The position numbers were made by a program, and so were the translations under genes. DNA of 64,000 bases from Parabacteroides sp. FAFU027 (lineage in GTDB: Bacteria; Bacteroidota; Bacteroidia; Bacteroidales; UBA7332). The stretch spans positions 310,001 through 374,000 of the forward strand of contig NZ_JAKZKV010000003.1 in assembly GCF_022808675.1 (NCBI RefSeq), given 5' to 3'. Position 1 is the stretch's first letter. Each line of letters opens with the position of its first letter. Positions 1-64,000 of this stretch are shown in pieces. The notes under the pieces were generated by a model. The model was not told the DNA's origin. It saw only the letters and a program-made list of their open reading frames with translations, and did not search any database.

Positions 1-1256
1 ATACGGTAAAGGTAACCAAGACCCAAAGTTGAGTAGGCGATGTCTCCTTTACCTGTTTTAGCGCCTACACCAATTTGGTCAGCAGAGATTTTAGTGTTAG
101 GGTCATACCAGTCGTATTTTACCTCAATACTATGTTTGGTATCAGCGATATCTTGTACTAAGTGCACATAACCACCTTGGAATTTACGTATGTAAGTTCC
201 ACCACCATAAACGTCATCAGTTGAAGAAGACACACCGATAGTTGTTGCGGCAGCATTTGATGTTGTATATCCTGGAAGGTTACCTGATTTTGGGCTTGAA
301 GAGCTTCCGCTGGTTCCTGGTTGAGTTCCTCCGATATACTCAGCACGCAATGTAGTCAAACCCAAAACCGAGCTTGTACTTACCTGAGCGTCAAAACCTA
401 AATATTCACGTTTTGCAAAACCGAAATCACTTGCATTGTTAGCGTTTGCAACAACTGGAGAGTTCTTGAAAGCACCATTTTCAACAACATAGACATTACC
501 GGTTGAGCGAGCAACAAAACCTTCATACCCTGACACTCCCAAACCAAGTTTTGTATTACCAAAAGCCTTAGCAAATGAAAGGTGGCCGATAAAGTCTTTT
601 TTGCTGTCAGTATCAAGATAGATACCATTTCCACCGAACAAACCAGCTTCAAGTTTCAACACATTCCATGGAGATGTTTTTGGAGCCTGAAGAGTCAGCA
701 TTGCACCAAGATCTCTTTCATCAGGGAATAAGGTTTGGAAAATACGGCTTCTTTCCGGAGACTCGCGACGAGAAGAAGAGTAAGAAATTTCATATCCAAA
801 TGGTCTGTCAAATACACCACCTTTTACAGCTACATAACCTACCCATGGATCCAGGATGTTCAAATAAGCATCCTTCAAACCGAGACCTTTTTCAGTCAAA
901 TCAAACTGGATAGCGGCTTGACATCCGAAATCCTCATATGCAACTTTAATACGTCCACGACGAACACCAAAACGATTCATGCTTGTTGATTCGCTTCCAG
1001 AACGACCTGCACCAACTTTCATATCTTGTGACGGTTTCCAATCTTTTGAAGCCTTACCCACAGTATCAATTTGTGAAGATTGATATTGAGCCTGAACATA
1101 ACCTGAGATTTTAAGTTTGCTTGCAACGTTTTTAGCATCTTCCAAGTGAGTAACTCGTTGGTTCAACGACTCTACCGGATCAACATTTTCCTCCTGCGCA
1201 AAGGCAACCAGAGATGAGAATAATAAAGAACAAAGAGCAATAGATTTGAATTTCAT
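1..1256 (-). CDS. Phosphate-selective porin-like outer-membrane protein (3' end beyond window)
   Basis: An open frame runs from the ATG at 1256 to the window edge, so 418 codons are present and the C-terminus is missing. It starts with a signal peptide (MKFKSIALCSLLFSSLVAFA, then QEE) and a short coiled coil (VESLNQRVTHLED), followed by beta-rich sequence with regions typical of the Porin_O_P (OprO/OprP) family, such as RRGRIKVAYEDFG, FDRPFGYEISYSSSRRE and FPDERDLGAML. Such porins form anion or phosphate-selective channels in the outer membrane. It is divergent from pstCAB-phoU and shares the upstream region with Pho-box-like repeats, which supports a phosphate uptake role. Substrate specificity is inferred from family and context; a general porin is possible. 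Confidence 0.85.
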   Translation of the reverse strand, partial: MKFKSIALCSLLFSSLVAFAQEENVDPVESLNQRVTHLEDAKNVASKLKISGYVQAQYQSSQIDTVGKASKDWKPSQDMKVGAGRSGSESTSMNRFGVRRGRIKVAYEDFGCQAAIQFDLTEKGLGLKDAYLNILDPWVGYVAVKGGVFDRPFGYEISYSSSRRESPERSRIFQTLFPDERDLGAMLTLQAPKTSPWNVLKLEAGLFGGNGIYLDTDSKKDFIGHLSFAKAFGNTKLGLGVSGYEGFVARSTGNVYVVENGAFKNSPVVANANNASDFGFAKREYLGFDAQVSTSSVLGLTTLRAEYIGGTQPGTSGSSSSPKSGNLPGYTTSNAAATTIGVSSSTDDVYGGGTYIRKFQGGYVHLVQDIADTKHSIEVKYDWYDPNTKISADQIGVGAKTGKGDIAYSTLGLGYLYR

Positions 1257-1300
1257 TTTTTTCTGTTTTAATGTTTGATGCTGCAAAATAACCACCTCAA

Positions 1301-1329
1301 TGTTACACGCTTTTGGCAATTGTGTTACA
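1301..1329 (-). promoter_or_regulatory. Pho-box-like repeats upstream of the porin
   Basis: Read on the minus strand, TGTAACA occurs twice with starts 22 bp apart (1329-1323 and 1307-1301), and the 11 bp between them also begins with TG. Three 11-bp units result: TGTAACACAAT, TGCCAAAAGCG and TGTAACATTGA. PhoB-type regulators bind direct repeats with an 11-bp pitch. The same heptamer recurs on the other strand upstream of pstC. Binding by a PhoB homologue is inferred. Confidence 0.45.
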
Positions 1330-1435
1330 TTTTCATTTCAATATATCCAGAATGAGACAAATCGGTAAAATACTGTTTTACTTGTGCTTATACATTATCT
1401 ATATATAAAAATGAAAAGCTTAAACCAAACGACTG

Positions 1436-1453
1436 TGTAACATCTTTGTAATC
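1436..1453 (+). promoter_or_regulatory. Pho-box-like direct repeat upstream of pstC
   Basis: TGTAACA (1436-1442) and TGTAATC (1447-1453) start exactly 11 bp apart, the pitch of a PhoB box. They lie just upstream of pstC and overlap a weak -7-like element, CATCTTTG at 1441-1448. Together with the minus-strand copies at 1301-1329 they suggest shared phosphate-starvation control of the divergent genes. Confidence 0.45.
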
Positions 1454-1474
1454 TTTTTTTCACGCAGACTTAAC

Positions 1475-2707
1475 ATGGACGTTGTTTCTTTGCAGCATCA
1501 ATCAAGAATAAAAATCAGCGTGAAAAGATTTCTAGAAAAAATTATCGAAGGTATCCTGCTGCTTAGTGGTAGCGTTACAAGTATTGCGATTTTATTAATC
1601 GTGCTTTTCTTGTTTAAAGAAGCTTCGGGGCTGTTTCGCAGTCCGGTAGTGGAAGCCGGAAATGTTATTGCGTTAAGCAAAACCAATAAAGTAAAAGAGC
1701 TGAACGCTCACCAAATCAAACAGGTTTTTGATGCGGAAATCACCAATTGGGCTCAACTGGGCGGCGCCAACCAGGACATCGAAGTCATTCGTCTGGGTGA
1801 CTTGACCAACTACTACACGGAAGAAGAGTTGGGAGCCGAATTTGAGCATATCCCCGAAAAGCTCAATGACCTGATTACAAAACATCCGGCAGCAATACTC
1901 TACATGCCTGAACAGTATATTCCTAAGAACTTTACCGGATATGTAATGGAACATGCCACTCAAAAGCCGGGGGATTTCTTCTTTGGGAAAGAGTGGTTTC
2001 CTACCTCAACGCCATCTGCTCAGTTTGGTCTTTTGCCATTGATTCTGGGCACGCTTTGGGTAAGCTTAGGTGCAATATTACTTTCTCTGCCTTTCGGATT
2101 AGCCGTAGCGGTATATCTGGCTGAAATTGCCTCTCTTCGCATTCGTAATTTATTGAAACCAGTTATCGAATTGCTCGCCGGTATTCCTTCCGTGGTTTAC
2201 GGTTTCTTTGGATTGGTGATTATCGTTCCGTTTTTACAAAAGACATTCCACCTTGCGGTTGGTGAAACAGCACTCGCCGGCAGTATCATTCTTGCCATCA
2301 TGGCATTGCCGACTATCATTACGGTAGCAGAAGATGCTATGCGAACTACGCCCCGCTCGATGAAAGAGGCGAGCCTTGCTCTGGGTGCAACACAATGGCA
2401 AACCATCTACCGTGTAGTGATTCCTTATGCCAAATCGGGTATTATGTCGGCTGCCGTTTTAGGTATCGGACGTGCTATCGGTGAAACCATGGCAGTATTA
2501 ATGGTAACCGGTAACGCTGCGGTTATTCCCCACACGCTCATGGAACCGGTTCGGACGATTCCGGCAACTATTGCCGCAGAATTGGGTGAAGCTCCTGCCG
2601 GAAGTGCGCATTACCAGGCTCTGTTTGCATTAGGTGCTATATTATTCGTCCTGACACTCATCATCAGTATCAGCGTAGAGTTTATTTCTGCCAAAAAGAA
2701 TAAATAA
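1475..2707 (+). CDS. pstC: Phosphate ABC transporter permease PstC with an inserted periplasmic domain
   Basis: Inner-membrane subunit of the high-affinity phosphate importer. At 410 residues it is about 90 longer than E. coli PstC. After the first transmembrane helix (about residues 25-47), residues about 63-155 are soluble and contain a PstS-like signature (HQIKQVFDAEITNWAQLGG) before the usual permease core. The core carries the coupling-loop sequence EASLALGATQWQTI and the segment GRAIGETMAVLMV. The start is uncertain: a GTG at 1520 would give MKRFLEKIIEG and would fit if the TTTCTTTG near 1490 were a promoter element. The gene leads pstC-pstA-pstB-phoU, and no pstS is seen in the window. 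Confidence 0.95.
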   Translation: MDVVSLQHQSRIKISVKRFLEKIIEGILLLSGSVTSIAILLIVLFLFKEASGLFRSPVVEAGNVIALSKTNKVKELNAHQIKQVFDAEITNWAQLGGANQDIEVIRLGDLTNYYTEEELGAEFEHIPEKLNDLITKHPAAILYMPEQYIPKNFTGYVMEHATQKPGDFFFGKEWFPTSTPSAQFGLLPLILGTLWVSLGAILLSLPFGLAVAVYLAEIASLRIRNLLKPVIELLAGIPSVVYGFFGLVIIVPFLQKTFHLAVGETALAGSIILAIMALPTIITVAEDAMRTTPRSMKEASLALGATQWQTIYRVVIPYAKSGIMSAAVLGIGRAIGETMAVLMVTGNAAVIPHTLMEPVRTIPATIAAELGEAPAGSAHYQALFALGAILFVLTLIISISVEFISAKKNK

Positions 2708-2740
2708 GTAAATTGTAAATCAATCAAATAGTAAATCTAA

Positions 2741-3628
2741 ATGACTCCTATAGAACATATCGGTTCATGTGGTAAACAAAAAAGAAGGACCCAGTCTATC
2801 GCATTTACCATCTTTAAAATAATGAGTTATTCCGTTGTTGCTCTCCTGTTTTTGATACTCGGATTTATCGTAATGAGAGGAATTGGCGTAATCAACTGGG
2901 ACTTCCTGACCAAAGCTCCTGAAGAAGGAATGACCAAAGGCGGGATATTTCCGGCTATCGTAGGTACACTCTATCTGATTATCGGCAGTAGTCTTTTCAG
3001 CTTTCCGATTGGTATTATGTCGGGGATTTATATGAATGAATACGCCCGTCAAAACAAACTGGCAATGTTTATCCGTATCATGACCAACAACCTGAGTGGT
3101 GTCCCTTCTGTGGTTTTCGGCTTGTTTGGTATGTCACTGTTTGTGAATACATTGAAATTTGGAGATTCGATTATTGCCGGTTCATTGACATTGGGGCTAC
3201 TATCTCTTCCATTAGTCATCCGTACCACGGAAGAAGCTTTAAAATCCATCGACTTCTCTTTCCGTGAAGGAAGTCTCGCTCTGGGAGCCAGCAAATTGCA
3301 GACCATCCGTAAGGTAGTGTTACCAATGGCTATGCCCAATATCATCACCGGATTAATCTTGTCTATCGGACGCGTTTCCGGGGAGACGGCTCCTATTCTG
3401 TTCACCGTAGCCGCTTACTTCCTGCCGCAATTGCCTCACAGCATTTTCGACCAGGTGATGGCGCTGCCTTACCACTTGTACGTGATTTCGACCAGTGGTA
3501 CTGATCTTGAGGCTTCCCGCGCTATGGCATACGGAACAGCATTGGTACTGATTGTCATTGTATTACTGGTAAATCTTTTAGCGAATTTCCTCCGGAACTA
3601 TTTTGCTAAAAAGGTAAAAATGAATTAA
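2741..3628 (+). CDS. pstA: Phosphate ABC transporter permease PstA
   Basis: Second inner-membrane permease subunit, which pairs with PstC to form the phosphate channel. The 295 residues begin with a short cytoplasmic stretch, then a first transmembrane helix (about 28-48) and the binding-protein-dependent transport core. The coupling-loop motif EGSLALGASKLQTIRKVVLP and the segment GRVSGETAPILF are typical of PstA. It lies 33 bp after pstC and 75 bp before pstB in the same orientation, so it should be cotranscribed. The length is normal for the family. Confidence 0.96.
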   Translation: MTPIEHIGSCGKQKRRTQSIAFTIFKIMSYSVVALLFLILGFIVMRGIGVINWDFLTKAPEEGMTKGGIFPAIVGTLYLIIGSSLFSFPIGIMSGIYMNEYARQNKLAMFIRIMTNNLSGVPSVVFGLFGMSLFVNTLKFGDSIIAGSLTLGLLSLPLVIRTTEEALKSIDFSFREGSLALGASKLQTIRKVVLPMAMPNIITGLILSIGRVSGETAPILFTVAAYFLPQLPHSIFDQVMALPYHLYVISTSGTDLEASRAMAYGTALVLIVIVLLVNLLANFLRNYFAKKVKMN

Positions 3629-3634
3629 TAGATT

Positions 3635-3654
3635 AGACAAGGCAGGCCTCGTCT
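3635..3654. repeat. Short GC-rich hairpin between pstA and pstB
   Basis: AGACAAGGC (3635-3643) pairs with GCCTCGTCT (3646-3654) with one mismatch, followed by CTAC. A related hairpin (GAGACG...CGTCTCTAC) lies at 35563-35586, so this looks like a dispersed repeat. No T-run follows. It could weaken readthrough or stabilise the pstCA part of the transcript. Confidence 0.5.
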
Positions 3655-3703
3655 CTACAACAACACAACAAAAATTGTAAATCATAAAATTGTAAATATA
3701 CAG

Positions 3704-4456
3704 ATGCTAACGATTGATGCAAAGAACGTAAACTTCTACTACAGCGATTTTCATGCGTTGAAAGGAATTGACCTGGAGGTAGAAAACAATAAAGTGGTGG
3801 CTTTCATCGGACCGTCGGGTTGCGGTAAATCAACCTTTTTGAGATTGCTTAACCGCATGAACGACCTTATCGACGGAACCCGCCTGACCGGTTCGGTTTT
3901 GGTAGAAGGACAGGACATTTACGCTCCGGGAGTTCATGTGGACGATTTACGCAAAAAGGTGGGGATGGTTTTCCAGAAACCCAACCCATTCCCTAAATCA
4001 ATTTTTGAAAACATCGCTTACGGACTTCGCGTTAATGGCGTAAAGGATAAAAACTTTATTGAAGAACGTGTTGTTGAATCACTGAAAGGAGCCGCACTGT
4101 GGGATGAGGTGAAAGACAAATTGAAGAAATCGGCGTTCGCTCTATCTGGCGGTCAGCAACAACGTCTTTGTATCGCCCGGGCTTTGGCTATTTCTCCAAA
4201 AGTTCTTTTGATGGACGAACCGGCTTCTGCCCTCGATCCAATCTCTACCTCGAAAATCGAAGAGTTGATTTACGAGTTGAAAAAGGATTACACCATCGTG
4301 ATCGTAACACACAACATGCAGCAGGCTTCACGTGTCAGCGACAAAACTGCTTACTTCTACCTGGGCGAACTGATTGAGTATGCTGATACCACTAAAATAT
4401 TCACTAATCCGGAGAAACTATCCACCCAAAACTACATCACCGGTCGTTTCGGATGA
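3704..4456 (+). CDS. pstB: Phosphate ABC transporter ATP-binding protein PstB
   Basis: Cytoplasmic ATPase that powers the PstCA channel. The 250 residues contain the Walker A motif [10 protein letters not shown]-loop region [23 protein letters not shown] signature [15 protein letters not shown], Walker [14 protein letters not shown] and switch histidine in VTHNMQQA. The D-loop side reads EPASALDP rather than the more usual EPTSALDP, a mild substitution. The end (TGRFG) is where PstB normally ends. The ATG follows an A+T-rich spacer after pstA. Confidence 0.98.
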
Positions 4457-4532
4457 TTCGTAAGGATTGAGGGAATGAATAATCGAAGGACTGAGTCAAT
4501 ACAATACTAACGAATAAAATAACAAAATAGAT

Positions 4533-5198
4533 ATGAGACATTTAGAACAGGAATTAGTCTCGCTCAGACAAGACATAATAGACATGTGGAAACTGACGCT
4601 TTCTCAGGTAACCAAAGCCGGAGAAGCGGTGCTTTCCTACGACCGTGAACTGGCCTTGCAAGTTTCTGCACGTGAAAAACGGGTAGATGCCTATGAATTG
4701 AAAATTGACAGCATTTGCGAAAATATTATTGCACTTTACCAGCCGGTTGCCGTTGACCTGCGCTTTGTATTGGCAGCAATGAAAATTAACTCCAATCTGG
4801 AGCGGATTGCCGACTTTGCATACGGAATGTCAAAACAACTGATTCACTACCCCACCATGAGTCTGGATGCTGATCTAGTCACAGAAACTCATCTGAAAGA
4901 AATGTTTGAAGCGGTTAAAAACATGCTTTCACAGGGACTTGAATCATTGGAAAATGAAAAAGCCGGAATTGCAGCTGCTATTTTCACGGAAGACAACATT
5001 GTTGATAATATAAACAATGAAGCACCACGTATCATTGCCAACTATATCGAACAAAATCCAGACCGCGCTTACGACTGCCTGCAATTTATCAGCATTTTCC
5101 GTAAATTGGAACGTATTGGCGACCATTGCAGCAATATTGCCGAAGAAATTTTCTTCTATCTCGAAGCGAAAGTCCTAAAACATTCTCCCAAAGAATAA
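4533..5198 (+). CDS. phoU: Phosphate signalling complex regulator PhoU
   Basis: PhoU links the Pst transporter to the PhoR/PhoB sensor system and limits phosphate uptake. The 221 residues are all-helical with two PhoU repeats. The metal-site motifs are visible as NLERIADFAYGM in the first repeat and KLERIGDHCSNIAEEI in the second. It is the last gene of the pst operon, 76 bp after pstB, and is followed by a strong hairpin terminator at 5222-5260. Confidence 0.96.
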   Translation: MRHLEQELVSLRQDIIDMWKLTLSQVTKAGEAVLSYDRELALQVSAREKRVDAYELKIDSICENIIALYQPVAVDLRFVLAAMKINSNLERIADFAYGMSKQLIHYPTMSLDADLVTETHLKEMFEAVKNMLSQGLESLENEKAGIAAAIFTEDNIVDNINNEAPRIIANYIEQNPDRAYDCLQFISIFRKLERIGDHCSNIAEEIFFYLEAKVLKHSPKE

Positions 5199-5221
5199 CA
5201 ATATCCCAAATGTATATCTGA

Positions 5222-5260
5222 AATCCGCTAATAATCAATCATTAGCGGATTCTCTTTTTT
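5222..5260 (+). terminator. Intrinsic terminator of the pst operon
   Basis: A perfect 11-bp stem (5222-5232 with 5241-5251) encloses an 8-nt loop and is followed by TCTCTTTTTT. It lies 24 bp after the phoU stop codon. Confidence 0.88.
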
Positions 5261-5331
5261 ACATGAAAATGGTCTGTTATAGAACATTTTTCGTTATTCA
5301 GGAACAAAAAACAGACTATTGGATAACTTTT

Positions 5332-5355
5332 TTTGAATCTGATTCGCTAACTTTG
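5332..5355 (+). promoter_or_regulatory. Bacteroidota-type promoter of pyrE
   Basis: TAACTTTG at 5348-5355 matches the TAnnTTTG -7 consensus, with a TTTG at 5332-5335 as a possible -33 element at slightly short spacing. The pyrE ATG is 29 bp downstream. Confidence 0.7.
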
Positions 5356-5383
5356 CAAAGCTTAATCACAAAGAAAAATCAAG

Positions 5384-6016
5384 ATGAAAAAGTTAGAAAG
5401 TCTCGTTGCCGAGAAGTTGCTGAAAATCAAAGCTGTAAAGTTACAACCTTCTAATCCCTTCACCTGGGCTTCAGGATGGAAATCTCCTATATATTGCGAC
5501 AATCGTAAAACTTTGTCGTACCCGACTCTTCGTAATTTGATTAAACTCGAAATTTCACGCATTATCCTTGAAAACTTTGGCGAAGTGGATGCTATCGCCG
5601 GAGTTGCAACCGGAGCAATCGCTCAGGGAGCTATGGTTGCGGAAGAGTTGGGCTTACCATTCGTTTACATCCGCGCTACACCGAAAGACCACGGGTTGGA
5701 AAACCTGATTGAAGGTGACCTGAAACCGGGCCAGAAAGTAGTGGTTATCGAAGACCTGATTTCGACCGGCGGTAGCAGCCTGAAAGCTGTTGAAGCGGTT
5801 CGCAAAGACGGATGCGAGGTAATCGGCATGGTGGCTATCTTCACTTACGGATTCAAAGTTGCAGAAGAGAAATTCAAAGAAGCTAATGTGGAATTGATTA
5901 CCCTCAGCAACTACAACGCTGTACTTGACGCTGCTGTACAAACTGCATACATCCAGGAGGAAGATGTAGAGACGTTGAAAAAATGGCGTAAAGACCCGGC
6001 TAACTGGAAAGGATGA
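5384..6016 (+). CDS. pyrE: Orotate phosphoribosyltransferase
   Basis: Converts orotate and PRPP to orotidine 5'-monophosphate in de novo pyrimidine synthesis, in the cytoplasm. The 210 residues carry the PRPP-binding motif VVVIEDLISTGGSS (around residue 121), the substrate-loop region RATPKDHGLENLIEG and the N-terminal FTWASGWKSPIYCDNR typical of OPRT. The start is fixed by the promoter 29 bp upstream. A hairpin at 6053-6082 separates it partly from the next gene, but gene order and direction suggest some cotranscription with the SRPBCC gene and argH. Confidence 0.97.
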   Translation: MKKLESLVAEKLLKIKAVKLQPSNPFTWASGWKSPIYCDNRKTLSYPTLRNLIKLEISRIILENFGEVDAIAGVATGAIAQGAMVAEELGLPFVYIRATPKDHGLENLIEGDLKPGQKVVVIEDLISTGGSSLKAVEAVRKDGCEVIGMVAIFTYGFKVAEEKFKEANVELITLSNYNAVLDAAVQTAYIQEEDVETLKKWRKDPANWKG

Positions 6017-6052
6017 TCTCCTTTGTCAATTCATTATTATCAGATATTTAAG

Positions 6053-6083
6053 AATGCTGTCTCTGTCACCGGAGACAGCATTT
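6053..6083 (+). terminator. Hairpin after pyrE
   Basis: A perfect 11-bp stem (6053-6063 with 6072-6082) has an 8-nt loop. The tail TTCATATAT is a weak U-run, so termination may be incomplete. Confidence 0.6.
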
Positions 6084-6139
6084 CATATATTAAACCTACA
6101 ACTTCGGCGCATTTTGCCCGACAATAACATCAGGCCTGT

Positions 6140-6550
6140 ATGACCAAATTTGAAAGCGAAATCAAAACCATTTATCGCGACTCCGCGACTATATTCAACA
6201 AACTATCAGACCTCTCAAACCTCGAACAAATCAAAGACCAGATTCCTCAGGACAAACTGAAAGATGTAGAATTCGATTCTGATTCTCTACGCTTTTCTGT
6301 TGACCCGGTGGGGAAAATCGGACTTCGTATCATAGAGAGAGAACCTCACAAAACCATCAAGTTCAAGTCAGAAAAGGCTCCAATTGACTTTTTGGTATGG
6401 ATTCAACTCAAAGAAATGGGTAAAAATGACACAAAACTAAAAATCACCCTTCAGGCTGAATTGAATATTTTCATCAAAGGCATGGTGTCAAAACCATTGC
6501 AGGAAGCCGTAAACAAGCTGGCTGATATGATTTCCTCATTCCCTTTCTAA
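6140..6550 (+). CDS. SRPBCC (START-like) family protein
   Basis: A 136-residue soluble protein with no signal peptide. Its beginning (MTKFESEIKTIYRDSATIFNKL), central alternating strands and final helix (PLQEAVNKLADMISSFPF) fit the helix-grip fold of the SRPBCC superfamily, which binds hydrophobic ligands. It lies between pyrE and argH and ends 12 bp before the argH start, so it is likely cotranscribed with argH. No catalytic residues can be assigned and its ligand is unknown; the family call rests on overall pattern. Confidence 0.75.
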   Translation: MTKFESEIKTIYRDSATIFNKLSDLSNLEQIKDQIPQDKLKDVEFDSDSLRFSVDPVGKIGLRIIEREPHKTIKFKSEKAPIDFLVWIQLKEMGKNDTKLKITLQAELNIFIKGMVSKPLQEAVNKLADMISSFPF

Positions 6551-6562
6551 AAAAACAGACAC

Positions 6563-7903
6563 ATGGCACGTAAACTTTGGGACAAAAACTCAAATACAGA
6601 CCAAGACATCGAACGCTTCACCGTAGGTCGGGACCGCGAAATGGACCTTTATTTAGGCAAATATGACGTTCTGGGTTCAATGGCACACATTACCATGCTT
6701 GAAAGCATCGGTTTGCTCGAAAAAGAGGAACTGACCGCTCTTCTGGCTGAACTGAAAAACATCTACCAACTGGCAGACAATGGCGATTTCGTTATTGAAG
6801 AAGGTGTAGAGGATGTTCACTCTCAGGTAGAGGCAATGCTGACCGAACGCCTCGGTGATGTCGGTAAAAAAATCCACAGCGGTCGCTCGCGTAATGACCA
6901 GGTTTTACTAGACCTGAAACTCTTTACACGCGCTCAGATTCAGGAAATCGTTGAATTGGTTGACCAGTTAGCGACAACCTTATTGACTCAAAGCGAAAAA
7001 TACAAATCGGTATTGATGCCGGGATACACTCACCTACAGGTAGCTATGCCTTCTTCGTTCGGACTATGGTTTGGCGCCTATGCAGAGAGCCTCGTGGATG
7101 ACCTGCAACTAATGCAGGCTGCATACCGCATCTGCAACCGTAATCCACTGGGTTCGGCAGCCGGTTATGGCTCTTCATTCCCTCTGAATCGCCAGATGAC
7201 GACTGACTTGTTGGGTTTCGACGGCATGAACTACAACGTGGTGTATGCCCAAATGGGACGCGGAAAAATGGAACGCACTGTTGGTTTTGCTATAGCAGGA
7301 GTTGCAGCAACATTATCCAAACTGGCGTATGACGCTTGTTTGTTCAACAGCCAAAACTTTAACTTCATCAAATTACCCAACGAATATACAACCGGTTCGA
7401 GCATCATGCCTCACAAGAAAAATCCGGATGTATTCGAGTTGACCCGCGCAAAATGCAATAAGCTTCAAGCTCTTCCTCAACAAATCATGATGATTGCCAA
7501 TAACCTGCCATCGGGCTATTTCCGCGACCTTCAGATTATCAAAGAGGTGTTCCTGCCTGCATTTGACGAGCTGAAAGATTGCCTCGTGATGGTAAATCGC
7601 ATGATGGGCGGCATGAAGGTAAATGAACAAATCCTCGAAGACTGCCGCTACGACCTGATATTCAGTGTGGAAGAAGTGAACCGTCTGGCTACGGAAGGAA
7701 TGCCGTTCCGCGATGCGTATAAACACGTTGGACTGGCTATTGAAGCCGGTGAATTCCAGCCAAATAAAAGCGTCAATCACACGCATGAAGGCAGCATTGG
7801 CAACCTGTGCAACGACCAGATTTCAGCATTGAAAAACGATATCGTAATATCATTCGGCTTCGACAAAGTTGAAGCTGCAGAAAAACAATTGTTGGGTAAA
7901 TAA
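6563..7903 (+). CDS. argH: Argininosuccinate lyase
   Basis: Cleaves argininosuccinate to arginine and fumarate, the last step of arginine synthesis. The 446 residues include the fumarase/aspartase superfamily signature GSSIMPHKKNPD (around residue 280), the region VHSQVEAMLTERLGD and HSGRSRNDQV, and MPGYTHLQVAMP. Length is normal for the family. The start follows the SRPBCC gene by 12 bp. Its stop codon lies inside the terminator hairpin. Confidence 0.97.
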   Translation: MARKLWDKNSNTDQDIERFTVGRDREMDLYLGKYDVLGSMAHITMLESIGLLEKEELTALLAELKNIYQLADNGDFVIEEGVEDVHSQVEAMLTERLGDVGKKIHSGRSRNDQVLLDLKLFTRAQIQEIVELVDQLATTLLTQSEKYKSVLMPGYTHLQVAMPSSFGLWFGAYAESLVDDLQLMQAAYRICNRNPLGSAAGYGSSFPLNRQMTTDLLGFDGMNYNVVYAQMGRGKMERTVGFAIAGVAATLSKLAYDACLFNSQNFNFIKLPNEYTTGSSIMPHKKNPDVFELTRAKCNKLQALPQQIMMIANNLPSGYFRDLQIIKEVFLPAFDELKDCLVMVNRMMGGMKVNEQILEDCRYDLIFSVEEVNRLATEGMPFRDAYKHVGLAIEAGEFQPNKSVNHTHEGSIGNLCNDQISALKNDIVISFGFDKVEAAEKQLLGK

Positions 7904-7921
7904 CCCGACAATTGTCTTTTT
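7885..7921 (+). terminator. Terminator overlapping the argH stop codon
   Basis: Thirteen bases at 7885-7897 pair with 7903-7915 with one G-U pair. The loop is 5 nt, the argH TAA lies at the loop and stem edge, and CTTTTTA follows. Confidence 0.8.
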
Positions 7922-7954
7922 ACCACTACCCACCTTTAATCTACCAAACACATT

Positions 7955-8947
7955 ATGGAATACCGTCCTAATCCCGACCGCTATTCCGGCATCATGCAGT
8001 ATCGTACCTGCGGACATTCCGGTATCAAACTCCCGATATTATCTCTGGGCCTCTGGCACAACTTCGGCAGCGTCGATAATTTCGAAACCGCCACCGCAAT
8101 GGTCAAACATGCATTTGACAACGGAATTAACCATTTTGACTTAGCAAATAATTACGGGCCAGTCCCGGGAAGTGCAGAAGAAAATTTCGGTCGTATTCTG
8201 AAAAGAAGTTTTATTAATCATCGCGATGAGATGCTTATCACCACCAAAGCCGGCCACTTTATGTGGGAAGGGCCATACGGTGACGGTAGTTCGCGAAAAA
8301 ACCTCATCAGCAGTCTCAACCAGAGCCTGAAACGGATGCAGCTGGATTACGTCGATGTGTTTTACTCGCACCGTTACGATGGGTTTACACCGATTGAAGA
8401 AACATTACAGACTCTGGTTGACATTGCCAAACAAGGAAAAGCGCTGTATGTCGGTATTTCCAAATACCCTCCCCGCGAAACTAAAATTGCATACGAATAT
8501 CTGAAATCGCAGAACGTTCCCTGCCTGTTGCACCAGGACAGATACAGCATGTTTACCCGAAATATTGAACAGGAAATCCTGGGTATTGCAGAAGATAATG
8601 GTGTTGGATTTGTAGGCTTTTCACCTTTAGCTCAGGGATTATTGACTAATAAATACCTGCATGGAATCCCGGAAGGCTCACGGGCTGCCCGCGCCGACGG
8701 GTTTCTCAAAATAGACCAGGTCACCCCGGAAGTTATCGAAAAAGTAAAACAGCTCAACGAACTGGCAATCAATCGTGGTCAAACACTGGCCGAAATGGCA
8801 CTCGCCTGGGCATTACGCGACAATAGCGTTACCAGCCTGATAATAGGTGCCAGTTCGGTTGCCCAACTCGATGATAATCTGAAAGCATTAAATAACCTCC
8901 AGTTCACCAACGAAGAACTAGATATCATTGAACGGATTCTGGCGTAA
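7955..8947 (+). CDS. Aldo/keto reductase, YghZ/GprA-like
   Basis: A 330-residue NADPH-dependent oxidoreductase with the (beta/alpha)8 fold. The catalytic Asp and Tyr are in HFDLANNYG, the Lys in TTKAGHFMWEGPYGDGSSRK and the His in VFYSHRYD. The GSAEENFGRIL and WEGPYGDG segments match the subgroup that includes E. coli YghZ (L-glyceraldehyde 3-phosphate reductase). The C-terminal cofactor region reads SLIIGASSVAQLDDN. The chosen ATG gives the usual MEYRPNPDRY start. It is probably a single-gene unit between two hairpins. The physiological substrate is unknown. Confidence 0.9.
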   Translation: MEYRPNPDRYSGIMQYRTCGHSGIKLPILSLGLWHNFGSVDNFETATAMVKHAFDNGINHFDLANNYGPVPGSAEENFGRILKRSFINHRDEMLITTKAGHFMWEGPYGDGSSRKNLISSLNQSLKRMQLDYVDVFYSHRYDGFTPIEETLQTLVDIAKQGKALYVGISKYPPRETKIAYEYLKSQNVPCLLHQDRYSMFTRNIEQEILGIAEDNGVGFVGFSPLAQGLLTNKYLHGIPEGSRAARADGFLKIDQVTPEVIEKVKQLNELAINRGQTLAEMALAWALRDNSVTSLIIGASSVAQLDDNLKALNNLQFTNEELDIIERILA

Positions 8948-8960
8948 GCCAAAATCCGTT
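8931..8960 (+). terminator. Hairpin overlapping the end of the aldo/keto reductase gene
   Basis: Thirteen bases at 8931-8943 pair with 8948-8960 with one mismatch around a GTAA loop that contains the stop codon. The tail lacks a clear T-run. Confidence 0.55.
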
Positions 8961-9013
8961 TAATCCTCAATAAATGAAGTGCAACAGCCGTTGTATATTG
9001 AAATCCTTTCGTT

Positions 9014-9463
9014 ATGATTAAGAAACTGCTCATATTGTTGCTCATTTGCTTTGGTTGTGAATCGGAGTATTTTAGCCGGATACCCAATACATCCGTTTAT
9101 TTAGAGGTTTATCTGCAAGGATTGGATGTCAAATTAAATACAATCGGAGCAACAAAACTTTTTAAAAGAGGGAATGAGCGACTTCCATATAAGGAAAGAT
9201 ACGGTTACGGTGGAATATTGGTTGTTCACGGTGCTGACCAGTTTTATGCCTTTGATATGGCCTGTCCTTATGAGGTACAAACATCAGTTACTGTAACTGC
9301 ATCATCAGACGGACTAACAGCTGTATGTCCCAAATGCGGTTCTACTTTTGAAATATTTAATGGCACCGGTGCTCCGCTTAAGGACCCGGCACAAAAAAAC
9401 AGCTACTATCTGCGTCGATACACCATCAACCAATCCTCTGAGCCTCTGATAGTTTACCAATAA
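9014..9463 (+). CDS. Putative lipoprotein with a Rieske-like fold and altered metal ligands
   Basis: A 149-residue protein starting with a hydrophobic signal and a lipobox-like LICFGC (Cys15), so it is probably a lipoprotein. Residues about 68-137 follow the order of a Rieske ferredoxin domain: a strand ending in FYAFDMACPYE, then AVCPKCGS, a TFEIFNGTG strand and a final YYLRRY strand. The two Rieske histidines are absent. Cys84, Cys105 and Cys108 remain, and the second box is CPKCG instead of CPxHG, so a [2Fe-2S] Rieske cluster is unlikely. Zinc binding or a purely structural role is possible. The function is not known. Confidence 0.65.
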   Translation: MIKKLLILLLICFGCESEYFSRIPNTSVYLEVYLQGLDVKLNTIGATKLFKRGNERLPYKERYGYGGILVVHGADQFYAFDMACPYEVQTSVTVTASSDGLTAVCPKCGSTFEIFNGTGAPLKDPAQKNSYYLRRYTINQSSEPLIVYQ

Positions 9464-9498
9464 GGCCAAAAACACCTCATTTTTTTCCTCCAAAATAT

Positions 9499-9529
9499 TT
9501 TGCAAAAACAAGAAACAGTTCTATCTTTG
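9499..9529 (+). promoter_or_regulatory. Promoter of the tRNA cluster
   Basis: TTTG at 9499-9502 and TATCTTTG at 9522-9529 are separated by 19 bp, close to the textbook Bacteroidota promoter. It lies 11 bp before the first tRNA-Gly. Confidence 0.8.
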
Positions 9530-9540
9530 CAACCGCAAAC

Positions 9541-9613
9541 GCGAAAGTAGCTCAGTTGGTAGAGCATAACCTTGCCAAGGTTAGGGTCGCGGGTTCGAGT
9601 CCCGTCTTTCGCT
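9541..9613 (+). tRNA. tRNA-Gly (GCC)
   Basis: A complete 73-nt cloverleaf with acceptor stem GCGAAAG/CTTTCGC, anticodon stem TAACC/GGTTA around loop TTGCCAA (anticodon GCC), T arm GGGTTCGAGTCCC and discriminator T. CCA is encoded at 9614-9616. Confidence 0.97.
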
Positions 9614-9650
9614 CCACCTTCTTCCTGAAAGAGAAAACAATTAAACAAAC

Positions 9651-9723
9651 GCGAAAGTAGCTCAGTTGGTAGAGCATAACCTTGCCAAGGTTAGGGTCGC
9701 GGGTTCGAGTCCCGTCTTTCGCT
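9651..9723 (+). tRNA. tRNA-Gly (GCC), second identical copy
   Basis: Base-for-base identical to the tRNA at 9541-9613 over all 73 nt. Here CAC follows the discriminator, so CCA must be added enzymatically. It is 37 bp after the first copy in the same transcription unit. Confidence 0.97.
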
Positions 9724-9731
9724 CACGGTTT

Positions 9732-9814
9732 GCCCGGATGGTGAAATGGTAGACACGAAGGACTTAAAATCCTTTGGCTTTGCGGCTGTGGGGGTTCAAG
9801 TCCCCCTCCGGGTA
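9732..9814 (+). tRNA. tRNA-Leu (TAA)
   Basis: An 83-nt tRNA with acceptor GCCCGGA/TCCGGGT (first pair G-U), anticodon stem AAGGA/TCCTT with loop CTTAAAA (anticodon TAA), a long variable arm as expected for leucine, and T loop GTTCAAG. It lies 8 bp after the second tRNA-Gly and CCA is not encoded. Confidence 0.95.
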
Positions 9815-9830
9815 CTTGATTAAAACATTC

Positions 9831-9866
9831 AAACCCTTGCAATCAAACGATTGCAAGGGTTTTTTC
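9831..9866 (+). terminator. Terminator of the tRNA cluster
   Basis: A perfect 14-bp stem (9831-9844 with 9849-9862) with loop AAAC ends in a run of T to 9865. Confidence 0.92.
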
Positions 9867-9887
9867 TATTTAACTATTTCTGAAACA

Positions 9888-10949
9888 ATGAACAACAGCC
9901 AACCCGCATCCAAACGCATTGACTCCCTTGACTGGTTACGAGGATTGATGGCCATCTCCATCATGGCATATCACCTTTCGGGCATGTACTATACCCAACC
10001 TGACGCCTCCTCTTTTCTCGGGAGAATGGGCATTTATGGGGTTTCGATCTTTTTCATCCTCTCGGGTCTGAGCATGGCTATTGTATATCATCATACAATG
10101 AATTCCATCCAAAGCATCATGAGTTTTTTCATCAGACGGATTTTCAGAATCTGGCCATTGCTTTGGGCTGCGACTATACTGACAGTTATTCTCAACTATT
10201 CTGCAAAAACAGGCGTCAACTGGTATAAACTCTGGATTAACCTGACCACAGCTTTCGGATTTATAGAACCGAGAGGTTATATTGCCACAGGCGCCTGGTC
10301 GATTGGCAATGAGATGGTATATTATCTGTTTACCCCGGTTTTCATATTTGCCTATAACTATAAAAAATGGCTTGGAAATCTGCTTTTCGCTATTACAGTG
10401 GGGATTGGCTGCTATTATTGCTTTTATGCCCTGTCACCGGATATTGAATTAGGCAAACAATGGAAAATATACATCAATCCATTCAATAACCTGTTCCTAT
10501 ACACGACCGGCATTGCCATATTTTACAATTTCAGAGAGGTAAACTTCACCAAAATCGAAAATGCCGCTCTTTTACTTATTACGATCAGTGCATTTATATT
10601 TTATCCAATAAGCGGAAACCAATCGGTGCTGGTAGCCGGAATTCATCGCATATTACTGGTTATCATTTCCACCGGACTGGTCGTATCTTTTTATAAATTC
10701 ATAATTCAAATCCCCCGATTTATTGATTATCCGTTAGAGAAATTCGGAATTGTAACCTACGGGGTTTACCTACTGCATCCGGTGGTTAATAACGCCTTGA
10801 GCAAAGTCATATCACTTCCCGGCTGGGGAATGGCCGCATCAGTCGTTATTCTTACTGTAATTTTCTCTCTGGTCTCCTATTATTATTTCGAATTAAAACT
10901 GATGAAACTGGGCAAAAGATTGACTACGCCAAAGTCAAACAAAGCGTAA
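9888..10949 (+). CDS. Acyltransferase family 3 membrane protein (OafA/YrhL-like)
   Basis: Multi-pass inner-membrane O-acyltransferase that modifies an envelope glycan or other exported substrate. From ATG 9888 it has 353 residues, opening with RIDSLDWLRGLMAISIMAYH, the family's N-terminal signature with the conserved His, followed by about ten hydrophobic segments. The frame is open upstream into the tRNA-Leu gene (an in-frame ATG at 9774), but that start lies inside a structural RNA, so 9888 is preferred. It is located after the tRNA terminator. The acceptor is unknown. Confidence 0.88.
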   Translation: MNNSQPASKRIDSLDWLRGLMAISIMAYHLSGMYYTQPDASSFLGRMGIYGVSIFFILSGLSMAIVYHHTMNSIQSIMSFFIRRIFRIWPLLWAATILTVILNYSAKTGVNWYKLWINLTTAFGFIEPRGYIATGAWSIGNEMVYYLFTPVFIFAYNYKKWLGNLLFAITVGIGCYYCFYALSPDIELGKQWKIYINPFNNLFLYTTGIAIFYNFREVNFTKIENAALLLITISAFIFYPISGNQSVLVAGIHRILLVIISTGLVVSFYKFIIQIPRFIDYPLEKFGIVTYGVYLLHPVVNNALSKVISLPGWGMAASVVILTVIFSLVSYYYFELKLMKLGKRLTTPKSNKA

Positions 10950-10977
10950 CCTAAGATTCAGAAAGAGAGATTTTCCC

Positions 10978-10985
10978 TAACTTTG
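10978..10985 (+). promoter_or_regulatory. -7 promoter element of ispD-recG
   Basis: TAACTTTG matches TAnnTTTG and lies 20 bp before the ispD ATG. No clear -33 TTTG is visible. Confidence 0.65.
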
Positions 10986-11004
10986 CATTCAAAGCAGAGC
11001 AAAC

Positions 11005-11685
11005 ATGGAAAAACAAATCATCATTGTAGCCGGAGGCAAAGGGCTGCGCATGGGCAGCGACCTTCCCAAGCAATTTATTCCCATCGGAGGAAAACCGGTT
11101 TTGATGCACACGATTGAGGCATTTTACAAATTCGATGCGTCAATGAAAATCATCCTGGTTTTACCTCTGGCTCATCAGGAATACTGGAAAGAACTTTGCT
11201 CGGGTTATCACTTTTCAGTCCAACATGAAATTGCAAACGGCGGTGAAACCCGTTTCCATTCGGTAAAAAACGGCATTGAGAAGGCTATTGCCAATACACA
11301 ACAACCCACACTCATCGGAGTGCATGACGGCGTGCGCCCGTTTGTCTCTGCCGAAGTGATTGCAAACTGTTTTGATGCCGCCGGCAAATATGGCGCTGCC
11401 ATCCCAACGATCAGCGTTCACGAAACCATCCGCGAACTGACCGAAACTGAAAGCAAAACCGTAGATCGGGCAAAATACAGACTGGTACAAACTCCACAGG
11501 TCTTCACCGCTGAGATTCTACAAAAAGCTTACCGGCAACCATTTTCAGAGGCATTTACCGATGATGCCTCCGTCGTAGAATCCATCGGACATAACGTCAC
11601 CCTCGTGGACGGAAACCGCGAAAACATCAAAATAACATCCCCCTTTGATCTGATAATTGCAGAAGCCCTGTTGCAACAAAAATGA
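11005..11685 (+). CDS. ispD: 2-C-methyl-D-erythritol 4-phosphate cytidylyltransferase
   Basis: Adds CMP to methylerythritol phosphate in the non-mevalonate isoprenoid pathway. The 226 residues have the nucleotide-binding loop [20 protein letters not shown], with the glycine-rich signature and Lys, the motif [11 protein letters not shown], and [10 protein letters not shown]. Length is normal. Its stop overlaps the recG start by 4 nt (ATGA), so translation is likely coupled. An RNA start near 10992 follows from the -7 element. Confidence 0.96.
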
Positions 11686-13778
11686 ATTTAGCCCAACAAG
11701 ACATCAAATTCCTGCCGGGAGTAGGCGAAAAAAGAGGTGAGGTCCTGAAACAAGAGTTAGAAATCCGCTCTTTCGAGGATTTACTCTACTATTTCCCGTA
11801 TAAGTATATTGACCGCAGCCGTATGCACCGCGTCTGCGAAATCAATGCGGATATGATGTACGTGCAACTTAAAGGTCGTATTCTCTCTTTTGAAACGCAG
11901 GGAGAAGGCATGAGCAAACGTCTGACGGCAAAGTTCACCGACGGGACCGGCGTCATAGAACTGGTCTGGTTTAAAGGTCTCAAATTTGTTACAGGGAAAT
12001 ATTTGCTGAATACGGAATACATCGTCTTCGGAAAACCCAATATTTTCAACAACAAAATCAATCTCCCCCACCCCGATATCGACGTTTATGACGAAGCGGT
12101 GGAAAAACAGGCCGGAGCATTACAGGCATTTTACAACACTACAGAAAAGATGAAAAATCAGTTTCTCAATTCGAGAATGATACAGAAACTGGTTTACAAT
12201 CTGTTCACCTGCCTCAAAGCTCCGTTTGGAGAGACGCTCACCCCACAAATTACTCAACGCGCCAAAGTGATTTCATTGAATGAAGCACTTTACCATATCC
12301 ATTTCCCCAAATCCCAAGATTTGCTACGAAAAGCGGAGTACCGGCTGAAGTTTGAAGAGTTATTTTTCATCCAGCTAAATATCCTTCGCTACTCGAAACT
12401 CAACAGCCGGAAACTGGGAGGATTTGTTTTCACTAAAATCGGGGACTATTTCAATACCTTCTATAATCAAAACCTGCCCTTCGAACTGACGAATGCTCAG
12501 AAGCGGGTTTTGAAGGAAATCCGGGAGAATGTCAGGACAGGCCATCAGATGAACCGCCTTGTACAGGGAGATGTCGGAAGCGGGAAGACGCTGGTCGCCT
12601 TTATGAGCATGCTCATGGCTCTCGATAACGGCTATCAGGCCTGCATGATGGCTCCTACCGAAATTCTGGCTACACAGCACTACGAAACCGTTCATAAATT
12701 ATCCGAAGAACTCGGTATCAATGTGGTGCTTCTGACCGGTTCCAGCAAAAAAGCGCACCGTGAAAAAGTACACCAACAGCTTCTGACCGGAGATATCCAT
12801 ATCATCATCGGCACACATGCTTTGCTTGAGGATATTGTACAATTCGATAACCTCGGAATGGCCATCATCGATGAGCAACACCGTTTCGGTGTCGCACAGC
12901 GGGCCCGTCTTTGGGCGAAAAACAAACGCCCGCCTCACATTTTGGTCATGACAGCCACCCCAATCCCCAGGACACTGGCGATGACACTATACGGAGACCT
13001 GGATGTCTCTGTCATTGATGAGTTGCCTCCGGGCAGAAAACCCATCCAGACCCTGCACCAATACGATAACCGGAGAGGTACGCTCTATTCCTCAATCCGC
13101 AAACAGCTGGAGCTGGGCAGACAGGTGTATATCGTTTATCCACTGATTCAGGAAAGCGAAAAAGCAGACTGGAAAAATCTGGAAGAAGGATTTGAACATA
13201 TACAGGAGGTTTTCCCCGAATACAATGTCTGCATGGTACATGGAAAATTAAAGGCTAAAGAGAAGGATGCCGCCATGCAACTTTTCGTTTCGGGCGAAGC
13301 ACATATTATGGTCGCCACCACCGTGATAGAAGTCGGAGTAAATGTTCCCAATGCTTCGGTGATGGTCATCGAAAGCGCTGAGCGATTTGGCCTGTCCCAG
13401 TTACATCAGCTGCGCGGACGCGTAGGGCGTGGAGCCGATCAATCATTCTGTGTATTAGTTACCTCTCATAAACTTTCGGAGGTGACCCGCAAACGCATGG
13501 AGATCATGGTTCGCACCAATGACGGTTTCGAAATCGCCGAAGCAGACCTGAAACTCCGTGGCCCCGGCGACCTGGAAGGTACGCAGCAAAGTGGCGACCC
13601 ATTCAACCTGAAAATAGCCAATCTGGTCCATGACGGGCAGGTTCTGCAACTGGCCAGAGACATTGCTACAGAGGTCGTAAATGACGATCCGGAGCTTAAA
13701 AGCCCATCAAATCTGACATTAAAAAATCAATTGGATAAGCTCTTCAGGAAGAAAGTTGACTGGAGTTTGATTAGCTAG
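11682..13778 (+). CDS. recG: ATP-dependent DNA helicase RecG
   Basis: Superfamily 2 helicase that reverses stalled forks and branch-migrates Holliday junctions. The 698 residues contain an N-terminal wedge/OB domain (about 55-150), the Walker A motif [22 protein letters not shown], the DEQH box with following [23 protein letters not shown], and the C-terminal helicase domain ending with [15 protein letters not shown] and [14 protein letters not shown]. It overlaps ispD by 4 nt. Length is as expected. Confidence 0.97.
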
Positions 13779-13847
13779 AAAAAGGTTCACAGGAAAGTGT
13801 GAAAAAATTCCAACCTCGTAAAGAATCCACCCAAAATACCCCAAATC

Positions 13848-13887
13848 CCCCCTTAAAGTGCTCAACAACATATTCAAGGGGGCTTTG
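13848..13887 (+). terminator. Probable recG terminator
   Basis: CCCCCTT (13848-13854) pairs with AAGGGGG (13876-13882), with a long loop, and is followed by CTTTGTTATTT. The TTTG in the tail also serves as a possible -33 element of the ndk promoter. Confidence 0.45.
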
Positions 13888-13913
13888 TTATTTAACCGTA
13901 TCTTTTATCTTTG
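13884..13913 (+). promoter_or_regulatory. Promoter of ndk
   Basis: TTTG at 13884-13887 and TATCTTTG at 13906-13913 are separated by 18 bp, and the ndk ATG is 31 bp after the element. Confidence 0.75.
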
Positions 13914-13944
13914 CTGATGTCAGGACAATCTAAATGTTTCGACT

Positions 13945-14412
13945 ATGGAAAAAACGCTGCTTCTTTTAAAGCCAAGTGCAATCCAAAGAGGATTAATTGG
14001 TGAGATCATTTCGAGAATTGAAAAAAAAGGGTTGCGGTTAGTCGGAATCAAGATGATGCAACTGAACGACGATATTTTGAACGAACATTATGCACATTTG
14101 CAGCATAAACCGTTTTTCCAAAACATCAAAAACAGCATGATGGCGACACCAATCGTTGCTACCTGCTGGGAAGGAGTCGGAGCCGTTGAAGTCATCCGGT
14201 TGATGACAGGAGTGACCAACAGTCGCCTTGCCTTACCGGGAACCATCCGCGGAGATTTTTCGATGAGTGTTACCGAAAATATCGTTCACACTTCCGACTC
14301 ACCCAAAACTGCAATCACAGAGATTAAACGTTTCTTTAAAGATGAAGAACTGTTTGATTACGAAATGGCCAGTTTGGGCTACTTATATGCAAAAGACGAG
14401 TTTAATCCCTAA
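13945..14412 (+). CDS. ndk: Nucleoside-diphosphate kinase
   Basis: Transfers the gamma phosphate of ATP to nucleoside diphosphates via a phosphohistidine. The 155 residues show the N-terminal TLLLLKPSAIQRGLIGEII and the active-site motif NIVHTSDSPKTA, with the catalytic His near residue 115. GTIRGDFSMS is also typical. It is slightly longer than the 140-150 residue norm. It is transcribed from the promoter at 13884-13913 and followed after 12 bp by the M23 peptidase gene. Confidence 0.95.
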   Translation: MEKTLLLLKPSAIQRGLIGEIISRIEKKGLRLVGIKMMQLNDDILNEHYAHLQHKPFFQNIKNSMMATPIVATCWEGVGAVEVIRLMTGVTNSRLALPGTIRGDFSMSVTENIVHTSDSPKTAITEIKRFFKDEELFDYEMASLGYLYAKDEFNP

Positions 14413-14424
14413 AAAGGAGAAAAT

Positions 14425-15378
14425 ATGAGAAAGGCTTTTTTATTTATCTTAGTTTCCATCAGTACAGTTTTCTTTAGCGAAACTGTGCAGGCAAGATCCA
14501 GAGCACATCGTGCTCATAAATCTGTGGCTCGCACCTACATGGTTCGTGGTACTAAACCCACTTTTAATGCTAATGATCTATTGGCTGATCAGGTTAAGAT
14601 CAATAAAGAAAAACTCCGCCTTGATTCTATTTCATCACTTCGCAATTCAGGCATGGTGAATACCGAAAACGAAGAAGACTTGTACCCAGCTCTCGGTTTG
14701 TACGAAAACAACTGGGGCAATGGTGTAAATCCTTTCAAAAACAAATCCATTCCTGACTCACTCGTCATGGATCTTTCCAACTGGAGTATGCCCACTATGG
14801 GAGCTGTGACTTCCAATTTCGGATACCGCGCACGCTGGCATCGTATGCACTATGGTATTGACCTGCAAATCAAAGTTGGCGATCCCATTCATTCCGCTTT
14901 CGATGGGAAAGTACGTGTTGCCGGATGGATGGGTGGATACGGAAACGTGATCGTAGTAAGACACAGCAACGGAATGGAAACCGTTTACGGACACTTGTCA
15001 AAACATCTGGTAACTGTTGGTCAATATGTAAAAGCAGGTGAAGTTATTGCTTTAGGAGGAAATACCGGACGCTCTACCGGACCTCACCTTCACTTCGAAA
15101 CCCGTTTCTTCGGTGTAGCAGTTAACCCGATTGAAATCTTCGACTTCAAGAACAAAGTTACCCACATGGATACTTACGTATTCTATGCCAGCAATGCTAA
15201 ACGCAAAACCGGCAAAGAGCTTGCTAACGTATCTGGCATTGCTTACCACAAAGTTAAACCGGGAGATACATTATCTTCGATTTCCGAAAAATACGGAACT
15301 ACCATTGCAGTACTTAAGAAGCTAAACAAGCTCAGAAAAAACAAACTTAGCTTAGGACAATTGATTAGAACAGCTTAA
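14425..15378 (+). CDS. M23 peptidoglycan peptidase with C-terminal LysM domain
   Basis: A secreted cell-wall protein of 317 residues. A signal peptide (about 1-23, ending VQA) leads to a basic linker, then the M23 metallopeptidase domain (about 125-230). Zinc ligands are seen in MHYGIDLQI (HxxxD), in the His of VYGHLSKH, and in GPHLHFETR. A LysM domain (about 272-317, YHKVKPGDTLSSISEKYGTT) binds peptidoglycan. The metal motifs are complete, so it is probably an active endopeptidase rather than an EnvC/NlpD-type activator. It follows ndk by 12 bp. Confidence 0.93.
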   Translation: MRKAFLFILVSISTVFFSETVQARSRAHRAHKSVARTYMVRGTKPTFNANDLLADQVKINKEKLRLDSISSLRNSGMVNTENEEDLYPALGLYENNWGNGVNPFKNKSIPDSLVMDLSNWSMPTMGAVTSNFGYRARWHRMHYGIDLQIKVGDPIHSAFDGKVRVAGWMGGYGNVIVVRHSNGMETVYGHLSKHLVTVGQYVKAGEVIALGGNTGRSTGPHLHFETRFFGVAVNPIEIFDFKNKVTHMDTYVFYASNAKRKTGKELANVSGIAYHKVKPGDTLSSISEKYGTTIAVLKKLNKLRKNKLSLGQLIRTA

Positions 15379-15402
15379 AAGAATCAATATTTCAACTTTA
15401 AG

Positions 15403-15430
15403 AAGGCTATCTTTCGGGATAGCCTTTTTT
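15403..15430 (+). terminator. Terminator after the M23 peptidase gene
   Basis: A 9-bp stem (15403-15411 with 15418-15426) with loop TTTCGG is followed by a T-run to 15430. Confidence 0.92.
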
Positions 15431-15483
15431 GTTTTGAGACACAATCACCTTCTCTAAAAAATAAATCTGTTTGTCATTTCCAC

Positions 15484-15536
15484 AAAAAAAGGAGTAAGTT
15501 CATTGAAACAAATCTCCAATAAACTTTCTCCTTTTT
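15484..15536 (-). terminator. Terminator of the Crp/Fnr regulator gene
   Basis: A 15-bp imperfect stem pairs 15486-15500 with 15522-15536. Read on the minus strand it ends in seven T. The opposite side is also T-rich, so it may work in both directions. Confidence 0.7.
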
Positions 15537-15585
15537 CTTTCGGGTTATATCCGGTTATATTTTATCTGCCATTGACGAATTTTCA

Positions 15586-16287
15586 TCAACCATACTTACT
15601 GATCTTTTTCAGCTTTTCTTCGTCGATAATCTTGATTCTGCGACCATCGACCGATACGATTTTTTCATTTGCAAAAATGGAAAGGGTGCGGATAGCATTT
15701 GACGTAGTCATATTTGACAAGCTGGCCAGATCCTCGCGCGACAGATAAATATTAAGAGTTACGCCATCTTCCTCCACTCCGTAATTATCCTGAAGGAATA
15801 AAAGAGCCTCAGCCAGACGTCCACGAATGTGTTTTTGAGTCAGATTTACAGTACGGGAATCTGTAATACCCAAATCCACTGCCAGCATCTGAATAAAGCG
15901 GAAGGCCAGTTGATTGTTTTCCTGGAGTAGCTTGGAAACAATTTCCAGCGGAATCATACAGATGGTTGCCGATTCGAATGCCGTAGCAGAGGTAACGTAG
16001 GTTTCGCTTGCAAAATAGGCCCGGTATGCAAAATATTCAACCGGCTTCAGCATCCGAATAATCTGGGATCGACCGCCAATTCCGTCTTTGAAGATTTTGA
16101 CTTTTCCTTTAAGCAAACACATCATGGATTTTGGCACATCGCCTTCAACATACACAATTTCATTTTTCTTGAAATGTTGAATTTGATAAGTGTCATAAAC
16201 GAGCTGTTTCTGCTCATCCGTGAGGAATCCGAATAACTCAGGAATCGCTTCCTCCAATTGTTGAAAGGTTAATTCTTTTTCAATCAT
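15586..16287 (-). CDS. Crp/Fnr family transcriptional regulator
   Basis: A 233-residue DNA-binding regulator. An N-terminal cyclic-nucleotide-binding-type beta-roll (about 25-140; NEIVYVEGDVPKSMMCLLKG) and a dimer helix lead to a C-terminal winged helix-turn-helix with IRGRLAEALLFL and LSREDLASLSNMTTSNAIRTLS. No Cys cluster of FNR type is present, so it is not an obvious oxygen sensor. The frame is open to an ATG at 16320, but a -7 element lies at 16320-16327, so the internal ATG at 16287 (MIEKELTFQQ) is the likely start. The ligand and targets are unknown. Confidence 0.9.
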   Translation of the reverse strand: MIEKELTFQQLEEAIPELFGFLTDEQKQLVYDTYQIQHFKKNEIVYVEGDVPKSMMCLLKGKVKIFKDGIGGRSQIIRMLKPVEYFAYRAYFASETYVTSATAFESATICMIPLEIVSKLLQENNQLAFRFIQMLAVDLGITDSRTVNLTQKHIRGRLAEALLFLQDNYGVEEDGVTLNIYLSREDLASLSNMTTSNAIRTLSIFANEKIVSVDGRRIKIIDEEKLKKISKYG

Positions 16288-16319
16288 ATAACATTGCTCG
16301 ATAACATGATTATCTACCA

Positions 16320-16348
16320 CAAATGTAGTAAAAGATATTAATCCACAA
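16320..16348 (-). promoter_or_regulatory. Promoter of the Crp/Fnr regulator gene
   Basis: On the minus strand TACATTTG (16327-16320) matches the -7 consensus, with TTG at 16348-16346, 18 bp upstream. It puts the RNA start near 16313 and decides the translation start at 16287. Confidence 0.65.
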
Positions 16349-16416
16349 TCTGATTCTCTTAATTATTTCATATTTTTGTTTGATCCTAAATAACGAACCG
16401 GTCAAAAAGCGAACTC

Positions 16417-17613
16417 ATGAAGAAAATACTGAAAGTTACAGGTATAATTAGCGCCATCGCACTGATCATTTTTTTAATGTTGCCGGTTTCATACTACATC
16501 CGGCAGGCACTTCGACATGGAACTCCGGACATTGATGACTATCAGTTTTTTGAGAATCGCACAGTGAAAGCCAAAGCACCTAAACCCTGGAAGTTCTCGC
16601 CCGATTACGTCACCGACACAATACCGGGGAAATATCTTTCCGACTTTGCCAAATATGAAACAGTTGCATTTTTGATTGTAAAAGACACGGCAATTGTAAC
16701 GGAAAAGTATTGGTCAGGGTATGGAGAGCGCTCGTTGAGCAACTCATTCTCAATGTCTAAAAGTATCGTATCGCTTTTGGTCGGCTGTGCCATTAGTGAT
16801 GGTTATATTAAAAGCATCGACCAGCCTGTGAGTGACTTCCTCCCTGCTTTGCCACAATTAAAGAACCGCCAACTGACCTTACGCGCCCTGCTGACCATGA
16901 GCGCTGCACTCAACTGGGATGAAGCACACAGCTCTCTATTCAATGTTACGACCGAAGCCTATTACGGAGACAATCTCTGGGCTTTGATGCAACAAATGCA
17001 ACTCAAAGGAACACCCGATAAGGAATTTGAATACCAAAGTGGTGTGACGCAGTTACTGGCGTTTGTATTACAAAAAGCGGTAAAAATGAACCTCTCGGAA
17101 TATGTCTCCGAAAAAATATGGACACCAATTAATGCAGAAACCGATGCGCTATGGAGCCTTGACCACTCCAATGGGATGGAAAAAGCGTATTGTTGCTTTA
17201 ATACCAACGCCCGGGATTTTGCAAGATTGGGACAATTGGTGTTAAATAAAGGGAGATGGAACGGTCGCCAGGTTGTGCCGGCAAATTATCTTGCAGAGGC
17301 CATCACTCCCGCCCGCGAACTCAAACGTGCAGATACAGGAGAGCCCAACCGAATTTATGGTTTTCAGTTTTGGATTATAAATTACAAAGGTTATACGATA
17401 CCTTATATGAGAGGTATTTTGGGGCAATACATTTTCGTTATTCCGGAATTAAGTGCTGTAGTCGTTCGTCTGGGGAATTTACGCAGCGAAACCTATCAGG
17501 AACCCAACCATTGTACTGATGACGCTTTCATCTGGCTGGATGCGGCATTTGACATAATGAAAGCCTCTCCCAAAATAAAAACCGATTCAATAAAAACCAA
17601 ATTACCAGTATGA
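16417..17613 (+). CDS. Beta-lactamase-family serine hydrolase
   Basis: A 398-residue protein with an N-terminal membrane anchor or uncleaved signal (about 5-25). The serine hydrolase fold of class C beta-lactamases and esterases follows. The SxxK nucleophile motif is SMSK in NSFSMSKSIVSLLVG, the second catalytic region is FEYQSG in place of the usual YxN, and the third motif region is MRGILGQYIFVIP. It resembles 6-aminohexanoate-oligomer hydrolase-like and esterase members more than true beta-lactamases, so it should not be read as a resistance gene. It overlaps birA by 4 nt. The substrate is unknown. Confidence 0.85.
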   Translation: MKKILKVTGIISAIALIIFLMLPVSYYIRQALRHGTPDIDDYQFFENRTVKAKAPKPWKFSPDYVTDTIPGKYLSDFAKYETVAFLIVKDTAIVTEKYWSGYGERSLSNSFSMSKSIVSLLVGCAISDGYIKSIDQPVSDFLPALPQLKNRQLTLRALLTMSAALNWDEAHSSLFNVTTEAYYGDNLWALMQQMQLKGTPDKEFEYQSGVTQLLAFVLQKAVKMNLSEYVSEKIWTPINAETDALWSLDHSNGMEKAYCCFNTNARDFARLGQLVLNKGRWNGRQVVPANYLAEAITPARELKRADTGEPNRIYGFQFWIINYKGYTIPYMRGILGQYIFVIPELSAVVVRLGNLRSETYQEPNHCTDDAFIWLDAAFDIMKASPKIKTDSIKTKLPV

Positions 17614-18335
17614 ATCTGATCTATCTGGACGAAGTCCACTCGACAAATCAATATCTGCACGAACTGCTCCAACGCGAAAAATGCGAAGAGGGCACTTGCG
17701 TGCAAACCCGTTTCCAAAAAGCAGGAAGAGGCCAGCAGGGCAATAGCTGGGAATCGGAAGCAGGGAAGAACCTTACTTTCAGCCTGGTTCTCTTCCCGGA
17801 TTTTCTTTCTGCTGTCGATCAGTTTATCTTATCGCAAATGGTATCGCTTGGCATCAAGGAGGTTCTTGACAATTATATGGAGGGAGTTTCTATAAAATGG
17901 CCCAATGACATCTATTGGCACGAAAAGAAGATTGCAGGTATCCTGATCGAAAATAGCCTGATGGGCAGCCATATCGAACACACGGTCATAGGCATTGGCC
18001 TGAATGTGAATCAGGAACTGTTTGTCAGCAGTGCCCCCAATCCGGTTTCGATGAAACAGATTACCGGCAGGGAGTTCAATCTGGAAGCGTTGCTTAACGA
18101 GTTGCTTCAATCCATATTTTCCCAATATCTCAAACTGATTCAGGATGAAGATGGCGATATACGCTTTCGTTATCTGAATTCACTGTATCGCCGCGATGGA
18201 TTTCATAAGTATGCCGATGCAAATGGGGAATTCATGGCCCGCATCGAAAAAGTATCGCAAACCGGTCGTCTTTGCCTGATAACTGATAGCGGAGAACAGC
18301 GCGAGTATTACTTTAAGGAAGTGTCATTTGTTTAG
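17610..18335 (+). CDS. birA: Biotin--[acetyl-CoA-carboxylase] ligase
   Basis: Attaches biotin to carboxylase carrier domains via biotinyl-AMP. The 241 residues carry GRGQQGNSWESEAGKNL (the GRGRxGRxW biotinyl-AMP loop, with variant residues), KWPNDIYW and KIAGILIEN. There is no N-terminal helix-turn-helix, so it is a monofunctional (class I) ligase, not a repressor. The ATG overlaps the preceding serine hydrolase stop (ATGA). A 21-bp tandem repeat array begins immediately after its stop codon. Confidence 0.93.
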   Translation: MNLIYLDEVHSTNQYLHELLQREKCEEGTCVQTRFQKAGRGQQGNSWESEAGKNLTFSLVLFPDFLSAVDQFILSQMVSLGIKEVLDNYMEGVSIKWPNDIYWHEKKIAGILIENSLMGSHIEHTVIGIGLNVNQELFVSSAPNPVSMKQITGREFNLEALLNELLQSIFSQYLKLIQDEDGDIRFRYLNSLYRRDGFHKYADANGEFMARIEKVSQTGRLCLITDSGEQREYYFKEVSFV

Positions 18336-18629
18336 ATTCTGCGACTCACCGGAATTGAGCTACTACCGGGCAGAATTCTCCTGCGACCGACCAGAGTCCT
18401 TCTGCTACCGTACAGAATTGTTCTTCTACCGACTAAAGTAGTGCTGCGACTGACCCGAATTGAGCTACTACCGGGCAGAGTTCTCCTGCGACCGACCAGA
18501 GTCCGTCTGCTACCGTACAGAATTGTTCTTCTACCGACTAAAGTAGTGCTGCGAACGAGCCGAATCGAGCTACTACCGGGCAGAATCCACCTGCGACCGG
18601 ACTGAATTGTTCTGCGACCGACTAATATA
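18336..18629. repeat. Array of 14 imperfect 21-bp tandem repeats
   Basis: Fourteen consecutive 21-bp units fill the space from the base after the birA stop to 18629. The consensus is about STTCTGCGACCGACCAGAATT. Units 2-6 and 7-11 form a higher-order duplication of about 105 bp. Most units have weak dyad symmetry (TTCTG...CAGAA). Because 21 is a multiple of three, a 115-codon frame stays open on the minus strand (heptad repeats such as VGRRTIL). That frame runs through the terminator, so I do not call it a gene. Confidence 0.93.
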
Positions 18630-18647
18630 CATAATCTAATTATAAAA

Positions 18648-18687
18648 ATGAATGCCCCGAAATTGATCTTCCGGGGCATTCATTTTA
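18648..18687. terminator. Bidirectional terminator between birA and a hypothetical gene
   Basis: A perfect 12-bp stem (18648-18659 with 18672-18683) has an A-rich left flank and TTTT on the right, between convergent genes. Confidence 0.85.
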
Positions 18688-18701
18688 AGAGAAAAAGGCA
18701 T

Positions 18702-19160
18702 TTACTCTTCCATTAGTTTATCGAGGAACGAGTCAAGTTCTTTATCAATATCTTTAAACAGGGAATCTTCGATAATCAGGTTGCCATCTTCCAGTAGGTA
18801 AATCTCGGCCTGATGTTCGAAAGATTCGTCCACAAGCAATACCGAAAACGGACGGAGAGGATCAAGCTCTTCAAACTTCGCCAATACATCGGGCTTGGAA
18901 AGCACATCCCGAAGAATATTCTCAATAATCTTGAATATATTCTTTTCGTCAGTGTTATTGATCTCTTCTAACTCTGAAATTTCCATCTCTGCCAGTAACT
19001 GCTCAGAATCGTCATAAACAGCCACATCACTATTAGCGGTATTCAGCTGCACAAAAAGATCGGTAAGGGTACCCGGTTCTTCTTTCTGCTTGTACTTTTC
19101 AGTTGCCTGGCAAATAAGCTCGGAAAGCTTGATATTTACTGTATCATTGATGGCATTCAT
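18702..19160 (-). CDS. Hypothetical acidic protein
   Basis: A 152-residue, strongly acidic protein with no signal peptide or membrane segment. It starts MNAINDTVNIKLSELICQATEKYK and ends in an acidic helix (SLFKDIDKELDSFLDKLMEE). The centre has short strands (PFSVLLVDESFEHQAEIYLLEDGNLIIED). I do not recognise a family. It is transcribed in the same direction as the downstream-facing DUF6340-like gene and starts 32 bp after that gene's stop, so the two may share a transcript. It ends before the bidirectional terminator. Confidence 0.75.
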   Translation of the reverse strand: MNAINDTVNIKLSELICQATEKYKQKEEPGTLTDLFVQLNTANSDVAVYDDSEQLLAEMEISELEEINNTDEKNIFKIIENILRDVLSKPDVLAKFEELDPLRPFSVLLVDESFEHQAEIYLLEDGNLIIEDSLFKDIDKELDSFLDKLMEE

Positions 19161-19191
19161 AGTATTTCGTTTTTGAGGGTTTCTAATTGGT

Positions 19192-20244
19192 TTAACGCAA
19201 CTGGATATCGAGCTTTTGCGAATCGGATTTCCGACGCTGCAGCTCCCGAATGTAACTGTTCAGGTTTTCGGCTTCCGATTGTGCCGCTTCAGACTTCATT
19301 TCCAGAAAATGGGAACGGGATTTCTCAGCCCATTCTATCGCATCATCATATTTATCAGAGATTTCCATATAAAGGGCTAAATTGGATGCCGTAAAAGCTT
19401 TCAGTTTCTTCCGCGTGGAATGCTCGTATATGTATTGCCAGATTGATGCGGCCTCATCCCAACGGTTAGCCTTTACATAGTTGGCTGCGTCATGCATGTT
19501 GATATTGCCGCTGATGTAATAGATACGATCTACTTTATCACTGTAAGGAACCAGCTTTTTCATCATCTTGTCCACACTGTACATAGCCAAATCGTCAAAG
19601 CAGCTCTGTGGAGCGGGGAAATAACGCAAAGCTTCCTGAACGTTATCACCGGAACCATAGTCCTGCCAGAAAAGGCTATCTTGCTGCCGAAGGGTGTATA
19701 ACACCTTCATACCTTTCGGGTCGATGATGCGAACAGAAGGATAAGCCCGCCCGTCCATGGTTATCTTGTACAAGTATTGGTTAGGTTGGTACCTGAGATT
19801 GATATCACTTTCGAACAACATCCTATCCAGCGAAATAATCAAGTCTGGTGAAATGGAATCGTTGATCTCCCTGATCTGATTTCTGCTCAATGGCAAATCT
19901 TCCAGAAAAGTCTTAGAACCCGAACGTGCCAGCCGCTGCTGATACACCTTAAACCACTTCAATGAATTAAGCCTTTTCGCCAGCTCGGAGGTGAACTCTT
20001 CAGCCAGACCAGCTGTATTAATTGCCGGATTAGATTTCTTGATTGTCCCACCATCGAAAACGGAAGCAGAATGACCAAAATCATCGGGTTGGTTGAGCGC
20101 ATTATTAACAACGACAACTTTAGAAACGTTTTCCGGGATAACAATTTCTGCGGGACGCTTTACTTCTATGGTCAGTACAGAGACCGTCTGACAGGAAGAA
20201 AGTAGCAATCCACAAAGGATGACGGAGGTTGACAGAAACTTCAT
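19192..20244 (-). CDS. DUF6340-like lipoprotein with C-terminal TPR-like helices
   Basis: A 350-residue lipoprotein: the signal MKFLSTSVILCGLLLSSC has a clear lipobox, with Cys18. The middle contains a conserved-looking VIPENVSKVVVVNNALNQ segment and ISPDLIISLDRMLFESD, typical of the Bacteroidota DUF6340 group. Residues about 270-335 resemble TPR helices (RWDEAASIWQYIYEHSTRKK, KYDDAIEWAEKSRSHF). It is probably envelope-located. No enzymatic function can be given. It has a good promoter and probably leads a two-gene unit with the acidic hypothetical gene. Confidence 0.8.
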   Translation of the reverse strand: MKFLSTSVILCGLLLSSCQTVSVLTIEVKRPAEIVIPENVSKVVVVNNALNQPDDFGHSASVFDGGTIKKSNPAINTAGLAEEFTSELAKRLNSLKWFKVYQQRLARSGSKTFLEDLPLSRNQIREINDSISPDLIISLDRMLFESDINLRYQPNQYLYKITMDGRAYPSVRIIDPKGMKVLYTLRQQDSLFWQDYGSGDNVQEALRYFPAPQSCFDDLAMYSVDKMMKKLVPYSDKVDRIYYISGNINMHDAANYVKANRWDEAASIWQYIYEHSTRKKLKAFTASNLALYMEISDKYDDAIEWAEKSRSHFLEMKSEAAQSEAENLNSYIRELQRRKSDSQKLDIQLR

Positions 20245-20267
20245 CTTCGGATACAGTTAACTTTTGA

Positions 20268-20297
20268 CAAAGATAGAAATTATACCGGTAAAACAAA
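20268..20297 (-). promoter_or_regulatory. Promoter of the DUF6340-like gene
   Basis: On the minus strand TATCTTTG (20275-20268) with TTTG at 20297-20294 gives an 18-bp spacing, 24 bp before the ATG. Confidence 0.75.
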
Positions 20298-20301
20298 ATG
20301 A

Positions 20302-20333
20302 ACCCCGATAGAGTTTAAAGTTCTACCGGGGCT
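20302..20333 (-). terminator. Terminator of valS
   Basis: CCCCGATAGA pairs with TCTACCGGGG with one mismatch and an A+T-rich loop. Read on the minus strand, TTCATTTTGTTTT follows. It lies about 9 bp after the valS stop. Confidence 0.75.
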
Positions 20334-20341
20334 CAAATGGA

Positions 20342-22966
20342 TTATTTCTGTAAGGCTGCGATACTTTCTTCGAGCGATTTGATTTTACTCTCGGCATCTG
20401 CCTGTTTTTTGCGTTCCATTTCGACGACTTTCTCAGGAGCACCGCTAACGAATTTTTCGTTGCTCAGCTTTTTCATCACTGAAACGAGGAATCCTTTGTT
20501 GTATTCCAGTTCTTCAGTCAGTTTTTTGATCTCTTCTTCCACATTGAGCATATTGCCCAGAGGAACAGCGTACTCGGTGGTTCCAACCAGGAAGGATACC
20601 GCTCCGGCTGATTTCTCGGCACATTTGCTTAATGCTGCAAGGTTACTCAGTTTGAGAATAACCGCATCGTAAGCAGAGTTATGTTCTCCCAGAATCTCGA
20701 GTTCCACAGTTTCTTTCTGAGGAATATTCTTTTGTGCACGTACATTACGAACTCCGGTAATCACATCTTTGGCTGCTTCGATGTCACCAATCAGTTTCGC
20801 ATCGAATGCTTTGGCTTCAGGAAGCAATTGAGTCATCAGACTCTCACCCGCTTTGCGCTCGTAAGTCGCCTGCCAAAGCTCTTCGGTGATGAATGGCATA
20901 TATGGGTGAAGCAATTTCAGCAAAGCGTCAAAGAATCCAAGAGTAGCTTCATAAGTCGCTTTGTCAATAGGCAACTGGTAACCCGGCTTAATCATCTCCA
21001 AATACCAGGAAGAGAATTCGTCCCAGAAGAGTTTATAAACTTCCATCAACGCTTCCGAGATGCGGTATTTATCCATCGAATAATTTACAACCTCGATGGT
21101 TTTGCTCAACAACGCATCAAACCATTTCACCGCAATGGCAGCCGATTCAGGTTGAGCCAGAGTTTCGTCCACTTGCCAGCCTTTTACCAGACGGAAGGCA
21201 TTCCAGATTTTATTGTTGAAGTTACGTCCCTGCTCGCAAAGCGCTTCGTCGAAGTGGATGTCGTTACCGGCAGGAGCTGCCAACATCAAGCCCATACGCA
21301 CACCGTCAGCACCGAAGTTTTTAATCAGGTCAAGCGGCTCGGGCGAATTACCCAACGATTTTGACATCTTGCGGCCCAGCTTATCACGAACGATACCGGT
21401 CAGGTAAACATTCTTGAACGGCATATCGCCGCGGTATTCGTAACCCGAGATAATCATACGAGCCACCCAGAAGAAAAGGATGTCCGGTCCGGTTACCAGG
21501 TCGTTGGTTGGATAATAGTATTTGATTTCCTCGTTTTCAGGATTGCTGATGCCGTCAAATACGGAAATCGGCCACAACCAGGAAGAGAACCAGGTATCCA
21601 GACAGTCTTCATCCTGACGAAGGTCAGCCAGTTGTAGGTCAGCATTACCGGTTTTCTCGCGAGCCAGTTCCACAGCCTGTTCGGGAGTTTCCGCTACCAC
21701 GTAACCACCTTGTGGCAGGAAGTAAGCCGGGATGCGATGTCCCCACCAGAGCTGACGTGAAATACACCAGTCTTTCACATTCTCCATCCAGTGACGGTAG
21801 GTGTTTTTGAATTTGGCAGGAACCAGTTTGATGTCGTCGTTCATGACAGAATCAAGCGCCGGCTTTGCCAACTGCTCCATTTTGAGGAACCACTGCATCG
21901 AAAGTTTAGGCTCGATAGGCACGTGAGTACGCTCTGAGAAACCTACTTTATTGGTGTATGGTTCTACCTTTTCCATCAAATCAGCATTAATTAAATCCTG
22001 CTCGATTTGCTTACGAAGGTCGAAACGATCCATTCCCACGTAGATGCCCACTTTATCGTTGATGGTTCCGTTATCATTGAAAATGTCGATGGTCTCGAGG
22101 TTGTATTTTTCACCAAGCATGTAGTCGTTTACATCGTGTGCCGGAGTTACTTTCAGACAACCGGTTCCAAATTCAACATCCACATATTCGTCCTCGATCA
22201 CAGGAATCTCACGACCAACGATAGGAACGATTACTTTTTTTCCTTTCAGATGGGCGTTTTTCGGATCATTCGGATTGATACACATAGCGGTATCTCCGAG
22301 GATGGTTTCCGGACGGGTAGTTGCTACTACTGCGTAAGTACCGTCTTCTCCAGCCACTTTATAGCGCAGGTAATAAAGTTTACCTTGTTGTTCTTTGTAA
22401 ATCACCTCCTCATCAGAAAGAGCAGTCAACGCTTTCGGGTCCCAGTTCACCATACGAACGCCACGGTAGATCAGGCCTTTGTTGAACAAGTCAACAAATA
22501 CTTTCAATACACTTTCAGAACGTGGATCATCCATCGTAAAACAGGTACGATCCCAATCACAGGAAGCACCCAGCTTTTTCAATTGTTCCAGGATAATGCC
22601 GCCGTGTTTATGCGTCCATTCCCATGCATGTTTCAGGAACTCTTCACGGGTGAGGTCTGTCTTTTTGACACCTTCTTCAGCAAGTTTTGCAACCACTTTC
22701 GCCTCCGTAGCTATAGATGCGTGATCGGTACCCGGTACCCAACAGGCATTCTTTCCCATCATGCGGGCGCGACGGACGAGGATATCCTGAATGGTATTAT
22801 TAAGCATGTGCCCCATGTGGAGCACGCCGGTTACATTGGGCGGCGGGATAACGATGCAATAAGGTTCGCGATGGTCGGGTTTCGACTTAAACAATTCGTT
22901 TGCCATCCAGTAGTCATACCATTTCTGCTCTACTTCGGCCGGATTGTATTTACTTGCTAATTCCAT
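20342..22966 (-). CDS. valS: Valine--tRNA ligase
   Basis: Class I aminoacyl-tRNA synthetase that charges tRNA-Val. The 874 residues include the HIGH-type motif in [16 protein letters not shown], the editing domain ([19 protein letters not shown]), the KMSKS loop in [16 protein letters not shown], the anticodon-binding region and a C-terminal coiled coil (about 805-874) typical of ValRS. Length matches the family. It is monocistronic, with an upstream TACCTTTG element at 23055-23048 and its own terminator. Confidence 0.98.
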
Positions 22967-23047
22967 TGGTGATATATTATTATTCTGAATTTCAACTGAT
23001 TTATGTCCTTTATTGATAAGTCATGGACAAACAATATTTTAGGCGGA

Positions 23048-23055
23048 CAAAGGTA
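23048..23055 (-). promoter_or_regulatory. -7 promoter element of valS
   Basis: TACCTTTG on the minus strand matches TAnnTTTG and lies 81 bp before the valS ATG. No well-spaced -33 element is visible. Confidence 0.6.
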
Positions 23056-23262
23056 CAAAAAAAATGCGTATTGATTCGCGGGCAAATAAAAGAGAGGGAT
23101 CGTTAATTGTTGCATCCCCGACATACTTTTAGAAGCAAATTTTCACTATCCAAGCAAGCACAAAAAGGTTATATATATTTAAACACAAACACGCAAAAGC
23201 GCCAATATTGTTAATATATCATTTATGCAGTTAACAGCAAAATAATTTCTAATATAAATTTC

Positions 23263-23270
23263 TACCTTTG
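23263..23270 (+). promoter_or_regulatory. -7 promoter element of the NHL-repeat protein gene
   Basis: TACCTTTG matches the consensus and sits inside a small inverted repeat (TTTCTAC...GTAGAAA). It implies a leader of about 175 nt before the ATG at 23453. Confidence 0.55.
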
Positions 23271-23452
23271 TAGAAAGGACAAATTAATCATTGTTTACAA
23301 CACACTTGGCCTTTTGAATTTATTTTTTATCAAAATATCCGGTATAGCCTTGAGCTACTTAAACTGGAACAAATAAAGATAAACCCTCCAGGTGTGAAGC
23401 CTAGATGGATATTGTGATTTTAGAATAGAAGAAGGTATTTAATTTTAAGGTT
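23271..23452 (+). other. Long A+T-rich untranslated leader
   Basis: No gene is seen in 22967-23452. The part downstream of the -7 element is an A+T-rich leader. I recognise no riboswitch or strong hairpin in it. Confidence 0.4.
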
Positions 23453-26400
23453 ATGAAGAGGTTATTTCTACTAGGAGTTATCTTAGGGGTGAGTTGGAAG
23501 ATTTCTGCACAACTACCTGAATTTAGTTACGTTACTCCTCAATTTTACAAATTGGGGAAAATGATTCAAACATTACAACCGACGGACAAAGGTGGGCTAG
23601 TAACCGGAGGATTTCAGGTTTCATCCATAGCAGGAGATGGCTCAAAAGGGGCAATTAATGCTGAGGGAGTACTTGCTAGCTTCAATCAACCCAGCGGTGT
23701 CGTTGTTGACAAAGATGGAAACATATTTGTTGCGGATCAGCTTAATCATCAGATAAGGAAAATCAGTAAAAATGGGCTGGTAACTTCGTTTGCTGGCAGT
23801 GGAAAAGCCGGATTTAAAGATGGGTACCAGACTGAAGCTATGTTTTATTATCCAACAGGGCTTGCAATAGACAAAAATGGGAATCTATTTGTTGCAGATA
23901 CTTACAACCACAGAATCCGAAAAATATCTCCAAACGGAATTGTATCTACAATAGCGGGAAGCGGGAAATCCGGTAATATCGACGGACAATCCAACAATGC
24001 ATGCTTTAATTTCCCAATGAGTGTAGTTAGTGATAACTCCGGTAATATTTTCGTTACCGATTTTGGGAATTGTACTATTCGAGAAATTTCCGAAGACGGA
24101 AACGTCAGCACTTTTGCAGGAAGTGGGTTTATAAGTGATGTAGATGGAATTGGCACAGATGCTAGTTTTAACTATCCGACCGGAATCACCATTGATAATT
24201 TGGGCAACTTATTTGTTGTTGATAGAGGGAATAATAAAATAAAGAAAATCACACCCGACCATACAGTTTTCACATTTACTGGAAATGGTCAATCAGGTCA
24301 AATAGACGGTTCTGCTGACATTGCTCAATTTAACAATCCTTATGGCATCTCTATTGATCAAAATGGGAATTTGTATGTAACAGATGTTGATAACAACGCA
24401 ATCCGTAAAATTTCTACGACCGGAAATGTATCTACAATTACCGGACAAGGGATAGCAGGCAGTACAGATGGTTTTATCAAAAATGCAACCTTAAACTCAC
24501 CCAGCGGAATTGCCGTTGACACAAGTGGGGTAATCATTTTTGCCGACCAATTAAATAACAAAATAAGAAAAATAACCCGATCCCCTTTATACAAAATAAC
24601 TCCGGAGTTATCTTCTGGATTGTATTTTGACGAAAAAACAGGCTCCATCAATGGAACTCCCACAGTAACTTCTCCAGCTACTACATATACCATTATCGGT
24701 ACTAACGATTTCGGAAGCTATCAAACTAAAATCAATATAACAGTTTACGACACCCTTACGGCACCTACTGTTACAACTCAAGAAGTAAGTGATATATCGT
24801 GTTCGACTGCAGTTGGTCATGGTACAATAGAAAACCTGGGAATGCCATACCCGACTTCATATGGAATATGCTGGAATACGACAGGTACCCCCACAATCGA
24901 AGATCAACATACAGACAATGGTAATGCAACAGATACAGGAGCTTTCGTATCTACTGTAAGTGATTTAGCATACAATACTACTTTCTATGTCAGAGCTTAT
25001 GCTACAAACGGAGCCGGTACGAGTTATGGAAATGAAGTCAGTTTTACTACAAAAAAATGTCAGTTAACGGCTAATGCTCCAGTTATTACCCTTTCAAAAA
25101 CGTATGATTCAACGGTGAAAGCTTTGATTGATTCTTCAAGTGTTCATTTAAGCAACTTGGCCAGCAATGATCAGGTCACTCTTTCTTGCTCCGCCTCATA
25201 CGACAGTAAAAATACAGGAAATGATAAAAAAATCACCGTATCTTATACAATTTCAGGACCTGACGCATATAAATATATTGCACCAGAAGACTATTTTTCT
25301 ACAAATGGTTCAATTACACCTATTGCTTTAACTGGGCTAAATGCAACAGTCAATAATAAAATATATGACGGCAATACTTCTGTTAATATCTCTGATGTAT
25401 ATCCGATTGGGATTATTGACGGGGATCAAGTTGGCATCACAATAAACAACGCTCATTTCTCTGACAAGAATGTAGGCTTAAACAAATCGGTGATTATACC
25501 AGAGCTAAGTATTACCGGAGCAGATGCAAATAATTATACACTTCCTCAGCTTCCATCACTTAACGCGTCAATATCCAAAAGACAGCTGATAATAGAGTCG
25601 ACCCAGGTAACTACGAACAAAATGCATGATGCAACAACTACAGCCAATATCATCTCAACAGGATCCTTATCCAATTTGGTAAGTGGAGATGATATACAGG
25701 TTTCTGCTCAGGCAAATTATGATTCTCCTGAAATTGGTTCTGATAAAGTAATTACTGTAACTTATATATTGTCAGGAAAGGACACTGCAAACTATGACGC
25801 ACCCAAAGCATTAGTAATTTCCAATGCAATAATATCTGATAAAGTTACGATACAATCATTGCAACCTTATCTTCAAGAATGCGAAACGTCGAGTTTTAAG
25901 ATGGATTATGTAACTCAAAGTGGCACCCCCACTCAGTACAAAATCACATTTAATGACAAAGCGCTATCTGCAGGATTTATTAATACAGAATTCTCTAATT
26001 TACCGTCGGCTTCCATTAATGGGACATTAACGATACCGATTCCTCAAGGGGCAAAATACGGTAACTATTCCGGTACATTAATTATGAGAAATGCATTAGG
26101 CATTGAAAGTACCCCTTATCCTTTTAATTTCAAGATTGACGTTTCGGCTGATCAGCTAATTACGAAATTTGGTAATATAATTCTGATCAACAATACCGAG
26201 AATGATTTTATATCTTATCAATGGTTTAAAAACGGAAATTCCATCGTTGGAGCAACAGAGCAGTATTATTATGATCCAAACGATCTTGATGGTATTTATT
26301 CTTTACAAGTAACAACAAAAGACGGATCAATATTCAATACATGCCCTAAAACAATAAATAAAGCTGCCTCATCTCAACCAGTAGCGAAAGTATACCCCAA

Positions 26401-26632
26401 TCCTCTAAATGCGAATCAGTCTTGCTCTATTGTTTTTGAAGGAATGGATCAAAAAGATATTGAGAATACCGATATTACAATTTTCAACAGCGAAGGAAAA
26501 GCGATTTACACGCAAAGTAAAGTTGAGAAAATAACTACTCTGAATTTATCTCTACCCAGTGGTACTTATATCGGACAAGCCAAATCAGAAAAAGGATTTA
26601 ACCAAACCTTTAAGCTCATCGTTACAAAATGA
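23453..26632 (+). CDS. Large secreted NHL-repeat protein with MBG-like domains and type IX sorting domain
   Basis: A 1059-residue exported protein. A signal peptide ends near SAQ (residue 20). Residues about 60-385 hold six NHL-type repeats of the form FNxPxGIAVDxxGNLFVADxxNHxIRKI, expected to form a beta-propeller. A putative Ig-like segment (about 385-450) is followed by a fibronectin-type region, then several MBG/YDG-like domains (NNKIYDGNTSVNISDVYP), and an Ig-like module (SYQWFKNGNSIVGATEQYYY). The last 80 residues (VYPNPLNANQSCSIVFEG to the C-terminal LIVTK) match a type A C-terminal domain for type IX secretion. It is likely a cell-surface adhesin or ligand-binding protein. It is A+T-richer than its neighbours. 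Confidence 0.88.
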   Translation: MKRLFLLGVILGVSWKISAQLPEFSYVTPQFYKLGKMIQTLQPTDKGGLVTGGFQVSSIAGDGSKGAINAEGVLASFNQPSGVVVDKDGNIFVADQLNHQIRKISKNGLVTSFAGSGKAGFKDGYQTEAMFYYPTGLAIDKNGNLFVADTYNHRIRKISPNGIVSTIAGSGKSGNIDGQSNNACFNFPMSVVSDNSGNIFVTDFGNCTIREISEDGNVSTFAGSGFISDVDGIGTDASFNYPTGITIDNLGNLFVVDRGNNKIKKITPDHTVFTFTGNGQSGQIDGSADIAQFNNPYGISIDQNGNLYVTDVDNNAIRKISTTGNVSTITGQGIAGSTDGFIKNATLNSPSGIAVDTSGVIIFADQLNNKIRKITRSPLYKITPELSSGLYFDEKTGSINGTPTVTSPATTYTIIGTNDFGSYQTKINITVYDTLTAPTVTTQEVSDISCSTAVGHGTIENLGMPYPTSYGICWNTTGTPTIEDQHTDNGNATDTGAFVSTVSDLAYNTTFYVRAYATNGAGTSYGNEVSFTTKKCQLTANAPVITLSKTYDSTVKALIDSSSVHLSNLASNDQVTLSCSASYDSKNTGNDKKITVSYTISGPDAYKYIAPEDYFSTNGSITPIALTGLNATVNNKIYDGNTSVNISDVYPIGIIDGDQVGITINNAHFSDKNVGLNKSVIIPELSITGADANNYTLPQLPSLNASISKRQLIIESTQVTTNKMHDATTTANIISTGSLSNLVSGDDIQVSAQANYDSPEIGSDKVITVTYILSGKDTANYDAPKALVISNAIISDKVTIQSLQPYLQECETSSFKMDYVTQSGTPTQYKITFNDKALSAGFINTEFSNLPSASINGTLTIPIPQGAKYGNYSGTLIMRNALGIESTPYPFNFKIDVSADQLITKFGNIILINNTENDFISYQWFKNGNSIVGATEQYYYDPNDLDGIYSLQVTTKDGSIFNTCPKTINKAASSQPVAKVYPNPLNANQSCSIVFEGMDQKDIENTDITIFNSEGKAIYTQSKVEKITTLNLSLPSGTYIGQAKSEKGFNQTFKLIVTK

Positions 26633-26670
26633 GCTTCATTGAAATGATAAAACCTGTAATAACTGATAAG

Positions 26671-27993
26671 ATGAAAAAGATACTTATAACTATATTTCTC
26701 TTAATTCCATGTATAGCATTACGCTCTCAAGATGCTAAAGATTATTTTTCAATTCTTGGAGGGGGAGGCGTCCATAATCTAAAGTATAGCTTTCAGGAGA
26801 GTTCCAATCATTTTCAAGGAAGTGCAGGTTATCTGCTTAACGTCAACTATTCACACTTTCTAAATTCCAACTGGGGGATATCAACAGGAATTGGAGCCAG
26901 CACCTATTCCGGACATTCAATTCTGAATTTTACGTCTAAGAACATGGAGACAGACTTTGAAAACGATTCGTATGAATTTCGGGCAAAATTTCAAAACTGG
27001 GAAGAAAAGCAATATGGTCTTTTTTGGGAAATCCCATTAACTCTTCAATTCCGACAAAGATTGAGTAATAAAGATCATTTATTATTAGGACTCGGAGGTA
27101 AGATTTCTTCTCCATTCAAAACTACCTATAAAGTCACAGGTGGAGAAATTACAACCACCGGATATTATAGCCAATGGAATGTGGAGTTTAGTAATCTGCC
27201 TCAATACGGGTTTACCACAATATCCAATCGTCCAAAAGGAGATTTAACAATGAAAACATCCTATGCACTGACAGTTGATTTAGGAACTCTTCATCAATTA
27301 AATAATCACATTGGTATATATCTGGGAGGTTATCTTAATTATGGATTAAACAATATACTTCTGAAAGAAAACAAATTAATATACGAATCCAACGGCAATT
27401 ATAATGGAGTTTTGAGTTCGTCTCAAGTCAACGACGTCAAACAATTTGCATATGGGGTCAAAGTTGGGGTATATTTCGCTTTAGGGAAGAAAAAGAAAAA
27501 TTCAGACCAAATACTTAGCGAGCAGCCTCCGAGGAAAGTAAAAAATATTTCTGATCAAAATAACAAACTAACTCAGGCTTCAAATCAGTCTATTGATTCA
27601 ATAGAAAATGAGTCCTCTACTGAAAATAATAAACCACTGAAAACAAAAGGCAAAAATGACCGCAATAAGGACAATACGCCATCTCTGATTCAGGAAAAAA
27701 TAAAGATAGTAAGTGATCAGCAATCAAACTCAGGAACTGACTCAATACAATTGAAAAGGTATTCTGTTGTTATAGGCAGTTTCATCTATAAGACAAATGC
27801 ATTGAAACTAAAATCCAAAATGGAAAATGAAGGGTATAAAATAGTTCTGGCATTAAATGAACAGCAAATGTTCAGAGTTATTATAGCAACTTTTGATAAA
27901 GTAGAAGATGCTGTCAAAGAATGTCGACGTATCAGAAACAAATATACTCCACAATTTTATGATATCTGGATTCTGAAGAAGATAAACAATTAA
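26671..27993 (+). CDS. Outer-membrane beta-barrel protein with C-terminal SPOR domain
   Basis: From ATG 26671 it has 440 residues, starting with a signal peptide (MKKILITIFLLIPCIALRSQ). The frame extends to 26629, but that start would put 14 residues before the signal, so 26671 is preferred. Residues about 20-275 alternate in a barrel-like pattern, with repeated YG, GIG and aromatic ends. A charged Ser/Asn/Lys-rich linker (about 280-365) leads to a SPOR domain (about 370-440, RYSVVIGSFIYKTNALKLKS), which binds denuded peptidoglycan glycan strands. It directly follows the NHL-repeat gene and is probably cotranscribed, so the two products may work together at the surface. Confidence 0.8.
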   Translation: MKKILITIFLLIPCIALRSQDAKDYFSILGGGGVHNLKYSFQESSNHFQGSAGYLLNVNYSHFLNSNWGISTGIGASTYSGHSILNFTSKNMETDFENDSYEFRAKFQNWEEKQYGLFWEIPLTLQFRQRLSNKDHLLLGLGGKISSPFKTTYKVTGGEITTTGYYSQWNVEFSNLPQYGFTTISNRPKGDLTMKTSYALTVDLGTLHQLNNHIGIYLGGYLNYGLNNILLKENKLIYESNGNYNGVLSSSQVNDVKQFAYGVKVGVYFALGKKKKNSDQILSEQPPRKVKNISDQNNKLTQASNQSIDSIENESSTENNKPLKTKGKNDRNKDNTPSLIQEKIKIVSDQQSNSGTDSIQLKRYSVVIGSFIYKTNALKLKSKMENEGYKIVLALNEQQMFRVIIATFDKVEDAVKECRRIRNKYTPQFYDIWILKKINN

Positions 27994-28056
27994 AAAACTT
28001 TTATCACACCAGATCTTTTTCAGCGTTCAACCAGAAAATAACAAAATCGGGCTTAT

Positions 28057-28108
28057 AAAGACAACAAAGGACAGTGCTTATCTCTGTCCTTTGTTGTCTT
28101 TACTTTTT
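28057..28108. terminator. Strong bidirectional terminator
   Basis: A perfect 18-bp stem (28057-28074 with 28084-28101) with a 9-nt loop lies between convergent genes. The right side continues into TACTTTTT and overlaps the last codons region of the minus-strand gene. Confidence 0.9.
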
Positions 28109-29102
28109 ATTGGACCACCAAATCCATCCAAACCGGCAAGTGGTCGCTGAATCCGCCCTGATAGCGGAATCCCAGGAAGGTACGCAAAGGACGTTCTCCT
28201 CCGTTGGTTTTATCTTCTTCCAAAAGAAATGGGGCACGGAATATTTGCGCTTTGCCTTCTTTCACCGAAATACGGGAAGATTGCAGGAGAGCACGATTGA
28301 CGATTATCTGGTCCAAAACTCCCCAATCCGATTGAAATTTATGGCTACCATGCTCCCGATCATCAAGCATCGGATACATCAGATTTGCATAAATGGAAGA
28401 AACTTCTGTTGGCGATTTGGCACCTAATATCTTGAATAGGCTTTCATTATCAGGATAATCATTGAAATCCCCCAGAATAACGACAGAAGGATGCATTCGG
28501 ACTGAAATGACAGAATCTGCTTTTTCCCGTAACACTTTTGCTGCCGCGATTCGGTGACCGTTGGATTGATCTTCTCCGCCCAATCGGGATGGAAAATGGC
28601 AAACAAAAATATCGAGGGTATCGTGATTAATGACCTGACCGGTAACGTGCAGGATGTCGCGGGTGGGATACCGAAGAGGGACATGATAGGCATTATACCC
28701 AAGCAAACGGAACTGGTCGCGCTGATAGAGCAAGGCGAGATCAATTCCACGCGCATCAGCGGAATGCGTCATAACGTAGCGGTAGGAAAGATTTTTCAGA
28801 GGCGAATGATGTGTCAGATCAATCAACACGGAATCATTCTCCACCTCACACAGACCGACCAACGCCGGAATTTGCCATTCGCCTACCGCAGTGATTACTT
28901 TGGCGATATTATTCAATTTATTGCGATAGCGGGTGTGGCTCCAGTGATATTTACCTTCCGGAAGAAAGTCCTGGTCATTTTTCAAAGAGTCATGCCGGCA
29001 ATCAAACAGATTCTCCGTATTGTAAAACATGACCCGCAGGTTTTCCTGAGCATAAACGCCTGTCTGCACAAGCCAGACATAAAGCAAAACAATTTTTCTC
29101 AT
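28107..29102 (-). CDS. Secreted endonuclease/exonuclease/phosphatase family protein
   Basis: From the ATG at 29102 it has 331 residues beginning with a signal peptide (MRKIVLLYVWLVQTGVYAQ). The frame is open to 29144, but that gives 14 extra residues before the signal. Motifs of the EEP superfamily are visible: FYNTENLFD, LVGLCEVEND, the catalytic GDFNDYPDNE, and the C-terminal SDHLPVWMDLVV. It is likely a periplasmic or extracellular phosphodiesterase, possibly a DNase or a phospholipase-like enzyme; the substrate is not determined. It may be cotranscribed with the downstream-facing lipoprotein gene at 29198-30655, apart from an inverted repeat between them. Confidence 0.88.
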   Translation of the reverse strand: MRKIVLLYVWLVQTGVYAQENLRVMFYNTENLFDCRHDSLKNDQDFLPEGKYHWSHTRYRNKLNNIAKVITAVGEWQIPALVGLCEVENDSVLIDLTHHSPLKNLSYRYVMTHSADARGIDLALLYQRDQFRLLGYNAYHVPLRYPTRDILHVTGQVINHDTLDIFVCHFPSRLGGEDQSNGHRIAAAKVLREKADSVISVRMHPSVVILGDFNDYPDNESLFKILGAKSPTEVSSIYANLMYPMLDDREHGSHKFQSDWGVLDQIIVNRALLQSSRISVKEGKAQIFRAPFLLEEDKTNGGERPLRTFLGFRYQGGFSDHLPVWMDLVVQ

Positions 29103-29125
29103 GGTCGTCTCATTTACCTGAAACA

Positions 29126-29177
29126 AAAACGCGCTACCTATCACTTCTAAATCAGCAAGTAACTGGTAACGCGTTTT
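29126..29177. repeat. Inverted repeat between two minus-strand genes
   Basis: AAAACGCGCTACC (29126-29138) and GGTAACGCGTTTT (29165-29177) are complementary except for one position. It may act as a weak terminator after the lipoprotein gene. Confidence 0.5.
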
Positions 29178-29197
29178 GTTTTCTGTTTCTATGAATA

Positions 29198-30655
29198 TTA
29201 TTTCACTCGTTCGTATGCCCCTAGGTCTGGTTTACTGTCAGCAAACCGGGAATGTCCAAGCATGTCAACCGGACAAACCTGTGCAGAACCATAATCTCCA
29301 GCATCAATTGCAACCGAAGCCGAATCCAACCGCAAGTCAAACTTATAGTTGTTGCCTTCGTTGATAAACTTAGGATCCTTATTCCAAATGGTAGAGACAA
29401 AATCGGCATCATCAGTTCCGTCTGATTTAATCAAACAGTTTCCGAAATGATATTTGAAATCAGTATTTACAGCGTAGCCTTTGGGTTTATTGTCAAAATT
29501 AATATCTGTACTTCTGACTCCCCAGAGAATACAATTCAGAAAATCGGCTTTTACCAGTGGGCAAAAACTCCATGCACCATCTGATGTCAATTTGTAGTTC
29601 TGTAAATGCAAGGCATAAGGCGATGAGCTAAAAGCTCCATTATCATACAGGAAATGATTTTCAAGTGTGCAATGAACGAATGAATAATCGCCACCATTCA
29701 ACGCCACAACATCGGTTCCACCGTTGGAGAACTCACATCCGTAAGCCGTCACTTTACAATTCATTGCCGAAAATACCGTACCCATCACATTCGTGAGTTT
29801 ACAGTTTAGCAATCTGATTTTCTCATTATCGGTATTTGCCGAATCCAGTCGCAGGGCATACATTCCGTTACGAATCTGGGTGTATTCCATCTCATTGCCA
29901 TAGCTATTTCTACTGATAGATACACCTCCCCACAAACCGGAGTAAAGGTCATAAGGCAAATCGCTCAGCATCCTGTCCATACGGTCGCCACGGAAGACAA
30001 CGGGCTCCTGAACTGTTCCTTTGGACGATATTTGTCCATCGATCCGACAGAAAGCTTTATCGTGGAAAAAGAGTTTTACACCGGAAGCCAGATTAAGTTT
30101 TGAGGTATTTGCGACAATCAGGCTGTCGTAAATCAGGAATGGACGATTTGCATTTAATGTAGTATCTGATTTCAACGTTTTTCCCCGTAAAATTATCACA
30201 TCCTGCCCGTAAGCTTCCATACGTACTTTCTGGGTATTGCCATTTAACCGAAACATGAGAGAATCGGAAATCAAAATCGGATTGTTGGCATCATGCGGAT
30301 TGACTTTCACCTCGACAAAGACAAAAAGGCTGTCTTTGGCACCGATTTCGATATTGGAAAAAGAGGTTCCTTTCTGTCCGTCAACCACTACAGAAAAACC
30401 ATTGGCATCACCTCCGGCCAGATTGATGGATTCAATCTTGAGCGGCTTTTTGCCCCGGTTGAAGATCTTCAACTGACGGGTCGAAGAACCAATGGAGGTA
30501 AATACCGTATCAAACCGAACCGTATCAGCCGAGAAGGTCAGCTTATCCGCCGGATTGGTGGAAAAATCGAGCTCGCTGCTGCACGAAAAGGTAAATGCCA
30601 GAGCTATGATTGCCAGTAATGTGAATCCTATGTTTGAGAATAACTTCATTATCAT
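29198..30655 (-). CDS. Lipoprotein with choice-of-anchor and right-handed beta-helix regions
   Basis: A 485-residue lipoprotein. The signal (about MKLFSNIGFTLLAIIALAFT) ends at a lipobox before Cys25 in FSCSS; an ATG at 30649 is an alternative start. Residues about 40-160 form an Ig-like segment (LKIFNRGKKPLKIESINLAGG) of the kind that precedes beta-helix domains. The remainder resembles a right-handed beta-helix with a choice-of-anchor Q-type end (SASVAIDAGDYGS, LGHSRFADSKPDLGAYE). It is probably exposed on the cell surface, perhaps binding polysaccharide. No catalytic residues can be named. Confidence 0.8.
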   Translation of the reverse strand: MIMKLFSNIGFTLLAIIALAFTFSCSSELDFSTNPADKLTFSADTVRFDTVFTSIGSSTRQLKIFNRGKKPLKIESINLAGGDANGFSVVVDGQKGTSFSNIEIGAKDSLFVFVEVKVNPHDANNPILISDSLMFRLNGNTQKVRMEAYGQDVIILRGKTLKSDTTLNANRPFLIYDSLIVANTSKLNLASGVKLFFHDKAFCRIDGQISSKGTVQEPVVFRGDRMDRMLSDLPYDLYSGLWGGVSISRNSYGNEMEYTQIRNGMYALRLDSANTDNEKIRLLNCKLTNVMGTVFSAMNCKVTAYGCEFSNGGTDVVALNGGDYSFVHCTLENHFLYDNGAFSSSPYALHLQNYKLTSDGAWSFCPLVKADFLNCILWGVRSTDINFDNKPKGYAVNTDFKYHFGNCLIKSDGTDDADFVSTIWNKDPKFINEGNNYKFDLRLDSASVAIDAGDYGSAQVCPVDMLGHSRFADSKPDLGAYERVK

Positions 30656-30702
30656 ATATATTAGCGTTGCATCAGATACAACAAATTAAAATAGTACAAC
30701 GC

Positions 30703-32160
30703 CTATTTCAGAGGAATATTTTTCAATATCGCTAAAAGGTGTTTCCAGAAGGATTCGACCGAAGGGATATGAATCCGTTCATCCGGTGAGTGAACACCGC
30801 GAAGGGTCGGTCCGAAAGAGACCATATCCAGCCCGGGATATTTCTTCAGGAAAAGGCCACATTCCAGTCCGGCATGGATGGCCTTGATTTTGGGCTCGTA
30901 ACCGAATAACTCCTTGTGTGTGTCAACGGCAACTTTCAGAATCGGCGAATCGGTGTTGGGCGCCCAACCGGGATAACCGTCACCGTGAGTTACTGTTGCC
31001 CCGATGAGCTTGAAAAGAGACTCTACCTTGTGGGCAATGTCGTATTTCGCTGACTCCACAGAGCTGCGCTGACTGGTAACGATTTTGATTGTCTGGTCAG
31101 GAAGCATTCTCACCGAAGCCAAATTGGTAGAAGTTTCAACCAGCCCGGGTATCGCATGACTCATCGCCTGTACGCCATTCGGACAGGAATAGAGAGCACT
31201 GATCAACTTGTCAGAATCGGCTTTTCCGATGCAATTTTCGGGTACAGAATCAGACTCCAGGTCAATGCGCAAATTCGGTTCGGTGGTTTTGTATTCATCC
31301 TCCACATCAGCCAGAAAATGGTTTAGCTCAATGCGTAGCGGCTCCCGGTATTGAAACGGAACAGCGGCAAAGGCTTTTGCCTCACGGGGAATAGCATTAT
31401 GCAGGTTTCCTCCGTTGATTTCCACCAGAGTCAGGCCAAACTTTTCATTCAGATTCCAAAGGAAACGGGCCAGTAATTGATTGGCATTTGCATAGCCTTT
31501 ATCAATATCATCGCCGGAATGACCACCTTTGAGTTTCGATACAGCCACATGGAAATAGAATAAATCCTTTGGAGCTGCTACTTTATTATAAGGAAAAATC
31601 ACGGTTGAATCAATTCCACCGGCGCATCCGATAAAGACTTCACCCTCTTCTTCTGAATCGAGATTTAGTAAAATATTTCCTGTAAAGAAGTCTTTTTCCA
31701 GACCAAACGCACCATTTAATCCGGTCTCTTCAGCGACGGTAAACAGACATTCTACCGGTCCGTGCTGAATATCGTCCGATGCCAGTACCGCCAATTGAGC
31801 TGCAATACCGATACCGTTATCAGCTCCCAGGGTTGTCCCTTTTGCTTTTAGCCATTCTCCATCGACAACTGTTTGGATAGGGTCGGTTTCAAAGTTATGT
31901 TCGGTGTCGCTGTTTTTCTCACAAACCATATCGACATGTGATTGTAAAACGACGGTGGGGAAATATTCAAATCCCGGTGTTGCTGGTTTGGAAATCAACA
32001 AGTTTCCTGCCTTATCCGATTTCTGGCTTAAGCTTTTAGATTCGGCAAACTCCCTGAGGTATTTTATAATTTTCTCTTCCTTGTTTGACGGACGGGGTAC
32101 ACGGGTTACCTCTTCAAAGTAAGCCCAAACTACTCTTGGATTCAAATCTTTAATAGTCAT
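30703..32160 (-). CDS. pepD: Aminoacyl-histidine dipeptidase (M20 family)
   Basis: A cytosolic zinc dipeptidase that hydrolyses Xaa-His and related dipeptides. The 485 residues show the metal and catalytic motifs HVDMVCEKN, GTTLGADNGIGIA, EETGLNGAFGLEKD, HSGDDIDKGYANANQ and, near the end, HAGLECGLF. Length and motif order match PepD. It begins 48 bp before the lipoprotein gene's start in the same direction. It has no signal peptide. Confidence 0.95.
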   Translation of the reverse strand: MTIKDLNPRVVWAYFEEVTRVPRPSNKEEKIIKYLREFAESKSLSQKSDKAGNLLISKPATPGFEYFPTVVLQSHVDMVCEKNSDTEHNFETDPIQTVVDGEWLKAKGTTLGADNGIGIAAQLAVLASDDIQHGPVECLFTVAEETGLNGAFGLEKDFFTGNILLNLDSEEEGEVFIGCAGGIDSTVIFPYNKVAAPKDLFYFHVAVSKLKGGHSGDDIDKGYANANQLLARFLWNLNEKFGLTLVEINGGNLHNAIPREAKAFAAVPFQYREPLRIELNHFLADVEDEYKTTEPNLRIDLESDSVPENCIGKADSDKLISALYSCPNGVQAMSHAIPGLVETSTNLASVRMLPDQTIKIVTSQRSSVESAKYDIAHKVESLFKLIGATVTHGDGYPGWAPNTDSPILKVAVDTHKELFGYEPKIKAIHAGLECGLFLKKYPGLDMVSFGPTLRGVHSPDERIHIPSVESFWKHLLAILKNIPLK

Positions 32161-32283
32161 AATGTTTGTATTTATAGTTCGAATGTAGAAAATTAATCGG
32201 GGATAGGCGGGTTAACCAACCATTAAAAATGATTAAATAGGCAATCCACTTTCTTTATTCTAAAAAAACGGAAGCGCTCTAGC

Positions 32284-32315
32284 TTGATAATTCCAAATGA
32301 ATCATCGTATATTTG
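32284..32315 (+). promoter_or_regulatory. Promoter of the Skp/OmpH-like gene
   Basis: TTG at 32284-32286 and TATATTTG at 32308-32315 are separated by 21 bp. They imply a leader of about 110 nt before the ATG at 32431. The rest of the 32161-32430 gap shows no gene. Confidence 0.6.
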
Positions 32316-32430
32316 CAGGCCCAACCTTTAACATTTGGGGCTGCGGTTAACTTTTCATTTTTAAGAGTTGCCGCCGCAACAAAACAACCTTGAGAAACTA
32401 ATCTATTAAAAACCATCATTACACAATGTT

Positions 32431-33039
32431 ATGAAGAATATCAATTACATCTTAAACGGAATTTTAGCGGTTGCTGTAGTCATTCTATTTGTACTGCAAT
32501 TCAAATCGAATAAGAAATCCGGTGAAGTTCAAAGCTTTGTCAAAGTCGGTGACTCCGTAAAATATACCAAATTGCCTCTTGCGTACGTAAATGTTGACTC
32601 TCTGCTGACTCACTATCAGTTGGCCAAAGACCTCAACGAAACATTGCTCCGTAAACAGGAAAATTCACGTGCCAGCCTCAATGAGAAAGGACGTGTGCTG
32701 CAAGGAGAAATGGCTGAGTTCCAGAAAAAAGTGGAAAACAACGCTTTCCTTTCACGTGACAGAGCTGAAAGCGAACAGCAACGTCTGTTGGGCAAACAAC
32801 AGGAGCTGCAACAACTTGACCAACGCCTTTCTTCAGCGCTTGTAGCAGAACAACAAAAAATGAACGAAAGACTTCGTGACTCTGTAAACTCGTTCCTGAA
32901 AGAGTATAACAAAACCAAAGGTTATCACATGATTCTGAGCAACACTGCATTTGATAATGTCCTTTACGCACAAGATGCTTACAACATTACCGATGAAGTG
33001 ATTGACATGCTCAACAAACGCTATCAGGCAAAAAAATAA
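32431..33039 (+). CDS. OmpH/Skp family periplasmic chaperone-like protein, membrane anchored
   Basis: A 202-residue protein with an N-terminal transmembrane anchor (about 6-24) and no obvious cleavage site. Residues about 50-165 form a long charged coiled coil (QQRLLGKQQELQQLDQRLSS). The segment LPLAYVNVDSLLTHYQLAKD before it and the end (FDNVLYAQDAYNITDEVIDML) match the OmpH/Skp family, in which the trimeric coiled coil holds unfolded outer-membrane proteins. The anchor differs from the soluble Skp of Proteobacteria. It is monocistronic, with a promoter at 32284-32315 and a terminator at 33057. Confidence 0.88.
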   Translation: MKNINYILNGILAVAVVILFVLQFKSNKKSGEVQSFVKVGDSVKYTKLPLAYVNVDSLLTHYQLAKDLNETLLRKQENSRASLNEKGRVLQGEMAEFQKKVENNAFLSRDRAESEQQRLLGKQQELQQLDQRLSSALVAEQQKMNERLRDSVNSFLKEYNKTKGYHMILSNTAFDNVLYAQDAYNITDEVIDMLNKRYQAKK

Positions 33040-33056
33040 TATTATCTGAACCATAG

Positions 33057-33098
33057 AAAAGCTGCAAATACTTCCTCACGGGGCATTTGCAGCTTTTT
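33057..33098 (+). terminator. Terminator after the Skp/OmpH-like gene
   Basis: A perfect 13-bp stem (33057-33069 with 33085-33097) ends in a T-run. Confidence 0.92.
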
Positions 33099-33126
33099 AT
33101 TTATACCCGATACCCGGACGACTTCA

Positions 33127-33888
33127 ATGCGCTACTTTATCTATCTCTCATACAACGGTAAAAACTATTGCGGCTGGCAGATTCAACCCAACGGCATTAC
33201 GGTGCAGGAGGAGCTGGAAAAGGCTCTTTCCACTATCTTACGCCATCCGGTCAGCATCACCGGAGCGGGACGAACCGATACCGGCGTGCATGCCGCGTTG
33301 ATGGTGGCTCACTTTGACACGAAAGTTCCGCTGGATGACCCGGCACAACTGTGTGAAAAGCTCAACCGATTGCTTCCTCGTGACGTTGCCATTTCCGCTA
33401 TTTGTCCCGTAAAACCGGATGCTCATGCCCGTTTCGATGCCACTTCACGTACCTACAAATATTATGTAACGGATAAGAAGGATGTATTCCGCGGTGAATT
33501 GGCCTGCAAAATTCATGGGAAAATGGATTTTGCCAAAATGAACGAAGCGGCGAAAATCCTTTTCGAATACACCGACTTTACCAGCTTTAGCAAACTGCAT
33601 ACGGATGTGAAGACCAACAACTGCCGCATGATGCAGGCAGAGTGGAAAGAGGAAAACGGCCAGTGGGTTTTCACCATCCAGGCTGACCGGTTCCTGCGAA
33701 ACATGGTTCGGGCAGTGGTGGGAACGCTCTTTGAAGTGGGCCGCGGTAAAATCGACCTCGAAGGATTCCGACGCGTCATCGAGCTAAAAGACCGTTGCAA
33801 AGCCGGCACATCGGCTCCGGCGCATGCGTTGTTTCTGGTGGATATTGAGTATCCAAGGGAAATAATGATTGAGGGATTGAATGAATGA
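33127..33888 (+). CDS. truA: tRNA pseudouridine(38-40) synthase TruA
   Basis: Modifies U38-U40 in the anticodon arm of tRNAs. The 253 residues contain the catalytic Asp in [11 protein letters not shown] (near residue 52), the N-terminal [28 protein letters not shown] and [14 protein letters not shown]. Length is normal. It is followed by the EamA transporter and DUF3256 genes in the same direction, an arrangement common in Bacteroidales, though a 144-bp gap separates them. Confidence 0.96.
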
Positions 33889-34032
33889 TTGAAGGAATGA
33901 GGGATTGAGGGTATCAAGGATAGTCCTCAATTCAAAACCATTCATATTTTAATAAAACCTATAAGCCTAAATCGACCACCGAAGACACCTAAAACCTATA
34001 ACGTAAAACGTATAACGTATAACTTTAAAAAC
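33889..34032. other. Low-complexity spacer after truA
   Basis: Runs of GATTGAGGGA/GAATGA-like words and three copies of AACGTA(T)AACGT-type words fill this gap. Similar GATTGAGGGAATGA text follows pstB at about 4466. No gene or strong hairpin is seen. Confidence 0.4.
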
Positions 34033-34932
34033 ATGTGGTTATTACTCGCTTTTCTATCGGCAGCCCTGCTGGGGATGTATGACTTTTTCAAAAAAACTTC
34101 ACTGGACCACAATGCGGTCATCCCGGTGCTGTTTCTGAATACTCTTTTTAGCAGTCTTTTCTTTCTGCCGCTGGTTATCATTTCATATACTCAGCCCGAC
34201 TGGCTCAAAGGCACACTGGTGTATGTGCCCCAGGTTGATTTCCAGACCCACCTTTACATGATCACGAAGGCGGTCATTGTGCTAACCTCATGGATATTTA
34301 CCTACTTTGCCACCAAACACCTTCCCATCACCCTTACCGGCCCCATCAAGGCTACCCAACCGATTATGGTGCTAATGGGGGCGCTGATTATCTTTGCCGA
34401 ACGGTTGAATATGTATCAGTGGATTGGGGTGAGCATCTCTATTTTCTCCTTTTACCTCCTCTCTCAGGCAGGCAAAAGAGAGGGAATTCATTTCCGGAGC
34501 AACAAATGGATTTTCTTCATGGTAATGGGGACGACCACAGGAGCCCTGAGCGGACTGTACGATAAATACCTGTTGAAAAGTTTCGACCCGATGACCGTGC
34601 AGGTATGGTACACCTTTTACCAGTTTGCCATCATGGCGGTTATCCTGATGATTATGTGGTATCCGCAACGTAAGAAGTCAACCCCGTTTGAGTGGCGCTG
34701 GAGCATCATTCTGATATCGCTGTTCCTTTGCATGGCTGACTTCGTCTATTTTTACGCATTAAGTTTTGACGACTCGATGATTTCAATTGTCTCGATGGTA
34801 CGCCGCAGCGGTGTGGTGGTTTCGTTTATTTGCGGAGCGCTATTCCTCCGTGAAAAAAACATCAAAAGCAAAGCTATCGACCTGCTATTGGTATTGTTGG
34901 GAATGTTTTTCTTATATTTGGGTTCGAAATAA
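34033..34932 (+). CDS. EamA (drug/metabolite transporter) family protein
   Basis: A 299-residue inner-membrane protein with about ten predicted transmembrane helices in two EamA repeats. The second half begins near FFMVMGTTTGALSGLYDKYLL. Conserved features include PIKATQPIMVLMGALIIFAERL, typical of the end of an EamA repeat, and a glycine-rich last helix pair. It is a putative exporter or exchanger of a small metabolite; the substrate cannot be inferred. It lies 8 bp before the DUF3256 gene and is surely cotranscribed with it. Confidence 0.9.
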   Translation: MWLLLAFLSAALLGMYDFFKKTSLDHNAVIPVLFLNTLFSSLFFLPLVIISYTQPDWLKGTLVYVPQVDFQTHLYMITKAVIVLTSWIFTYFATKHLPITLTGPIKATQPIMVLMGALIIFAERLNMYQWIGVSISIFSFYLLSQAGKREGIHFRSNKWIFFMVMGTTTGALSGLYDKYLLKSFDPMTVQVWYTFYQFAIMAVILMIMWYPQRKKSTPFEWRWSIILISLFLCMADFVYFYALSFDDSMISIVSMVRRSGVVVSFICGALFLREKNIKSKAIDLLLVLLGMFFLYLGSK

Positions 34933-34940
34933 AACGACCT

Positions 34941-35561
34941 ATGAAAAAACTGTTTTTCGCGCTGACAATGGCAGCTTTCACGCTGAATGCTCCGGCTCAA
35001 TATATCTCTCCGTTTTTCACCAGTATGCCTGAAGATATTGCCGACTACCTGAATGCGGCAAACCGGAAAGATTTGATTGACCTGTACAAAGCAGGAAAAA
35101 CGGCCAAAGTGGAAAATCTGCTGAAAGGGCAATCGGAGTTGAAAGAGCTGGCAGACGACCAACTTACGCTTCAGATGAACGAATCATCCCTCTTCCAGAT
35201 GAAACTGTTGCCTCTCAACGATACAGCCAAAGTGATCGCAGTTATCCGGACAGCTTGCGCACCGGCTTGTGACAGCAAGATTAGTTTTTTCACCTCCAAT
35301 TGGAAAAGCCTGAAGGTTTCGGATATTATGCCCAATATTGCTTTAGCCGATTTTATCGTAGCGGACAAGAAATCCCCGGAAACATTGGAACTTCTGGATA
35401 TTCCATTTTTCAGTTATGCTTTTGCAAAAGACAAAAGCGAGCTTATCGTCACGCTTGATGTCAAAAACTTTCTCGGCAAAGAGGATTTTAAGAAAATAGA
35501 GCCGCTTATCAAACCGGCAATCACTCTCCGGTGGAACAAAGGGACGTTTGTCAAAGAGTAA
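34941..35561 (+). CDS. DUF3256 family secreted protein
   Basis: A 206-residue protein with a signal peptide (MKKLFFALTMAAFTLNAPAQ). The mature part (ISPFFTSMPEDIADYLNAANRKDLIDLYKAG and CAPACDSKISFF) matches the Bacteroidales DUF3256 family of unknown function. There is a Cys pair (CAPAC, around residue 110) that could form a disulfide. It follows the EamA transporter by 8 bp. It is probably periplasmic. Confidence 0.88.
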   Translation: MKKLFFALTMAAFTLNAPAQYISPFFTSMPEDIADYLNAANRKDLIDLYKAGKTAKVENLLKGQSELKELADDQLTLQMNESSLFQMKLLPLNDTAKVIAVIRTACAPACDSKISFFTSNWKSLKVSDIMPNIALADFIVADKKSPETLELLDIPFFSYAFAKDKSELIVTLDVKNFLGKEDFKKIEPLIKPAITLRWNKGTFVKE

Positions 35562-35562
35562 A

Positions 35563-35595
35563 AGAGACGCGGCAGGCCACGTCTCTACTGTTTTT
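35563..35595 (+). terminator. Terminator after the DUF3256 gene
   Basis: AGAGACGCGGC (35563-35573) pairs with GCCACGTCTCT (35576-35586) with one mismatch; ACTGTTTTTATTT follows. The sequence resembles the hairpin between pstA and pstB at 3635-3654. Confidence 0.75.
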
Positions 35596-36754
35596 ATTTG
35601 TACTGGGTAGCCAATACCTTTCGCACCACATCGGGAGTCACCAGCCCCCGGTCGCCAATGGCCGTCCATCTCCGGCTTTCAAACCGCTGGGCAATCACCT
35701 CAATTGTCTCTTCCGGAATATGGTATTCACTCAGTTTTGTCTTCACATCAAGTGAACGGAAGAACTCCTCGGTTCGGTTAATAGCAGCCTCTACCCTCTC
35801 CTCTTCTGAGCCTTCGCGAATGCCCCACACCCGTGCCCCATACTTGAGTAGCTTGGCTTTTTTCTCCTCTTTCAACACTCTGAAAATGCCGGGAAAAACC
35901 ACAGCCAATGTCTGCCCATGATCCAGCCCGTGCAACACGGTCAGTTCGTGTCCTATCAAATGGGTCGCCCAATCATCGGGAACGCCAGAGCCAATCAACC
36001 CGTTCAACGCCATAGTGGCGCACCACATCAGCGTGGACATCGCATCGTAATCGGCAGGGTTGGCATAAACAGCAGGCGCCACCTCAACGAGCGTTTGCAG
36101 GATGGATTCGGCAAAACGATCTTGCAAAGGTGCATTGACCGGATAGGTCAGGTATTGCTCCAATACATGCGCATAGGCATCCACAATCCCATTCGCCACC
36201 TGACGCTTGGGTAAAGTGCCTGCGGCATCAGGCAGCAATACCGAAAACTGCGGGAAGGTATTGGGGGAGGAAAAGGCGAACTTTTCCTGCGTCTCCACCC
36301 GCGAAACCACCGCCCCATTGTTCATCTCCGAGCCGGTTGCCGGCAACGTCAATACTACTCCAAACGGCAGCGCGGCTTTCACCTCTTTCCTGCGGGAAAG
36401 TATATGCCACGGATCCTCACCTTCGTAAAGCGCCGCCGCTGCGATAAACTTCGTGGCATCAATCACCGAGCCACCTCCTACTGCGAGCAGAAAATCAACC
36501 TTTTCGGTCTTGATCAGTTCCACCGCTCTCATTGCCGTCTCGTAGCGGGGATTGGGTTCGATGCCGCCAAATTCCAGCACCTGATAACCATCCAACGCCG
36601 ATTTCACCTGCTCATATACTCCATTTTTGAAAATGCTGCCTCCACCATAGATCAACAGCACTTTCTGATCTTTATCGATTTGCTCCGGCAGTTGCTTCAA
36701 CTGATCTTTCCCAAACAGGATTTTCACCGGATTGTAAAATTCAAAGTTTTCCAT
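35594..36754 (-). CDS. Iron-containing alcohol dehydrogenase (YqhD/BdhA-like)
   Basis: A cytosolic NAD(P)H-dependent oxidoreductase acting on alcohols or aldehydes. From the ATG at 36754 it has 386 residues starting MENFEFYNPVKILFGKDQLK, the family's normal beginning; the frame extends to 36793 but those 13 residues are not typical. It has the cofactor motif AVGGGSVIDATKFIA, TLPATGSEMNNGAVVS and metal-site histidines in DWATHLIGHELTVLHGLDHGQTL. It is divergent from ruvB across a repeat-filled region. Confidence 0.92.
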   Translation of the reverse strand: MENFEFYNPVKILFGKDQLKQLPEQIDKDQKVLLIYGGGSIFKNGVYEQVKSALDGYQVLEFGGIEPNPRYETAMRAVELIKTEKVDFLLAVGGGSVIDATKFIAAAALYEGEDPWHILSRRKEVKAALPFGVVLTLPATGSEMNNGAVVSRVETQEKFAFSSPNTFPQFSVLLPDAAGTLPKRQVANGIVDAYAHVLEQYLTYPVNAPLQDRFAESILQTLVEVAPAVYANPADYDAMSTLMWCATMALNGLIGSGVPDDWATHLIGHELTVLHGLDHGQTLAVVFPGIFRVLKEEKKAKLLKYGARVWGIREGSEEERVEAAINRTEEFFRSLDVKTKLSEYHIPEETIEVIAQRFESRRWTAIGDRGLVTPDVVRKVLATQYK

Positions 36755-36860
36755 ATATCCCTCTACTTTTGAAGTAAATAATTTGATTAACACAAAGATA
36801 ATCCATTTGCCTGCGAGTGCTTCTTTGAATAACGGAAGAAAATGCGATTTTGATGAAAGC

Positions 36861-37112
36861 CATTGCGCAACCTGTGATCGTCATTGCGCAGGCGAAGAAT
36901 ATCATTGCGCGACTGAAGATGGTCATTGTGTGACCTGTGGAGATCAATGTGTGAGTAACAAATGCCATTGTGTCAGATGCGAAAGCCACTGTGCGACCGA
37001 CGAATGTCATTGTGTCAGTGTCGAAGGTCATTGTGCGACCGACTGAGACCACCGTATGATCGTCGGTGGTCACTGTGCGAATGTCGGAGGCCATTGTTTG
37101 ACCGTCGGAGCT
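36861..37112. repeat. Array of 12 imperfect 21-bp tandem repeats
   Basis: Twelve uninterrupted 21-bp units occupy 36861-37112, with a further degenerate unit on either side. The consensus is about CATTGTGCGACCGWCGAAGGT. The core TGCGACCGAC also occurs in the 18336-18629 array. The repeats keep frames open on both strands (His/Cys-rich on plus, Thr/Met-rich on minus), but no start, ribosome site or codon pattern supports a gene. The array lies between divergent genes, the alcohol dehydrogenase and ruvB. Confidence 0.93.
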
Positions 37113-37192
37113 CAATGCGATAGTTTTGTATTTTTAAGTTGAAGAATCCGTTCTCCTAAATTGATGACAGAAAGTTGTATTCCCTTTTTTCG

Positions 37193-37200
37193 TACTTTTG
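37193..37200 (+). promoter_or_regulatory. -7 promoter element of ruvB
   Basis: TACTTTTG matches TAnnTTTG, 19 bp before the ATG at 37220. It excludes the open upstream start at 37175. Confidence 0.65.
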
Positions 37201-37219
37201 TCCATATAAATACGATTGC

Positions 37220-38242
<1,023 letters not shown>

Positions 38243-38247
38243 GACCT

Positions 38248-38284
38248 CTCCCCTGTCCCTCTCCAAAGGATAGAGACAGGGGAG
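38248..38284 (+). terminator. Hairpin after ruvB
   Basis: CTCCCCTGTC (38248-38257) pairs with GACAGGGGAG (38275-38284). No T-run follows, so it may be a repeat or a weak terminator. Confidence 0.4.
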
Positions 38285-38376
38285 TTACACGCAAGCAGTG
38301 ATAACAGTTTCAATGATACAAAAGTCATTTTCGACATACCTCTTATGACGTACGACTTACATCTTACCACTCAATT

Positions 38377-39864
38377 ATGTCAATGAAAAAACTGGCTAAG
38401 GATACCGTGATTTACGGCCTTAGCAGCATTCTTGGGAAATTCCTCAACTGGTGTCTGGTTCCACTTTACACCCGTCAATTAGGGTCCACCGCCGAATACG
38501 GAATGGTCACGAATATGTATAGCTGGACGGCTTTGATTCTGGTCATCCTGACCTTCGGTATGGAAACCGGCTTTTTCCGTTTTGCCAATAAATCGGATAA
38601 AAATCCGATTACGGTGTATTCTACCTCTGTCCTGTTTATCGGTGCTCTGTCATTGTTGTTTGCCGGAAGTAGCATACTCCTGGCTCCGATGCTTGCCGCG
38701 CCATTAGGTTATGGTAACCACACGGAATACATTTTTCTGTTGGCAATAATCGTATCTATCGACGCATTCAGCGCCATTCCTTTTGCTTATCTGCGTTATA
38801 AAAACAGACCGATAAGATTTGCATCTATCAAAATGCTGTTCATTATCCTGTTTATTGCGCTTAATCTCTTCTTCCTGATATTTTGCCCTGCAATCCACAA
38901 ATCCCATCCGGAATGGATATCTTGGTTCTACCGACCCGACTACGGCGTGGGGTATATCCTGATATCGAACCTGATTGCTACCGCCGTCATGATGATGGCG
39001 TTAATACCTGAGCTACTCGGATTCAAATATGTATTGGATAAAAGCCTGTTGAAGGAGTTGGTAAAATACAGTTTTCCGTTATTGATCCTGGGAATTGCCG
39101 GAATTTTTAATCAGGTAGCCGATAAAATCCTCTTTCCATTCCTGATCCCGAACGAAAAAACCGCGATGGAACAACTGGGGGTATATGGGGCAAACTTTAA
39201 AATTGCAGTCGTAATGGTAATGTTTACCCAGGCTTTCCGATTTGCATACGAACCATTCGTTTTTTCCAAACAAAAAGGAGCCGATAGCAAGAAATTATAT
39301 GCTGATGCAATGAAATATTTCATTATCGCATCATGCCTTATCTACCTGGGGATCATGTTCTATATGGACCTGTTGAAGTACATCATTGCTCCCGATTATT
39401 TTGAAGGACTGCGGGTAGTACCGATTGTGATGATCGGGCAATTTTTGTTCGGGGTTTATTTTAATCTATCCTTCTGGTACAAACTGACCGATGAAACCAA
39501 ATACGGGGCTTATTTTTCCGTTTTGGCGTGTGTATTGACCATTCTGCTCAACGTATTGTTTGTGCCTAAGTACGGTTATATCGCCTGCGCATGGGCATCG
39601 TTGATCAGCTATCTGATCATAACGATCATGTCATACTTCATCGGACAAAAGCACTACCCCGTCCAATATGATCTGAAGCGCATCGGACTCTATACGTTGA
39701 TTACGTTGGGGCTTTATGCAGCCTATATGCTGGTTGATTTACAATCCATCCCATTGAATATGGCTTACAGAACCCTATTGATCTCGGTATTCATCTATTA
39801 TATGATTAAAAACGATATGCCGTTAAACCAAATTCCGCTTGTCAATAAATTAGTAAAACAATAA
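38377..39864 (+). CDS. Lipopolysaccharide/polysaccharide flippase (MATE/RfbX-type)
   Basis: A 495-residue inner-membrane protein with about 14 hydrophobic segments, from the polysaccharide transport family (Wzx/RfbX-like). The start MSMKKLAKDTVIYGLSSILGKF and the segment VPLYTRQLGSTAEYGMVTN are typical. It probably flips a lipid-linked glycan or related lipid across the membrane. No glycosyltransferases are nearby, so the substrate is open. It follows ruvB, an order frequent in Bacteroidales. A terminator lies 24 bp after its stop. Confidence 0.9.
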   Translation: MSMKKLAKDTVIYGLSSILGKFLNWCLVPLYTRQLGSTAEYGMVTNMYSWTALILVILTFGMETGFFRFANKSDKNPITVYSTSVLFIGALSLLFAGSSILLAPMLAAPLGYGNHTEYIFLLAIIVSIDAFSAIPFAYLRYKNRPIRFASIKMLFIILFIALNLFFLIFCPAIHKSHPEWISWFYRPDYGVGYILISNLIATAVMMMALIPELLGFKYVLDKSLLKELVKYSFPLLILGIAGIFNQVADKILFPFLIPNEKTAMEQLGVYGANFKIAVVMVMFTQAFRFAYEPFVFSKQKGADSKKLYADAMKYFIIASCLIYLGIMFYMDLLKYIIAPDYFEGLRVVPIVMIGQFLFGVYFNLSFWYKLTDETKYGAYFSVLACVLTILLNVLFVPKYGYIACAWASLISYLIITIMSYFIGQKHYPVQYDLKRIGLYTLITLGLYAAYMLVDLQSIPLNMAYRTLLISVFIYYMIKNDMPLNQIPLVNKLVKQ

Positions 39865-39887
39865 ACTCTTATCCTTCATAAATACCG

Positions 39888-39924
39888 GAGCTGCAGTGTC
39901 TAAAGCATTGCGGCTCTGTTGTTT
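39888..39924 (+). terminator. Terminator after the flippase gene
   Basis: Eleven bases at 39888-39898 pair with 39906-39916 with two G-U pairs, followed by TGTTGTTTT. Confidence 0.75.
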
Positions 39925-40130
39925 TATGCAATTATTAATTAACTCTTTAGTCTCAACAAACCCCGAAACTTTGTTGTTTTTAATTAGCACCTAAACCTGA
40001 TTTGCCATAAACAGGCCTGACCTTTGAATCGCTAATATTGAATATCATTTCAATCACTTTCCGTTAAAGACGATATTCCTTTTTACCGTTGACATTTCTC
40101 CATTTATACCTAAACCAAATACTATAAGCT

Positions 40131-41546
40131 ATGAAAAAGCATTTTCTAAACACACTTGTGGCTATCTCATTCCTAGTGGGAGGGACAGCTATTTTCATGC
40201 AAAGTTGTTCGAATGACGAATCCGCCCTGAACGCATTATCTTCCAATGAAGTGCAGTTACGCTCCACCAATGCTTCTGACAATGGAGCAAAATATGTTCC
40301 CAACGAAGTAATCGTAAAATTTAAAGCTGGAGCTTCGGCTACGGCACGTGAAAATGCACTCAACCATGTCAACGCCCAGGTTGCCGAAAAAATCCTCACT
40401 CACGCCATGAAACATGCCGGTGATAATGATGGTGTCGTATTGCTTAAAGTTCCTATGTCTGCCCTGGATGCTGTTGGTATAATGAAAAAGCTGGAAGGCG
40501 TTGAATACGCTGAGCCCAATTACATTTATACCACTGATGCTTCTTCTATCCCAAATGATCCGTATTACACCAATGGTTCATTGTGGGGAATGTACGGTGA
40601 TGCAACGACAACTAAAAACCAATACGGATGTCAGGCGGGAGAAGCCTGGGCTAAAGGTTATACAGGCTCAGCTTCAGTTTATGTGGGAATTATTGATGAA
40701 GGGTACATGTACACCCATGAAGATCTTTCTGCAAATGTCGGTACAAATCCAGGTGAAATACCTGGTGATGGCATCGACAATGACGGTAATGGCTACATTG
40801 ATGACGTGTATGGCTGGAACTTTGTCAATGGAAACAATCAAATATTCAATAGTTCAGGGGATGCACACGGCACACACGTTGCCGGCACTATCGGTGCAGT
40901 AGGTGGAAATGGCAAAGGTGTTGCCGGCGTTTGCTGGAAAGTCAGGTTCCTCAGTGGAAAATTCCTGGGTAAAAATGGAGGAACAACCGCAAATGCCATT
41001 AAAGCAGTGGATTATTTCACCACATTAAAATTGGAAGGTGTTAACATTATCGCAACCAATAACTCCTGGGGCGGAGGCGGATTCTCCCAATCCTTGCAGG
41101 ATGCCATTGGAAGGGCGAATAATGCAGGGATACTATTTATTGCAGCAGCGGGCAATGAAAGCCGTAATATCGACGCTACACTATCCTATCCGGCTGCTTA
41201 TCCAAACGCAAATATAATATCTGTCGCTGCCATTATGAGCAATGGTGGATTAGCCAGTTTCTCTAACTATGGTGCAACCAATGTCGATCTTGGCGCTCCC
41301 GGCTACGGTATTTATTCAAGCGTACCAATTTCAAAGAAAGGACAGGTTACTTCCGGTTACGCCATCTATAGTGGCACCTCCATGGCCACTCCCCATGTCA
41401 CTGGAGCCGTTGCTCTCTATTATTCCATTCACCTCAATGCCTCAATTGCTGAAATTAAAAATGCGATCCTGAGCAGCACAATTCCGACATCCTCCCTCAG
41501 CGGAAAATGCCTTACCGGAGGAAGGTTGAATGTAGGTGGGTTTTGA
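40131..41546 (+). CDS. Subtilisin-like serine protease (S8 family), probable lipoprotein
   Basis: A 471-residue secreted protease. The N-terminus is a signal ending in a lipobox-like FMQSC (Cys27), so surface or periplasmic anchoring is likely. Residues about 55-135 look like a fervidolysin-type or I9-like propeptide (YVPNEVIVKFKAGAS, VEYAEPNY). The catalytic triad is Asp in GIIDEGY (about 188), His in GDAHGTHVAG (about 246) and Ser in SGTSMATPHVTG (about 416). An acidic insert GDGIDNDGNGYIDD may bind calcium. It has no type IX sorting domain. It is monocistronic with a strong terminator. Confidence 0.93.
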   Translation: MKKHFLNTLVAISFLVGGTAIFMQSCSNDESALNALSSNEVQLRSTNASDNGAKYVPNEVIVKFKAGASATARENALNHVNAQVAEKILTHAMKHAGDNDGVVLLKVPMSALDAVGIMKKLEGVEYAEPNYIYTTDASSIPNDPYYTNGSLWGMYGDATTTKNQYGCQAGEAWAKGYTGSASVYVGIIDEGYMYTHEDLSANVGTNPGEIPGDGIDNDGNGYIDDVYGWNFVNGNNQIFNSSGDAHGTHVAGTIGAVGGNGKGVAGVCWKVRFLSGKFLGKNGGTTANAIKAVDYFTTLKLEGVNIIATNNSWGGGGFSQSLQDAIGRANNAGILFIAAAGNESRNIDATLSYPAAYPNANIISVAAIMSNGGLASFSNYGATNVDLGAPGYGIYSSVPISKKGQVTSGYAIYSGTSMATPHVTGAVALYYSIHLNASIAEIKNAILSSTIPTSSLSGKCLTGGRLNVGGF

Positions 41547-41578
41547 TCATAGTCCTATCAAATAAATAGCAAATGCCT

Positions 41579-41614
41579 AACGCCCAAAACTAATACCGGT
41601 TTTGGGCGTTTTAG
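41579..41614 (+). terminator. Terminator after the S8 protease gene
   Basis: A perfect 12-bp stem (41579-41590 with 41599-41610) has an 8-nt loop and ends with TTTT. Confidence 0.9.
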
Positions 41615-41630
41615 TTGAAAGACCTGACTA

Positions 41631-42686
41631 ATGCCGGCATACTCCCCGATAGTTATCCGCGAAGCTTTACCTTATGACAATGAGGGTTTATTGCAATTAA
41701 CCGCTCTGACTCCGATGAAGGGGAATGTCACCCTTTTCGTGGATAGGAAGCCTGATTTCTTTGGGTTACTGCGCCAACGCGGTCCTTTTTACACTTTTGT
41801 AGCGGAATGTAACGATCAGATTATTGGTTCAGGTTCTATTTCGGAAATAGCCGTTTATATTAAAGGCAAAGAAGAAAAGGCCTATTACCTGGGAGATTTC
41901 AAAGTACATCCTGATTTCCAACGCTCAACCGTTGCAGTACGGTTGGCTAAAGCAACCATTGAGAAACTGAACGCGTTAAATGCTAATCTGATTTTTTGTG
42001 CCATAACGACGGGTAACAAAGCCATTGTGCCTTTCTTTCAGGGGCGGTTGTTCTTTCCGTTGGGTCTGGATGCGGGAAAGTTTAATGTCTTTCAGATTAT
42101 TCCTTCGCCATTAAAAATGAAGCCGGATAAATATCAAACGGTGGAGGTTTTGGCAAATCCGGATGTGGCCGGATTTCTGGATAAATTCATGATGAAGTAC
42201 CAGTTTGCCCAGATTCAAAGTGAAACAAATCTCAGGGAATGCCGGATCATAACAGCTGTTTGCGGTAAGGAAGTTGTTGCAGCTATCGCTCTGGCAAATC
42301 CGGATGAATGGAAGCAAGAGGTATTGTTAAAGGTGAAGATTTTGCAGAAGATAATGCTCGCGACAGTAAATGCTTTGCCGGGTCTTTGTTTTCCCCGGTT
42401 AAACGAGCCTGTACGGGTATTGTACATTCGGTCATTTGCCTGTAAAAGCGGGCATGAAAAAGCATTGGAAATGCTCCTAACCCGGGCCCGGAATATTGCC
42501 TTCGAAGAAAAGTTTCACTTCCTATCCATTGGATTGCACGAAAAGAATACTTATCTGAAACTTTTCCGTGCCCCGCTTCACATTACCCTTGAGTCCAATA
42601 TGTATATCGGCTCAATGAAAAATGAGACAGATAAAATCGTTTCCCTGTTACATAGCACCCCCTTTCTGGACTATTCATTGATATAA
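41631..42686 (+). CDS. GNAT-like N-acetyltransferase domain protein
   Basis: A 351-residue cytosolic protein. The N-terminal half (about 8-150) has the GNAT pattern: VIREALPYDNEGLLQL, FVAECNDQIIGSGSIS, then AYYLGDFKVHPDFQRSTVAVRLAKATIEKL, which is the acetyl-CoA pyrophosphate-binding region but with QRSTVA instead of the usual Q/RxxGxG/A. The C-terminal half (about 170-351) contains a second set of similar strands and may be a degenerate second GNAT fold. It ends 11 bp before the alpha/beta hydrolase gene. The substrate is unknown. Confidence 0.7.
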   Translation: MPAYSPIVIREALPYDNEGLLQLTALTPMKGNVTLFVDRKPDFFGLLRQRGPFYTFVAECNDQIIGSGSISEIAVYIKGKEEKAYYLGDFKVHPDFQRSTVAVRLAKATIEKLNALNANLIFCAITTGNKAIVPFFQGRLFFPLGLDAGKFNVFQIIPSPLKMKPDKYQTVEVLANPDVAGFLDKFMMKYQFAQIQSETNLRECRIITAVCGKEVVAAIALANPDEWKQEVLLKVKILQKIMLATVNALPGLCFPRLNEPVRVLYIRSFACKSGHEKALEMLLTRARNIAFEEKFHFLSIGLHEKNTYLKLFRAPLHITLESNMYIGSMKNETDKIVSLLHSTPFLDYSLI

Positions 42687-42697
42687 AAAACAGTCAC

Positions 42698-43537
42698 ATG
42701 GGCAGCAAAACGACACTATTTTGCCATGAAAGCGCGAAATGCCACGAACAGATGATTGCCGTGGAGAAGCGAACGAAACTACGGGTGATTAGTTATTCCC
42801 CGTCTGTAACGGACCGAAATACGACAATCGTGTTTGTTGGGGGATTGTCCACAATCCCGGAGAGTTTCGGTAGTGTGATCTATGAACTGACCCGTGATTA
42901 CCCTTTTCACTACATCGAAACCCGTGACCACGCCTCTTCGCAGGTGAATGGAAGTGGCAAGTTTGATATTATCACATCCGGACTTGATATTGTGGCGATT
43001 ATTCAGACCCTGGGATTGATTCATGAGAATTATATCCTGATCGGTTATTCCATGGGAGTTCCCGTCATTGTCGAGAGTTATCGTTTTCTCAAAGCCAAAC
43101 CCCGCCAGATGGTCTTTGTCGTGCCAACGCCTGTCTTTCATTATCCTAACTGGAGTCTGAAACTCATCAAAGCAACCCTGGGATTTGAGCGTATCACATT
43201 GAAATCTTTCGCCAAATGGTACCTGCGTAATTTTATCATCAACAAACGGGACGACGCGGAGATGGTGAATATCTCGGCTAAAGCGCTGGATAGTGCCGAC
43301 GTGGTCAAGCTTAAAAAAACGGTGTTGGCGATTTCCGGTTATGAAATCTGGAATACGTTGGAGACAGTTCATTGTCCGGTATTGGTACTAGCAGCTACCA
43401 AGGATACCTTTCATATACACGATGAAATCCTGAGAATCATTTCTATACTCAAAGACTGCTCCTATATCGATCTGGAAACCAATAAACGTACGCATGGCGT
43501 TGAGGCAGCGTTGTTGATTAGGGAATATATCCGGTAG
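42698..43537 (+). CDS. Alpha/beta hydrolase family protein
   Basis: A 279-residue soluble protein with the alpha/beta hydrolase fold. The nucleophile elbow is GYSMG in YILIGYSMGVPVIVES (Ser near 126), the acid is likely Asp in LAATKDTFHIHDE, and the His is in KRTHGVEAALLIREY. TIVFVGGLSTIPESFGSVI forms the oxyanion-hole region. It is cotranscribed with the upstream GNAT-like gene (11-bp gap), so the two may act on a common acylated metabolite. No signal peptide is present. Substrate unknown. Confidence 0.82.
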   Translation: MGSKTTLFCHESAKCHEQMIAVEKRTKLRVISYSPSVTDRNTTIVFVGGLSTIPESFGSVIYELTRDYPFHYIETRDHASSQVNGSGKFDIITSGLDIVAIIQTLGLIHENYILIGYSMGVPVIVESYRFLKAKPRQMVFVVPTPVFHYPNWSLKLIKATLGFERITLKSFAKWYLRNFIINKRDDAEMVNISAKALDSADVVKLKKTVLAISGYEIWNTLETVHCPVLVLAATKDTFHIHDEILRIISILKDCSYIDLETNKRTHGVEAALLIREYIR

Positions 43538-43725
43538 AATTGTTTAAGTTTTCAAACTGTATAATTTCAATTCAGACTTGTATTATTGATGTTCGCTGTC
43601 TGAGACTGTTATGGTTTTAGCTACACGATAGAGATCTCTCCTATCTCAAACCTAAACTAGTTTACCTTTTGAGTGAACTGGTTTAGCATTAAGGTCCCCC
43701 TTTGAGACAAATCACAAAAAAAGGG

Positions 43726-43756
43726 CTTCACCTTAGTAAAGCCCTTATTATTTCTT
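43726..43756 (-). terminator. Terminator of the TonB-dependent receptor gene
   Basis: AAGGGCTT (43731-43738) pairs with AAGCCCTT (43749-43756). Read on the minus strand a run of T follows. The rest of 43538-43806 has a second imperfect inverted repeat at 43653-43685 and short ATCCGTG-like direct repeats at about 43758-43800, but no gene. Confidence 0.8.
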
Positions 43757-43806
43757 ATCCGTGAAAATCCGTGTTGCGCAGCATCTGTGTCATCCGTGTG
43801 CCATCA

Positions 43807-46257
43807 TCAAAATTCCCCCATCACCCTTACATTCAGCTGACGAGAAGTCAGGTAGTTGGGTACGGCATACTGACTTTTATCTTTATCAATTACTGAAACC
43901 CAGTAGTAAGAGTTGGTATTTTTGATGTCGAGCAGGTTAAATACATCGACACCGAGGGAGATATTTTTGAAGTAGCGGAGGATGGGTTTCTTCATCCACT
44001 TGTCTTCGCCCCCGACCAACTGGCGGGTAAGGCCGATATCCACACGGCGGTAAGCCGGAGTGCGGAAATATTTTCCGACAAACTCATGTTCCGGATCACT
44101 CACTTGAGGGGCTGTTACCGGAAGCCCGGAAGCCCAGATCATCTTCAAGTTGAGCTTGTATTTCGGGTTGGTGGGCCAGTAGTCCTGGAAGAACATGGTG
44201 AAGCTGGCGGTCTGATCGGTCGGCAACGGCATTTTGACACCGTTGATGTTCTCTTCCGACTTCATCCACGAAAAGCTCACCCATGAATCGGTACCCGGCA
44301 CAAATTCGCCGAAAAGTTTGCAATCCAGTCCGGTGGCGTATCCGTCCCCCATATTCTTACCGGCATAGCGGACGCGCACATTGTCCACCACGTAAGGAAT
44401 CAGGTTGCTCAGTTTTTTGTAATAGCCCTCCACCGTCAGTTTGTAGGGACGACCATTGTGGGTAAAGGTATAGTCCGTACCCACCACCAGTTGCACCGAC
44501 TTTTGCGACTTGATATTGGAATTAAGTTGAATACGGGAATTTCCTGTTATAGTATCAGTCTTGATTTCCCTGAATTCTTTATAAAAAGGCGCCTGATAGT
44601 AAATGCCACTAGCTGCGCGGAAGGTAAAATCCTTTTTCCAGGCAGGAATCCACGCCGCAGAGAAGCGCGGGCTGAAGATCCACTCGTTGTTGAAGCTCCA
44701 GTAAGAAGCGCGCACGCCTCCCGTCACCGAGAAGACGCCGTAATCGCCCCGCAGCTTATAGGTATCCTGCAAATAGGTGGAAAAGCGATGGTTGGTCACA
44801 GTGGTATCGGGTCGGTTCAGGTTATAATAGATGCTGGCCCCATTACCTGTATAATGCAATGTATGATCTAACGAATAACCGGCGGAGTCGCGCATTTCCC
44901 ACTCACTGATTTTATCGCGGAAATATTCCGATTGCAGATTTAATCCCCATTGCAGGCGGTTGTTTTCCCAGTTTCGAATCCCCTGGTGCCCGACCGAAAG
45001 TACACGGGCGTAAAGGCGGTTGCGGGCGTGTTGCATATATGTCCCGACACCGACGGTTTGTTCATCAGCCACTTTACCCGTTGAGGCATCGCCGGTTACG
45101 TCGCTCAACCAGTATTGGCCGGAGATATCGTAGGTCTCCTTTTCACGGGTGATAAAGCCGGAAGTCAACAGCTTCAGTTCGGTCTCTTTATTGGGATGGT
45201 AATTCAACGAGAGGGTTCCGAATCCGGTCTCAAACAAATCCTGCTCCTGACCGTCGAAATAGACTTTGAAGCGTTTGGTTTCAGACAATGTACCGAAGGA
45301 AGTATTGCGCTCCTGCGGGATAAAGTTGTATTTATTTTGGGAAATGTTACCCAGTAAACTCACATCGGTCTTGTCATTGAACGTATAGGTCAGATAGGTC
45401 TGGTAATCGAAGAATGACGGATTATATTCCCCCTTGGTATCGAGCGTTCCGAGCAGCGAGCGGTTTTGTTTGTAACGGATGCCGTGCATTTGGGTAAATT
45501 TACCGGAAGAGGTTCCCACATAAGCCGTCCCGCCCAACAAGCTGGCAGAAACAGCACCTTCAAAGGCTTTCGGCTTTTTGTAGGTGATATCCAGTACCGA
45601 CGACATCTTGTCGCCATAGCGTGCTTCGAATCCGCCGGCAGAGAAATCGACCGAACCCACCATGTCGGGGTTGATGATACTCAGACCCTCCTGTTGCCCG
45701 GCCCGGACCAACAACGGACGATAAACCTCCACGCCATTGATGTAGACGAGGTTTTCGTCAAAGTTTCCACCACGCACCGAGTATTGCGAACTCATTTCAT
45801 TGTTGGAATGCACTCCGGCAAAGGTCACAATCAGCGACTCGATGTTGCCCCCCGCGGCATCCGGCAGGAATTTCACCTTATTCGCATCAATCCGCTGCAT
45901 CATATCCATCTGGCGGCGCATGGCCGTAACGGTCAGAGTCTTCAGCTCGGTGGAGGATGATTCCATTTTCACATTCAGGAAAACCCGTCTGGCCGGTTTG
46001 ATCAGCGTCCGGCTAATCTTTTTGTACCCCACGCAGGAATAGACCAGCACCACGGTATCTTTGTCCGGAACTGCTATTTCGTAGAACCCGTTTTCTTTGG
46101 TCGTAATACCGTTGGGAGAGTTCCACTGCTGCACATGCACCTTCTCCAGACTGTGATTCTCGGCATCAGTCACATAGCCGGAGATAAAGATTTTCTTTTG
46201 GGAAAACAGTGTCGTGGCAATGAGCAGGGAAAGGAATATGAGTTGTATCTTTTTCAT
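43807..46257 (-). CDS. TonB-dependent receptor with carboxypeptidase-like domain
   Basis: Outer-membrane active transporter. From the ATG at 46257 it has 816 residues: signal peptide (MKKIQLIFLSLLIATTLFSQ), a carboxypeptidase-D regulatory-like domain (about 22-105, FISGYVTDAENHSLEKVHV), a plug domain (about 115-225, GGNIESLIVTFAGVHSNNEM and YSVRGGNFDENLVYINGVEVYRP), then a barrel of about 590 residues ending in the aromatic-poor RVMGEF. The frame is open to 46401, but those 48 residues are not signal-like. It is divergent from the metal-efflux operon, which may hint at a metal or metal-chelate ligand, but this is weak evidence. There is no SusD partner. Confidence 0.92.
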   Translation of the reverse strand: MKKIQLIFLSLLIATTLFSQKKIFISGYVTDAENHSLEKVHVQQWNSPNGITTKENGFYEIAVPDKDTVVLVYSCVGYKKISRTLIKPARRVFLNVKMESSSTELKTLTVTAMRRQMDMMQRIDANKVKFLPDAAGGNIESLIVTFAGVHSNNEMSSQYSVRGGNFDENLVYINGVEVYRPLLVRAGQQEGLSIINPDMVGSVDFSAGGFEARYGDKMSSVLDITYKKPKAFEGAVSASLLGGTAYVGTSSGKFTQMHGIRYKQNRSLLGTLDTKGEYNPSFFDYQTYLTYTFNDKTDVSLLGNISQNKYNFIPQERNTSFGTLSETKRFKVYFDGQEQDLFETGFGTLSLNYHPNKETELKLLTSGFITREKETYDISGQYWLSDVTGDASTGKVADEQTVGVGTYMQHARNRLYARVLSVGHQGIRNWENNRLQWGLNLQSEYFRDKISEWEMRDSAGYSLDHTLHYTGNGASIYYNLNRPDTTVTNHRFSTYLQDTYKLRGDYGVFSVTGGVRASYWSFNNEWIFSPRFSAAWIPAWKKDFTFRAASGIYYQAPFYKEFREIKTDTITGNSRIQLNSNIKSQKSVQLVVGTDYTFTHNGRPYKLTVEGYYKKLSNLIPYVVDNVRVRYAGKNMGDGYATGLDCKLFGEFVPGTDSWVSFSWMKSEENINGVKMPLPTDQTASFTMFFQDYWPTNPKYKLNLKMIWASGLPVTAPQVSDPEHEFVGKYFRTPAYRRVDIGLTRQLVGGEDKWMKKPILRYFKNISLGVDVFNLLDIKNTNSYYWVSVIDKDKSQYAVPNYLTSRQLNVRVMGEF

Positions 46258-46466
46258 TTCAGATTGAGTTGGTGGAGTAAGAGAACAGAGCTCTCCACAG
46301 ATTTTTACAGTTTGATTAACGTCAAAACTTATAACAAAGTATTTTGCCGTTCTGATTGACTTTACAAAAATATTCTTTTTCCTCGTATAAATGGCAAACA
46401 AACCGGCAATCGGTTTACGGGAGGGATTTGCTCATTATCTCAATATGTTTATTATCTGATTTATTT

Positions 46467-46474
46467 TATCTTTG
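46467..46474 (+). promoter_or_regulatory. -7 promoter element of the metal-efflux operon
   Basis: TATCTTTG is a perfect match, and its last base is only 8 bp before the ATG of the small DUF6660-like protein, so the mRNA is nearly or fully leaderless. Confidence 0.7.
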
Positions 46475-46481
46475 CACCAAG

Positions 46482-46793
46482 ATGAAATACTTAGCAACTA
46501 TATTATCCCTTTACATCCTCGCACTGACCATCTATCCTTGCATAGATAAGCCGGGGGATAATGTGTTGTGCAAAACCGCGATAACAAAAACCTCTTCAGA
46601 TAATCACGATAATAGCGACGACAATTGCACTCCGTTCTGCACTTGTACTCATAGCGCTCCACTGATGATTAATCACTATCATTACTTTGATTTCAAACCG
46701 GTAATCATGATGCAAAAGTGCATTGTTGCTTACACGGCATCGTATATTTCTTCCCATTACAACTCCTTCTGGCAACCGCCTAAGCTGGGTTAG
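46482..46793 (+). CDS. Small secreted His/Cys-rich protein (DUF6660-like)
   Basis: From ATG 46482 it has 103 residues, starting with a signal peptide (MKYLATILSLYILALTIYPC). The mature part is short and carries potential metal ligands: NHDNSDDNCTPFCTCTHSAP and NHYHYFDF. The frame is open to 46356, but the -7 element at 46467-46474 rules out that start. Small proteins of this kind are found before CusA/CzcA operons in Bacteroidota. It may bind or sense metal in the periplasm. The RND pump follows 138 bp later. Confidence 0.75.
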   Translation: MKYLATILSLYILALTIYPCIDKPGDNVLCKTAITKTSSDNHDNSDDNCTPFCTCTHSAPLMINHYHYFDFKPVIMMQKCIVAYTASYISSHYNSFWQPPKLG

Positions 46794-46931
46794 TCTCTTT
46801 TATTTTTTCACAGGATTGTAGTTTCAAGACATTGAGACCTACAACCTTATGCGATGCATTTGTCTCCTCTTTTGGATATAATGTGCATTGCCATTCCTAT
46901 TCACATTTGACTAACTCAATTTCTTTTCAAA

Positions 46932-49900
46932 ATGATAGCACGTATCATTCAATTTTCGATTAAGAATAAATTCATTATCGGACTGTTTGTGGTGGCGCTA
47001 ATCGCGTGGGGTGGCTACTCGCTCACCCGCCTGCCGGTGGATGCGATTCCCGACATCACCAACAATCAGGTCCAGATTATTTCCCTTGCACCTTCGCTAG
47101 CCGTTCAGGAAGTGGAAGGCATGGTCACGGCTCCCATCGAAGTGGCTGTTGCCAATATTCCCGACATTGTGGAACTCCGCTCTATCTCCCGCCTCGGGCT
47201 GTCGGTGATTACCGTTGTGTTCAAAGATAATGTCAATGTTTACTGGGCACGGCAGCAGCTCTCCGAACGGCTGAAAGAGGCCGAAGAACAAATTCCAGCC
47301 GGTCTGGCAAAGATTGAACTGGCTCCGATTTCCACCGGGCTGGGTGAAATCTACCAATACCGCCTTTCGGTGGATAAGGCGCATGAAAAACGCTACACGC
47401 CGATGGAGCTCCGCACGCTTCAGGACTGGGTGGTTCGCCGTGCCATGTTGGGAACGTCCGGTGTCGCCGACATCAACAGCTACGGTGGTTTTGTCAAGCA
47501 GTACGAAATCGCGGTCAATCCCGACCGGCTTCGCAGTATGAACATCACGCTGACCGACATCTTCGACGCACTGGAAAAGAACAACGAGAATACCGGGAGC
47601 GCCTACATCGACAAAAATCCGACCTCATACTTTATCCGCAGTCTCGGATTGGTGAAGAATAAAGAGGATATTGAGAAAATCGTGGTAAAAACCAATCCGT
47701 CAGGCATGCCGTTACTGATACGCGATGTGGCCACTGTCCAGTATGGAAACGCTACACGCTATGGAGCGTTGGTCATCGATACGACCGAGGCGGTAGGCGG
47801 TGTGGTGATGATGCTCAAAGGGGCGAATGCTCATGAAGTGGTTGACAATGTGGAAAACCGCATAGAGTCTATTCAGAAGTCTTTGCCCGAAGGAGTGAAA
47901 ATCGAGCCTTACCTCAACCGTTCCGATCTGGTGGGAAGAGCCATCGGCACCGTTTCCCGGAATCTGATTGAGGGGGCGCTCATTGTAATTTTCGTCCTGA
48001 TTCTCTTATTGGGAAATATACGGGCGGGGCTGATTGTGGCATCGGTGATTCCGCTCTCGATGCTGTTTGCCATTGCGATGATGAACCTCTTCGGCGTATC
48101 GGGCAACCTGATGAGTCTTGGCGCCATCGACTTCGGTCTGATTGTGGATGGGGCGGTCATTATCGTCGAAAGTGTGGTTCACCGCATCACGATGAGTAAG
48201 CACCATCACATTGGTGTGGAAAGGCTTTCCCAGCAGCAGATGGATGAAAATGTACTCGATTCCGCCAAACGGATGATGAGCTCGGCCACCTTCGGACAGC
48301 TGATAATCCTCATCGTTTACCTGCCCATCATGGCATTGGTCGGCATTGAGGGAAAAATGTTCCAGCCGATGGCGCAAGTGGTGGTATTTGCCCTGCTCGG
48401 AGCGGAAATTTTGTCATTGACCTATGTGCCGGTTGCGTCCTCTATTTTCCTGAGTAAAAAAACGGAACATAAACCGAATTTCTCCGACCGATTGATGGCG
48501 AAAATGCAGCGGGCGTTTAACCCGGTGATTGCACTTGCCCTGAGACGGAAGCTTGCGGTAACCGTTTCTGCCGTGGCATTGTTTCTGGCCAGCATTTTCC
48601 TGTTCACCCGATTGGGAGGCGAATTTATCCCGCAACTTGAAGAGGGGGATTTAGCCGCCGGAGTCATGACTTTACAGGGCGGTTCGTTGACTCACACCGT
48701 GGAACAGGTGAAAAAAGCCAATAAAATCCTGCTCGATAATTTCCCCGAAATCAAACATACCGTCTGTAAAATCGGGGCGGGTGAAATCCCGACCGACCCC
48801 ACGCCGATGGAAACGGGCGACTACATCATTACGCTGAAAGATAAAAGCGAATGGACATCGGCCAAGACCCGCGAAGAGCTGGTAGAAAAGATGCAAGAGA
48901 AACTGGTCGCACTGGCCGGGGTGAAATTCGAATTTCAGCAACCGATACAGATGCGATTCAACGAATTGCTATCCGGTTCGAAACAGGACATTGCGGTGAA
49001 AATATTCGGAGATGACCTCGAGGAACTGGCTGATAAAGCGGCCAAAGTAGAGAAAATCATCCGCGAGGTAGAAGGTGCCGAAGACATCAATGTGGAAAAA
49101 GTGACCGGACTGGCACAGGTCCAGATCGAATATAACCGTGACCGACTGGCGCAATATGGCCTGTCTGTCGAAGATATCAACAAAGTATTGCGGGCTGCTT
49201 TTGCCGGAAGTCAGGCGGGAGTGGTTTTCGATGGTGAAAAACGCTTTGCACTGGTGGTTCGTCTTGACAAGGATTACCGCCAAAGCCTTGACAATGTACG
49301 CAGTCTGTCGGTAGCCCTTCCCAACGGCGGCCAGATTCCGCTGGAGCAATTGGCCAATATAGAAATCAAATCGGGGCCGGCTCAGGTTTCCCGTGAAAAT
49401 GCCAAACGCCGCATCACCATCGGATTCAATGTCCGCAACCGCGACGTACAAAGCGTAATCAATGAGGTCTCTTCACGCATCGACAAGGAAATCAAGCTCC
49501 CGACCGGGTATTACGTCACCTACGGCGGACAATTCCAGAACCTCGAAGCGGCGAAGTCCCGCCTGGCTATGGCCGTACCGGTAGCATTGGCGCTCATCTT
49601 CCTGCTGCTCTTCTTTACCTTCCGCTCGGTGAAACAGTCATTGCTCATCTTCTCTGCCGTACCGATGTCGGCCATCGGCGGTGTGGTGGCACTCTGGCTG
49701 CGTGGTATGAACTTCTCCATTTCGGCGGGTGTCGGATTTATCGCGCTCTTCGGGGTCGCGGTGCTCAACGGCATCGTACTGATTGCAGAATTCAATCGTT
49801 TGGAAAAAGAGGGTCTGACCGATATCACAGAACGGGTACTGAAAGGCCTTCGTACACGTTTCCGCCCGGTGATTATGACCGCTGCGGTGGCTTCGCTCGG

Positions 49901-51311
49901 TTTCCTACCGATGGCCATTTCCACCTCTGCCGGAGCCGAGGTACAGAAACCGTTAGCCACGGTCGTTATCGGCGGATTGATTACAGCGACATTGCTCACG
50001 CTGATCGTACTGCCGGTCTTCTACATCTTATTTTCCAGAATAAACCTCAGGAAAATGGTTCAGGGCAAATTCACAAAGACCGCAATGCTGTTCATCATCG
50101 GAATCTCTCTTTTCACAACGGGAAGCGCACAAAAGACGGTTCGGCTAAATCTGCAACAAGCCATACAACTGGCGCTCAACAGCAACCTGACCATCCGCTC
50201 GTCGGGCTACAATGTCGAAGCGCAAAAGGCGCTCAAAGATGCGGCCTGGGATATCCCGAAAACCGTCCTCGAAGGGCAATACGGGCAGTTCAACTCCTGG
50301 TCAAAAGACAACAGTTTCACCGTATCACAGTCGTTTGCCTTCCCCACGGTGTATGCCAACCAAAGCAAACTGGCCAAAGCGAATATCAAAAGCAGCCAGT
50401 GGCAACACCAAAACTCCCGGCTCGAAGTGGCCACACAAGTGAAACAGACCTACTGGCAGCTGACTTATCTCTATTCGTTGCGCAAATTGCTCGCTTATCA
50501 GGACAGCCTTTATACGGGCTTCTACCGGGCAGCCGAACTCCGTGCCCGCAGTGGTGAAACGAACCGCATCGAGATGATTAGCGCCCATTCCCAAAGTCTG
50601 GAGGTGAAAAACCGGATGCAACAGGTGAATGTGGACATCGACATCTTCCGGCAAAAGTTACAGACACTGCTGAATGCTGAAACGGCTTTAATCCCGGCGG
50701 ATACAGTCTTGTTCCGCATCCCGTTTACAGCAGAGCTTGATACCGTTGTAGCTCAGAACCCTTCGGTCAAATATATGCAGCAACAGGTAGAGGTTTCCCG
50801 CATGGAGAAAAACCTCGAACGCAGCAAAATGCTGCCCGATCTCACCATTGGCTACTTCAGCCAGACCATGCGGGGTACGCAGGAGGTGAATGGAATATCC
50901 CGCACTTTCGGCCCGAATGACCGCTTCAACGGTATTCTGGCAGGTATCTCCGTGCCGCTCTGGTTCACTGCCAATACGGCCCGGTCAAAATCCGCAAAAC
51001 TCAAAGAGCAGGAAGCCCGCATAAATTCTGAAAACTACTCGAAAACCATTGCCGGAAGTTACAAATCGCTGCTCGGCGAATATGCGAAGTACAGCAACAG
51101 CCTCAACTACTACGAAAAGCAGGCATTGCCCGAAGCCGACCTGATTATCCGTCAGGCATCAGGCAGCTACAAGGCCGGTGCAATGGATTATGTGGACTAT
51201 ATCCTCAGCCTGAGCCGGGCATTGACTATTCGCGAAAATTACCTTGATGCGCTGAACAGCTATAATCAGGTGGTGATCAGTATTGAGAATATTTCAGGTA
51301 AAATCTTTTAA
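46932..51311 (+). CDS. CzcA/CusA-type heavy-metal RND efflux pump fused to a TolC-type channel
   Basis: A 1459-residue fusion. Residues 1 to about 1041 are an HME-RND transporter with 12 transmembrane helices; TM4 carries GAIDFGLIVDGAVIIVES, the Asp pattern of divalent-cation (CzcA-type) pumps, unlike CusA. From residue about 1042 an internal signal-like stretch (MVQGKFTKTAMLFIIGISLF, then TTGSAQ) leads into an outer-membrane factor of the TolC family (about 1068-1459; LNLQQAIQLALNSNLTIRSS). The internal signal suggests cleavage after export. Substrates are probably Zn, Co or Cd, which is inferred from the TM4 motif. The adaptor and CDF genes follow. Confidence 0.93.
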   Translation: MIARIIQFSIKNKFIIGLFVVALIAWGGYSLTRLPVDAIPDITNNQVQIISLAPSLAVQEVEGMVTAPIEVAVANIPDIVELRSISRLGLSVITVVFKDNVNVYWARQQLSERLKEAEEQIPAGLAKIELAPISTGLGEIYQYRLSVDKAHEKRYTPMELRTLQDWVVRRAMLGTSGVADINSYGGFVKQYEIAVNPDRLRSMNITLTDIFDALEKNNENTGSAYIDKNPTSYFIRSLGLVKNKEDIEKIVVKTNPSGMPLLIRDVATVQYGNATRYGALVIDTTEAVGGVVMMLKGANAHEVVDNVENRIESIQKSLPEGVKIEPYLNRSDLVGRAIGTVSRNLIEGALIVIFVLILLLGNIRAGLIVASVIPLSMLFAIAMMNLFGVSGNLMSLGAIDFGLIVDGAVIIVESVVHRITMSKHHHIGVERLSQQQMDENVLDSAKRMMSSATFGQLIILIVYLPIMALVGIEGKMFQPMAQVVVFALLGAEILSLTYVPVASSIFLSKKTEHKPNFSDRLMAKMQRAFNPVIALALRRKLAVTVSAVALFLASIFLFTRLGGEFIPQLEEGDLAAGVMTLQGGSLTHTVEQVKKANKILLDNFPEIKHTVCKIGAGEIPTDPTPMETGDYIITLKDKSEWTSAKTREELVEKMQEKLVALAGVKFEFQQPIQMRFNELLSGSKQDIAVKIFGDDLEELADKAAKVEKIIREVEGAEDINVEKVTGLAQVQIEYNRDRLAQYGLSVEDINKVLRAAFAGSQAGVVFDGEKRFALVVRLDKDYRQSLDNVRSLSVALPNGGQIPLEQLANIEIKSGPAQVSRENAKRRITIGFNVRNRDVQSVINEVSSRIDKEIKLPTGYYVTYGGQFQNLEAAKSRLAMAVPVALALIFLLLFFTFRSVKQSLLIFSAVPMSAIGGVVALWLRGMNFSISAGVGFIALFGVAVLNGIVLIAEFNRLEKEGLTDITERVLKGLRTRFRPVIMTAAVASLGFLPMAISTSAGAEVQKPLATVVIGGLITATLLTLIVLPVFYILFSRINLRKMVQGKFTKTAMLFIIGISLFTTGSAQKTVRLNLQQAIQLALNSNLTIRSSGYNVEAQKALKDAAWDIPKTVLEGQYGQFNSWSKDNSFTVSQSFAFPTVYANQSKLAKANIKSSQWQHQNSRLEVATQVKQTYWQLTYLYSLRKLLAYQDSLYTGFYRAAELRARSGETNRIEMISAHSQSLEVKNRMQQVNVDIDIFRQKLQTLLNAETALIPADTVLFRIPFTAELDTVVAQNPSVKYMQQQVEVSRMEKNLERSKMLPDLTIGYFSQTMRGTQEVNGISRTFGPNDRFNGILAGISVPLWFTANTARSKSAKLKEQEARINSENYSKTIAGSYKSLLGEYAKYSNSLNYYEKQALPEADLIIRQASGSYKAGAMDYVDYILSLSRALTIRENYLDALNSYNQVVISIENISGKIF

Positions 51312-51324
51312 TTCAAGGTCATTT

Positions 51325-52515
51325 ATGAAACCCTATAAATTCATTTCCATATCCATCATAGCGGCATTTATCATAGCCGCCACGTCCTGTAACGGCGGCA
51401 AAAAAGCCGAAGCCAAACCAGAAAAAGAAGAGGAAGTTCTTCCCGAAGACATCGTAGAGCTTCGGGCAGACCAAATCAAACTTGCCGAAATCTCACTCGG
51501 CAAAATCGAGATGCGTTCCCTGAGCGGTACACTCAAGGTTAACGGGCAGGTGGCAGTTGCCCCGCAAAACCTCGCAACCGTCTGTATGCCGATGGGCGGA
51601 TTTGTCAAAAGCACTTCACTTGTGCCGGGCAATACGGTTCGCAAAGGGCAGACGCTCGCCATACTGGAAAACCCTGAGTTTGTCGATTTACAGCAAAATT
51701 ACCTGGAGGTAAAAAGCAAACTCGAATATGCAGAGGCGGAGTACAAACGCCACAACGACCTCTACAAAGAGGATGTTTATTCGCAGAAAAACGTACAGCA
51801 GGTGACTTCGGAATACAAGACGCTGAAGGTACAATTGACCGCCCTTCGCCAAAAACTCGAACTCATCGGCATCAATACCGGTAAGCTCACGATGAACAAT
51901 ATCAGGCGGTCAGTAGCGGTGACCTCGCCCATTTCCGGATACGTAAAAGCGGTCAACATCAGCATCGGAAAATCTGTTGCCCCTTCGGATGTGCTGTTTG
52001 AGATTGTCAACAGCGACCAACTGCTACTTGAGCTGAGTCTTTTCGAGAAAGATGCGGATAAAGTTTCATCCGGTCAGAAGATTCGTTTCTACATCAACAA
52101 TGAAAGCGAACAGCACGAAGCCGTGATCTACCAAACGGGTAACCTGATCAACGCCGACAAGACTTATAAGGTATATGCAAAAGTTACGGGTAAATGCAAA
52201 AACGTAATGCCCGGAATGTATGCCAACGCCATTGTGGAAGGAACGGTCAACAACGTTACCACCCTGCCTTCGGATGCCGTGGTGAGCTTCGACGACAAGG
52301 ATTATATTTTTGTCTTTGAGAAAAATAAGAGCGAAGGAGGCAAACCCTTTACCGAATACCGTATGGTACAGGTTCGCAAAGGGGTGAGTGACGAAGGATA
52401 CACAGAAATAATCCTGCCCGACAGTTTCGACCAAACGAAAGCGAAAGTTGTTATAAAAGGAGCATATAACCTGCTTTCTGCGAAAAAGAATGCGGGTGAA
52501 ATGGCCTGTGATTAA
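51325..52515 (+). CDS. RND efflux periplasmic adaptor (CzcB-like), lipoprotein
   Basis: Membrane-fusion protein that bridges the RND pump and the outer-membrane channel. From ATG 51325 it has 396 residues with a lipoprotein signal (MKPYKFISISIIAAFIIAAT, then SCNGG). The barrel-sandwich (lipoyl-like), alpha-hairpin (QQNYLEVKSKLEYAEAEYKR, QNVQQVTSEYKTL) and beta-barrel domains follow in order. An open start at 51283 overlaps the end of the pump gene and gives no signal at its start, so 51325 is preferred. It lies 13 bp after the pump gene. Confidence 0.93.
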   Translation: MKPYKFISISIIAAFIIAATSCNGGKKAEAKPEKEEEVLPEDIVELRADQIKLAEISLGKIEMRSLSGTLKVNGQVAVAPQNLATVCMPMGGFVKSTSLVPGNTVRKGQTLAILENPEFVDLQQNYLEVKSKLEYAEAEYKRHNDLYKEDVYSQKNVQQVTSEYKTLKVQLTALRQKLELIGINTGKLTMNNIRRSVAVTSPISGYVKAVNISIGKSVAPSDVLFEIVNSDQLLLELSLFEKDADKVSSGQKIRFYINNESEQHEAVIYQTGNLINADKTYKVYAKVTGKCKNVMPGMYANAIVEGTVNNVTTLPSDAVVSFDDKDYIFVFEKNKSEGGKPFTEYRMVQVRKGVSDEGYTEIILPDSFDQTKAKVVIKGAYNLLSAKKNAGEMACD

Positions 52516-52526
52516 TTTAAACAGTT

Positions 52527-53414
52527 ATGGTACACGATCACGAACATCATCACGAAATCAATCTGGATAATGCCTTTAAAATTGGTATTGCACTCAATAT
52601 TGTATTTACCATAATCGAAGTTGTCTACGGTTATCTCGCCAATTCGATGGCACTGGTAGCCGATGCTGGACACAACTTCAGCGACGTGCTGGCACTGGCA
52701 TTTTCCTGGATTGGCGTTATTCTCTCTCAGCGAAAACCGACTCTTCGCTTTACCTACGGATTCCGGCGTTCCACGATACTGATTGCATTGCTCAATACCG
52801 TCCTGCTACTGGTGGCCATCGGCTTTATCCTGTGGGAGACAATTCACCGGCTAGGCAAACCGCTGGAGATAAAATCACAGGATGTCATTCTGGTGGCGGC
52901 TATTGGTATTGTGATCAACGGTTTCACGGCATGGCTGTTTGTCAAAGGGAAAAAGAACGACCTAAACATCCGTAGCGCCTTTGTCCACTTTGTGGCCGAT
53001 GCGCTGGTATCGCTGGGCGTGGTAGTTGCCGGGGTGATTATAGCATTTACGGGTATTACCTGGATTGACTCGGTGGTTTCGTTTATCATCATTGCGGTGA
53101 TTCTCTACAGCACCGTCCACCTGTTGATTGATTCGGTCAATCTAGGCCTGGATGCCGTCCCCGAACACATTGATATCGAAGTGGTGCGCAAATACCTCGA
53201 AGCTTTACCCGAAGTATCAACCATTCACGACCTGCACATCTGGGCACTGAGTACGACCGATGCTGCCCTGACCGTTCACCTCAATACTTGTTGTGAAACA
53301 GATAATACCTTTATCTACGAAGTGCAAAAGCACCTGCATAACCATTTTCACATCGAACATGCTACGATTCAGATAGAGCAGGGAGATGAGAATTGCAGGA
53401 ATAATTGTAATTAA
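52527..53414 (+). CDS. czcD: Cation diffusion facilitator (CzcD/ZitB-like)
   Basis: A 295-residue inner-membrane proton/metal antiporter that exports Zn, Co or Cd to the periplasm, where the Czc pump takes it up. It has a His-rich N-terminus (MVHDHEHHHEINLD), six transmembrane helices with the metal-site motifs ADAGHNFSDVLAL (HNxxD) in TM2 and FVHFVADALVS (HxxxD) in TM5, and a C-terminal cytoplasmic dimer domain (HDLHIWALSTTDAALTVHL). It is 11 bp after the adaptor gene and last in the operon. A helically phased palindrome array follows. Confidence 0.93.
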   Translation: MVHDHEHHHEINLDNAFKIGIALNIVFTIIEVVYGYLANSMALVADAGHNFSDVLALAFSWIGVILSQRKPTLRFTYGFRRSTILIALLNTVLLLVAIGFILWETIHRLGKPLEIKSQDVILVAAIGIVINGFTAWLFVKGKKNDLNIRSAFVHFVADALVSLGVVVAGVIIAFTGITWIDSVVSFIIIAVILYSTVHLLIDSVNLGLDAVPEHIDIEVVRKYLEALPEVSTIHDLHIWALSTTDAALTVHLNTCCETDNTFIYEVQKHLHNHFHIEHATIQIEQGDENCRNNCN

Positions 53415-53492
53415 GTTTGTACCACAAAGAAATGCAAAGAAAACAGACAGATAGCCTCGAAGGGAAATTCTTCGGGGCTATCTTTTTTATCG

Positions 53493-53672
53493 TCCGACGT
53501 GTCGGAAAGTCCCACCACGAGCTGGGGAACCATTCCGACGCGTCGGATTCTTTGTTTTTGGTCAAAAAGAGACTTTCCGACGCGTCGGAATGTTCGCATG
53601 AGGGCTGGGCTGGCTTTCCGGCATGTCGGAATCATTGCCTGACCCCTCGGTGGAGGATTCCGACGCGTCGGA
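53493..53672. repeat. Phased palindrome array, class A (five copies)
   Basis: Five 14-bp palindromes of consensus TCCGACGCGTCGGA start at 53493, 53534, 53576, 53617 and 53659, so their spacing is 41, 42, 41, 42 bp. Copies 2, 3 and 5 are perfect. Weaker dyads lie near the midpoints (CCCA...TGGG near 53518, TTTTT...AAAAA centred at 53561.5). The array starts 78 bp after the CDF stop. Confidence 0.95.
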
Positions 53673-53740
53673 CACTCTGTTTTGGCCATTTTGGATGAAA
53701 AATCTTATTGGGAAAATGATTTCGCAAGCGAAGGAAGCCG

Positions 53741-53919
53741 TCCCAACGTTGGGAAAGTCTCCCTGGGGACTGGGGAAAGAATCCCAACGTTGGGAAAGTT
53801 CGCCTGAGCCCAAAAACTAACATTCCCAATCTTGGGAAAGTCCGCCCAGCATGTAGGCAAGGTTTCCCAAGGTTGGGAATGGCAGCCCGAGGGCTGGGCT
53901 GAGATTCCCAGGGTTGGGA
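53741..53919. repeat. Phased palindrome array, class B (five copies)
   Basis: Five 14-bp palindromes of consensus TCCCAACGTTGGGA start at 53741, 53782, 53824, 53865 and 53906 (spacing 41, 42, 41, 41). The first two are perfect. The gap from the last class A copy is 82 bp, two periods, so both classes are in register. A dyad TTCGCAAGCGAA is centred one half-period before the first copy, and weaker dyads lie at or near later midpoints (53851, 53889). No gene is seen in 53415-54102. Confidence 0.95.
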
Positions 53920-54036
53920 CGCATCAAATGGTAGTTAATTGCAAATATTACAGGCTCAATTATCCATTCTCTGTTCCCTTTTGAGATATTAAAGCGTTAT
54001 AAACGCGCCCCCTCTCGATTGAATCAAGAGGGATAA

Positions 54037-54078
54037 AAAAGCCGCCTAACCAGTACCATGACTGATTAAGCGGCTTTT
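54037..54078. terminator. Terminator between the palindrome array and the DUF3127 gene
   Basis: Thirteen bases at 54037-54049 pair with 54066-54078 with one mismatch. It has A-rich and T-rich flanks and so may serve both strands. A smaller imperfect hairpin precedes it at about 54011-54031. Confidence 0.75.
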
Positions 54079-54102
54079 CTATTTATCCTGAAACGATTTC
54101 GT

Positions 54103-54453
54103 TTAGAAAGGCATATCCTCGCCGGGAGCGTGTTGCAGGAAATCGGCAGGCTTCGGCTCGAAAGCAGGAGGAACAGCTCCGGCACCGGCAGCTACACGGG
54201 TTACATTCCAGGCACGTACATCGGTGTACCAGCGGCCGTTAAATTCGCGGCTCTCGATGTCGAAGTCCACTTTCAATTCTTCGTCCATCTGAATGGCAAA
54301 AGTATCGATCTTGTCTCCCCAGATGTTGAAACAAACTTTTTTAGGGTATTGTCCACCCATTTCGATGATGTAATCCTGTTTTTTCCAAACACCATTTTTT
54401 CCTTGTCCCGACTGAAGCGGCAGGATTTGAATGATTCTTCCTGTAAGTTCCAT
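54103..54453 (-). CDS. DUF3127 family, SSB-like OB-fold protein
   Basis: A 116-residue protein. Residues 1-88 (ELTGRIIQILPLQSGQGKNG, KKVCFNIWGDKIDTF) fit the DUF3127 family with a five-stranded OB-like pattern. A flexible Ala/Pro-rich tail ends in GEDMPF, similar to the acidic DDDIPF tip by which single-stranded DNA-binding protein recruits partners. A role with single-stranded DNA is inferred. It is transcribed alone, towards the terminator at 54037-54078. Confidence 0.85.
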   Translation of the reverse strand: MELTGRIIQILPLQSGQGKNGVWKKQDYIIEMGGQYPKKVCFNIWGDKIDTFAIQMDEELKVDFDIESREFNGRWYTDVRAWNVTRVAAGAGAVPPAFEPKPADFLQHAPGEDMPF

Positions 54454-54606
54454 ATAGTAAGTAATTAATTTATCGCGTTGTTGATCCCCTATTCAGGGGC
54501 AGGACGGCAAAGATAATTAATTTGAGGGAAGAAAAAAAGCCGTTAACTTTTCGTCCGGTTTTAACTTCATCCCTGAAATATCTTTACGCTTTCTCCTTCA
54601 AAAAAG

Positions 54607-54644
54607 AAGGATTGCCTCTCCCCAAAAGGTAAGACAATCCTTCC
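54607..54644 (-). terminator. Terminator of the CDP-alcohol phosphatidyltransferase gene
   Basis: GAAGGATTG (54607-54615) pairs with CAATCCTTC (54636-54644). Read on the minus strand it ends in a T-run. Confidence 0.88.
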
Positions 54645-54673
54645 TGTGTATATTAATCTCATGATTTTAAGAA

Positions 54674-55408
54674 TCAGACGATTTGTTTTTCCTTGCGTTT
54701 TTCCCGCTCTTCGGCGTCTCGTTCATTGGCTAAAGCCAGAAGATTTTTGGAGTCAACAATATTGGCAATGAAAAGAGATATTGCCAGCAAGGATAAACTA
54801 TATAGCAATGAATCCGGCAAAACAACTTCGAGAACCAACAGTAACGAAATAATGATTCTGACTTCTGTAGGGCCCATTATTCCCGAATCAATGGAATATT
54901 TTCCGGTAATCTTGTAGCGCAACAATGCGGTCATCATTTCCCATCCATACAAGGCTACCAGGGCGAAACCTACCAATTCCCAGGCATCATGCACATAAAC
55001 GACAAATCCAAGTCCCATCAGCATAATCCCCAACCAGTCAACGGTAATATCCAAAGAAAAGCCATACCATTTCCGCTCTTTATGCCGGTAATAGGCAATG
55101 CGTCCGTCCAGCGAATCACCAAACCAACTGATTGCATATCCTAAAACGCCCAACAGAAGCAAATTCCGGTTTACATAGGTTGCCAGCACAAAACTCAGGA
55201 AAATAATCACTGCTCCCAAAAAACCTATCGCTGTCAACATATCCGAACTAATCCAGGAAGGTATTCGCTGGACTAAATATGCAATTGCATTTTGTTCCCA
55301 TTTTTTCAGAAGATTGGTTCTGTTCCGGTCCGCTGTAATCGTTTTAAGGACACTGTTTTCCTCCATCTGTGTTGATGCTGTCTGAGTAGGTAAATCTTTC
55401 ATTGTCAT
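54674..55408 (-). CDS. CDP-alcohol phosphatidyltransferase family protein
   Basis: A 244-residue integral membrane enzyme with about six helices, related to phospholipid head-group transferases. The family motif is present as GDSLDGRIAYYRHKERKWYG followed by FSLDITVD, giving the metal-binding Asp residues. The usual Arg after the motif Ala (DGxxAR) is Tyr here. A charged N-terminal segment (about 1-40) precedes the membrane part. The lipid substrate cannot be inferred. It is probably monocistronic, with a TATATTTG element at 55544-55537 and a leader of about 125 nt. Confidence 0.85.
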   Translation of the reverse strand: MTMKDLPTQTASTQMEENSVLKTITADRNRTNLLKKWEQNAIAYLVQRIPSWISSDMLTAIGFLGAVIIFLSFVLATYVNRNLLLLGVLGYAISWFGDSLDGRIAYYRHKERKWYGFSLDITVDWLGIMLMGLGFVVYVHDAWELVGFALVALYGWEMMTALLRYKITGKYSIDSGIMGPTEVRIIISLLLVLEVVLPDSLLYSLSLLAISLFIANIVDSKNLLALANERDAEEREKRKEKQIV

Positions 55409-55536
55409 CCTGATGTAATTAACTTGAAGTGGTTAAGTGTATCCGAAAATCATGTGATTGAGTATAACTTAAAGTGGTATAAGCTCTAATCATAAATTCC
55501 GGATAATGCTCTTTCCATGGTATTACTATAACGTTA

Positions 55537-55544
55537 CAAATATA
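55537..55544 (-). promoter_or_regulatory. -7 promoter element of the CDP-alcohol phosphatidyltransferase gene
   Basis: TATATTTG on the minus strand matches the consensus, 128 bp before the ATG. Confidence 0.55.
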
Positions 55545-55587
55545 TCACAAATAACACAGATAGAGCCCTATTTCCGTTGAAAATAGA

Positions 55588-55623
55588 AACAGGCAGACGC
55601 GGGGAATACTGCATCTGCCTGTT
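55588..55623 (-). terminator. Terminator of the FabK-like gene
   Basis: A perfect 10-bp stem (55588-55597 with 55614-55623) precedes TCTATTTT on the minus strand. Confidence 0.8.
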
Positions 55624-55687
55624 ATTCACTAATTTCTCCTCAACTCAGAAAATTAATCAGGATAATATATTTCGAGAAAAAATGCTC

Positions 55688-56629
55688 CTACAACCCTTGC
55701 AATCTGCTTAATACTGAATTGTATTCGGCCACCATATTCTTCATAATCTCGCTCACAGGCAATATCTCTTTGACCAGCGTTGCACCCTGGCCAATCTCAA
55801 GCATTCCTTCATTGATGTTGCCTTCGAACATTCCTTTTTTCGGACGCCCTTTACCCATGATTTCTTTCAGTTCATCAGCCGAAGCGCCTTTGCACTCCAG
55901 TTCATAGATTTGCTGGAAAAACTCGTTTTTCACCAGGCGCGTCGGAGAGACCTTCTTCAATGACAATTTGGTTTCGCCTTCCGGCAAATTCAGGCAACGA
56001 CGCTTGAATTCGTCACTGGCTGAACTCTCAGCAGACAGAGCGAATGCCGTCCCTACCTGCACACCTTCCGCACCCAGCGCCATTGCAGCCAATACGTTGC
56101 GACCGGTCACCACACCACCCGCAGCAATTAACGGCAACGAGGTGATTTGACGAATGTGCGGAATCAGGCAGAAGGTAGTTGTCTCCTCTTTCCCGTTGTG
56201 ACCGCCCGCCTCGAAGCCTTCCGCCACGATAGCATCCACACCGGCCTCTTCGCACTTTTGGGCAAATTTACCGTTGGCAATCACATGCACCACTTTGATG
56301 CCTTTTTCCTTGAGAAACGAAGTCCACGCCTTCGGATTTCCGGCAGAGGTAAACACCACCTGCACGCCTTCCTCCACGATAATCTTCATGATTTCCTCAA
56401 TCTGCGGATACATCAGCGGTACATTTACACCGAAAGGCTTATCGGTAGCCGCCTTGCATTTGCGAATGTGGTCGCGCAAAATCTCCGGGTACATCGAGCC
56501 AGCTCCGAGCAATCCGAGTCCACCGGCATTACTCACCGCAGAAGCCAGTTCCCAGCCGCTGCACCACACCATTCCCCCTTGCACAATGGGGTATTTTATT
56601 CCCAGAAGTTCACAAATTCTGTTTGCCAT
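55688..56629 (-). CDS. Nitronate monooxygenase / FabK-like enoyl-ACP reductase family flavoprotein
   Basis: A 313-residue FMN-dependent TIM-barrel enzyme. The N-terminal ICELLGIKYPIVQGGMVWCS, the flavin and substrate motif VAEGFEAGGHNG, and LPLIAAGGVVTGRNVLAAMA, GAEGVQVGTAF are shared by nitronate monooxygenases and FabK enoyl-ACP reductases. The GGHNG sequence and size fit both, so annotation as FabK needs a tree. It is monocistronic, with a promoter at 56684-56677 and its own terminator. Confidence 0.85.
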   Translation of the reverse strand: MANRICELLGIKYPIVQGGMVWCSGWELASAVSNAGGLGLLGAGSMYPEILRDHIRKCKAATDKPFGVNVPLMYPQIEEIMKIIVEEGVQVVFTSAGNPKAWTSFLKEKGIKVVHVIANGKFAQKCEEAGVDAIVAEGFEAGGHNGKEETTTFCLIPHIRQITSLPLIAAGGVVTGRNVLAAMALGAEGVQVGTAFALSAESSASDEFKRRCLNLPEGETKLSLKKVSPTRLVKNEFFQQIYELECKGASADELKEIMGKGRPKKGMFEGNINEGMLEIGQGATLVKEILPVSEIMKNMVAEYNSVLSRLQGL

Positions 56630-56676
56630 AATTCTTTTTGTTAGATATGATATTTAGATGAATTCTTAATTTGCCG

Positions 56677-56684
56677 CAAAGGTA
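56677..56684 (-). promoter_or_regulatory. -7 promoter element of the FabK-like gene
   Basis: TACCTTTG on the minus strand matches TAnnTTTG, 47 bp before the ATG. Confidence 0.6.
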
Positions 56685-56784
56685 AAAGGTTGTAATGAAT
56701 TCATCCTTCAATTTTTAGCGGAAAATCAGGAATAGTTGGACGTTGAATTGTTATTATATATAAAGAGCCGCACTAAATCCATGA

Positions 56785-58191
<1,407 letters not shown>

Positions 58192-58193
58192 AA

Positions 58194-58598
58194 ATGGAAC
58201 AACTGATGCATCTGAAAATCCTGCTTCCATTCCGCATTTACACAGAGACGGAAGGTGTCTGCCGGATTGTACTGGAGACGGCGACCGGTTCGTACGGACT
58301 GCTTCCTCAACGGCTGGATTGCGTCACAGCATTGGTTCCGGGCATTTTCATGTATGAGGCCAATAACGAAGAGCACTACATCGCCATCGACGAAGGCATT
58401 TTGATAAAAGCGGGAACAGAGGTTCTTGTCTCTGTACGAAATGCCATTGGTGGCGCCAGTCTGGGACAATTAAAGGAAGCAGTAGAAAAAGAATTCGTCC
58501 AGACCGATGAAAGCGAAACCCAACTTCGTACGGTGATGGATAAAATGGAGAGCGGACTGGTGGCAAGCATTGAAAAACTTCGAAAAGAACAATTATGA
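58194..58598 (+). CDS. atpC: N-type ATPase subunit epsilon
   Basis: A 134-residue F1 stalk subunit. It begins MHLKILLPFRIYTETEGVCRI after an alternative upstream Met, with the ATPase delta/epsilon beta-sandwich fold (ETATGSYGLLPQRLDCVTALVPG) and a helical C-terminus. It starts 2 bp after the atpD stop and overlaps atpQ by 4 nt. The position right after beta at the start of the operon is diagnostic of N-ATPases. The two Met codons near the start leave a small uncertainty. Confidence 0.92.
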   Translation: MEQLMHLKILLPFRIYTETEGVCRIVLETATGSYGLLPQRLDCVTALVPGIFMYEANNEEHYIAIDEGILIKAGTEVLVSVRNAIGGASLGQLKEAVEKEFVQTDESETQLRTVMDKMESGLVASIEKLRKEQL

Positions 58599-58924
58599 TA
58601 CCGGAAGAAAAACAAAGCACAGACTCCTTCACCCGCAAGGTGGGCGAAAAAGAGCAACTAAAACTAAAAGCCCAACGCGGCCGCAAGCAGAGCGTCTGGT
58701 TTGGGCTGAGCATGTTCGGGCTGGTCGGCTGGTCGGTCGTCATCCCTACATTGATCGGCACTGCCGTTGGCGTATGGTTGGACGACAGTTATCCGCAATC
58801 TTTTTCCTGGACACTGACCGGACTGGTCTGTGGTCTTTTCCTGGGTTGCGTGCTAGCCTGGAGCTGGGTTTCGAAAGAACGGAACGAAATCAACGATAAC
58901 AAGGAGGAGAAAAAAGATGAATGA
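58595..58924 (+). CDS. atpQ: N-type ATPase membrane subunit AtpQ (AtpI-like)
   Basis: A 109-residue protein with a charged N-terminus and two transmembrane helices (about 40-62 and 72-94) linked by a short loop, PTLIGTAVGVWLDDSYPQ, as in AtpI/AtpZ-like proteins. In N-ATPase operons this gene is called atpQ and is thought to help assembly or supply a cation path. It overlaps atpC by 4 nt and atpR by 8 nt. Its charged C-terminus (KERNEINDNKEEKKDE) is cytoplasmic. Confidence 0.88.
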   Translation: MIPEEKQSTDSFTRKVGEKEQLKLKAQRGRKQSVWFGLSMFGLVGWSVVIPTLIGTAVGVWLDDSYPQSFSWTLTGLVCGLFLGCVLAWSWVSKERNEINDNKEEKKDE

Positions 58925-59216
58925 TGTAATTTACATGATATTGGCTCTGATCACAGGCCTTGTATTGGGAACGTTCTTCTTTGGCGGCCTTTGGTGGACA
59001 GTCAGGAAAGCGGTTCAGGCCAGGATTCCGGCGTTATGGTTTGCCGGGAGTCTGATTATTCGCTTGAGTGTTACGATGGTTGGATTTTACCTCATCGGGG
59101 CCGGTAGCTGGCAACGGTTATTAGTCTGTGTAGTTGGTTTTGCGCTGGCGCGAATGCTGGTCATTCGTTACACGAAAAACCGTGACGAGAAGATGATTCA
59201 ACAGCAAAAAGAGTAA
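58917..59216 (+). CDS. atpR: N-type ATPase membrane subunit AtpR
   Basis: A 99-residue membrane protein with three hydrophobic segments (about 5-25, 40-60 and 65-82). Positive residues lie within or near them (VRKAVQARIPALW, GSLIIRLSVTMVGFYLIG), as known for AtpR, the N-ATPase-specific subunit whose Arg residues are thought to interact with the c-ring ion site during assembly. It sits between atpQ and atpB with an 8-nt overlap and a 3-bp gap. Confidence 0.88.
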   Translation: MNDVIYMILALITGLVLGTFFFGGLWWTVRKAVQARIPALWFAGSLIIRLSVTMVGFYLIGAGSWQRLLVCVVGFALARMLVIRYTKNRDEKMIQQQKE

Positions 59217-59219
59217 GCG

Positions 59220-59897
59220 ATGAAGCTGAGTCCGGACGAAACGGTTTTCTGGGAACATGGATTTATTACCATCAACATGACCCTGGTGATGACGTGGGCA
59301 ATCATGCTCACGCTCGTTCTCGCGTCATGGCTCGTCACCCGAAACTTAAAAACGGACATCCACATCTCCCGCTGGCAGTGCATCCTGGAGACGTTGGTCA
59401 CGACCATTAACAACCAAATCCGCGACATCGGCCTGCCTTGTCCGGAGAAATACATCGGTTATATCGGCACGCTGTTTCTCTTTATCGCTACGTCAAACAG
59501 TTGTATCATTTTCCCGTTTTACGAACCGCCGACCGGCTCACTTTCAACGACCACGGCACTGGCACTTTCAGTATTTCTCGCCGTGCCTATCTTTGGTATT
59601 TCGGAAAACGGTATTCGAAATTACCTGAAATCGTATTTGAAACCATCAGTCATCATGATGCCGTTTCACCTGATTAGCGAATTTACCCGCACACTGGCAC
59701 TGGCCGTCCGTCTTTTCGGAAACATCATGAGCGGTGAAATGATTGTGGGAATCCTGTTGAGCATTACCCCGCTTATTTTTCCCATCGTGATGAAAGCGCT
59801 GGGCTTGCTGGTCGGAATGGTACAAGCCTATATTTTCAGCGTATTGGCAACGGTCTATATCACCGCAGCCGTACAGGAAGCAAAACACGAAGAATAA
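59220..59897 (+). CDS. atpB: N-type ATPase subunit a
   Basis: The stator channel subunit of Fo, 225 residues with five to six transmembrane helices. The essential Arg lies in TRTLALAVRLFGNIMSGEMIV (the last aqueous-channel helix), and the following VQAYIFSVLATVYITAAVQE is typical. It conducts the coupling ion (Na+ or H+) to the c-ring. It starts 3 bp after atpR. Length is short for subunit a, as expected for the N-type family. Confidence 0.95.
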   Translation: MKLSPDETVFWEHGFITINMTLVMTWAIMLTLVLASWLVTRNLKTDIHISRWQCILETLVTTINNQIRDIGLPCPEKYIGYIGTLFLFIATSNSCIIFPFYEPPTGSLSTTTALALSVFLAVPIFGISENGIRNYLKSYLKPSVIMMPFHLISEFTRTLALAVRLFGNIMSGEMIVGILLSITPLIFPIVMKALGLLVGMVQAYIFSVLATVYITAAVQEAKHEE

Positions 59898-59919
59898 CAA
59901 TAATACACAGGAGGTCAAA

Positions 59920-60189
59920 ATGGACAGTACAACAATTATCGCAGTCGCATCCATTGTAACGGCGGGTCTTGCCACCGCTATCGGATGCATGATTCCGGCT
60001 GTCGGAGAAGGGAAATCCGTTTCGTCGGCACTCAACTCCATCGCCCAGCAGCCCGACGCCGCACCCACCATCACCCGCACCCTGTTTGTGGGTCTGGCCA
60101 TGATTGAATCCATCGCCATCTACTGCTTTGTGGTGTCGATGATTCTCATTTTTGCCAATCCGTTCTGGAATTACATCATTGGAAAATAA
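59920..60189 (+). CDS. atpE: N-type ATPase subunit c
   Basis: An 89-residue hairpin subunit that forms the rotor ring. In helix 1 the ligand position is Glu30 (IPAVGEGKS), where Na+-binding F-type rings have Gln. Helix 2 has Glu63-Ser64 and Tyr68 (GLAMIESIAIY), matching the Na+-binding pattern E-S...Y. Thus two carboxylates line the ion site, a pattern known from some Na+ rings and from some N-ATPases that proved H+-coupled, so ion specificity is not settled. It follows atpB by 22 bp with a good ribosome binding site (AGGAGG upstream). Confidence 0.96.
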   Translation: MDSTTIIAVASIVTAGLATAIGCMIPAVGEGKSVSSALNSIAQQPDAAPTITRTLFVGLAMIESIAIYCFVVSMILIFANPFWNYIIGK

Positions 60190-60195
60190 TTAGCT

Positions 60196-60981
60196 ATGGA
60201 AATAAATGGGTTTATAGTCGCTGCGCAAATCATCAACTTCCTCATCCTCGTCTGGTTACTGAAGAAGTTTCTCTACAAGCCCATTCTCAAAGCGGTGGAA
60301 GAACGGGAGAAAAAAATCGTAGCCCGACTCAAAGAGGCCGAAGCCATCAAAGCGGAAGCTGAAAAGGAGCAAGCGGAGTTTATCCAAAAGAATGAAGCTT
60401 TCGAGCAGGAGAAGCAGGCGCTGATGAGTGCATTTACCACCGAAACCAACGAGAAGCGGCAACAACTGCTTGAAGAGGCGCGACACGATGCCGAAGTATT
60501 GCGGGACAACCTGAAGGCGGTATTAGCCGAAGCGCAGGAAAGCCTGAGCAGGGAAATCCGCCAAAAGGCACAGGAGGAAATCTTTGCCATTGCCCGCAAG
60601 GTCTTTACCGAACTGGCCTCTACCGAACTGGAAGAGCAGGCCGTTGCTGCATTTATCCGAAAAATAAATTCACTGTCGGGTGAAGAAAAAGAGCAGTTTA
60701 ATGCTTTATTCAAAGAAAACTGCCAGCCGGTAAAGGTACATAGCGCATTTCTCCTGAATGAAAAACAACAAACGGAAATCGTAAATGCCGTTTCGCAAAT
60801 AACAGGCATCCGGCCGCAATGTCACTTCGAAACGTCGCCTCACTTGGTCAGCGGAATCGAACTCATCGCCAACGGTCACAAAATAGACTGGAGCATTGAC
60901 GAATACCTGCATTCGCTGCAATCTGCCATCACTGAAACAATAAAAGCAAAACCCGAAGCAGATAAGGATGCCGAAGAATGA
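60196..60981 (+). CDS. atpF: N-type ATPase subunit b with delta-like C-terminus
   Basis: Peripheral stalk subunit of 261 residues, longer than the usual 160. An N-terminal transmembrane helix (about 6-26) leads into a long charged helix (about 30-150). Residues about 190-245 contain [20 protein letters not shown], then [11 protein letters not shown], which resembles the end of F-type delta subunits (GGxxIxIGxxxxDxSxxxxL). No separate delta gene exists in the operon, so this b subunit probably carries delta function. It overlaps atpA by 14 nt. Confidence 0.9.
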
Positions 60982-62494
60982 CTTACATACTATCGTCACT
61001 GACCTGTTTGACCAATTAGAGAAAAACAGGGAGCAGCACCTTTTCACGCTTTCACCGCGGGAGATTGGAACGGTTACCAGTGTGACTTCCGGTATCGCCC
61101 GTGTCTCCGGACTGCCCGGTGTGGGGTTTGAAGAACTGCTCCGGTTTCCGGGTGATGTGTACGGCATTGCCTACAATATCGATGCAGACGAAATCGGCGT
61201 TATCCTGCTGGGTGAAGATTGGCTTCTGCACGTGGGCGATGAGGTGGAGCGAACAGGCCGGGTCATGGATATTCCGGTGGGAAATGCGGTCATCGGACGG
61301 GTCATCAATCCGGTGGGTGAACCGATGGACGGTCTGGGTACAATACCCTTTACCGAACGGCTGCCCATCGAGCGTCCCGCCCATCCCATCATGGACCGTT
61401 CTGCGGTATCCATGCCGCTGCAAACCGGCATCAAGGCAATTGATGCACTCATTCCCGTAGGGCGTGGCCAACGCGAGCTAATCATGGGTGACCGGCAGAC
61501 GGGCAAGACCGCCATCGCGGTTGATACCATCATCAACCAACGGGGAAAAGATGTGATTTGCATCTATTGTGCCATCGGCCAGCGTGCGGCTTCGGTCGCC
61601 AAGGTGATTGCTAACCTGCGCCATCACGGTGCTATAGATTACACCGTGGTCGTAGCCACCGAAGGCAACAATCCGCCGGGACTGAAATACATTGCGCCTT
61701 ACGCCGCCACCAGCATTGGCGAATATTTTATGGAGCAGGGACGTGATGTGCTGGTTATTTATGACGACCTGACAGAACATGCCCGTTCCTATCGTGAACT
61801 TTCGCTGTTGTTGCGACGGCCACCCGGCCGGGAGGCTTTCCCCGGAGATATTTTCTATATTCACTCCCGCTTGTTGGAACGTGCCACCCACCTTTGTGAC
61901 GAGCTGAAGGGCGGTTCGCTGACGGCTCTACCCATTGTGGAGACGGAGGCGCAAAACATATCAGCGTACATCCCAACGAACCTGATTTCGATTACCGACG
62001 GTCAGATTTACCTTTCTCCTAAACTATTCGAGCTGGGCATCCTGCCCGCGGTGGATGTGGGTAAATCGGTCTCCCGTGTGGGTGGAAAGGCGCAGCTCCC
62101 AGCTTATCGCACTGTAACGGGCAGCCTGAAACTGGCCTATTCCCAATTTGAAGAACTGGAAAACTATGCACGATTCGGTACCCGACTGGATGATAATACC
62201 AAACGAATCATTGAGCATGGCAAACGCATCCGCACCTGGTTGAAGCAACCGGAGCTGCATCCGCTTTCCGTGGCGGAACAAATCGTGGTGCTGCTGGCGC
62301 TTACCGAAGGGCACTTTGACTCCATTTCCATCGATGACATGAAGCTTGCCGAAGCCGCACTTCTTGAGGCTTGTCCCCAACTACCCGCCGAATTGCTCGA
62401 CCGTATCTATACCGGAACGGCATTCAGCGATGAGGACCGTAGTTTTATTCTTGATTTTGCCGGGCAGATATTGAAGGCGTTTGAAATTGACTAA
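60968..62494 (+). CDS. atpA: N-type ATPase subunit alpha
   Basis: The 508-residue non-catalytic F1 subunit. The P-loop is [13 protein letters not shown] (about 174), with [20 protein letters not shown], the region [40 protein letters not shown], and the Arg finger area [14 protein letters not shown] written here as [14 protein letters not shown]. It overlaps atpF by 14 nt. Its stop codon is directly followed by the twin-hairpin element and then atpG. Confidence 0.97.
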
Positions 62495-62498
62495 TGTT

Positions 62499-62573
62499 TA
62501 TCGAAGGCCTCTCTATGAGCGAGGCCTTCGAGTATGCACCTCGACCGACTCGCTCATAGAGAGTCGGTCGATA
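62499..62573 (+). promoter_or_regulatory. Twin hairpins with complementary loops between atpA and atpG
   Basis: Hairpin 1 is a perfect 11-bp stem, 62501-62511 with 62521-62531, with loop TCTATGAGC. Hairpin 2 is a perfect 11-bp stem, 62541-62551 with 62561-62571, with loop GCTCATAGA. The loops are exact reverse complements, and a 9-nt spacer separates the hairpins. The outer hexamers TATCGA/TCGATA also pair. The layout fits an RNA kissing-loop complex located 20 bp before the atpG start, or a mobile inverted-repeat element. No T-run follows, so it is not a plain terminator. Confidence 0.85.
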
Positions 62574-62593
62574 GAATAAAAAATCTCAATCTC

Positions 62594-63517
62594 ATGGATA
62601 CCCTCGAAAGCCTACGCCGCAAACTGGAGGGCGCCGGAAAAATAAAATCGGTCGTCCGCACCATGAAAGCCGTGGCTGCCTCCAACATCGGGCAGTACGA
62701 GTCAGCGGTGAGTTCGTTGGGCGACTATTTCCGCACCGTGGAGCTGGGGATTCTGGCCTATTTCAGGGAAGAGAAAATAACCCGAAGTAGGGAACATAAA
62801 ACGTCTAAGAAGGAAGAAGAACGCACGATATGCGCCATCGTATTGGGTTCCGACCAGGGATTGGTAGGCCAATTCAATGATACACTGGCGGATTATGTCA
62901 TTGCTTCATTAAGGGAAATGCAAGGCAAACAAGAGGTGTGGGCCGTGGGGGAACGGGTACAATTTCTACTGGCGGATTCGGGATTAAACCTTCAACATCT
63001 CTTTGCCGTACCACAATCGGTCAAGGCCATCACACCGCTGGTGGCCCAGTTGCTCAATCAAAGTGAACTGCTCCGGGAGAATTCCCCCGATGTTGAAATC
63101 TACCTCTACCACAATCAACCGAAACCGGGAGCCGGTTATACCCCGACCGTACAGCGGTGGCTGCCGTTGGATGAGACGTGGCGGGATTCCATTGCCGAAC
63201 TGCACTGGCCTTCCGGGAATCTACCCGAGGTGATCGGTGGGAAAAAGGAAACCCTCGCAGCGTTGATTCGCGAATACCTCTTCGTGTCACTCTTCAAAGC
63301 CCTCGCCGAATCGCTGATGAGCGAAAATGCAAGTCGGTTGGCCGCCATGCAACGGGCCGAAAAAAACATCGACGAACTGCTCGATGACCTGCAACACAAA
63401 TTCCACAGCCTGCGCCAGAGCCTCATTGATGAGGAGTTGTTTGATGTAGTTTCGGGCTTTGAGGCGTTGAAGAATGAGGAGAAAAGGGAAGAAGATGATG
63501 TATCAGATGATAAATAG
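62594..63517 (+). CDS. atpG: N-type ATPase subunit gamma
   Basis: Central rotor shaft. From ATG 62594 it has 307 residues, starting MDTLESLRRKLEGAGKIKSV, which is the normal gamma N-terminus; the frame extends to 62534, inside the twin-hairpin element, so that start is not chosen. The middle folds as a Rossmann-like domain (ICAIVLGSDQGLVGQFNDTL), and the C-terminal helix is AMQRAEKNIDELLDDLQHKF. It is the last gene of the operon; palindromic repeats follow. Confidence 0.95.
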   Translation: MDTLESLRRKLEGAGKIKSVVRTMKAVAASNIGQYESAVSSLGDYFRTVELGILAYFREEKITRSREHKTSKKEEERTICAIVLGSDQGLVGQFNDTLADYVIASLREMQGKQEVWAVGERVQFLLADSGLNLQHLFAVPQSVKAITPLVAQLLNQSELLRENSPDVEIYLYHNQPKPGAGYTPTVQRWLPLDETWRDSIAELHWPSGNLPEVIGGKKETLAALIREYLFVSLFKALAESLMSENASRLAAMQRAEKNIDELLDDLQHKFHSLRQSLIDEELFDVVSGFEALKNEEKREEDDVSDDK

Positions 63518-63524
63518 GATTGTT

Positions 63525-63847
63525 GAACCCCTTCAGGGTTCGGGCATCATTTATCCTTGTTCCCCGGGTTTCACCCGGGGAATGTGTGAAAAGCAGAGGC
63601 CGAACCCTGAAAGGGTTCAACCACTAAAGGCAGTCAATATCATCTGTGTGTATTTCCCGGGCTGAAAGCCCTGTATATCCTAGCCCAAGGCAACGCCTTG
63701 GGCATGAATACCAAGACCAACCGAGCCCTGAAGGGGCGATATAGGAACATAACCCGTTTTATATCGCCCCTTCAGGGCTCCATTTATATGATTCATCCTC
63801 TACCCAGGACGTTGTCCTGGGCTAGGATATATCAGGCCTTCAGCCTT
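63525..63847. repeat. Cluster of REP-like palindromes
   Basis: At least seven palindromes occur in 320 bp: GAACCC...GGGTTC (63525-63541, inverted copy at 63602-63618), a 10-bp GC stem at 63560-63582, GGGCT...AGCCC (63659-63671), GCCCAAGGC...GCCTTGGGC (63683-63703), a perfect 21-bp stem (63723-63743 with 63760-63780) and CCCAGGAC...GTCCTGGG (63803-63821). CCTGAARGGG-type cores recur, and the flanks TATATCCTAGCCCA and TGGGCTAGGATATA are inverted copies. This looks like REP or MITE-type dispersed repeats, though the mobilising gene is not seen. Confidence 0.88.
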
Positions 63848-63854
63848 CTTATTC

Positions 63855-64000
63855 TCACCCTTTCCCCACTATCTCTTTCAGCGTTTGCCGCAATATTTTA
63901 ACCTCCATTTCCAGCTCTTTGATGTGGTCGTCTTGTGCCGAAGAAGAATTTTCTACCGTCGCAACCGATTCTATCTTTGGTTCGGAATACGATAAGGTCG
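63855..64000 (-). CDS. C-terminal fragment of an unidentified protein (gene continues beyond window)
   Basis: An open minus-strand frame enters from the right edge and stops at 63857-63855, giving the last 47 residues. It is Ser/Glu-rich and then forms a short coiled coil (DDHIKELEMEVKILRQTLKE, ending in IVGKG). This could be the end of a transposase-like or regulatory protein, but the fragment is too short to tell. The ending frame is the only one without early stops here. Confidence 0.4.
   Translation of the reverse strand, partial: TLSYSEPKIESVATVENSSSAQDDHIKELEMEVKILRQTLKEIVGKG

What the first reader, a model, noticed from the sequence alone, without database searches (positions are those of the whole stretch)
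53493..53919. Ten 14-bp palindromes phased at four helical turns, in two sequence classes
Downstream of czcD, five copies of TCCGACGCGTCGGA-type and five of TCCCAACGTTGGGA-type palindromes have starts spaced 41, 42, 41, 42, 82, 41, 42, 41 and 41 bp. Dyad centres run from 53499.5 to 53912.5, mean period 41.3 bp, close to four turns of B-DNA. Half-period points carry weaker dyads (centred at 53561.5, 53726.5 and 53851). Both classes keep one register across the 82-bp gap. Dimeric proteins bound to such sites would all face the same side of the helix. Class A shares the CCGAC word with the two other arrays. I know of no named repeat family with this layout; it could be a centromere-like, nucleoid-protein, replication or transcription-termination site.
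Basis: seen in the sequence. Interest (0 to 1): 0.9.

Follow-up and report, generated by a model that had tools for sequence, protein, structure and literature searches.

The report
Helix-phased palindrome array between genes
A 427-base stretch of non-coding DNA in a Bacteroidales bacterium carries ten short palindromes spaced at almost exactly four turns of the double helix, and it is one of several dozen such stretches in this genome, mostly of unrelated sequence, whose repeat length follows the pitch of DNA, which hints at an unrecognised way of organising the DNA between genes.

Summary
In detail: ten 14-bp dyads at 53493-53919, steps 41/42 bp (one 82), mean 41.3, in two classes; 2000 shuffles gave a chain of at most 2 (observed 9). 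Each 27-28 bp spacer is itself a weak dyad about the half-period (46% pairing against 25%, 0 of 2000 shuffles). Following it outward changed the picture. The two palindrome cores occur only inside arrays (24 in, 0 out in 1.22 Mb), at four loci in this genome and two in a congener. They are two families among several: this genome's intergenic tandem repeats are overwhelmingly of period 21, 22, 41 or 42 bp and multiples, about 45 arrays in 1.22 Mb, almost none coding. The same holds for the genomes G003, G107 and G196 but not G259 or E. coli. Best explanation: a dispersed DNA element, a one-faced platform for a dimeric protein (sopC-like architecture); the protein and purpose are unknown. Main rival: MITE-like minisatellites, as the 41-nt PgRS and 23-nt BrickBuilt repeats of Porphyromonas gingivalis. 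RNA, coding and REP/RAYT readings are disfavoured. Strong constraint between species could not be shown.

The parts
53493..53919 (.). whole phased palindrome array (10 sites, class A x5 then class B x5)
53493..53506 (.). class A palindrome TCCGACGTGTCGGA (6/7 pairs); flanked by CG on its outer side
53534..53547 (.). class A palindrome TCCGACGCGTCGGA (7/7)
53576..53589 (.). class A palindrome TCCGACGCGTCGGA (7/7)
53617..53630 (.). class A palindrome TCCGGCATGTCGGA (6/7)
53659..53672 (.). class A palindrome TCCGACGCGTCGGA (7/7)
53673..53740 (.). linker with the one missing lattice site (expected near 53700); 82-bp step keeps the register
53741..53754 (.). class B palindrome TCCCAACGTTGGGA (7/7)
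53782..53795 (.). class B palindrome TCCCAACGTTGGGA (7/7)
53824..53837 (.). class B palindrome TCCCAATCTTGGGA (6/7)
53865..53878 (.). class B palindrome TCCCAAGGTTGGGA (6/7)
53906..53919 (.). class B palindrome TCCCAGGGTTGGGA (5/7); followed by CG on its outer side
53449..53483 (+). intrinsic terminator of czcD, before the array
52527..53414 (+). czcD-type cation efflux gene (PF01545, PF16916), left neighbour
54103..54453 (-). DUF3127 gene (PF11325), right neighbour, convergent
18339..18625 (.). second phased array of the window: 21-bp units (CTGCGACCGACYARAGTNG type), between a biotin ligase gene and a convergent gene
36861..37118 (.). third phased array of the window: 21-bp units (GGTCATTGTGCGACCGTCGGAG type), between two divergent genes (ruvB on the right)

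Best explanation
The array is a discrete, dispersed non-coding DNA element built of dyad sites set at four helical turns, with weaker dyads at the half-way points. It is one of several dozen intergenic arrays in this genome, with many unit sequences, whose unit length is held to two turns of B-DNA or a multiple. Shown here: the array, its phasing, its restriction to arrays, its copies at other loci, and the genome-wide preference for these periods. Inferred: the dyads are sites for a dimeric protein that binds along one face of the helix and contacts its neighbours every two or four turns, as ParB/SopB sites in sopC or Rep sites in plasmid iterons do. The array would then nucleate a local nucleoprotein complex that organises, bridges or insulates the DNA between genes. 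Arrays arise by tandem duplication of a unit and spread as whole arrays to new intergenic places. The protein is not identified.
For: Spacing 41/42 bp in all class A and B arrays of this genome and its congener. Wider 25-55 bp scan: filtered pairs at 32-33 (9), 41-42 (23) and 51-52 (3), 0 at 34-39 and 43-45. Intergenic 7-mer repeat distances: 21 (554), 42 (587), 63 (419), 84 (420), 105 (428), also 41, 82, 123 and 22, 44, over a median of 22; coding DNA shows only the codon period and small excesses. The same in G003, G107 and G196, absent in G259 and E. coli. Palindromes diverge less than spacers among paralogous arrays, 7-16% against 17-35%, and units within an array share palindromes at 80-90% but spacers at 37-53%. 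No lone copy of either core in 1.22 Mb. About 45% of arrays have significant dyad units. No excess of G-T over A-C mispairs (40 against 38) and no bias to gene ends, as expected for a duplex-DNA role.
Against: No candidate protein was found, and many unit sequences would need either many proteins or one that reads shape. More than half of the arrays show no significant dyad. Arrays of 22 bp (11.0 bp per turn) drift in phase over their length, so any phasing can only be between neighbours. Arrays come and go: the sodB array is missing in G001 and in G002 and the array downstream of the biotin ligase lost one 21-bp unit between species, so single arrays are dispensable. The low divergence of the array between species (19/427) cannot be taken as constraint, because the neighbouring DUF3127 gene is equally similar (9/351) and divergence changes abruptly along the locus.
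Confidence: 0.42

Rival explanations
1. Selfish or neutral minisatellite: the arrays are tandem-repeat elements, MITE-like or spread by recombination, with no role for the cell. The unit length near two or four turns comes from how units are duplicated (for example looping of helix-phased DNA or hairpins in replication), not from selection for protein binding.
For: Porphyromonas gingivalis, same order, carries MITEs with 41-nt (PgRS/MITE464) and 23-nt (BrickBuilt) tandem repeats, and 41-, 23- and 22-nt repeats were reported from strain W83 (PMC4596501). Turnover of arrays between species, loss of exactly one 21-bp unit, no orientation preference, several unit families with copies at a few loci each. 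Array ends share CGTCC/GGACG flanks not seen at inner units.
Against: Neutral decay should affect palindrome and spacer alike, but palindromes change 2-3 times less between paralogous arrays. Site number and every step of the class A/B array are identical in both species. The arrays end with the palindromes and the shared CG flank; longer inverted ends and target duplications were looked for by eye only.
Confidence: 0.33
2. Intrinsic DNA shape: in-phase repetition of any motif gives a regular curved or writhing duplex that shapes the nucleoid or absorbs supercoiling without a sequence-specific protein; cruciforms at the dyads would be an extreme form.
For: Period at multiples of the helical repeat with many unit sequences, dyads not needed.
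Against: Would not explain why the same exact palindromes are kept against diverged spacers or the recurrence of TCCGAC-NN-GTCGGA in distant taxa. Arms of 5-7 bp are short for cruciform extrusion (general knowledge). Curvature was not computed.
Confidence: 0.1
3. RNA element: the array is transcribed and acts as a series of hairpins (mRNA stability, attenuation, termination or a small RNA).
For: The strand folds far better than shuffles (z = -9.8), as any chain of palindromes would; several hairpins score as terminator-like.
Against: czcD has a strong terminator before the array; arrays lie in convergent, divergent and tandem gaps at background frequency; no strand bias in mispairs; no Rfam match; RNA hairpins give no reason for 41-42 bp steps.
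Confidence: 0.08
4. REP/BIME-type palindromes mobilised by a RAYT (Y1 transposase).
For: The genome has two clear Y1 transposase genes and weaker matches; the array ends carry CGTC, the tag of one REP super-family (PMC3733652).
Against: The two clear Y1 genes are flanked by other palindromes, no class A or B site within 3 kb; no solitary class A or B palindrome in 1.22 Mb; G001 has six Y1 matches but few arrays.
Confidence: 0.04
5. Protein-coding heptad repeats or chance.
For: 21 and 42 bp are multiples of three, and open frames cross many arrays.
Against: Steps of 41 and 22 bp shift the frame at each unit; 41/82/123 and 22/44/66 peaks are intergenic; chance is excluded by shuffles.
Confidence: 0.02

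Closest known systems
Porphyromonas gingivalis MITE464/PgRS (41-nt tandem repeats) and BrickBuilt (23-nt tandem repeats)
   Same: Same order; intergenic; tandem units of 41 or 22-23 nt, near two or four helical turns; about 10-20 copies per genome; function unknown (PMC4596501).
   Different: Those are described as transposable elements with 12-nt terminal inverted repeats of IS5 type; no such ends were seen at the arrays here (by eye; only CGTCC/GGACG). The paper reports no sequence matches of those repeats outside P. gingivalis (BrickBuilt also in P. gulae). The passages read do not discuss helical phasing.
sopC/parS centromere of plasmid F
   Same: Twelve 43-bp tandem repeats, ten 16-bp inverted repeats bound by ParB/SopB (PMC6238139): the same layout of a palindromic site per four turns.
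   Different: One locus on a plasmid beside sopAB; here at least four class A/B loci in a chromosome assembly, no par genes beside the arrays examined, and an alternating weaker dyad.
Plasmid replication iterons
   Same: Direct repeats of about 20-22 bp, one per two turns (general knowledge).
   Different: No rep gene seen next to the arrays examined; several dozen loci, many unit sequences.
REP/BIME elements
   Same: Intergenic palindromes in clusters (PMC3733652).
   Different: Class A/B palindromes never occur singly and are not beside the Y1 transposase genes.
TAACTGA direct repeats of Beggiatoaceae, Cyanobacteria and some Bacteroidetes
   Same: Short intergenic direct repeats, in arrays of up to 43 copies in some Bacteroidetes and Cyanobacteria (PMC4679880).
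   Different: One fixed heptamer, mostly just before start codons; no palindromes.

Membership tests
MITE464/PgRS-type MITE | tandem direct repeats of about 41 nt in intergenic DNA | tested here: met
MITE464/PgRS-type MITE | IS5-type terminal inverted repeats (GAGACTGTTGCA / TGCAACGGTCTC) bounding the element | tested here: not met
   flanks of the four G000 arrays read by eye: only CGTCC/GGACG shared; no pattern search run
MITE464/PgRS-type MITE | target-site duplication and empty site in relatives | tested here: inconclusive
   sodB site lacks the array in G001 and G002, but the flanks are too diverged or rearranged to show a duplication
sopC-like centromere | palindromic ParB sites repeated at about four turns | tested here: met
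   geometry only
sopC-like centromere | parA/parB genes beside the array | tested here: not met
   flanking genes are czcD and DUF3127, uvrD/pcrA and sodB, nuoF-like and Fe-hydrogenase
REP/RAYT | solitary or paired palindromes dispersed in the genome | tested here: not met
   0 of 24 core palindromes outside arrays
REP/RAYT | same palindromes flank a Y1 transposase gene | tested here: not met
   two clear Y1 genes checked, six weak matches not checked
CRISPR array | identical repeats with unique spacers of uniform length | tested here: not met
   spacers are dyad-symmetric and partly alike
known structured RNA (Rfam 15) | match to a family at its gathering score | tested here: not met
   no match in six array loci
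protein-binding array | a protein that binds the sites | not testable with these tools
   needs pull-down or footprinting

The most novel reading that the evidence does not exclude
Some Bacteroidales maintain a genome-wide system of several dozen to hundreds of intergenic arrays, with many unit sequences but all metered at two turns of B-DNA, bound on one face by an unrecognised family of architectural proteins; the palindromic 41-bp arrays are its most regular form.
Probability: 0.25. Interest if true: 0.92.

Novelty: new variant of a known kind. Interest (0 to 1): 0.72.

Why it matters
Tandem repeats in bacteria are usually taken as passive slippage products with arbitrary unit length. Here the unit length follows the DNA helix across many sequence families, several bacterial families and probably more than one phylum, which slippage alone does not predict. 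If a protein reads these arrays, a class of nucleoid-organising sites has been overlooked in gut and environmental Bacteroidales; if none does, the helix must constrain how repeats are born. Either way the question becomes testable, and it would give a frame for the 41-, 23- and 22-nt repeats of P. gingivalis.

Tried and rejected
Rfam: nothing. REP/RAYT: rejected on flanks and on the absence of lone palindromes. Coding heptads: rejected for 41- and 22-bp steps. Transcription termination: the array lies beyond czcD's own terminator, and gene-orientation contexts equal the background. G-U against A-C test for RNA: no signal. Strong constraint between G000 and G002: looked overwhelming against czcD third positions (p = 3e-37), but I withdrew it because the DUF3127 side is as similar, so a recombination tract explains it equally well. 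A globally rigid 41.4-bp lattice: the arrays with alternating 41/42 steps are paralogues, so the regular alternation is not independent evidence. A first alignment of the ruvB and biotin-ligase loci was in the wrong orientation and was redone.

Full report
THE OBSERVATION. Scoring all 14-mers of the window for self-complementarity, this is the only chain of three or more sites at 40-43 or 82-83 bp. Shuffling the intergenic region 2000 times never gave more than 2 in a row; 9 are observed at that threshold, the tenth having 5 of 7 pairs. Mean step 41.3 bp. The spacers of 27-28 nt are weakly dyad-symmetric about their own centres, over 24 spacers of six arrays 46% against 25% expected, none of 2000 shuffles as high. 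So the element alternates a strong and a weak dyad about every 20.7 bp.

SURROUNDINGS. The array sits between convergent genes, a CDF-type cation efflux gene (czcD; PF01545) and a DUF3127 gene. czcD has a good intrinsic terminator at 53449-53483, before the array, so the array is not an obvious part of its mRNA. No Rfam family matches.

OTHER COPIES. The genome (G000, 4.9 Mb, 35 contigs) has four loci with these classes: the window (A then B), C18 (A then B, between divergent uvrD/pcrA and sodB), C5 (A, between nuoF-like and Fe-hydrogenase genes in one direction, the array running into the 3' end of the first), and C4 (B). A congener, G002, has the czcD and hydrogenase arrays at the same places with the same number and spacing of sites. 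At sodB the array is absent in G001, which keeps the uvrD-sodB pair with a short gap, and in G002, where the upstream side is rearranged. In 1.22 Mb of the genome the two palindrome cores occur 24 times inside arrays and never outside. Paralogous arrays differ by 17-35% in spacers but 7-16% in palindromes; units inside one array share palindromes at 80-90% and spacers at only 37-53%. The palindromes are therefore what is kept over long times. Between the two closest species the difference vanishes (7/210 against 17/397; p = 0.67). The low overall divergence of the czcD array there (19/427, no indels) is no proof of constraint, since the DUF3127 side is as similar (9/351) while czcD differs by 19%.

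OTHER SPECIES. A scan of 84,980 species genomes for TCCGAC-NN-GTCGGA pairs 40-43 bp apart found 34 stretches: apart from the congener G002, chiefly Tannerella, Tannerellaceae and Parabacteroides, Hoylesella enoeca, Alistipes, Odoribacteraceae, Prevotellaceae, Saprospiraceae (pairs) and MAGs labelled Verrucomicrobiales, with 41 or 42 bp in most and spacers unrelated to ours. An Actinomycetota MAG hit is a single pair that I did not follow up. A less restricted scan of 393 Bacteroidales genomes for TTCC-N8-GGAA pairs at 25-55 bp gave, after a filter for inner pairing or identity, 9 at 32-33, 23 at 41-42, 3 at 51-52 and none at 34-39 or 43-45 (the tool lists only the first places of each genome, and some entries were added, which had been restricted to 41-42, so the counts are indicative only). 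Three, four and five turns are the preferred distances.

THE WIDER FEATURE. Tandem Repeats Finder on 1.22 Mb of the own genome gives intergenic periods of 21 (49 rows), 42 (25), 22 (12), 41 (6), 63 (7), 84, 105 and 11, with few others; coding DNA gives almost none (rows overlap, and merging gives about 45 intergenic arrays). The histogram of distances between identical 7-mers in intergenic DNA peaks at 42 (587), 21 (554), 105, 84, 63, 126, then 41 (213), 123, 22 (144), 82, 44, over a median of 22. Peaks at 41 and 22 and their multiples cannot come from codons. There are many unit sequences, several families recurring at a few loci. By my column-shuffle test 45% of arrays have significantly dyad-symmetric units. 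Flanking genes are tandem, divergent or convergent in 34, 8 and 5 cases, as in the background (219, 76, 43). The two other arrays of the window belong here. Compared with G002, the array downstream of the biotin ligase gene has diverged like that gene (14% and 15%) and differs by exactly one 21-bp unit; the ruvB array and its surroundings are 97% identical. Samples of 143-200 kb from other genomes show the same peaks in G003 (same family), G107 and G196 (other families), little in G001 and G293, none in G259 or in E. coli K-12.

MECHANISM. Shown: phasing, dyads, array-only occurrence, conservation of palindromes over spacers at depth, genome-wide preference for two-turn units. Inferred: a protein binds the dyads on one face of the helix. 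Multiples of the helical repeat shared by many sequence families are hard to explain for RNA, and the mispair test shows no strand preference (G-T 40, A-C 38). The geometry is that of sopC, twelve 43-bp repeats with ten 16-bp inverted repeats bound by ParB of plasmid F (PMC6238139), but there are no par genes beside the arrays examined and there are several class A/B loci. The chief rival is that these are selfish or neutral minisatellites whose unit length is set by the way they duplicate. Unit loss and the species turnover fit both; better-kept palindromes fit selection, or a constraint on mobility.

WHAT IS KNOWN. In the library searched, the nearest precedents are the P. gingivalis MITE464/PgRS with 41-nt tandem repeats and BrickBuilt with 23-nt repeats, with 41-, 23- and 22-nt repeats reported from strain W83 (PMC4596501). 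The IS5-type terminal inverted repeats that define those elements were not seen here, so the array is not filed as a member. REP/RAYT membership fails on solitary copies and on transposase flanks. I found no paper describing helix-metered intergenic arrays as a genome-wide feature; most subscription papers are not in that library.

VERDICT. The interpretation as a phased protein platform is plausible, not proven.

Noticed in passing
own genome, C3:1-394000, C4, C5, C18: About 45 intergenic tandem arrays with many unit sequences and unit lengths of 20.5-22 bp or multiples; the reported array is only the most regular kind.
   Followed up: yes
window 18339-18625 and 36861-37118: Two further 21-bp-unit arrays; the first differs by exactly one 21-bp unit between G002 and G000.
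   Followed up: partly
L020:5771-7688 (G002): An AAA_21 ATPase plus RloB-like two-gene cassette lies in G002 between the array and DUF3127; it is absent in G000, and one edge coincides with the end of the array.
   Followed up: partly
window 53490-54600 against L020: Divergence from G002 drops from about 19% in czcD to 2-4% from the left edge of the array through DUF3127: a likely recombination tract whose boundary is the array.
   Followed up: partly
G069, G087, G181, G265, G288: Pairs of TTCC-N8-GGAA palindromes exactly 32 bp apart with AT-rich spacers in several Bacteroidales: a separate family at three helical turns.
   Followed up: no
L165:3010-3496 (G000 C5) and C5:23405-23677: Looks like a CRISPR array: 46-47-nt repeat GTTGTGATTTGCTTTCAAAAATCTATCTTTATGGTGCGTAAGCACC with spacers of about 30 nt, reminiscent of Bacteroidota type II-C.
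   Followed up: no
G000 C4:178800-179600: A Y1 transposase gene flanked by its own palindromes (CAGCTAAAGCTGGAGG at 31 bp; GATTGGCCTTTAGGCCATTC), a likely RAYT/REP system.
   Followed up: no
L017:5121-5180: The nuoF-like gene of the hydrogenase locus ends inside the array; its last residues are encoded by the palindromes.
   Followed up: no
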